From: Nitrosomonas sp. | GTDB taxonomy: Bacteria; Pseudomonadota; Gammaproteobacteria; Burkholderiales; Nitrosomonadaceae | DNA: 32,802 bases | Direction: 5' to 3' | Assembly: GCA_008015595.1 (NCBI GenBank) | Contig: SSFW01000001.1 | Span: 1-32,802 of the forward strand | Part shown: positions 1 through 32,802 of the stretch, piece after piece | How the letters are laid out: the number at the start of each line of letters is the position of its first letter | How positions within the stretch are numbered: position 1 is the stretch's first letter | The notes under the pieces: model-generated | What the model was told of the DNA's origin: nothing | The model's input: only the letters and a program-made list of their open reading frames with translations | Databases searched by the model: none | Translations under genes and position numbers: made by a program

Positions 1-703
1 GTTTCATTAAGATAGCAGCAATCGATTCAAGTTGTGATTCATCCAGGTCAGGGGCTATTTTCACCAATAGCGGCGTGTAGCACCCCTGCTGATCACTGAG
101 CTTATTTTGCTCTAATTTTAGCGTAGCAACTAAATGATCTAACGCATGCTCATTCTGCAATTGCCTCAAATTCAGTGTATTAGGGGAAGAAATATTGATC
201 GTTACATAGCTAGCAACTGCATATACCTTACGAAAGCAAAGCAAATAATCTTCTATGGCTTTTTCAACCGGGGTATCAAAATTTTTTCCGATATTGATAC
301 CCAGAATTCCATGATATGGAGTGCGCTTTATATTTTCTAATAAATAATCGACGCCAAGGGTGTTAAAGCCCATACGATTGATGATAGCGTGCGCTTCTGG
401 GATGCGAAATAGCCGAGGTTTTGGATTGCCAGGTTGGGGTCGCGGCGTTACTGTACCAACTTCAATAAATCCAAACCCCACTTTAGCCAGCACATCGATA
501 TAATCCCCATTCTTATCCAGACCAGCCGCAAGCCCCACTGGATTAGGGAATTTGAGTCCCATAATGGTTTTAGGCTCACAGGGAACTACCCGATTATCTG
601 ATAACCCGAATGGCTGCAATAACCGCAATGCTTTAAGCGTAAGGCTATGCGCTAATTCAGCATCGAGTGTAAAGAGCAAAGGGCGCAACAAACGATAAAG
701 CAT
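1..703 (-). CDS. pyrD: Dihydroorotate dehydrogenase (quinone), 3' end outside window
   Basis: Class 2 dihydroorotate dehydrogenase, which oxidises dihydroorotate to orotate in pyrimidine synthesis and passes electrons from FMN to membrane quinone. It is not in the ORF track because it runs off the left edge; I translated it from the ATG at 703. The N-terminus [19 protein letters not shown] is the membrane-associating helix typical of class 2. It is followed by the FMN-site motif [10 protein letters not shown], then [28 protein letters not shown], and NISSPNT, which carries the catalytic serine region. About 234 of the usual 335-350 residues are present, and the reading frame is open to the edge. 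It lies about 50 bases downstream of bpt in the same direction, so aat-bpt-pyrD may be co-transcribed. Identification is firm. Confidence 0.95.
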
Positions 704-753
704 GAAGATGATTTCCTGGGTTCAAGCGAAAATTTAGCGGACCATCATGATAA

Positions 754-1476
754 TTAAGATACAGATCGATTCTTCAATATAGGTTCAGCCGTACGAGACC
801 AGCACCCTTGTCGCAAATATTGCAACGGCTGAAAATGCGCTTTGTAATTCATTTTACGGCTTTCCTCGATCCAATAGCCTAAATAAAGATAAGGGTGCTT
901 TTCCAACCGGCAATAGTGAATCTGCCACAAAATACTGAAAGTACCCAAGCTTGCCTGGGGTATTTCTGGATCAAAAAAAGTATAAACTGAAGATAAACCA
1001 TCAGGTAATTGATCAATAATGCTGACCATCTGTAGTCGGTTTCCATCATGAAATGTTACAAGCACGGAGTCAATACTGCTCTGCAACAAAAACTCACAAT
1101 ATTGGTCATGAGTATCACAGCTCATTTCACTGAGGGCATGACGCTTTTGCTGATAACGACGATAGAGCCGAAAATGGTCAGGGTGGAAATGCAACTTATG
1201 CAAGCTCACCCGTAAAGTATGATGGCGTTTCCAAGCGCGATATTGGGAACGGTTAGGCACAAATTGATCAACGACAATGCGCACAGGCACACAGGCAGTA
1301 CAGTGCTCGCAATTGGGGCGATAAACAAAATACCCACTGCGCCGAAACCCTTCCTGAATCAACTTCGCATAAGCCTGTGTATCGACTGCGCGACTATCTG
1401 GAACCGCGATTTGCGAACGCGCAAACCGATCGGTTAGATAGCTGCAGGGATAAGACTCTGTGGTATGAAGCTTCAT
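754..1476 (-). CDS. bpt: Aspartate/glutamate leucyltransferase (ATE1-like, Bpt)
   Basis: Bacterial ATE-family aminoacyl-tRNA--protein transferase. Bpt moves leucine from Leu-tRNA onto proteins with N-terminal Asp or Glu, marking them for ClpS/ClpAP degradation. The 240-residue length fits the family. Visible motifs are the N-terminal PCSYLTDRFARSQ block, the cysteine cluster CEHCTACVPVRI, RYQQKRH, and the C-terminal block YLYLGYWIEESRKMNYKAHFQP. The ATG at 1476 has little Shine-Dalgarno signal; only 15 bases separate it from the aat stop, which suggests translation within one transcript. Older annotations call such proteins arginyltransferases; the leucyl specificity is inferred from the short bacterial Bpt architecture and the neighbouring aat. 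Confidence 0.93.
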   Translation of the reverse strand: MKLHTTESYPCSYLTDRFARSQIAVPDSRAVDTQAYAKLIQEGFRRSGYFVYRPNCEHCTACVPVRIVVDQFVPNRSQYRAWKRHHTLRVSLHKLHFHPDHFRLYRRYQQKRHALSEMSCDTHDQYCEFLLQSSIDSVLVTFHDGNRLQMVSIIDQLPDGLSSVYTFFDPEIPQASLGTFSILWQIHYCRLEKHPYLYLGYWIEESRKMNYKAHFQPLQYLRQGCWSRTAEPILKNRSVS

Positions 1477-1491
1477 TGTTCGAAAAAAATA

Positions 1492-2196
1492 TCAACCGGG
1501 GTAAGTATAATCAAAACGCCATGCCTCGAATTGACTCGGAACATCGACCAATTGACTCAAACGAAGTGCAAATTCGTTACGGGAAATTTCTCGGGCACCT
1601 AAAGATGCGAGGTGCTGGGTTTTCATTTGGCAATCGATCATTTCAAATCCCCAAATCTCAAGTTGTTTTACCAGGTGTACAAAAGCGATTTTGGACGCAT
1701 CACTCACTCGCGAAAACATCGATTCTCCATAAAACATTTTTCCAAGGGCAACGCCATAAAGCCCACCGACTAATACACCATTCATCCACGTTTCAACGGA
1801 ATGCGCAATCCCCATTTGATGCAACGTCGTATAAGCATCAATCATTTCATTGGTAATCCATGTCCCTGCTTGAGTTTTGCGTGGTCCAGCACACGCTTGC
1901 ATCACCTCACGAAAGCTAGCATCAGTGCGAACCTCATAGTGATGCTTCTTGAGTAATTTGTGCAACGATCGCGAAATAGAGAGCTCATTGGGAAACAACA
2001 CCATCCTAGGATTTGGGCTCCACCATAAAATTGGATCCTCATCATTAAACCACGGAAAAATACCACTGCGATAAGCGTTGATTAAGCGCTGCGGTGATAA
2101 ATCGCCGCCTACCGCCAATAAACCGTTGGGCTCAAGCAACGCTGTATTCAGTGGTGGAAAATTTTCAACCTGATCGGTCGCTAACCAGTGGATCAT
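1492..2196 (-). CDS. aat: Leucyl/phenylalanyl-tRNA--protein transferase
   Basis: Aat transfers Leu or Phe from charged tRNA to proteins with N-terminal Lys or Arg, creating primary N-degrons recognised by ClpS. The characteristic family sequence is clear: NGLLAVGGDLSPQRLINAYRSGIFPWF, WWSPNPRMVLFP, TWITNEMIDAY, HSVETWMNGVLVGGLYGVALGKMFYGESMFS and EMIDCQ. The ORF track starts one codon earlier at a TTG (2199). The ATG at 2196 (MIHWLATDQV) is the better start and gives 234 residues, a normal length. It is the first gene of the aat-bpt-pyrD run. The divergent coiled-coil barrel gene begins 112 bases away, so the two promoters share that interval. Confidence 0.96.
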   Translation of the reverse strand: MIHWLATDQVENFPPLNTALLEPNGLLAVGGDLSPQRLINAYRSGIFPWFNDEDPILWWSPNPRMVLFPNELSISRSLHKLLKKHHYEVRTDASFREVMQACAGPRKTQAGTWITNEMIDAYTTLHQMGIAHSVETWMNGVLVGGLYGVALGKMFYGESMFSRVSDASKIAFVHLVKQLEIWGFEMIDCQMKTQHLASLGAREISRNEFALRLSQLVDVPSQFEAWRFDYTYPG

Positions 2197-2308
2197 CAAC
2201 TTTATTTAAACTGAATGAAGAAAGCTTGATTTAAATCAAAGTTTATTAAGCAATGTTTTTCTATCATTGGCATGGGTTTATAGAAAATAAAAAGAGAAAG
2301 GAGAATTA

Positions 2309-3226
2309 ATGAAATCATTTCGTCACAAATCAGGATTTGTACTAACCACGATTGCAGGCATAGGGCTAAGTATAGGGTTAACGATGGCAGCACCGCAAGT
2401 GTTTGCCCATGACCGTGCGAAAGCAATGGAGCAGCAAATCAAAATGCTTGAAAGCCAGCTAAAGACGCTACGGGAAGACTTCTATCGTGTTCAGGATTCG
2501 ACCAATGCTGAGAAACGCGAAGTAGAAGCGCTCAAAAATGAAATCCGGCAAGAGAAAGAAGCATTACAGAAAGCTCATGCTGAGCATCATGAAATAGAGA
2601 AGGCGCATGATGAATTTGGAAGAACGGTCGCGCGAAGAGATCGTGTATTGTTCTTCAGGGGCGGTTATGCGCATAACCTACAGGGTAGAAATGGTTCTTC
2701 AATACAAAGCAATGTGGCTCCAGTAGGGGTTCAAGAACCAGGCGACAATAATGGCTGGTATGTGGGTGCAGGCCTGGATTGGAGTTTAACTCGGGACGTG
2801 TGGGGTCTCATTCCTAAAACCAATGTGTATGCGGAATTGATGTTTGAATACAAAAAATTTGGCGTTTCACAAGGTAGTGCACTGGCAAATGTCCCAACAA
2901 CGTTAGTCGGGGCGCCGGATAATCCTCGTGGTGTGACGATTAGTCAATTTACGGTTTCAGCAGCACCCAAAATTAAATTCATGGAAGGCAGTGATTTCAG
3001 GCCATGGATCATTCCAGCGGGTTTTGCAGTGCATGTGGTAAGTCCAACCACCGAGTCGGTTACTTATTTAGCACCCGGCATGATGTTTGGCGCAGGGTTT
3101 GATTACCGCATTTGGAAAGAATTCTTCTTAGGTGCTGATGCGCGTTACCATGAAACCTTTGGTAAAACCGATGGGGTCAATGTCAGTGGTTTGACCGCGG
3201 GTGCATATCTTGGAATTGGTTTCTAA
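2309..3226 (+). CDS. Coiled-coil outer-membrane beta-barrel protein, paralogue 1
   Basis: Unnamed 305-residue envelope protein. It has a signal peptide of about 34 residues ending AAPQVFA just before HDRAKAMEQ. A charged heptad-rich coiled coil runs to about residue 105. The rest is a beta-barrel-like domain with alternating aromatic/hydrophobic strands and a terminal phenylalanine (YLGIGF), the usual outer-membrane insertion signal. A strong ribosome site (AAAGGAG) precedes the ATG. The gene at 4591 is a clear paralogue: the barrel blocks GLIPKT, AELMFEYK, TVSAAPKIKF and RPWIIPAG are shared, while the coiled coils have diverged. The coiled coil might form a periplasmic trimer or touch peptidoglycan, but that is inference; I do not know a characterised homologue. 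Confidence 0.8.
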   Translation: MKSFRHKSGFVLTTIAGIGLSIGLTMAAPQVFAHDRAKAMEQQIKMLESQLKTLREDFYRVQDSTNAEKREVEALKNEIRQEKEALQKAHAEHHEIEKAHDEFGRTVARRDRVLFFRGGYAHNLQGRNGSSIQSNVAPVGVQEPGDNNGWYVGAGLDWSLTRDVWGLIPKTNVYAELMFEYKKFGVSQGSALANVPTTLVGAPDNPRGVTISQFTVSAAPKIKFMEGSDFRPWIIPAGFAVHVVSPTTESVTYLAPGMMFGAGFDYRIWKEFFLGADARYHETFGKTDGVNVSGLTAGAYLGIGF

Positions 3227-3299
3227 GCAGCAGTAAGGTTTTTAAAGTTTTATAGGCAGATTAATTAATCGATACATAAGAATATAAGATTAAAGTCTC

Positions 3300-3370
3300 T
3301 GTTGTAGTTGATTGTTGGTTGTTGTTAGTTGGTGTAGTAGTTAGTGAAAGTGTAAGTTAGTTGTATTTTT
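3300..3370 (+). other. 71-nt cytosine-free, GT-rich low-complexity tract
   Basis: Between barrel gene 1 and its terminator the plus strand has no cytosine for 71 consecutive bases. It is built from irregular GTT, TTG and TAG units (for example GTTGTAGTTGATTGTTGG). No convincing ORF uses it. A C-less transcript segment would be largely unstructured, and C-free pyrimidine-poor stretches can serve as Rho-insensitive spacers or as regions for base-pairing. Function is unknown. Confidence 0.7.
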
Positions 3371-3428
3371 CTTCTCTTGTTTCTAACAAGGTCATTGTGA
3401 CAAGCTGTGATTTTGTGACGAAGCCTTC

Positions 3429-3462
3429 GCACCTTACTTTAACAAGTAAGGTGCTTTTTTTT
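3429..3462 (+). terminator. Strong intrinsic terminator after barrel gene 1
   Basis: GCACCTTACTT and AAGTAAGGTGC form a perfect 11-bp stem around a TAAC loop, followed directly by eight T residues. Orientation is plus. It lies about 200 bases past the barrel gene stop, which leaves room for a long 3' UTR or a separate small RNA. Confidence 0.92.
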
Positions 3463-3479
3463 GCGTTAATTTCGAATGA

Positions 3480-4316
3480 TCAATTCTGTGTCCCCGCTTT
3501 GGCAAGAATGCGATCGAGTAACCGTATGCTGAGCACTCGCTTAAGAAAACCAAATAAATAAGTAGGAAACGTCACGTAATAGCGAGGCTGAGGTATCTCT
3601 GCTTCCAATGCTTCTACAACACGCTTTGCTACTGCTTCAGGGGGTTGTGTAAAGGGAACGGCAGGCCCTGGTTTATTTAGCCGGCTTAATACTGCTTGGT
3701 ATTTTTCACGATGCACACTTTGCTCGACTGGGATAAATTTTTGTAGCGCTTTTAAAGCATTTGCCCGAAATTGCGTCGAGATAGGGCCCGGCTCGATTAA
3801 ACAAACATAGATTTGAGTGCCCATCAATTCCAATCGCAAGGTATCGGTCAGTCCTTCGATCGCAAACTTCGAAGCGTTATAGGCACCCCGAAATGGCATC
3901 GCTGCAAATCCCAGCACTGAACTATTCTGAATGATGCGCCCATATCCCTGATTGCGCATGATTGGCAACACCAAATTGGTCAATTCCAGCCAACCCATCA
4001 CATTCGTTTCAAACTGCGCTCTTAAGGCAGCCCGGCTTAAATCTTCTACAGCCCCTGGTATTCCATAGGCCCCGTTATTAAATAATGCAAACAATTCATT
4101 TCCTGTGCGTTGCATGATTTCTGCAAACGTCTGTTGAATCGAGTTTGAATCATCTAAATCAAGCTGCAGGCTTTCAAAACCTTCCGCTTGCAACATGGCT
4201 ACGCTTTCAGCGCGACGCGCTGTCGCGAAAACACGGTAGCCGCGTTCACGAAGTTTATGGGCAGTCACGTAACCGATGCCCGTTGAACAACCCGTTATCA
4301 ATATCGATTTATTCAT
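3480..4316 (-). CDS. Short-chain dehydrogenase/reductase (classical SDR)
   Basis: NAD(P)-dependent oxidoreductase of the classical SDR family; substrate unknown. The Rossmann motif TGCSTGIG is at the N-terminus, followed by the NNGAYG variant of NNAG, the catalytic serine region IQNSSVLG and the active-site YNASK. A basic residue pair in FATARRAES after the second strand suggests NADP preference. The C-terminus carries an extra hydrophobic/basic tail (YLFGFLKRVLSIRLLDRILAKAG) that may associate with membrane, as in retinol-dehydrogenase-like SDRs. I start at the ATG at 4316 (MNKSILITG), preceded by GTGGGTGA, rather than the track start 10 codons upstream; this gives 278 residues. It lies between the two paralogous barrel genes on the opposite strand. 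Confidence 0.9.
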   Translation of the reverse strand: MNKSILITGCSTGIGYVTAHKLRERGYRVFATARRAESVAMLQAEGFESLQLDLDDSNSIQQTFAEIMQRTGNELFALFNNGAYGIPGAVEDLSRAALRAQFETNVMGWLELTNLVLPIMRNQGYGRIIQNSSVLGFAAMPFRGAYNASKFAIEGLTDTLRLELMGTQIYVCLIEPGPISTQFRANALKALQKFIPVEQSVHREKYQAVLSRLNKPGPAVPFTQPPEAVAKRVVEALEAEIPQPRYYVTFPTYLFGFLKRVLSIRLLDRILAKAGTQN

Positions 4317-4590
4317 TTCACCCACTTTATCCATCCATTCATTCACGATTTCTTTATACCCTTACCCCTAAGATGGGCATCGCTCAGTTTTTTGTCACAG
4401 CAAGCACCATCATAGCATCGTGTTGTTCCTGGAAAAATGTTTAATACCAGAAACCGAGAGATCTCGATGCTGGAGTAACTGAGTCTTTGATTAACCTCAA
4501 CAGATTTAATATCCAGATTTTTGATTTTTTCTGCTGAGCTGAGGGAGTTATAAGTAAAAAATATTAACTATTATTAACAAAGGAGAAAAA

Positions 4591-5496
4591 ATGCAGCAAC
4601 GACGCTACAACCAAGAATTCAATTTTTTCTTAGTCATCAGTATGGTGTTCAGTTTTAGCTTAGTCCTATTTACATCACCGGTAGCGGCACACGATCGAGC
4701 CAAAGCATTAGAGCAAGAGGTTCTAGAACTAAAAAAACGATTAATCGCTATCCAAGATGAGTTGAGCCAAATCCGCACGGACTCGTCACGAGTTGAGCAG
4801 CAGGTTATCGAAAACAAACAAGCGATAAAAGAAGAAAGGGTAATCGTTCAACAAAAAATAGAATCCGAGAAGGAAGTGATCAAGAAAGCGATTCTGGAAG
4901 AATCGCCACGAAATATGATCTTTTTCCGTGGTGGATGGGCACGACAAGATCATCACCACAATGGTATTTCAGTGCAAAGTGGTGTAGCACCCGTTGGTGC
5001 GCAGCAACAAGCTCCCTTAAATGCTTGGTATGTCGGTGCTGGATTTGACTTTGGCTTAACCAAAGACACCTGGGGACTCATTCCTAAAACTGAACTCATC
5101 GCGGAATTAATGTTTGAATACAAGCAATTCGGAACGGTATTGGGAAATGCGCTGGCTAATGAACCAACCCAACTCGCTGGTGGTGACTTAAATCCACGCC
5201 ATGTGACATCGAGTACTGTCACCGTATCCGCAGCACCTAAAATCAAATTCTTAGAAGGTTACCGGTTAAGACCGTGGATCATTCCGGCAGGTTTAGCAAT
5301 TCATATCATCAGCCCTCCCTCCGAAACCATCACTTTCTTCCAGCCTGCTGTTATGTTTGCGGCTGGTGCAGATTACAAACTATGGAAAAATATCGTACTC
5401 GGCGTTGATGCACGCTATCATCTAATGGGTGGTCACTTGGATGGTCTCCGGTTAAATGGCTTAACACTGGGCGGATATTTAGGGATCGGTTTCTAA
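4591..5496 (+). CDS. Coiled-coil outer-membrane beta-barrel protein, paralogue 2
   Basis: Paralogue of the gene at 2309, 301 residues. A hydrophobic signal segment ends near SPVAA just before HDRAKALEQ. A glutamate/lysine-rich coiled coil runs to about residue 105, followed by a beta-barrel-like domain ending YLGIGF. Barrel blocks match paralogue 1 in order: FFRGGWA, SVQSGVAPVGAQ, WYVGAGFDF, GLIPKT, AELMFEYKQFG, TVSAAPKIKF, RPWIIPAGLAIH, DARYH. A strong AAAGGAG ribosome site precedes the ATG. It has its own upstream region of about 250 bases and its own downstream hairpin, so it is probably expressed independently. Function is unknown; the duplication suggests alternative surface or structural porin-like proteins. 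Confidence 0.8.
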   Translation: MQQRRYNQEFNFFLVISMVFSFSLVLFTSPVAAHDRAKALEQEVLELKKRLIAIQDELSQIRTDSSRVEQQVIENKQAIKEERVIVQQKIESEKEVIKKAILEESPRNMIFFRGGWARQDHHHNGISVQSGVAPVGAQQQAPLNAWYVGAGFDFGLTKDTWGLIPKTELIAELMFEYKQFGTVLGNALANEPTQLAGGDLNPRHVTSSTVTVSAAPKIKFLEGYRLRPWIIPAGLAIHIISPPSETITFFQPAVMFAAGADYKLWKNIVLGVDARYHLMGGHLDGLRLNGLTLGGYLGIGF

Positions 5497-5516
5497 TATC
5501 AACGATGATTTGCATA

Positions 5517-5543
5517 CTATCCCCGCTTCACTGGTGGGGATAG
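5517..5543 (+). terminator. Probable hairpin terminator after barrel gene 2
   Basis: CTATCCCC and GGGGATAG form an 8-bp GC-rich stem 20 bases after the stop codon of barrel gene 2, with an 11-base loop. The following bases (CGCTTTCATT) are only moderately T-rich, so it may be a weak terminator or a 3'-end stabilising hairpin. Confidence 0.5.
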
Positions 5544-5624
5544 CGCTTTCATTAGATAAGACCGACTTGACATTAAACGGAGCTTCACTCTAGCATCGCA
5601 CTGTAATGACCATAATGCTAGGCG

Positions 5625-6002
5625 ATGTCAAAATTACTGTTTAAACTCAAAAATGTCCCAGATGACGAAGCGGATGATGTCCGTCAATTACTGGCAGACC
5701 ATCAGATTGATTATTATGAAACCACTGCCGGAAATTGGGGCATCTCCATGCCTGCAATTTGGATAACCCATGATGGGCAATTCGGTGAAGCGAAACAATT
5801 ATTTGATACTTACCAAACGCAACGTGCTTTGAACGTACGGGCTGAATATGCACGATTAAAAAAAGAAGGCAAACATGAAACGCTACTTGGTAGGGTAAAA
5901 GAAAATCCACTGCTATACTTTATTTATACCTTAGCTGTCATACTATTGCTTTACTTGCCCTATAAACTCATTCTTGAGATTGCGGAAAAATTACAGAATT
6001 AA
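5625..6002 (+). CDS. DUF6164-like small membrane protein
   Basis: Conserved hypothetical protein of 125 residues. The first 70 residues look like a soluble ferredoxin-like/DUF2007-like fold (MSKLLFKLKNVPDDEADDVRQLLADHQIDYYET, GNWGISMPAIWI). One C-terminal transmembrane segment follows (LLYFIYTLAVILLLYLPYKLIL). The family is known only as a domain of unknown function; this assignment is from memory of its signature and not from a search. The ATG at 5625 has a weak ribosome site (TAGGCG) that lies in the 3' arm of a small inverted repeat (CTAGCAT/ATGCTAG). lnt begins 44 bases downstream in the same direction, so the pair could be one transcript. Confidence 0.75.
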   Translation: MSKLLFKLKNVPDDEADDVRQLLADHQIDYYETTAGNWGISMPAIWITHDGQFGEAKQLFDTYQTQRALNVRAEYARLKKEGKHETLLGRVKENPLLYFIYTLAVILLLYLPYKLILEIAEKLQN

Positions 6003-6046
6003 ACGATCCTATCTCGAGCCAGTTCAACAATATTCATAATCATTCC

Positions 6047-7564
6047 GTGTATTCATCTAAAGAAATCGACCTAAAATCAAAAAGCTTTCTGGCACTCATT
6101 CTCGGTACACTCACTGTCCTAGGATTTGCACCTTTTTATTATTTCCCAGTGCCGGTCATTACTATTTTACTATTATTTCATCTATGGCGTTCAAGCACTA
6201 AGCCCTGGCATTCAGCAGTCATCGGTTTCTCGTTTGGTATGGGATTATTTGGGGCCGGTGTAACCTGGCTTTACGTTAGCCTGCATGACTTTGGGGGTAT
6301 GCCCTTACCGATCGCGGTCGTAGCGCTACTGTTACTTTGCGCCTATTTATCGCTCTTCCCAGCATTAACAGGTTGGTTTACTACAAAAATCCGACACATT
6401 CATTTCAGCGCTTGGGCAGCCTGTGTCTCAGCGTGCTGGGTCATGTCTGAATGGCTAAGAGGGACGCTATTCACAGGATTTCCTTGGTTGACTCTAGGTT
6501 ATTCACAAGTCCCCGCAAGCCCCTTAATTGGTTATGCGCCTATCCTTGGCGTTTACGGTATTTCGTTATTATTGGTATTCAGCATTGCTTTATATATCGC
6601 TTGGCCAAAACAAAAGAATCTAAACCATTATCTATGGATATTGGGTGGAATATGGGTCAGTGGCTATGGATTACAACATTATCAGTGGGTCGATCCTGAA
6701 GGTAGCCCGATAACCGTTAGCTTACTGCAAGGTAATATCTCGCAAGATCTCAAATGGCGAGAAGATCACCTCGTTAGCACGATGAATACTTATGCAGACT
6801 TGGTACTTGAAAGCAACAGTCGCTTGATCGTCACCCCCGAAATATCAATTCCATTATTTTATGAAGATGTCCCTACGGATTATTTAACGCTATTGAGTGA
6901 TCATGCCAAGCAAAATCAAGGCGATGTTTTAATTGGCTTTGCAGAAACGGTGCCCCATTCGATCGCTCGCAATGAATATTACAACTCGATGTTTAGCATG
7001 GGTAGTTCTCCTGAACAACGGTACCGGAAACATCATTTAGTCCCTTTTGGGGAATTTATACCTTTTAAACCCTTGTTTGGTTGGATTATTCAGGTATTAA
7101 ATATTCCGTTATCCGATTTCTCTCGTGGTTCGCTCGATCAACAACCATTAGATTTGGCTGGGCAAAAAGTAGCTATTAATATTTGCTATGAAGATGTATT
7201 CGGTGAGGAAATCATCTTACAACTTCCACAAGCTTCGATATTAGTGAATGTCAGTAATGATGCCTGGTTTGGCCGCTCGATTGGCCCGCGGCAACACCTA
7301 CAAATTTCTCAAATGCGCGCATTGGAGACAGGGCGTTATATGCTTCGTGCAACCAATACAGGAGTAACCGCGATCATCAACGAACGCGGCCAGATCGTGC
7401 AAGAACTCGAAATGTTTGTAACACAAGGGCTACATGGTACAGCTCAGGGATTTAAAGGCGCTACACCTTATGTTCAGTATGGTAATACTTTAGTTCTAAC
7501 GATTATTGGATTATGTTTATCACTGGGTGGATTCATCGCTTTCTTTCGAAAAGAAAATGATTAG
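6047..7564 (+). CDS. lnt: Apolipoprotein N-acyltransferase
   Basis: Inner-membrane enzyme that adds the third acyl chain to the N-terminal cysteine of lipoproteins, the last step of lipoprotein maturation. At 505 residues it has the family length. The N-terminal half is hydrophobic with about six transmembrane segments, and a periplasmic nitrilase-like domain follows. The catalytic triad is visible as Glu in VTPEISIPL, Lys in YRKHHLVPFGEF and Cys in INICYEDVFG. A last transmembrane segment lies near the C-terminus. The start is a GTG with no strong Shine-Dalgarno, so the exact N-terminus is uncertain. It converges on the GGDEF-EAL gene, whose stop is only 10 bases away. Confidence 0.95.
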   Translation: MYSSKEIDLKSKSFLALILGTLTVLGFAPFYYFPVPVITILLLFHLWRSSTKPWHSAVIGFSFGMGLFGAGVTWLYVSLHDFGGMPLPIAVVALLLLCAYLSLFPALTGWFTTKIRHIHFSAWAACVSACWVMSEWLRGTLFTGFPWLTLGYSQVPASPLIGYAPILGVYGISLLLVFSIALYIAWPKQKNLNHYLWILGGIWVSGYGLQHYQWVDPEGSPITVSLLQGNISQDLKWREDHLVSTMNTYADLVLESNSRLIVTPEISIPLFYEDVPTDYLTLLSDHAKQNQGDVLIGFAETVPHSIARNEYYNSMFSMGSSPEQRYRKHHLVPFGEFIPFKPLFGWIIQVLNIPLSDFSRGSLDQQPLDLAGQKVAINICYEDVFGEEIILQLPQASILVNVSNDAWFGRSIGPRQHLQISQMRALETGRYMLRATNTGVTAIINERGQIVQELEMFVTQGLHGTAQGFKGATPYVQYGNTLVLTIIGLCLSLGGFIAFFRKEND

Positions 7565-7573
7565 CAGCCAGGT

Positions 7574-10513
7574 CTAACTTATCTCGTTTTCCTCGAACAA
7601 TCGGAAAATATCCTCAGCAGCCGCTGGCTTTCCAACATGATAGCCTTGCGCATAGTCCACATCCATTTTTCCCAGCAGCATTAAAATTTCTTCACTTTCT
7701 ACAAACTCAGCAGTAATTTTCTTTCCAAAACCCTTTGCAACACTACATAGGGCTCTCACTAGAATCTGGTCATCTGGATTATTCGCTAAATTCCGAATAA
7801 AAGAACCATCAATTTTCACGGCATCCACCGGTAGCTCTCGTAAATAATAGAACGAAGAAAATCCAACGCCAAAATCATCAAGCACAAACCCACAACCCAA
7901 TTTTTTTATCTCGCGAAGTAGATTTCTCGTTCCAGGTAAGTTATCTAACGCCGCTGTTTCTGTTATTTCAAAAAATAGTAACGTGGGATCTACACCCGAT
8001 GAAGTTAATTCATGCCGAATCACCGGTAATAATTCCGGGTCGTTGAATGCATGGGCCGAGAGATTGATGGAGAATCGAATCGGTTTAGTCGATTTACTAT
8101 TTATTTTGGCGACCTGGGTAATCGCTTTCCGTAAAACCATGTGATCAATTGCATGGATCAGTCCGGTATGCTCAGCGGCTGCGATAAATGCAGCGGGTGA
8201 ATGAATTGTGCCATCATTGTCATGCATACGCAGTAACACTTCATAATGCGTAATCGCTCGATCATGCAATGACATGATCGGTTGGAAATAGAGTAAATAA
8301 TGATCGTATAAATTAGCATACTCGATTTTTTCTTTCCAATGAACCAGTGTATATAGCCGCTCCCGCGTTTTGTCATCATTTGAAAATAAATGCCACGTCC
8401 CTCGCCCAATTTCTTTAGCTTGATACATAGCTAAGTCAGCGGCAGCCAGTAAATCGTGCACATTCTTCCCATGCTCAGGAAAAAGCGCTATCCCTACACT
8501 TGCAGCAATTTTGTAGGTTCTTCCATTGACATTTAATTGCGTTTCACTCAAGCGCAACAAAATTTTCTTTGCAACTTCGATCGCTCCACCTGCAGAAATT
8601 TCTGGCAAGATGACTGCAAATTCGTCCCCTCCCAAGCGACCCGTTACATCAGCAGTCCGAATCGTGCGCGACAGCATCTCAGCCACCATCTTCAATAATG
8701 CATCGCCCGCTTGGTGTCCACTGGTATCATTAATATATTTAAAACGATCGAGATCAAAAAACAATAAAGCACCTGGATGCTGATATCTTTCTGCCCAACT
8801 CAGCATTTGCTCCAATTCTTCACTAAACCGTCGTCGATTAAATAAATTAGTCAGTGGATCATGGTCGGCCAACCAAGCAAGATGTCCTTCAACGCGCTTA
8901 TATTCGGTAATATCCAAACCAACCGATAAAACCGAAGGATCTGTTTCAGATTGCCAGGTTAATCGTGAATGCAGCCATACGATATGGCGCTTTGAGCCAT
9001 CATTACACAAGGTCATCGCTTCATGCCGCAACTGGTCACGATGTCCACGGCGAATTTCTTCAAGGTAATTGACAAGATTATATTGTTGATCGTTATCGGG
9101 CGCTAAAACTTCAAGAAAATACTTGGTCTGAATTTCTTCTTTAGAATAGCGCATCAACAGTTCACCATACGCATTCAACATGAGAATCTTTCCACTAACA
9201 TTTTGGGTTAGAACGATAACTTGTGCGGTATCCAATAGGTGAGCGATAAAATCTTTTTCTTTACTCAGCTCATCTCTCTGTTGGACAAGCAGTTTGGTAC
9301 GATACGCGACCTTATTCTCCAGTTTCTCAAGCTTATGGGATAACGCCACGGCTGCTTCATATAGAAGATCTACTTCATCTTTCAGCCACCGTTTCCGGCT
9401 AACAGAAGCTAGCGTAGCACGAAAAATCCCAAAGCTTCCACCTGCCAAAAGGGGTAATGTAAATACAATATGCTTGAGTCTCGTAAGGGGTAATGAAAGG
9501 ATTGCAAATAATATGAGCTCGGATACTAACAATCCCACTAATCCAATAATGATAATCCGCCAGGTAGAGTCTCGAATGGAAAGAATCGTTGGCGTAATAT
9601 CTGTAAGTACAACCAAATAAGCACGATCCAATACATTGACACCTCGCAACGAAAGTAGCTTGATTCGGTGATGACGATTATCCCACTCAGTATGAATCCC
9701 TACCCTAAGATCCTGAATAGTAGGGTGTGATTGGGCTATTCGATGAAGTATCTCTAAATTCTTTTCCCTATTCGTCAACGCAGCTAAGCGCACGCCCCAA
9801 TTTGAAAACTCGACATCATTCTGTTGTATATCTACGCCATCTGCCTTCATTTTCAAGAGCAATCCAATATCGGATCCGAATGTTCGTTTAAATCCCAGAA
9901 AAACATCTGCTAATGAAGCGCCGATGACCATCGCTCCGGCGCGAACTCCATTAATCAATAAGGGTTCGATGGTATATTGCAAGCACATTTCGATACAAAT
10001 CAATAAACTCGCCGGTAATTCTTGTGAATTGACATCATGGACCTGCTCTAATATGAGGGCATCACGCTGCGAATCCTCTTCAAAGTTATCCCAACCAACC
10101 AACAGTTGATCCGACTGATCATAAAACCGAATTGTTTCGATGCCATTATGTAACTGAAATAACGACCAGTGTTGCTCAAAGGCTTGGGTAATTTGAGCGC
10201 TATCTTGCAGCACTAATGCAGTATCCATTTCTTTCAAGAAAGGAATCAGCCTAATTAATTGGCGAGAATTATTCGACGTTTGCTCGATTAAATTCTCAAC
10301 TTCGGTAACATAGCGTTGGTATTGCAAACTGCTCTGATAATCAACGTTATCAATGAGGCTTCGATAATTGATCACGCTAAACATCGTAACTACAATCAGC
10401 AAAATCAAACTACTCAGCAATGAAATTTTCCATTTCAAGCTAAAGAATTTTGATAATGTTTTATGGATCTCCTTGTCGAGGCGAGTGAGCGACACCAAAT
10501 GACTGAGCTTCAT
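7574..10513 (-). CDS. Membrane-bound PAS-GGDEF-EAL cyclic-di-GMP enzyme
   Basis: Bifunctional c-di-GMP protein of about 979 residues. A first transmembrane helix (SLLSSLILLIVVTMFSVINY) and a second (IIIIGLVGLLVSELILFAIL) enclose a large periplasmic sensor of about 260 residues. Next come a coiled linker, a PAS domain with PAC-like end, a GGDEF domain and an EAL domain. GGDEF is intact (GRLGGDEFAVILPE) with an RTAD inhibitory site five residues upstream. EAL reads EVLLRM but keeps the key Glu, and INLSAHAF, FEITET, LDDFGVGFSS, VDAVKIDGSF, AEFVESEE and QGYHVGKP are all present, so both activities look possible. The track start is a TTG inside the porin gene; I prefer the ATG at 10513 (MKLSHLVSL), 11 bases after the porin stop. 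It is last of the acyltransferase/PBP/porin set, so the sensor may report a periplasmic ligand handled by those proteins. Confidence 0.9.
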   Translation of the reverse strand: MKLSHLVSLTRLDKEIHKTLSKFFSLKWKISLLSSLILLIVVTMFSVINYRSLIDNVDYQSSLQYQRYVTEVENLIEQTSNNSRQLIRLIPFLKEMDTALVLQDSAQITQAFEQHWSLFQLHNGIETIRFYDQSDQLLVGWDNFEEDSQRDALILEQVHDVNSQELPASLLICIEMCLQYTIEPLLINGVRAGAMVIGASLADVFLGFKRTFGSDIGLLLKMKADGVDIQQNDVEFSNWGVRLAALTNREKNLEILHRIAQSHPTIQDLRVGIHTEWDNRHHRIKLLSLRGVNVLDRAYLVVLTDITPTILSIRDSTWRIIIIGLVGLLVSELILFAILSLPLTRLKHIVFTLPLLAGGSFGIFRATLASVSRKRWLKDEVDLLYEAAVALSHKLEKLENKVAYRTKLLVQQRDELSKEKDFIAHLLDTAQVIVLTQNVSGKILMLNAYGELLMRYSKEEIQTKYFLEVLAPDNDQQYNLVNYLEEIRRGHRDQLRHEAMTLCNDGSKRHIVWLHSRLTWQSETDPSVLSVGLDITEYKRVEGHLAWLADHDPLTNLFNRRRFSEELEQMLSWAERYQHPGALLFFDLDRFKYINDTSGHQAGDALLKMVAEMLSRTIRTADVTGRLGGDEFAVILPEISAGGAIEVAKKILLRLSETQLNVNGRTYKIAASVGIALFPEHGKNVHDLLAAADLAMYQAKEIGRGTWHLFSNDDKTRERLYTLVHWKEKIEYANLYDHYLLYFQPIMSLHDRAITHYEVLLRMHDNDGTIHSPAAFIAAAEHTGLIHAIDHMVLRKAITQVAKINSKSTKPIRFSINLSAHAFNDPELLPVIRHELTSSGVDPTLLFFEITETAALDNLPGTRNLLREIKKLGCGFVLDDFGVGFSSFYYLRELPVDAVKIDGSFIRNLANNPDDQILVRALCSVAKGFGKKITAEFVESEEILMLLGKMDVDYAQGYHVGKPAAAEDIFRLFEENEIS

Positions 10514-10524
10514 AATATTGACTA

Positions 10525-11763
10525 CTAGAAACGATATGAAGCTTGGAACGCAAACAAATTCCAATGTTGATCAGTATTAGCAGGCAGGAATCGTTGTAAA
10601 GTAGCATTTGGCGCTCGATTATCCAACGAAGAAATCCAGCCTGTGCCATTGATATAATGATATTCAGCGCGCAGCATGATCGATGGTGTCACATTCCAAC
10701 GTAACCCTACTGTGATATCTTTGGCAAATCGACTATGGGCTGGAATATTTCCTTGCAATTCTGGTGGAATTTTGTTATCGATTAGAAACTGCTTCCCGTC
10801 TCGATCAGTCCTATCTGCATAGTAGGCATCATAGCGCAGCACACCTTCCCAGCTTGGAGAGAAACGATAGATACCTTGGAAATAGTAGCTTTCCCCAGTA
10901 AAATTCAAATCAGGTCTGGCAACAAAATCCTGCCGCTCGATATGGCGGATTGCATATTCTGAAGTTAGACTCCAACGTTCTGAATTGTACTGCGCAGAGA
11001 ATATAATAGGTGTAAATTGAAAAGTTCCTAGACCCGAATAAGTGTCATTTTGTTGAGCTGCATTATATCCCGTATTGACTTGAGCACCACTTAGGGCAAA
11101 CCTAACTCTTCCACCATCGTATTCATAGATCAAGCGACCAATATAGGATAAATGCGGCGTGATACTCCCAGGACGATCTGCCTGCAGAATAGCAAACTCG
11201 GTACTTCGATCACCTGCTTGCGGAAAAACAACCCCGAATTGTGCATTCAGATCCCCCCAACTATTCCTCGATTCCCCATACAACTGAACTCCATCAGAAG
11301 CCAAGCCTAAATTTCGAGTGCGATCGAAATAGATCGACTGCGGCAGTAAAATGCTGGGGCGTGTAAATGGTACATCGCGCGTATCGTTATAAAATCCTAA
11401 TGGGTTTTTCGTTCTACCTAACCTTATACCAAAATCCATTGACTCCGTACTTATTGCAGTGTAATCAACAAAACCATAGTCAATACGAATACCGCCTTTA
11501 CTATCCTCACCCGCACTTCGTGATAACAACTGCCCTGAAAATTGTAAGTTAGGCAATGGCCGATAAGAAGCGTTAGCGCCTATTTCTCTAAAATCAAAAC
11601 TGCCATTTCCGCTGCTATTCCCAAATACGTCATTGTTGCCTGTTGATTTCAAATAGCCTTGGCTCAGAAAACCATGTACTCGGATTCCTTTTACATCCTG
11701 TGCAATACCCTCCTGCATCATAACAATAAGCAATAGGACTACGGAAGTGAGTCTGCACATCAT
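10525..11763 (-). CDS. Porin-like outer-membrane beta-barrel protein
   Basis: Predicted secreted beta-barrel of about 412 residues. A signal peptide (CRLTSVVLLLIVMMQEGIAQ) leads into KGIRVHGFLSQGYLKSTGNN and regularly spaced amphipathic strands, ending in aromatic FQASYRF, the C-terminal insertion signature. Porin-like blocks include IRLGRTKNPLGFYNDTRD and SLTSEYAIRHIERQDF. I recognise the general type but not the substrate. The track start (11820) would overlap the upstream gene by 32 bases and add a low-complexity STLNKQHSTLN leader; the ATG at 11763, just before the signal peptide, is more likely. Its position between a PBP-like protein and a membrane c-di-GMP sensor suggests a role in uptake or sensing of a small solute, which is inference. 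Confidence 0.8.
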   Translation of the reverse strand: MMCRLTSVVLLLIVMMQEGIAQDVKGIRVHGFLSQGYLKSTGNNDVFGNSSGNGSFDFREIGANASYRPLPNLQFSGQLLSRSAGEDSKGGIRIDYGFVDYTAISTESMDFGIRLGRTKNPLGFYNDTRDVPFTRPSILLPQSIYFDRTRNLGLASDGVQLYGESRNSWGDLNAQFGVVFPQAGDRSTEFAILQADRPGSITPHLSYIGRLIYEYDGGRVRFALSGAQVNTGYNAAQQNDTYSGLGTFQFTPIIFSAQYNSERWSLTSEYAIRHIERQDFVARPDLNFTGESYYFQGIYRFSPSWEGVLRYDAYYADRTDRDGKQFLIDNKIPPELQGNIPAHSRFAKDITVGLRWNVTPSIMLRAEYHYINGTGWISSLDNRAPNATLQRFLPANTDQHWNLFAFQASYRF

Positions 11764-11788
11764 TGCATAATTGAGTGTTGAGTGCTGT

Positions 11789-12247
11789 TTATTCAATGTT
11801 GAGTACATGTATGCTTTCATCGATGTTAGCTCTCTTTAAATAACCAATCGCGCCAGGAGTGCTGGATATACGTTCACGCATTTCTTCTTCAGTTCTTACT
11901 AAGAAAGGAGCCTGTCCTGTTCCTGAGAAAATTAATTTATCCCACCCAGCTCTAAGCTGATAGGGAAAAATATTGAGCTTTTCTTTTGTGAAGATGGTAT
12001 GCAACACAGCATCATCAGGCATAACAAAAACCCTGACTGGCATGCCGTTAGGCCAGGTTTTTAGGCGCATTCCAAACGCAGCGCGTAAAGAATTTCTTGA
12101 ATAACTCTTTAATTCGACACTCGGATGAATTACTGCTTCGACGGAATCATTGGCGTAAGTGTGTGTTGCAAAATACGACACGCCAAAAACAAAAAAGAAT
12201 AGCGAGACGATTCGATAGCAGTAATTAAAACGGTTTCTCGCTACCAT
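11789..12247 (-). CDS. Small periplasmic phosphate-binding-protein-like (PBP domain) protein
   Basis: A 152-residue exported protein. The hydrophobic signal (IVSLFFFVFGVSYFATHTYA) is followed by a domain resembling the second half of PstS-type substrate-binding proteins: LKSYSRNSLRAAFGMRLKTWPNGMPVRVFVMPDD, then GWDKLIFSGTGQAPFLVRTEEEM and the typical STPGAIGYLKR loop. It is much shorter than a full solute-binding protein (about 300 residues), so it may be a one-lobe sensor or partner. No ABC permease or ATPase gene is nearby. It starts 15 bases after the acyltransferase stop and its end precedes the porin start by about 25 bases, so it is probably co-transcribed with both. Ligand unknown. Confidence 0.75.
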   Translation of the reverse strand: MVARNRFNYCYRIVSLFFFVFGVSYFATHTYANDSVEAVIHPSVELKSYSRNSLRAAFGMRLKTWPNGMPVRVFVMPDDAVLHTIFTKEKLNIFPYQLRAGWDKLIFSGTGQAPFLVRTEEEMRERISSTPGAIGYLKRANIDESIHVLNIE

Positions 12248-12262
12248 ATAGGCTATAGAACC

Positions 12263-13054
12263 TTAACAAGTCACCATTTCATTACTCGCTAACAAAATAT
12301 GCTGATTCCGCTCTCGAACTGATTGTAGATCAGAAGGCCAAATCCGCCCATTGTCGGTTACAAGTTCCCATACCTCTGGGTAGTTGACATACATTCGTTC
12401 TAAAACATCAATAACACAGACATGATAAGGTCGGCGTGGACCATAATAATCAACAATTGGACCAATTGGATTTAGTTGCATTCCATAAAATCCCAGCAAT
12501 CGATTTAAAGCCGGATCCATGGCAGAAAACCAGAAAAAGAAATCATGCTTAGCACATAGCTGAATGATGCCAACAGCGAGCCCTAGCATGGGATGTGGAA
12601 ATCTTCTACGTTCATTTTTTCGAATACCTTGGCTTGCAGCTTTGTCAACGCTGAAACGAAAATCATCTTTCCTTCTAAAGAAATCGCTATGAATCGCAAA
12701 CCGAGAAATCTCGACCGTATGTTCGCGAATGATATTCATATTAGAGAATGCGGGATAAAACTGTGTATGCAGTTCAACTGGGAAAGCTCGATTTGCTAAT
12801 GGAGAAGGGTCAGACAAGATTAAGCGCGCTGTGCCCATAAAAGCGTTAGAAGGTTTATGACGAAGCAAAATATGAATTGAATGGTCATCGAATTCATCTT
12901 TTTCTAGCTCATCTGGATATAACGTAGTATCAAAAATTCCCGTATTTAAACACATGATTCGGTAACGCAGACGATACACTTCTTTTTTTAATTCTAGGGT
13001 ATCCGCTACCACAATTTCAAAATATTCATGAAAAGCGTCGGCAATATCGCTCAT
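12263..13054 (-). CDS. PEP-CTERM/exosortase-associated acyltransferase (GNAT, LuxI-like)
   Basis: Acyltransferase of the acyl-CoA N-acyltransferase superfamily, close in pattern to acyl-homoserine-lactone synthases and to the exosortase-associated family known as TIGR03694. The signature runs LKKEVYRLRYRIMCLNTGIF, EKDEFDDHSIHILLRH, FMGTARLIL and EISRFAIHSDF. The catalytic substrate is not known for this family. The TTG at 13069 in the track is unlikely; the ATG at 13054 (MSDIADAFHEYFEIV) follows a good GGAAGG site and gives 263 residues. The gene is first of a tight four-gene run and lies on the same strand as the Prs/XrtA cluster, which is 376 bases away. Two related palindromes lie upstream. 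Confidence 0.87.
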   Translation of the reverse strand: MSDIADAFHEYFEIVVADTLELKKEVYRLRYRIMCLNTGIFDTTLYPDELEKDEFDDHSIHILLRHKPSNAFMGTARLILSDPSPLANRAFPVELHTQFYPAFSNMNIIREHTVEISRFAIHSDFFRRKDDFRFSVDKAASQGIRKNERRRFPHPMLGLAVGIIQLCAKHDFFFWFSAMDPALNRLLGFYGMQLNPIGPIVDYYGPRRPYHVCVIDVLERMYVNYPEVWELVTDNGRIWPSDLQSVRERNQHILLASNEMVTC

Positions 13055-13105
13055 GATAATCCTTCCCAAATTAATGGGTTAATGTAATCTAAAGAAACTA
13101 GATTG

Positions 13106-13120
13106 TACTAATCATTAGTA
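13106..13120. promoter_or_regulatory. Palindrome TACTAAT-C-ATTAGTA, candidate operator
   Basis: Perfect 7-bp inverted repeat with a one-base centre, 52 bases upstream of the acyltransferase start. It shares the TACTAA/TTAGTA half-sites with a second palindrome 120 bases further upstream. The position suits a repressor or a promoter-proximal activator site. No regulator is identified. Confidence 0.5.
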
Positions 13121-13242
13121 GACCTAAAGTTTGGAATTGATTCTAGGTTTACCTTTATTTCAATTAATTATTATTAGCAAAGTGAGCTTCTGCCTTCTTA
13201 AACTAAATAATTCTTTAGATTAAATAACAATAATTACATAAC

Positions 13243-13260
13243 ATACTAACCTGTTAGTAT
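13243..13260. promoter_or_regulatory. Palindrome ATACTAAC-CT-GTTAGTAT, candidate operator
   Basis: Perfect 8-bp inverted repeat with two central bases in the AT-rich gap between the asparagine-synthetase-like gene and the acyltransferase. The half-site TACTAA/TTAGTA is the same as in the palindrome at 13106, but the spacing is four bases and not three. Confidence 0.5.
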
Positions 13261-13445
13261 ATGTCTTTGATTAGTTGAAAAATATCATGAAAACCTCCAA
13301 ACGTACATACTTTATACGCAAAGAAGTTTTATCGATATGGAATTACAGAAGTGAATTACGCTAGATTATAAAGTCGCGCGCTGGGATGTAAAGCCTGATA
13401 GATACATGCGCAGATTAATAGGTAGAATAAAGCAGAAGTAGACGA

Positions 13446-15293
13446 TTATCTAGAACGTTGCTTATACCAGCATTCTAACATCATAAGCAACCAAACCATT
13501 GTTCCGTGATAACTCGCATGCTGATGCAGATACTGACTTAAAATTTTGTCTATAAAATTGACGCGGAAAATATGACGTTTTTTTAGATCTGTCAAACAGT
13601 CTGCAGCTTGCGCTTGAAGTAATTTATTTTCTTGGAGCCAAATTCCAAATGGCAATCCGAATCCATGCTTTTGTTTAGTAATAATCTCTTTCGGAAGGAA
13701 ATCACGTAGTGCTTCCTTAAAGAAATAACGTAGTTTCGTTTTCTTTAACTTAAGTTCAGGTCTAAGTCTCTCAGAAAAAGAAACCATTTCGCTATTCAAA
13801 AAAGGATAGGCAACATCTACTGCCGCTAATTCACAAGCTTTAGTGACTTTTGGTAAATCATTATCTGTTAATGTATATTTCCAGTCATAAGCTAGCATAC
13901 GATTGATAAGTGTGGTTGTCTCAGCTTTATGATAGGTTTGATTAATTTGTGAGGCAGGCTCGTTTATATCAATATTTGATAAAAAATCTTCGGTAAAAAC
14001 ATCTTGATAACCATAACGAATGAGTAAATTATAGGTCTCCATACGATGTGGCATCGGTATGGATGCTTGAGAAATGTAGCTATGGATTTTCCGAAATAAG
14101 TTTATATTCGATTCAGCAAGGGTTGATAGTGCAAATGGTGTAATTATTTTTTCCCGAAGAACGCTAGGAATTCTTTCATATAAAGAAAAAACGTATTGCT
14201 TAGCATAGCGAACATTACCCCCAAAAAGCTCATCACCACCATCACCACCTAATAACAGATCAATCCCATCTTTCTTTGCCATCTGAGCACAATAAAAACT
14301 GGGTATAGCAGATGCATTCCCAAAAGGTTGATCAAAAATAGCTGCAACCTGTGGTATAGCCGATGCAACATCTTCTGGTGTCACATAATATTCATGATGA
14401 TTTGTCGAAAAATGTCGGGCAGCAATGCGTGCATAATCCATTTCATCATAACCCGGGGCATCAAAGCCGATAGAAAATGTTTTAGCAGGCTTTCCCGTAA
14501 CTTCTTGGAGCATACCTGCGATTGTCGAACTATCCGTTCCACCACTAAGGAATGCGCCCACATGCTGGTAACCTGCAATTGCATCCTCCATACTCGTATG
14601 CAGCAGCGAAATAAAGCTTTGTTTTAATTCACTAAACGACTGTACCTCATTTTCTCTAAATTGCGCATTCCAATAACGTTCAACCGTAAGCGTCCCATGC
14701 TTATAGTAAATATATTCACCAGGAAGTAAGCGTCTCGGTTCACGGTAAATTGTATTAGGACCGGGCACCATATGAAAATAAATATAGTCATAAATACCCT
14801 GATTGCTAATTTCGTCTTTTGCAAGTGGGTGCCTCATCATCGCATCAAGCGAAGTACCAAATAGTAGGCCATTTTCTAGAATTTGATAGTAAAGTGGGCG
14901 AGTTCCCATTCGATCAACGGCTATAAATACTTCATGGGATTTAGCATTGACAAGACAACAGATAAATTCCCCGAGTAGGCTTTCAATAATACTTGGTCCA
15001 TTGTTCACCCACTGATCAAGTAAAACACCAGCGATTCCCTGAGAGAGAATGAGTTGATTCAACTCATCATTATTAAATTTTGCATGTCCCCATATTCCAA
15101 CGATAATGTCATTTTTATGGAAGTAATGAAGTTGTTGTTCGCTTGCTGCGATTGCAAGAGATGAGTTCTCATCGACATAAATCTGCGAGCGACTGTGATC
15201 AAACCGGGTAAGTACTTGAGCCATCGATTCACTAATCTGTTGATTCTCAACAACTGATTGCCCATAACCAACCCAACCACACACTCCACTCAT
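13446..15293 (-). CDS. Asparagine-synthetase-like amide ligase, exosortase cluster type, degenerate glutaminase
   Basis: A 615-residue protein with class-II glutaminase-like and asparagine-synthetase domains. In asparagine synthetase the first domain releases ammonia from Gln and the second forms an amide from an acyl-adenylate. The synthetase half looks intact: the pyrophosphate loop SGGTDSS is at residues 250-256, LLLGGDGGDELFGG follows, and KQKHGFGLPFG matches the region of the catalytic Lys. The glutaminase half looks dead: the N-terminus is MSGVCGWVG where active enzymes have MCGI, so the nucleophile Cys2 is Ser, and the usual NGEIYN block reads GHAKFN. A GTG at codon 4 would put Cys second (V-CGW), but the SD site AAGGA is correctly spaced for the ATG. 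It follows the PLP decarboxylase and acyl ligase, so it probably ligates an amine onto an acyl or amino-acid substrate in the same pathway. Confidence 0.85.
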   Translation of the reverse strand: MSGVCGWVGYGQSVVENQQISESMAQVLTRFDHSRSQIYVDENSSLAIAASEQQLHYFHKNDIIVGIWGHAKFNNDELNQLILSQGIAGVLLDQWVNNGPSIIESLLGEFICCLVNAKSHEVFIAVDRMGTRPLYYQILENGLLFGTSLDAMMRHPLAKDEISNQGIYDYIYFHMVPGPNTIYREPRRLLPGEYIYYKHGTLTVERYWNAQFRENEVQSFSELKQSFISLLHTSMEDAIAGYQHVGAFLSGGTDSSTIAGMLQEVTGKPAKTFSIGFDAPGYDEMDYARIAARHFSTNHHEYYVTPEDVASAIPQVAAIFDQPFGNASAIPSFYCAQMAKKDGIDLLLGGDGGDELFGGNVRYAKQYVFSLYERIPSVLREKIITPFALSTLAESNINLFRKIHSYISQASIPMPHRMETYNLLIRYGYQDVFTEDFLSNIDINEPASQINQTYHKAETTTLINRMLAYDWKYTLTDNDLPKVTKACELAAVDVAYPFLNSEMVSFSERLRPELKLKKTKLRYFFKEALRDFLPKEIITKQKHGFGLPFGIWLQENKLLQAQAADCLTDLKKRHIFRVNFIDKILSQYLHQHASYHGTMVWLLMMLECWYKQRSR

Positions 15294-15354
15294 ATCGATT
15301 CCTTTTTATAGTTATAGAAATTTAAGCCTGAGCTTATCTAGAGAAGTAAGTAGA

Positions 15355-16590
15355 CTAAACCAGAACCTCTAAGGGTATGGGGTGACTGAGAAATGATATA
15401 GGGCTCGCTGTCAAACCATAAGCACCTGATTGAAATACCACTATCAGATCACCAATCTCTGCTTTGGGTAATTCCATTTGATCTGCCAACAAATCAAGCG
15501 GAGTACATAATGGACCAACAACTGATACCACCTCAGTCTCCGCGGTTTCCGCCTTAGTTCCAACTGTGACTGGGTAATTTTTTCGAATAACTTGCCCAAA
15601 ATTACCTGAAGCTGCTAGATGGTGATGCATGCCACCATCGGTAATTAAAAATAATTGTCCCCTCGAATTTTTTTTATCTAACACCCGACATACATATATC
15701 CCTGCTTCGGCAACGATATATCGGCCCAGCTCAATCACAAACTGTGTATCTGAAAGTTCTGACTCTATTTTGTTCAGCAAATGCTGTAGATTCTCACCCA
15801 CAGCAACAAGGTTCAACGGCGATTCCCCAGGAAAATAAGGTATACCAAACCCTCCACCCATGTTAAGAGAAGGGATAGAAACTGAAGATTCTTTCGCAAG
15901 CCTAACTGCTAGTTGAAGTGTTTTTTCATGCGCATCTTGGATTGCTTCTACTTTAAGATTCTGTGAGCCGCTAAAAATATGAAGCCCTTCAAATACTATA
16001 CCGAATTCAACAATTCGACGAAGTACAATTGGGGCACGTTCAGCATCAATTCCAAACTGTTTAGGCCCTCCTCCCATTTTCATTCCTGAGGATTTCAGTT
16101 CGAAATCAGGATTAATGCGAACGGCTACTTTAGGCGTTATTCCTAAGCGCTCAGCAAGAGCTACAATTCGCTCTAACTCAAGCTCCGATTCAATATTAAT
16201 CACAATACCAGCAGCAATTGCGCAGGAGAGCTCATGTTCATTTTTTCCAGGCCCAGCAAAACTCATTTTACTCGGTAACATCCCTGTATCTAGTGCTACC
16301 TTAATCTCTCCCAATGAAGCGACATCAATACCATCAACCAAACCTGCAATATGCTGAACGACTGCCGGCATTGGATTCGCTTTCATTGCGTAATGTAATT
16401 TTATTTTATTGGGTAGGCACTGGCGCAAAAACAAAATACGCTCAGTAATCAGTTTCCGGTCATAAGCAAAATAAGGAGTACTCCCAACACGCTGAGTTAA
16501 ACGATTAAGAGACATACCTCCGATCTGAATGCAATGATCGCGTATCGGAAACTGATCGAAAGACGCATGCTTAGGTCGATTATTTGTCAT
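15355..16590 (-). CDS. PLP-dependent decarboxylase, exosortase A-associated type
   Basis: Fold-III (alanine racemase-like) amino-acid decarboxylase of the ornithine/diaminopimelate decarboxylase group, 411 residues. The PLP lysine is K70 in HYAMKANPMP. The phosphate-binding glycine loop GGGFGIPYFPGE, GPLCTPLDLL with the second-subunit cysteine, and FQSGAYG are all present. The pattern fits the exosortase-cluster family known as TIGR03099. The physiological substrate is not established. It lies 13 bases after the acyl ligase and about 60 bases before the asparagine-synthetase-like gene, so the three form one unit. A plausible role is making the amine of a small tailoring group for the exopolysaccharide, which is inference. 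Confidence 0.88.
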   Translation of the reverse strand: MTNNRPKHASFDQFPIRDHCIQIGGMSLNRLTQRVGSTPYFAYDRKLITERILFLRQCLPNKIKLHYAMKANPMPAVVQHIAGLVDGIDVASLGEIKVALDTGMLPSKMSFAGPGKNEHELSCAIAAGIVINIESELELERIVALAERLGITPKVAVRINPDFELKSSGMKMGGGPKQFGIDAERAPIVLRRIVEFGIVFEGLHIFSGSQNLKVEAIQDAHEKTLQLAVRLAKESSVSIPSLNMGGGFGIPYFPGESPLNLVAVGENLQHLLNKIESELSDTQFVIELGRYIVAEAGIYVCRVLDKKNSRGQLFLITDGGMHHHLAASGNFGQVIRKNYPVTVGTKAETAETEVVSVVGPLCTPLDLLADQMELPKAEIGDLIVVFQSGAYGLTASPISFLSHPIPLEVLV

Positions 16591-16603
16591 CGCTAGTCCA
16601 TAC

Positions 16604-18181
16604 TTAATTTATAAATGAATGTTGGAGTTCATTAGCTAGACTTTTACGGTCAATCTTCCCATTAGGATTACGAAGTAAGCTATTTTTTCTTATATCGACT
16701 AGCGCAGGTAACATATAGGCAGGGAGCGCTTGCTTGCAAGCGGACAATAAAACATCAGCATTAAGATTTACGTCTTGCCTTGGAACGACTACTACCACAA
16801 TGGCCTGCCCCAATACTGGATGTGGGACGCCTACTGCAGCAACCTCAGCAACTAATTCGGTTGAATAAATAATTTCCTCTATTTCCGTAGGACTAACGCG
16901 ATAACCCGAAGTTTTAATCATATCATCGCGACGCCCAATGAAATACAAAAAACCTTCCTCATCCGTTCGCACTGTGTCTCCTGACCACACAGCAATTTCA
17001 GGAATAGTTAAACCACTTTGACGAGGCGACAATTGTCTAAAACAAGCTGATGTCTTTTCCACATCATTCCAATAGCCCATGGAAACAAGAGGACCTCGAT
17101 GTACAAGTTCACCCGGTTCACCCGGCGCACATTGTGATCCATCTTCTCGTAATACTAAAACCTCTACATTGGGTATGGCCTTCCCGATCGAATCAGGACG
17201 TTTATTAATCTCTTCAGGGGGCAAATAAGTCGAGCGAAATGCTTCTGTTAAGCCATACATCAGGAAAATACTTGTTTTTGGAAAAAGGCCACGAAGCTGA
17301 TCTAAAGTCGCTTTAGGCATTGCGCCACCTGAGTTGGTAATATAACGCAGTGATGTCAAGCCTTCCCATTTTAGCTGGGAAAGCTGTATCCACAGGGGGG
17401 GAACTGCTGCCAGGCCAGTAATATCCTCTTTGATTACTTCATCCATAATGTCACGAGGTAGCAAGTAATTCATCAATACACAAGTCGCACCCACGTAAAA
17501 TGCAGTTGTTAACTGGCTTAATCCATAATCAAAGCTTAGCGGTAATACTGATAAAATCCGGTCATCTGAGTTATTTTTTAAATAAGTAGAAACACTTTTT
17601 GCACCCGTGACAAGATTACGGTGAGAGAGAACTACCCCTTTTGGCTTCCCTGTACTTCCTGATGTATAGAGAATAGCAGCCATGTCACTATCGATCGTGC
17701 GATGTGTATAGCAGGATGTTTTTTCAGCTATAACTTCTTGCCAACGAATAAGGTTTAGCCCCTTGACGCTAGGTAACTCCACGTTATCGTCTACAACGAT
17801 AACCGTATGCAAGTCATGGCAATTTGTTAAAACTGCCTTCAGCAAATTAAAACGACTTATTGATGTAACTAGAATCCTTACATTACAATCACTAAGGATA
17901 TAGCTAACTTGCTCTGCCTTGAGCAGAGGATTGATTGGAACGAATACACCACCTGCTGCAGAAGCTGCGAATAATGCGGTAACTCCTTCAACTCTTTTCT
18001 CAAGATATACAGCTAGCCGTTCACCACGTGCAATCCCAATTTTAATAAACCCAGTTGCTAGTTTCTGAGTTTGCTCTGCTAATTCTAAATAGTCCAGCCG
18101 ATGCTGTTGACTAATAAGCGCTTCCGATTTAGCACCGCAGTTAGCGGCTTTATAAATCAGTTCATGGAATAAATGCGGCAT
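16604..18181 (-). CDS. AMP-forming acyl ligase, exosortase A-associated type
   Basis: Adenylate-forming enzyme (ANL superfamily), 525 residues. Motifs in order: AAILYTSGSTGKPKGVVLSH (P-loop), YGLTEAFRSTYLP, WSGDTVRTDEEGFLYFIGRRDDMIKTSGYRVSP (hinge region) and the C-terminal NPNGKIDRKSL carrying the catalytic Lys. This last motif resembles peptide-synthetase adenylation domains more than fatty acyl-CoA ligases, so the substrate could be an amino or hydroxy acid. Pattern and neighbours fit the family known as TIGR03098. Such ligases are often accompanied by an acyl carrier protein, and I find no ACP ORF here. It is the first of a three-gene unit 67 bases downstream of prsR. Confidence 0.88.
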   Translation of the reverse strand: MPHLFHELIYKAANCGAKSEALISQQHRLDYLELAEQTQKLATGFIKIGIARGERLAVYLEKRVEGVTALFAASAAGGVFVPINPLLKAEQVSYILSDCNVRILVTSISRFNLLKAVLTNCHDLHTVIVVDDNVELPSVKGLNLIRWQEVIAEKTSCYTHRTIDSDMAAILYTSGSTGKPKGVVLSHRNLVTGAKSVSTYLKNNSDDRILSVLPLSFDYGLSQLTTAFYVGATCVLMNYLLPRDIMDEVIKEDITGLAAVPPLWIQLSQLKWEGLTSLRYITNSGGAMPKATLDQLRGLFPKTSIFLMYGLTEAFRSTYLPPEEINKRPDSIGKAIPNVEVLVLREDGSQCAPGEPGELVHRGPLVSMGYWNDVEKTSACFRQLSPRQSGLTIPEIAVWSGDTVRTDEEGFLYFIGRRDDMIKTSGYRVSPTEIEEIIYSTELVAEVAAVGVPHPVLGQAIVVVVVPRQDVNLNADVLLSACKQALPAYMLPALVDIRKNSLLRNPNGKIDRKSLANELQHSFIN

Positions 18182-18248
18182 AAGCGAATATAATATAATA
18201 AATTATTAAATGAATAGATCTCAAGAGATTTTCGTCTTTCTAGAATTG

Positions 18249-19607
18249 CTATTTAAGCCCATGTCGATTCATTAAGTCATACAAGGTGGGTCGACTGACG
18301 CCTAATAACTCAGCTGCCCTAGCAATATTTCCATCCACTTTCGCTAGTGCTCTCACAACCGCCTTACATTCTTCTTTTTCACGAATCTCACGCAAATTAA
18401 GCGGCTCTTGAGGTTTAGCAGACTCCTGAATTCCTAGATCATCCAATGCAATTTGTGGGCCCTCTGCCATAATAACAGCGCGTTTAATACAGTTTTCCAT
18501 TTCACGAATGTTTCCTGGCCAACTGTAAGACTCTATAGCTGATAATGCTTCTTGGGAAAAACTCATTGAATGACGACCCTCTTTAGTCGCAAATTTATTT
18601 CGAAAATGATGAGCCAGCAGTACTGCATCTCCTAACCTCTCGCGTAAAGGTGGAATTTTGATGGAAATCTCGCCCAATCGATAGAACAAATCCTCTCGGA
18701 AACGCCCTTCTTCGATCAATTTCTTAAGATTCTGATGGGTAGCACAAACAACTCGAACATCGACTGGTATTTCTTCGCGCCCACCAATTCGTTCGATAAC
18801 TCTTTCTTGGAGAAATCTCAGCAATTTCGCTTGTAATGATAGGGGTAAATCACCCACTTCATCAAGGAAGAAGGTACCGCCTTGTGCCAGTTCAATTTTA
18901 CCTAATGTCTGCTTAATTGCACCGGTAAAAGCACCCTTTTCATGACCGAACAGCTCACTTTCTAATAAGCTTTCAGGAATAGCAGCGCAATTAATCGCAA
19001 CAAAACGCCCTTCTTTTCTAGTGCTCAATTGATGCAGCGCTTTAGCTAGAACTTCTTTACCTGTACCACTCTCTCCGAGTAACATGACTGTGACATCAGA
19101 AGGCGCAACCCTCTCGATATTGCGACACATTCTGATCATATTAGGATCACGAGTTACAATTCCTGAGATAGGTGAATCTGAATGAGACAATAATAGTGAA
19201 CGATTCTCACGTTGAAGCGCATGCAAGTAGAAAGCCCTATCGATAATTAAGCTTAGCATTTTTGAATCAAAAGGTTTCTGATGGAAATCATAGGCGCCTA
19301 GTTCAATCGCCTTAAGTGCGTTCTCTCGATTCTGGTTTCCCGTTAATACAATTATCTTAGTATTAGGCGCTAATGCGAGTATTTGCTTTAGAGTAGCAAG
19401 TCCTTCTGAAGCTCCATCAGGATCAGGTGGCAACCCTAAATCCATAGTAACCACAGAAGGCTCATGACGTCGAACTTGTACGAGTGCACTTTCTCTATCA
19501 CCAGCCACAAAAACTTCGCAGTTATCAAAACTCCAACGTAATTGTTTCTGAAGACCTGGATCATCTTCAATCACAAGTAACTTTCTTTGGTCATCACTTG
19601 TTTTCAT
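18249..19607 (-). CDS. prsR: Sigma-54-dependent response regulator, PrsR type
   Basis: NtrC-family activator of 452 residues, matching the PEP-CTERM-box regulator PrsR. The receiver domain has the phosphate acceptor D56 in VVTMDLGLP and K111 in FHQKPFD. The AAA+ domain has Walker A GESGTGKE, the sigma-54 contact loop GAFTGA and Walker B GTFFLDEVGD. The C-terminal Fis-type helix-turn-helix is NIARAAELLGVSRPTLYDLMNRHGLK. Its cognate kinase is the upstream prsK. In known systems it activates RpoN-dependent promoters of PEP-CTERM protein and polysaccharide genes. I saw no convincing -24/-12 promoter within the window, so its main targets probably lie elsewhere. Confidence 0.94.
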   Translation of the reverse strand: MKTSDDQRKLLVIEDDPGLQKQLRWSFDNCEVFVAGDRESALVQVRRHEPSVVTMDLGLPPDPDGASEGLATLKQILALAPNTKIIVLTGNQNRENALKAIELGAYDFHQKPFDSKMLSLIIDRAFYLHALQRENRSLLLSHSDSPISGIVTRDPNMIRMCRNIERVAPSDVTVMLLGESGTGKEVLAKALHQLSTRKEGRFVAINCAAIPESLLESELFGHEKGAFTGAIKQTLGKIELAQGGTFFLDEVGDLPLSLQAKLLRFLQERVIERIGGREEIPVDVRVVCATHQNLKKLIEEGRFREDLFYRLGEISIKIPPLRERLGDAVLLAHHFRNKFATKEGRHSMSFSQEALSAIESYSWPGNIREMENCIKRAVIMAEGPQIALDDLGIQESAKPQEPLNLREIREKEECKAVVRALAKVDGNIARAAELLGVSRPTLYDLMNRHGLK

Positions 19608-19741
19608 GTTCTCTCTATAGCCTCTTTACTCTATAACCTTTTACCAAAATAACTTATACGGGAATATTAGCGATAAGCTGAGGCAAGCGATTATTCGTAA
19701 GAAATATTATACGTTTCAGCTCAGCAAACCAGAATACCTCG

Positions 19742-19755
19742 TGGACATCTGTCCA
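19742..19755. promoter_or_regulatory. Palindrome TGGACA-TC-TGTCCA upstream of prsR
   Basis: A perfect 6-bp inverted repeat in the 200-base gap between prsK and prsR, about 135 bases upstream of the prsR start. It is a short but dyad-symmetric candidate regulator site. The gap itself suggests prsR can have its own promoter. Confidence 0.35.
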
Positions 19756-19808
19756 TGTTAGCAAATGGCGCTATCGAGTAATTAGCTGATAAAAAGCAAA
19801 AAATTAGA

Positions 19809-21881
19809 TCAAATTCCCTTTTGATTTTCCATAAGCGGTAAAGTAATCAAAAAAATGGTTCCAATAAATTCACGACTAGAAACTTCCAACTGCCCTCCAA
19901 GCTCACTAATATACTCTTTGCTCTCAAAAACACCAATTCCCATACCCGCTGTTTTAGTTGTTTCAAAAGGTCGAAATAGTTTATTTTTGATAAACGCTTC
20001 ACTCATACCATGCCCGTTGTCTTCAATTTTAATTAGCGCTTTGTCTTCGTTTTTAGAAAGTTCAATTTTTACAAACCCAGTCTTAGATGTTGCTTCGATT
20101 GCATTTTGAATTAGATGCCCAATAACTCGCTCAAGCCTTGTTAGATCAGCTTTTACCATAAGCTTTTCATCCGATATGTCTAACGAAGGTTGTGGCTCAC
20201 AAATTAATTTTCGCTGTACTATTTGTCTCAGCAATTGATCCAGAAACACGCATTCTGTTTTTACTGTTTCATGATCGCTATTTAATTTTTCCAACAAGCG
20301 TTGCATTTTATTTACTGAGAAACTCACTGTTTCCATCATATCTTTCTGAAATTCGGGATTCTCTTTATGCTTCTCAGCATTCGTGAGTAAAAGTGATAAC
20401 TGGAAAATTAAATTTTTTATATCATGAACTACAAAAGTAGACATACGATTAAAAGATTCAAATTGTCGCGCTAAGGACAACGCCGTTGTAACTTCATATT
20501 GAACTAAATAACTGGTTGCTTGTGTACTAGCAACCCATAGCAGATCCCTAACTTCCCAATTCAATTTAATTATACTTCTCGGTTCAGCCAGCGCAATGAA
20601 CCCAACCAACTCATTATTGAGAATAAGGGGAATAATTAATCGAAGTTTCTCATTTGCTAAAACCCATGACGGCAGCGCTAAGCCCGAATATTTTTGTGGA
20701 TGTAATCGATACTCGCCTAAGTCGATAACCCATCTTTTTTGGTTAAGAAATTGGCAAAATTCATCATTACTATGATCAGCGATATCTTGAGTTTTAAGTG
20801 AAAAATTCCAACTCGCTGTTAACTTAAATTCTCCTTGCTCTGATTTATACCAAAGTATTCCAGCAGGGCTCTCAACTAATTGTGCGAGTGATTTAATTAC
20901 CCTAGTTCTTAATTCTAACGACTCCTCCGATAAGGTGCGTGTAAAACGCAACCACTCCTCACGATAATCATAATTGTAGCTATAAAAATTTTTACTGATA
21001 AATACTTTAAGCCAGGAACGCGTCGTTCCTGAAGATAAAATAACCAAAAGTAATACTATTGCACCAAACAAAAAAGTAAGCTGCAGAACAGTTCCCCACG
21101 TTCCTCCGGAGAGTCTTATGTAATACCCAACTCCCGCCATTGCGAGTAAATATACAGCCGCACCAAATAAGGTTGATGAGTAAAAAAGAATTTGGCGAGA
21201 TAGAGAAATGCCGACTGACCACTTCGGATTCCTTGCCGCAGATAGCCCAACTAATGGCACAGTGAGCAAGTTGACCCAGCCACGAGCATCCCAAATATCA
21301 GTATTTACTTTACCTAACAATAAAGCATCACTAAAAAGAAAAAAATCGTATACAAAAAAACCACCGATTCCTAAGCAAAAAAATTTGATTCCCCAGCGCT
21401 GATCTACAGGGGTATTTCGATAATACTGTTCGATTAAAATCATACCTATCAGCGGCATGATCACACTCACTAAATAATCTGTTTGATAACCACCTGAAAA
21501 TACTCCCTTCGTATCCTGGGAGTAAATGACAGTAAAAATAGCAGCCAAGTAGAGTAGTAAGATCCCGATTACGGATGATTTAAGTTTTAATGTACTTGAT
21601 TTACTTTCATTTTTTTGAAAAGGACCAAGTAGAATAATTAAAAACAATGACCAGCTTAAGTTTTTAATTATTTCTAGTATCTCAATCGAGAAAATGGAAG
21701 GATAACCCCAATAAGACTGGGCTGAGATATTAGCAGCCCAGAGTGATGACGTTATGCACGCAATTGCCAACAATATCCCGTAAAACTTTCCACGCCAACT
21801 TGTAACCAGCAAAATGAAAAGAACAAAATATCCTAGCGATGCGGCAGCATAACTCAATGCACTAATGGGTAACGTAAGCAT
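19809..21881 (-). CDS. prsK: PrsK histidine kinase of XrtA/PEP-CTERM system
   Basis: Sensor kinase of 690 residues. The N-terminal third is hydrophobic with about eight to nine transmembrane helices. A GAF-like cytoplasmic domain follows (VESPAGILWYKSEQGEFKLTASW), then the kinase core. Phosphoacceptor H-box is VVHDIKNLIFQLSLLL, with N-box IQNAIEATSKTG, G1 EDNGHGM and G2 AGMGIGVFESKEYI. This order matches PrsK, partner of PrsR in exosortase-A bacteria. It begins 18 bases after the sugar transferase stop. The signal it senses is not known; the multi-helix input suggests a membrane-derived or lipid-soluble cue. Confidence 0.93.
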   Translation of the reverse strand: MLTLPISALSYAAASLGYFVLFILLVTSWRGKFYGILLAIACITSSLWAANISAQSYWGYPSIFSIEILEIIKNLSWSLFLIILLGPFQKNESKSSTLKLKSSVIGILLLYLAAIFTVIYSQDTKGVFSGGYQTDYLVSVIMPLIGMILIEQYYRNTPVDQRWGIKFFCLGIGGFFVYDFFLFSDALLLGKVNTDIWDARGWVNLLTVPLVGLSAARNPKWSVGISLSRQILFYSSTLFGAAVYLLAMAGVGYYIRLSGGTWGTVLQLTFLFGAIVLLLVILSSGTTRSWLKVFISKNFYSYNYDYREEWLRFTRTLSEESLELRTRVIKSLAQLVESPAGILWYKSEQGEFKLTASWNFSLKTQDIADHSNDEFCQFLNQKRWVIDLGEYRLHPQKYSGLALPSWVLANEKLRLIIPLILNNELVGFIALAEPRSIIKLNWEVRDLLWVASTQATSYLVQYEVTTALSLARQFESFNRMSTFVVHDIKNLIFQLSLLLTNAEKHKENPEFQKDMMETVSFSVNKMQRLLEKLNSDHETVKTECVFLDQLLRQIVQRKLICEPQPSLDISDEKLMVKADLTRLERVIGHLIQNAIEATSKTGFVKIELSKNEDKALIKIEDNGHGMSEAFIKNKLFRPFETTKTAGMGIGVFESKEYISELGGQLEVSSREFIGTIFLITLPLMENQKGI

Positions 21882-21899
21882 ATGATCAACTGATTATTC

Positions 21900-23297
21900 C
21901 TACCTACCACCTTTACCCAATAGCACAACGCCTATCGTATCGATCAGAATAATGAGATCAAGGAACAAGCTATGGTTTTTCACATAATATAGATCGTATT
22001 GTAATTTCTCGATGGAATCTTCTACTGATGAGCCATAGGGATAACGAACCTGAGCCCAACCCGTTATTCCGGGTTTAACGCTATGCCGAATATTGTAGTA
22101 AGGTACTTGTGCGATAAGCATATCTACAAAATAGGGCCTTTCAGGGCGCGGACCAACAAAACTCATTTCACCCTTTAACACATTAATGATTTGAGGAAGC
22201 TCATCAATTCGCAGCTTACGAATTATTTTTCCAATCCGAGTAATACGAGGATCATCCTGAGTAGACCATTGGGGTTTCCCTCCTTTTTCCGCATCATTTC
22301 TCATACTCCTAAATTTAATGACTGAAAAAATGCTTCCTCCACGCCCAATCCGCTCCTGACGGTAGAAAATCGGTTTTCCATCTTCTAATAAAATGATGAT
22401 CATCGTGATCAGCATGATTGGAAACGTAACAATCAATAGCAGTATGCTTGCACATAAATCAAAAATACGCTTTATTAATGATCGAATCAGGCTTTGATCA
22501 AATCCCCTACTAAAAACTAACCAACTTGGCTGAAGTGAATCCATTCGAATATAACCTCTTTCTTTCTCATAAAAGGTAGCTATATCCATCACATTGATTC
22601 CATTCATTTTACATTCTAATAATTCTTGGATTGGAAACCCTCCTCCTCTCCGCTCCTGAGTTGCAACGATCACTTCACTTACATCTTTTTGGGTTGCCAA
22701 AACACTTAGATTACTACTTTTCTCAATAATATCCGTAACCGGAATTTGTCGCTCTTCCCCATAAAAAGGAACATACCCAACGATATTATGATTACGAAAG
22801 AAAGATTTTTCTTCGATCAGTTTATAGAGTTCATGAGCACTATTTCCCGTTCCAAGTACGATTGCTCTCGGGCGAAAGAGCTCTACGCCAGGCAATCGAA
22901 AAAATAACATTCTTAACAGCAATAGCAATGCAAAAGCAAGAACCATCGCAATAGCAAGCAGACCACGCCCAAAGTAAAGATCAGGTAAAACATAAAAAAT
23001 CAAAGTCATTATTGCAAAGCTCAATGCAAATGCAGGCATCAACCGCAATAATATTGACTCAAAATCTAATTTAAAAGCTGATTGATACATACCCATAGCC
23101 GCCATACAGATGATAGTTACTAACGTAAAGGTCAGCGCGCCAGGCAATTCAGACAAAAAAAGATTGATTTCGATACTTTCCCAAGAAGCATAGCGAATTC
23201 CAGCACCAATATAGAAAACAATCATCAATAAACAAATCTCGGTACAAATAAGTGCCAAAGTTAATCGAGAAATGTAATGGTTATATACGCGAATCAA
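21900..23297 (-). CDS. TIGR03013-type sugar transferase (polyprenyl-phosphate glycosyl-1-phosphate transferase)
   Basis: Initiating sugar transferase of 465 residues that places the first sugar phosphate on the undecaprenyl carrier for exopolysaccharide. It has four to five N-terminal transmembrane helices, a central Rossmann-like domain (RPRAIVLGTGNSAHELYKLI), and the C-terminal bacterial sugar transferase domain: KRIFDLCASILLLIVTFPIML, PIFYRQERIGRGGSIFSVIKFRSM, DELPQIINVLKGEMSFVGPRPERP and KPGITGWAQVRYPYG. The start codon is TTG, supported by a strong AGGTGAGGA ribosome site and the family-like N-terminus IRVYNHYISRL. It heads a run with prsK and is the only glycan biosynthetic enzyme in the window. 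The polymerase, flippase and exosortase are not present here. Confidence 0.92.
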   Translation of the reverse strand: MIRVYNHYISRLTLALICTEICLLMIVFYIGAGIRYASWESIEINLFLSELPGALTFTLVTIICMAAMGMYQSAFKLDFESILLRLMPAFALSFAIMTLIFYVLPDLYFGRGLLAIAMVLAFALLLLLRMLFFRLPGVELFRPRAIVLGTGNSAHELYKLIEEKSFFRNHNIVGYVPFYGEERQIPVTDIIEKSSNLSVLATQKDVSEVIVATQERRGGGFPIQELLECKMNGINVMDIATFYEKERGYIRMDSLQPSWLVFSRGFDQSLIRSLIKRIFDLCASILLLIVTFPIMLITMIIILLEDGKPIFYRQERIGRGGSIFSVIKFRSMRNDAEKGGKPQWSTQDDPRITRIGKIIRKLRIDELPQIINVLKGEMSFVGPRPERPYFVDMLIAQVPYYNIRHSVKPGITGWAQVRYPYGSSVEDSIEKLQYDLYYVKNHSLFLDLIILIDTIGVVLLGKGGR

Positions 23298-23399
23298 ATT
23301 TCCTCACCTAATAAAGAAAAAATTTTATAGAAATAATAATAGAGAATTCATTTGATAATCCCTACTTACTTATAATTCCATAGGATGAGATTACCATTA

Positions 23400-24161
23400 C
23401 TAATACTTTAACAGTTCTGTAACAAAGTTAGCAGGAATAGCATAGCTAATCCCACTGGGGTTACTGAGTGCCGATTCTTTTTTTCCTTTTACAAAAACCA
23501 AATTAACAACCCCATAAACTTCCCCGGAATCAGAATCATAGAGTGGACTTCCACTACTGCCGGGGTAAGCAGTGCCATCTAGCTGAAAAACATGAAAAGC
23601 AGTTTTATTTAACTGCTTTATTTTTTCGGCACTCAATTGTTTAGTATTCGTAACAGGTAAAATAATTGGTGTAATTGAAGCTATCATCGCTCTATGTGTA
23701 ACAGGATAGAACCCTAAAACCATCCCGATTGGGAACCCTGTAAAAGCAAGCATCTGCCCCTCTTTAATTTTATCAACATTACCAATTTTTAATGGGGGCA
23801 GCGATAAGCCATTTATTTTAAGCAGCGCTAAATCATGTTCTTTATCCAATTTAGCGATTTGAGCAACCTTAGCCTCAGGATTATTACTTTTCCCAGTCAA
23901 AATCACGAGTGATTCATTTTTTGAAGCATCAAGTAACTCAGGAATCACATGTGCATTTGTTATGACAAGAGAGCCATCTCCCACTACAAAACCAGTTCCC
24001 AAAAAATTGATAGCAGGTGAACGCATCTTCTGGAACGTACCGACCCCTACGATTGAGGGCTTAATCCTTTCAATTACTTGAGGTAGATCAGAAAAGGCCG
24101 CATGAGATAATAAAAACAGGCTTAATCCGATAATAAAATTTACAAGCTTAAACATTTGCAC
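23400..24161 (-). CDS. Secreted trypsin-like serine protease
   Basis: S1-family protease of about 253 residues with an N-terminal signal peptide (FKLVNFIIGLSLFLLSHAAFS). The catalytic triad is visible: His in VITNAHVIPELL, Asp in DKEHDLALLKI and Ser in YPGSSGSPLYD. There is no PDZ domain, unlike DegP/DegS, so it is a single-domain periplasmic enzyme. The track start is a GTG at 24161; an ATG two codons downstream (24155) is equally possible. It lies upstream of the sugar transferase on the same strand with a 102-base gap. Proteases of this type are seen in exosortase regions, but a role in processing surface proteins is inference. Confidence 0.88.
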   Translation of the reverse strand: MQMFKLVNFIIGLSLFLLSHAAFSDLPQVIERIKPSIVGVGTFQKMRSPAINFLGTGFVVGDGSLVITNAHVIPELLDASKNESLVILTGKSNNPEAKVAQIAKLDKEHDLALLKINGLSLPPLKIGNVDKIKEGQMLAFTGFPIGMVLGFYPVTHRAMIASITPIILPVTNTKQLSAEKIKQLNKTAFHVFQLDGTAYPGSSGSPLYDSDSGEVYGVVNLVFVKGKKESALSNPSGISYAIPANFVTELLKY

Positions 24162-24206
24162 CGGTGTCTTAAAAAGTTAGGATCAATAAAGACAATTGAC
24201 AATTAT

Positions 24207-24217
24207 CGATAAGCTGA
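24207..24217. promoter_or_regulatory. CGATAAGCTGA element shared with prsR upstream region
   Basis: The 11-mer CGATAAGCTGA occurs about 50 bases upstream of the protease start, and again at 19671-19681, about 65 bases upstream of prsR. Both genes are on the minus strand and the element has the same orientation. It could be a shared regulator half-site or coincidence. Confidence 0.25.
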
Positions 24218-24278
24218 ATTTCGCAAAAATGGGATGTAAGTATTTTCGTCCAGTGCTAAATCAATTCCAATCCCTAAT

Positions 24279-24353
24279 TGGTAGGCGGCACTGGAATCGA
24301 ACCAATGACTTTCACCAAGTAATGGTGACACTCTACCACTGAGTTAACCGCCT
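24279..24353 (-). tRNA. tRNA-Val-like, anticodon UAC, divergent anticodon loop
   Basis: A complete cloverleaf can be drawn on the minus strand, 75 bases including an encoded CCA. The acceptor AGGCGGT pairs with GCCGCCT (one T-G wobble). The D arm is ACTC-AGTGGTA-GAGT. The anticodon arm is TCACC-ATTACTT-GGTGA, and the T arm is ATTGG-TTCGATT-CCAGT. The loop gives anticodon UAC (valine) and the discriminator is A, as for tRNA-Val. Oddities are U at position 37, where a purine is almost universal, and A32-U38, which can pair and shorten the loop to five bases. It could be a rare isoacceptor-like gene, a drifting pseudo-tRNA or a tRNA with another role. Confidence 0.7.
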
Positions 24354-24672
24354 AATAATATCGTATAATCTTATGCTTTCTGAATTTAAACATATCGTAA
24401 CGATCTTGGTCAATTTTATAAGAGATTAATCTAATTATTATTATGGAATTGAATTACAAAATAATGTTTTATTAAAAGAATGACGCCCCATAGAAAGTAA
24501 CAGGGTATTACCGATGGGAATTTCACCTTCCAAAAGGATGGTGAAACGTATTTCTCTATTATTATTTGAAATCGTTGAAGCTTTTTTTCGTAAATTACCA
24601 AACTTTGATTTAGTAATAATAAATCATAGGGTATGATTCGAATTGTCATAAACTGATGCATATAAAATTAAC
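24354..24672. other. AT-rich intergenic region between tRNA and zapD
   Basis: About 320 bases with no supported gene; the 76-residue minus ORF in the track has no recognisable features and an AT-driven composition. The only structure I see is the hairpin at 24521-24546, listed separately. The zapD promoter should lie here. Confidence 0.5.
24521..24546. other. Hairpin TTTCACC-t-TCC-AAAA-GGA-t-GGTGAAA
   Basis: An inverted repeat with a 7-bp outer stem, a T-T mismatch, a 3-bp inner stem and an AAAA loop. It is not followed by a T run on either strand, so it is not an obvious terminator. It lies about 130 bases upstream of the zapD start and could be part of its leader RNA. Confidence 0.45.
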
Positions 24673-25428
24673 GTGATTTGCTACGAACACCCCCTCAATG
24701 AGAGAGTCCGAACATTATTGCGACTCGAGAATTTATTCAGCAAAGTAGATTTCTTTTCTAAATGTAATACACCGACTGAACATCATTCAGCATTAGTAGC
24801 ATTATTCGAAATTCTGGATGTTACAAGTCGAGCTGACCTTAAATCGGATCTACTCCAAGAGCTAGAAAAACAAAGAACCATGTTGGAAAGTTTACGTAAA
24901 AATCCTGATGTTTCGGAAGACGCTTTGAATCGTGTTTTAACTGATATCAAAGTCACATTTAGAGATCTACTCAATATTCCTGGAAAAATAGGCGGCCATC
25001 TGCGGGATAATGAATGGTTAATGAGTATCAAGCAACGAATGAGTATTCCCGGTGGCGCCTGCGAGTTTGATTTACCTTCCTACCATTATTGGCTAAGTTT
25101 ATCGCCCGAACATCGTCATCAAGACTTTAAAGTATGGATAGAACCTCTTATCCCGATCCGTGAAGGCTTTAAAATTGCATTGATGTTACTGAGAAATAGT
25201 GGAAGATCCTACCATTACACCGCTAAGCAAGGACAATTTCAGCAAACAGGCTCTGATCACATGGCACACATGATCAGACTCCGAATTGATGAAAATTTGC
25301 CTTGTGTACCAGAAATTAGCGCTAATAAGTATGCATTGAGTATTCGCTTTATACCTTTCTCACCCGAACAGAAAGTTAAAGTTTACGAAGATGATATTGA
25401 ATTCGAATTAACACTCTGTAACTTATGA
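24673..25428 (+). CDS. zapD: Cell division protein ZapD
   Basis: ZapD binds the C-terminal tail of FtsZ and cross-links protofilaments, stabilising the Z ring at mid-cell. The 251-residue length is normal. The N-terminus ICYEHPLNERVRTLLRLENLF is the family signature, followed by HHSALVALFEILDVTSRADLKSDLLQELEKQR, the helical bundle, and LPSYHYWLSLSPEHRHQDFKVWIEPL. The start is a GTG at the usual family position. The gene is commonly next to coaE and the yacG-type zinc protein in other proteobacteria; neither is adjacent here, where it is followed by tsaD. Confidence 0.95.
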   Translation: MICYEHPLNERVRTLLRLENLFSKVDFFSKCNTPTEHHSALVALFEILDVTSRADLKSDLLQELEKQRTMLESLRKNPDVSEDALNRVLTDIKVTFRDLLNIPGKIGGHLRDNEWLMSIKQRMSIPGGACEFDLPSYHYWLSLSPEHRHQDFKVWIEPLIPIREGFKIALMLLRNSGRSYHYTAKQGQFQQTGSDHMAHMIRLRIDENLPCVPEISANKYALSIRFIPFSPEQKVKVYEDDIEFELTLCNL

Positions 25429-25484
25429 TTCGAATCATCGTTCAAGTTAACTGATGTTCTCTTTTATTACGCAAAAACTAGCAA

Positions 25485-26525
25485 ATGATTGTTCTGGGGA
25501 TAGAAACATCATGTGACGAAACTGGTATTGCTCTTTTCCATACAGAAAAAGGCTTACTAAGTCACACGCTATATTCTCAAATAGAAATGCATAATGAGTA
25601 TGGAGGAGTAGTCCCAGAATTAGCTTCTCGCGACCATATCAATCGGGTTCTACCTTTAATAAAACAAAATTTAGCGATTGCTCAAATCGATCTCAAAGCA
25701 ATAAATGCCATTGCCTATACTCAAGGCCCAGGCCTTGCCGGTGCGCTTCTAGTCGGTGCAAGTATTGCAAATGCCCTGGCATTTGCTTTACGTGTTCCTA
25801 TTTTAGAAATTCACCATCTCGAAGGACATTTGCTATCTCCTTTACTCACTAATCCAACAATTACCTTCCCTTTTGTCGCGCTACTTGTATCAGGAGGTCA
25901 TACCCAATTAATCAGGGTCGATAAAGTTGCCCACTATGCGCTCTTAGGTGAAACATTGGATGATGCTGCTGGCGAAGCATTTGATAAAACCGCAAAACTG
26001 TTAGGATTAGGATACCCTGGGGGGAAATCACTCTCATTACTGGCTGAAAGGGGAGAAAGTGGACGATTTACCTTTCCTCGGCCAATGCGAAACAGTGGCG
26101 ATTTTAATTTTAGCTTTAGTGGACTAAAGACATCTGTTCAAACGCTGATCAAACATATTGAGATAACCGATCAAATTAAAGCAGATATTGCTCTCGCTTT
26201 TCAAGAAGCCGTTGTCGATATTTTGGTTGAAAAATCACTTGCGGCGCTCAAACATTGTGGTCTGAGTGATCTCGTTGTCGCAGGAGGGGTCGGAGCCAAT
26301 TCACAATTGCGCCAAAGGCTCACGCTTGAAGCCAGTCAATTAGGTGCAAATGTTCATTTTCCTGAATTAGCGCTGTGTACTGATAATGGTGCAATGATTG
26401 CCTTCGCTGCTGCCATGCGAATCAGTAGTCGAGATAAAGATTACCTAGAAACTCATTCTAACTATCGATATACAGTTAAAGCGCGATGGAATCTAGAAAC
26501 AACCGCATACAATCATTGTATTTAA
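25485..26525 (+). CDS. tsaD: tRNA N6-adenosine threonylcarbamoyltransferase
   Basis: Transfers the threonylcarbamoyl group to A37 of ANN-decoding tRNAs to make t6A, acting with TsaB and TsaE. The 346-residue length fits. The start [15 protein letters not shown] is the family hallmark. The metal-binding HxxxH is H111 and H115 in [67 protein letters not shown] and CTDNGAMIA are all present. The ATG at 25485 lies 56 bases after zapD. It is single-copy and essential in most bacteria. Confidence 0.97.
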
Positions 26526-26550
26526 GCATTGTCGATTACTGCAACAAACA

Positions 26551-27453
26551 ATGAACGATCAGTGGCCAATCAGTTTTCTGACTTCAGTTATTTTGCTTTT
26601 GATCCTGGTCAGTTCAAGTTTTGCTCAGACTACTATAAGCCAGAATCTGATCGAATTTAAGCATAAAGATAAAATAATTCGGAACTTGCCATTGGCGGAA
26701 CTTGAACGCTATTTAACTAAGCAAACCTTAAAAATATTTGAAGTTCACGAAAAAAAAGAACGAACATATCAGGTCTACTCAGCCACAGCACTTTTTGATT
26801 TTATCTTTGGATCCGACTGGAGAGCTGCAGAAGAAATCGTTTTCATCTGTGAAGATCAGTTCCAGCCAAGCATCCCAGTCACAAAATTTCTACAATACAA
26901 CGCTTATTTTGCTTTTGCCAGTGCGGATAATCATCCTTTTACATTAAAGAATTTACTTCAAAATAATGAAGAAGTTCACCTAGGACCGCTATACCTAGTG
27001 TGGGACAATTTAAGTTCTAAGGAATTACAGTATGAAGGTGCTGTCGATATGCCTTATCAAATCATAGGAATCGAACTCACTACTTTCTCAGCACGTTTCC
27101 CCGCAATTTTTCCACCCAATGATACTTCAGCCGAAGTTCAGCGTGGATTCTTGCACTTCCGTAAACACTGTTTCGCTTGCCATACTATCAATGGTCAAGG
27201 TAGTGGAAAAGCCACTGAATTGAATTACCCGATCAGTGTGACAGAATATATTCAACCCACTTATTTGAAATTATGGATTGATAATCCCACGGCCATCCGA
27301 TTAAATTCTAAAATGTTGCCATTAGCGGCTGATATTCCTGATCGGGATCAAGTCATCGATGAAATCATCGCCTATTTAACAGCCATGAGCCGAGTCAAAC
27401 CTCAATCAAAAACGATGCACATTCAGCATAACAATCAGTCTGATGATAATTGA
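26551..27453 (+). CDS. Molybdopterin-oxidoreductase-like domain fused to cytochrome c
   Basis: Periplasmic 300-residue protein. The signal sequence ([20 protein letters not shown]) is followed by a domain that resembles the sulfite-oxidase/molybdopterin-binding fold in its cofactor-free form ([40 protein letters not shown]), up to about residue 180. A C-terminal mono-heme cytochrome c follows, with CFACH at 207-211 and the likely axial Met255 in SKMLPLA. The usual cofactor-binding arginine cluster after the cysteine is not seen, so molybdenum binding is doubtful. The combination suggests an electron-transfer protein of unknown partner, plausible in an organism rich in c-type cytochromes. It starts 25 bases after tsaD and overlaps ynfA by 11 bases. 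Confidence 0.78.
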
Positions 27454-27778
27454 AATCAAAACCATCTTAATCTTCTTGCTCACTGCCGTTGCTGAGATTG
27501 TTGGTTGTTATCTACCCTATCTGTGGTTAAAAGAAGGAAAGAGTATCTGGTTACTTGTTCCTGCTGCCCTTAGTCTTGCCCTCTTTGCCTGGCTTCTCTC
27601 ATTGCACCCAACTGCAGCAGGAAGAGTTTATGCAGCTTATGGTGGTGTTTATATTTCTGTCGCAATATTCTGGCTTTGGGCCATCGATGGCATCAAACCC
27701 ACGATATGGGACATAATTGGGGCTTGCGTCGCATTGATCGGCATGGCCATTATTATGTTTGCCCCTCGAAACACTTGA
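27443..27778 (+). CDS. YnfA family inner-membrane protein (UPF0060, SMR-like)
   Basis: A 111-residue integral membrane protein with four predicted transmembrane helices. The conserved family sequence is obvious: [72 protein letters not shown]. The family is structurally related to small multidrug resistance transporters, but its natural substrate is unsettled. The start ATG lies inside the end of the cytochrome gene (11-base overlap), which implies translational coupling. Confidence 0.92.
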
Positions 27779-27793
27779 ACTTGCTATCTCATA

Positions 27794-28288
27794 TCAAGGG
27801 TTACTCGGCTCAAGTGCCTGTTTTCCCTTAATAAACTGAGTATAGATATAAACTGGAATAGCTAAATCGCCTAAATGATTCTGGATGAGTGGCATTACGC
27901 TATTCCAATCCAAACCACCGACACCAGTTGCAAGACGCGGTAAAGCGACACTTCTAAAACCTTCCTTCTCGATTATATGTCGACCGGCTCGCAATGCATG
28001 GTTTACATTTTCAGTGCTCGCTTTGCCTGGTTTAGTTTGGTGACCCAGTGCTTCTTCCTGCGTCAACAAATTGAGAATATGTACCCCTCCAGTACCCGAC
28101 CACAGCCATGCTGCTCCTGACTTAGGATGTGTCGTTTGGCAAAAATGCCGGAAATCTTTAACCATAGCTGGCCATTGTTCTCGTAGAGACAATGCCAATC
28201 CACTATCAAAATGATCATTCGGTGCGACACCGTGAATGATCACTTGCGCTTTACTTAACAAAATATCCCCTTGAACTTCATGAATCAT
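27794..28288 (-). CDS. Macro-domain (ADP-ribose-binding) protein
   Basis: Single-domain macro protein of 164 residues. Such domains bind or hydrolyse ADP-ribose and its protein or nucleic-acid esters. Visible family features are VQGDILLSKAQVIIHGVAPNDHFDSGLA at the N-terminus (the GD that contacts the adenine), the middle helix ENVNHALRAGRHIIEKEG, and VALPRLATGVGGLDWNSVMPLI, the loop before the last helix. The DW-type LATGVGGLDW resembles macro proteins that remove ADP-ribose from nucleic acid or glutamate, such as the DarG group, but no DarT-like partner is present. It is downstream of dnaQ with a 55-base gap and converges on ynfA. Confidence 0.88.
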   Translation of the reverse strand: MIHEVQGDILLSKAQVIIHGVAPNDHFDSGLALSLREQWPAMVKDFRHFCQTTHPKSGAAWLWSGTGGVHILNLLTQEEALGHQTKPGKASTENVNHALRAGRHIIEKEGFRSVALPRLATGVGGLDWNSVMPLIQNHLGDLAIPVYIYTQFIKGKQALEPSNP

Positions 28289-28343
28289 AACAAGTTACTT
28301 CCTTATAAAAAGAAAATGAGTCAAACAATCGTTAGCTTATCTA

Positions 28344-29042
28344 TTAGTCATTCAGCGACTGCCACAAGCAATTCCCTTTACTTACCTTATTAATTGCCTC
28401 CAAGCGCTTGGCGTGCCGTTCCAATTCGCTAGGATCAGCCGACAGTACAACGAGTTGCAATCCTTTAAGTGCTTCATCAGTACTGATATCTGGGACAGGT
28501 GTATCAAAATCCATTAATAAGCTATCCTGCCCCCGTGTCATCCTGAGATAAACTTCAGCAAGTAGTTCTGAATCCAGCAGTGCACCATGCAGCACACGAT
28601 GGGAATGATCAACTTGATAGCGCTCACATAAAGCATCGAGATTATTGCGTTTACCCGGATGAAGCTCCTTTGCCAATATCAAGGTATCGATGATCTCAGT
28701 GCAATAGCCACTCAGCGTATTTTGATTACACAACGCCAACTCATTGTCCAAGAAACTCACGTCAAAAGGCGCGTTGTGAATCAATAGCTCTGCATTTTCA
28801 ATGAACTGAATAAACGCTTCACAAATATCTGGAAATTTAGGCTTATCTTGTAAGAATTCGGTAGTCAATCCATGGATCTGTAACGCACTGGCTTCACTTT
28901 CTCTCTCAGGATTCAAATAATAATGGAAATGGCGACCCGTCAGTTGTCGGTTACAAACTTCAACAGCAGCGATTTCCACGATACGGTGACCCGACTTTAC
29001 ATCGAGACCCGTTGTTTCAGTATCAAGAAAAATTTGGCGCAT
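28344..29042 (-). CDS. dnaQ: DNA polymerase III epsilon subunit (3'-5' exonuclease)
   Basis: Proofreading subunit of DNA polymerase III, 232 residues. The exonuclease motifs are intact: ExoI LDTETTGLD (D7, E9), ExoII HNAPFDVSFLDNEL, and ExoIII with HRVLHGALLDSELLAEVYL. The C-terminal tail (KLQ-like segment RLEAINKVSKGNCLW) would bind the alpha subunit. It lies 15 bases after rnhA, the common rnhA-dnaQ arrangement, though here both run in the same direction. Start ATG at 29042. Confidence 0.96.
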   Translation of the reverse strand: MRQIFLDTETTGLDVKSGHRIVEIAAVEVCNRQLTGRHFHYYLNPERESEASALQIHGLTTEFLQDKPKFPDICEAFIQFIENAELLIHNAPFDVSFLDNELALCNQNTLSGYCTEIIDTLILAKELHPGKRNNLDALCERYQVDHSHRVLHGALLDSELLAEVYLRMTRGQDSLLMDFDTPVPDISTDEALKGLQLVVLSADPSELERHAKRLEAINKVSKGNCLWQSLND

Positions 29043-29056
29043 TACTGGTTTATACT

Positions 29057-29536
29057 TCAGTCTGAATGATTTCCAACCATCACGGTTTCCACACCCCGAT
29101 TAGCCAATGCGTCTGCTCGCTCATTGCCATTATGACCGGTATGACCTCTTACCCAGCACCATTCAATTGAATAGCGCTGCGATAATTGATCAAGTGTTTT
29201 CCACAATGATTCATTTTTAACTGGCTTACGGTCAGCAGTCCGCCATCCTCGTTTCTTCCAATTCTCGATCCATTCACTAATCCCCTTTTGTACATATTGT
29301 GAATCAGTAAACAGATGAACCCGAGCCGACTCAGCTAGCGGTAATGATTCTAACGCTTGTAAAGCGCGAATCGCTGCCATCAACTCCATTTGATTATTTG
29401 TCGTGCTCACTTCGCCACCAAACAACTCTTGAGTATGCCCATCGTACATAACCAAGGCACCCCAACCGCCAACCCCGGGGTTGCCTTTACAAGCTCCATC
29501 TGTATAAATTTCGATTTTTTGTACTGTATTTTGCAT
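29057..29536 (-). CDS. rnhA: Ribonuclease HI
   Basis: Degrades RNA in RNA-DNA hybrids. The 159-residue protein has all four acidic residues: D in [18 protein letters not shown] in [10 protein letters not shown] in [12 protein letters not shown] and D in [11 protein letters not shown]. The basic handle [19 protein letters not shown] is present. The track start is a GTG at 29539; the ATG at 29536 is preferred. dnaQ follows 15 bases downstream, so the two are likely one transcript. Confidence 0.97.
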
Positions 29537-29743
29537 CACAAGTTATATCCACTATTCGTGTGTCCCTTATAAACTGACGTGCGCTCTCAATTCATCGAGT
29601 CAATCTATCTTAGTCATTCTAATCCTGGCCTGCAGCAATTACCAGTCAATCAGGTCCTATATGGCTTGTTTTCACGAGTAGTTCACTATCGACCATCACT
29701 TAAGTTCATGATTAGTACTTAGAACGATTTAAGCGATCTGATT

Positions 29744-30700
29744 TTAATTACTTTTATTCAATAACGGACAGCATCCCACTGAAGCATGGTAGCACGATAA
29801 ATCGACTAGAAAATCAGGCGCCTGCCGTAAATACTCAAGAAAAGTCTCAGCCACAATCGATAATTGTTTACCGGATGGATAAGCATAATACCAGGATCGT
29901 TTAAGTGGAAAACCTTCTACATCCAACATGACAAGCTGCCCCATCGGCGCATCTAATGCCAAGGTATGGCGCGAAAGTACAGCAATACCCAATTCTCCAA
30001 CAATGGCTTGTTTGATCGCCTCGTTACTTCCCAATTCCATTCTGATATTGATTTTTAACCCACGATCGGTAAAAAAACGTTCAGTTGCCATACGGGTACC
30101 AGAACCTGGTTCTCGCATGATAAAGGCTTCTTCACTCAGTGATTGAACTGGAATATTTCTAGCTTTGGCAAGAGGATGGTTTGTTGAAGCCAGAACAACC
30201 AATGGATTATCTAGAAAAGGAGCAGCAACAGCATCGATTTCCTCCGGAACCTGACCCAAAATATAAAGATCATCCTGATTATGGAGTAATCGTTCTAAGA
30301 CCCGCTCACGATTCGTTACTTTTAGCTTGACCTCAATTCCGGGATATTTTTTACAAAACATACCTAATAAGCGCGGCGTAAAATATTTTGCCGTTGTCAC
30401 AACCGCAAGTCTCAACTTTCCGGCCTTTAGGCCTCTCATATTGGATGCAATCATTTCAAACCGCTCAAAATGTTCAAATATGCCTAAACAGGTTTGATAA
30501 AGTTCTTTCCCTGCATCCGTTAAATAAATTTTCTTTCCAACCTGCTCAAATAAAGGCAAACCAATATCATCGGTTAATTTCTTGATTTGCATCGATACCG
30601 TTGGCTGGGTCAGAAATAATTCTTCAGCTGCACGAGTAAAACTTTTCAAACGTGCAATGGCTTCAAACACCTCAAGCTGGCGTATTGTGCTGTGACGCAT
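29744..30700 (-). CDS. cbbR: LysR-type regulator CbbR
   Basis: LysR-family transcription factor of 318 residues, divergent from cbbL, the standard location of CbbR, which controls the Calvin cycle operon in response to cellular reductant and RuBP-related metabolites. The N-terminal HTH reads RQLEVFEAIARLKSFTRAAEELFLTQPTVSMQIKKL, followed by a LysR substrate-binding domain (KLRLAVVTTAKYFTPRLL, SNEAIKQAIVGELGIAVLS). A good AGAGGGA site precedes the ATG at 30700. CbbR usually also represses itself from the same intergenic operators. Confidence 0.95.
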   Translation of the reverse strand: MRHSTIRQLEVFEAIARLKSFTRAAEELFLTQPTVSMQIKKLTDDIGLPLFEQVGKKIYLTDAGKELYQTCLGIFEHFERFEMIASNMRGLKAGKLRLAVVTTAKYFTPRLLGMFCKKYPGIEVKLKVTNRERVLERLLHNQDDLYILGQVPEEIDAVAAPFLDNPLVVLASTNHPLAKARNIPVQSLSEEAFIMREPGSGTRMATERFFTDRGLKINIRMELGSNEAIKQAIVGELGIAVLSRHTLALDAPMGQLVMLDVEGFPLKRSWYYAYPSGKQLSIVAETFLEYLRQAPDFLVDLSCYHASVGCCPLLNKSN

Positions 30701-30729
30701 CGTTTTATCCCTCTTAAAAAACTGTCACC

Positions 30730-30745
30730 ATAGATTTATATCTAT
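30730..30745. promoter_or_regulatory. CbbR-type operator candidate ATAGAT-TTAT-ATCTAT
   Basis: A 6-bp inverted repeat with four central bases, about 30 bases upstream of cbbR and 125 upstream of cbbL. Dyad size and position fit a LysR recognition site, where the high-affinity site usually overlaps the regulator's own promoter. Assignment to CbbR is inference. Confidence 0.55.
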
Positions 30746-30773
30746 CATTACTATAGAAATAATTGATTTTTAT

Positions 30774-30798
30774 TTATGGTAATAAAAATCTACCATAA
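30774..30798. promoter_or_regulatory. Second operator candidate TTATGGTA-N9-TACCATAA
   Basis: A perfect 8-bp inverted repeat with nine central bases, about 73 bases upstream of the cbbL start. Its spacing differs from the ATAGAT dyad. It could be the activation site of CbbR beside the cbbL promoter or bind a second regulator. Confidence 0.55.
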
Positions 30799-30828
30799 TT
30801 CCAACCCACAATGCGCTAATTCCTATGA

Positions 30829-32346
<1,518 letters not shown>

Positions 32347-32363
32347 CCCAAGGAGAAGCAATC

Positions 32364-32798
32364 ATGATGACAAATACTGGCAATCGCCTAACACAGGGGC
32401 AATTCTCTTTCCTGCCGCCGCTCACTGACAAGCAGATCTCATCACAAATCAAATACGCACTCAAAAAAGGATGGGCAATCGGCATCGAATATACGGATGA
32501 CCCTCATCCACGCCATACCTACTGGGAGATGTTTGGCAATCCAATGTTTGATTTAAAAGATCCTGCAGGGATTTTGATGGAAATCAATAACTGTCGCAAA
32601 ACGTTTCCGAATCACTACATTAGAGTAACAGCTTTTGACTCTAGTCGCGGTGTAGAAAGCCCTACCATGTCTTATATTGTGAACCGTCCAGAAAATGAAC
32701 CTGGTTTTAGCTTGATGCGACAAGAAAGCTCCAGCAGAAATATCAACTACACCATTCATTCTTATGCAAAAGACAAACCTGAAGGAGAACGATACTAA
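32364..32798 (+). CDS. cbbS: Ribulose bisphosphate carboxylase small subunit, red-like
   Basis: Small subunit of the L8S8 enzyme, 144 residues. LTQGQFSFLPPLTDKQISSQIKYALKKGWAIGIEYTDDPHPRHTYWEMFGNPMFDL is the standard family core. The C-terminal extension after FDSSRGVESPTMSYIVNRPENEPGF, ending in NINYTIHSYAKDKPEGERY, is the beta-hairpin tail found only in red-type small subunits. A strong AAGGAG precedes the ATG. The last bases of the window (GAAGGAGAAC) look like a ribosome site for a following gene; cbbX, the red-type activase, would be expected but is not in the window. Confidence 0.96.
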   Translation: MMTNTGNRLTQGQFSFLPPLTDKQISSQIKYALKKGWAIGIEYTDDPHPRHTYWEMFGNPMFDLKDPAGILMEINNCRKTFPNHYIRVTAFDSSRGVESPTMSYIVNRPENEPGFSLMRQESSSRNINYTIHSYAKDKPEGERY

Positions 32799-32802
32799 CC
32801 TA

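Follow-up and report, generated by a model that had tools for sequence, protein, structure and literature searches.

An asparagine-synthetase-like family with a dead glutaminase domain is a probable component of the XrtA/PEP-CTERM system

A synthetase-like gene among exosortase-associated genes

What does an asparagine-synthetase-like enzyme do when it can no longer hydrolyse glutamine, and why does its gene lie among genes of the exosortase A system? The window, by which we mean the whole stretch of 32,802 nucleotides of Nitrosomonas DNA that was analysed, raises this question with an intact open reading frame at 13446–15293. The open reading frame listing and its translation place this gene on the minus strand, which the preliminary description had not specified, and give an asparagine-synthetase-like protein of 615 aa with a dead glutaminase domain. 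The gene is neither a chance reading frame nor a gene in decay, because orthologues are carried by 50 of 125 Nitrosomonadaceae genomes, nearly all of them at full length.

The neighbouring genes, likewise on the minus strand, belong to families of the PEP-CTERM/exosortase A system. An acyltransferase associated with PEP-CTERM/exosortase loci (TIGR03694; 235 bits, cut-off 112) lies at 12263–13069. On the other side of the gene are the exosortase A system-associated PLP decarboxylase at 15355–16590 (TIGR03099; 603 bits, cut-off 478) and AMP-forming acyl-CoA ligase at 16604–18181 (TIGR03098; 805 bits, cut-off 592), the PEP-CTERM-box response regulator PrsR at 18249–19607 (TIGR02915; 772 bits), the XrtA/PEP-CTERM histidine kinase PrsK at 19809–21881 (TIGR02916; 856 bits) and the XrtA/PEP-CTERM system sugar transferase EpsB_2 at 21900–23297 (TIGR03013; 608 bits). 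The identities first proposed for the decarboxylase and the ligase are thus confirmed, with both scores above cut-off. The decarboxylase was also considered as the housekeeping LysA and rejected, a separate LysA-like gene being present on contig C154. The description of the locus as an exosortase-type cluster holds for the families of the neighbouring genes, but the window contains no exosortase; XrtA is found outside it, on contig C66 of the same genome, together with an intact TIGR03108 amidotransferase (1096 bits) in which the motifs MCGI, HRRLSI, NGEIYN and CDTEV are all present.

We additionally identified two features elsewhere in the window. At 7574–12247, a 152-aa protein, a 431-aa outer-membrane-like protein that matches no Pfam or NCBIfam model, and a GGDEF-EAL protein form one module, which is conserved alongside the ligase, decarboxylase and acyltransferase in nitrosomonads, including those that lack XrtA. 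Two outer-membrane-type proteins that resemble each other, and that share HDRAKA-E close to their starts, are encoded at 2309–3226 and 4591–5496 on either side of a short-chain dehydrogenase-like gene, and the pair looks duplicated.

Loss of the glutaminase residues and conservation of the synthetase domain

We read the glutaminase positions by alignment to Escherichia coli AsnB and to intact TIGR03108 proteins, using AsnB numbering. Residues 1–215 of the 615-aa protein (14649–15293, minus strand) form an N-terminal domain of the glutaminase fold that has lost its catalytic and Gln-binding residues. The residues that define class-II amidotransferases, a Cys directly after the Met (C2) together with R50, N75, E77 and D99, are all replaced, with Ser at 2, Trp at 75, His at 77, no Arg at 50 and no Asp at 99, and G76 alone is retained, beside a structural DRxGxxPL region that is also kept in the family. 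The protein begins MSGVCGW (residues 1–7; 15273–15293, minus strand), with Ser2 in the place of the nucleophile Cys of class-II enzymes, and WGHAKFN (residues 68–74; 15072–15092, minus strand) is the degenerate counterpart of NGEIYN, of which only the Gly is kept family-wide. The Pfam model GATase_7 matches weakly, and within residues 95–153 alone, in the C-terminal part of the domain.

This loss extends across the family, as seen in 20 homologues and in 20 further genomes sampled across the order, a few rows of the latter containing stray single-letter matches to glutaminase residues that are chance coincidences. The 38 orthologues compared at the start read M[S/G/A]G[LIV]CGW, with residue 2 being Ser, Gly or Ala; in the wider family of the 20 further genomes residue 2 is S, T, A, K, R, D, P or others, and residue 5 is C, I, F, M or L. 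Cys5 was considered as a displaced nucleophile because it is invariant in the 38 orthologues, an invariance that the search pattern itself demanded, and it was rejected on account of its replacement in the wider members. The earlier claim of a dead glutaminase is accordingly upheld, every glutaminase and Gln-binding residue other than G76 having been lost across the family.

The two halves of the protein differ in conservation. Identity to relatives is 19–48% in residues 1–215 and 47–68% in residues 216–615. Against a relative from another lineage (locus L020), the N- and C-terminal domains are 28% and 47% identical, compared with 65% and 62% for the intact TIGR03108 proteins of the same two genomes. 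These comparisons show that the N-terminal domain has been released from constraint; it would persist only as a structural remnant.

The synthetase half, in contrast to the N-terminal domain, is intact, as had been proposed. The Asn_synthase domain (PF00733) is matched at 258 bits against a cut-off of 21, and includes the SGG-DS PP-loop as SGGTDSS (residues 250–256; 14526–14546, minus strand), in which S250, G251, G252, D254 and S255 do not vary. GGDGGDELFGG follows at residues 349–359 (14217–14249, minus strand), and Lys542 (13668–13670, minus strand), within the catalytic-Lys region KQKHGFGLPFG, aligns with the catalytic Lys of both AsnB and beta-lactam synthetase. The PP-loop, GDGGDE and K542 are invariant in 21 diverse sequences. 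With the glutaminase dead and the synthetase half conserved, glutamine hydrolysis by the protein itself therefore cannot supply ammonia, here or in the other members of the family.

The preliminary description likened the protein to beta-lactam synthetases, and this likeness stands in part. The AlphaFold2 model (pLDDT 93, pTM 0.92) matches the structures of TsnB9, AsnB, beta-lactam synthetase and CarA, and the AsnB fold, the non-working glutaminase domain and the conserved catalytic Lys are common to the 615-aa protein and to beta-lactam synthetase and CarA. The lactam synthetases have a Tyr-Glu dyad that is missing here, however. At the positions that we take to be Y345 of CarA and E382 of beta-lactam synthetase, the family has invariant Asp residues, D351 (also opposite a Glu of AsnB) and D479; the alignments behind both pairings are weak, although the GGDGGDE motif itself is clear. 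Since the dyad is absent, the synthetase centre is AsnB-like and unlike that of lactam synthetases, and intramolecular chemistry is not implied. The existence of a Tyr-Glu catalytic dyad in beta-lactam and carbapenam synthetases is taken from a reference listed in PMC13060819.

Comparison with other known enzymes did not place the protein in a named family. No NCBIfam model scores it above cut-off, and none names the family. TIGR03108 (eps_aminotran_1, the WbpS-like XrtA amidotransferase) shares the two-domain AsnB fold, the association with the XrtA system, an SGG-DSS PP-loop and GDGGDE; the 615-aa protein nevertheless lacks its glutaminase residues, scores 298 bits against the curated cut-off of 816.9, and coexists with an intact TIGR03108 protein in one genome. 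For AsnB itself the TIGR01536 score is 239.8 bits against a curated cut-off of 267.1; the E. coli enzyme is alike in synthetase motifs and general fold (TM 0.60), and differs in retaining the five residues C2, R50, N75, E77 and D99. The best solved relative, by sequence and by fold, is the hydroxyamidotransferase TsnB9 (PDB 7YLZ; TM 0.75/0.79, the former value above that of AsnB), which has in common a start of the form MxGVxGWV but retains Cys2, and is 17% identical. The nitrogen donor of TsnB9 is other than a plain amine. Lasso peptide cyclases (NF033535), which are AsnB-like and amide-forming, are related in sequence at 129 bits, far under the cut-off of 525, and the annotated neighbours of the gene include no precursor peptide. 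A second AsnB-like protein of the window's own genome (contig C56; locus L028, 4360–6096), with the start MTIFAGI lacking Cys2 and a degenerate GDGGSMG, is unrelated.

Co-occurrence of the family with XrtA

We investigated the distribution of the family in 399 genomes of the order, counting XrtA as present when its score exceeded the cut-off of 208 bits. The family was identified in 81 genomes and XrtA in 90, with both in 79 (Fisher p 1.5e-68 over the 399 genomes, kinship being ignored). The family is thus found almost only with XrtA, and in most XrtA genomes (79/81 and 79/90), as a component of the XrtA system should be, and it shares this co-occurrence with TIGR03108, of which it is a trait. 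The two family-positive exceptions contain XrtA-like matches below the cut-off, at 177 and 169 of the 208 bits, and 11 of the 90 XrtA genomes are without the family.

Similar relationships were found within the Nitrosomonadaceae, where 51 of the 125 genomes are family-positive if genome G096 is included, in which the start of the gene is visible before masked sequence. In that genome (locus L080, 5500–8177) the start of the orthologue, MSGLCGWLGYGHSVT, is readable and the remainder is masked as N. TIGR03108 is found in 50 of these 51 genomes, the exception being the incomplete G017, and an XrtA-type exosortase also in 50, the exception being the incomplete G006; the sampled Nitrosomonadaceae without the family gene are also without XrtA and TIGR03108. 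The three loci are unlinked and lie up to megabases apart (1.11, 0.48 and 3.12 Mb in G074). Mapped onto the ligase tree, the family must have been gained or lost at least three times, two of these changes being forced by well-supported branches. Genome G010, which a fully supported branch joins to the window and Nitrosomonas nitrosa, contains neither the family gene nor XrtA nor TIGR03108.

Because the family is nearly confined to XrtA-bearing bacteria, it probably represents a core enzyme of the XrtA system that has yet to be named, forming an amide bond in the cell-surface polymer.

The proposed reaction and its alternatives

Our proposal, to which we assign a probability of roughly 0.62, is that the 615-aa protein belongs to the XrtA/PEP-CTERM exopolysaccharide system as a near-obligate component without a name, and acts there as an amide synthetase with an AsnB fold that does not depend on glutamine. 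The observed co-occurrence with XrtA, dead glutaminase domain and invariant synthetase motifs point to an amide chemistry in which the synthetase domain would adenylate a carboxylate, and the adenylate would be attacked by a nitrogen nucleophile arriving from outside and not from the protein's own N-terminal domain. This nucleophile is more likely to be an amine than free ammonia, and the acid would probably serve as a building block, either of the polymer linked to XrtA or of the linker that accepts PEP-CTERM proteins from XrtA. Enzymes of the AsnB fold that have no glutaminase are already known; the libraries and the part of the literature that we searched yielded no such family bound to XrtA.

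The closest functional precedent is WbpS, a TIGR03108 member that turns the linking sugar used in a sortase system into a uronamide, and whose authors propose a similar role for exosortases, citing Nitrosomonas exosortase loci (PMC7468200). The molecule that receives exosortase-attached proteins is described as unidentified in the same work (PMC7468200). The present family, found in 79 of the 90 XrtA genomes of the order, nearly absent elsewhere and clearly altered in its chemistry, offers a concrete candidate for the synthesis or decoration of this acceptor; a plain label of "asparagine synthase" would mask the loss of the glutaminase. A more specific proposal is that XrtA depends on a nitrogen nucleophile put in place by this enzyme: an amine-bearing group would be joined through an amide to a carboxylate in the polymer or linker, and its amine would then take the C terminus of the PEP-CTERM protein, so that the enzyme would belong to the biosynthesis of the exosortase acceptor. 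We consider this a long shot.

The flocs of XrtA bacteria matter for sewage treatment. One of two asparagine synthase paralogues of Zoogloea was reportedly required for flocs in a study of 2016. The Zoogloea polymer cluster holds two asparagine synthetase genes (PMC9012009), and asnB/asnH are reported to be needed for flocs (PMC7662799); in Rubrivivax, mutation of a wbpS-like gene altered aggregation (PMC3684757).

An ammonia-dependent amidotransferase, which would act as AsnB does without its Cys and use free ammonia to form a primary amide, for instance a uronamide, is possible, if on balance unlikely. AsnB-type enzymes that lack glutaminase activity are generally still able to use free ammonia, and in D351 and D479 the family matches AsnB/TIGR03108-type enzymes, with their acidic residues, and not lactam synthetases, with their Tyr and Glu. 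The family further co-occurs with TIGR03108, whose relative WbpS forms uronamides (PMC7468200), and the Nitrosomonadaceae, to which the window belongs, oxidise ammonia. However, the family is also present in Massilia, Janthinobacterium and other bacteria that do not oxidise ammonia, and losing the glutaminase in all its members would come at a cost if the enzyme needed ammonia. These points favour an amine as the nucleophile of the proposed synthetase.

The source of such an amine was previously sought in the adjacent genes, in a three-gene route whereby the ligase activates an acid, the decarboxylase yields an amine and the 615-aa enzyme couples both into a small amide. The gene order is consistent with this, as the decarboxylase lies immediately upstream of the family gene in 46 of 50 Nitrosomonadaceae, and ligase, decarboxylase and family gene recur jointly in Massilia, Janthinobacterium, Azoarcus and Rhodocyclaceae. 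Moreover, where the local decarboxylase is decayed (L008) or absent (G047 and G074), another TIGR03099 copy is encoded elsewhere in the genome. The route is nevertheless not general, since, across the order, 30 of the 81 genomes with the family encode no TIGR03099 decarboxylase. In several of these the family gene directly follows PrsR-PrsK-EpsB2 (G343 and G137) or sits among glycosyltransferase-like genes in the XrtA polymer cluster, frequently close to TIGR03108 (G488, G172 and G310). Conversely, 22 decarboxylase-positive genomes of the 399 lack the family; among the 125 Nitrosomonadaceae the ligase is found in 105 and the decarboxylase in 106, versus 51 for the family, and the pair persists in many nitrosomonads that lack the family gene or XrtA. 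In the family-less genomes the order ligase-decarboxylase-acyltransferase runs on without the gene, and a search for a replacement in its place found only 340–440 bp without coding sequence, or, in G010, a transposase. An acyl-CoA-forming ligase would also be superfluous beside an enzyme able to adenylate the acid by itself. The route is on these grounds improbable: the decarboxylase is dispensable, the ligase-decarboxylase pair is an optional partner and not a required supplier, and the stable partner of the family is XrtA.

Several further observations were made at these loci. In L008 (9467–9917) the local TIGR03099 gene is a decayed remnant and in L074 (7520–8127) none was detected; the other copy in the same genome is about 54% identical to that of the window, which suggests replacement. 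In G010 (region 6255–8537 of L070) the transposase-like reading frame encodes 335 aa and lies between the decarboxylase and the acyltransferase. A motif search of all loci found no acyl carrier protein near the trio. Elsewhere in the window's own genome, a GNAT-like protein, an 85-aa acyl carrier protein and two hydrolase-like proteins are encoded in a row (contig C74; L088, 1132–3862), probably as another XrtA-associated locus, and HPr-kinase-like, PqqD-like and nucleotidyltransferase-like genes with a small leader-like reading frame, recognised by eye (contig C47; L087, 11536–14268), are possibly a peptide natural product locus.

The 615-aa protein is very unlikely to be without catalytic activity or to act as a regulator, for instance as a subunit that partners TIGR03108. 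Its near one-to-one co-occurrence with TIGR03108 in the Nitrosomonadaceae would fit such a role, but the two loci are unlinked in most genomes compared, and the invariance of the PP-loop, GGDGGDE and Lys542 across diverse sequences is that predicted for an active synthetase.

Finally, we considered whether translation might begin at an internal GTG and yield an ordinary glutaminase with Cys2 and an intact Gln pocket, as codon 4 of the window's gene is GTG and is followed by TGT, and the wider relatives L098 and L099 read MKGMCGW, with Met in the place of codon 4. Among the 38 orthologues GTG is restricted to the window's genome, codon 4 being TTG in 13, ATA in 7, ATT in 5, CTC in 4, TTA in 4, CTG in 3, ATC in 1 and GTG in 1; TTG and CTG can initiate in principle, and ATA, ATT, ATC, CTC and TTA are no normal starts. 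A Shine-Dalgarno sequence, AAGGA (15300–15304, minus strand), lies 6 nt upstream of the ATG, and most of the 38 orthologues contain a purine-rich site of the AGGA/GGAG type at similar spacing before codon 1. With codon 4 so varied, the ribosome site fitted to codon 1, other members having I, F, M or L at residue 5, and no member, L098 and L099 included, retaining the Gln pocket, the internal start has a negligible chance of being correct.
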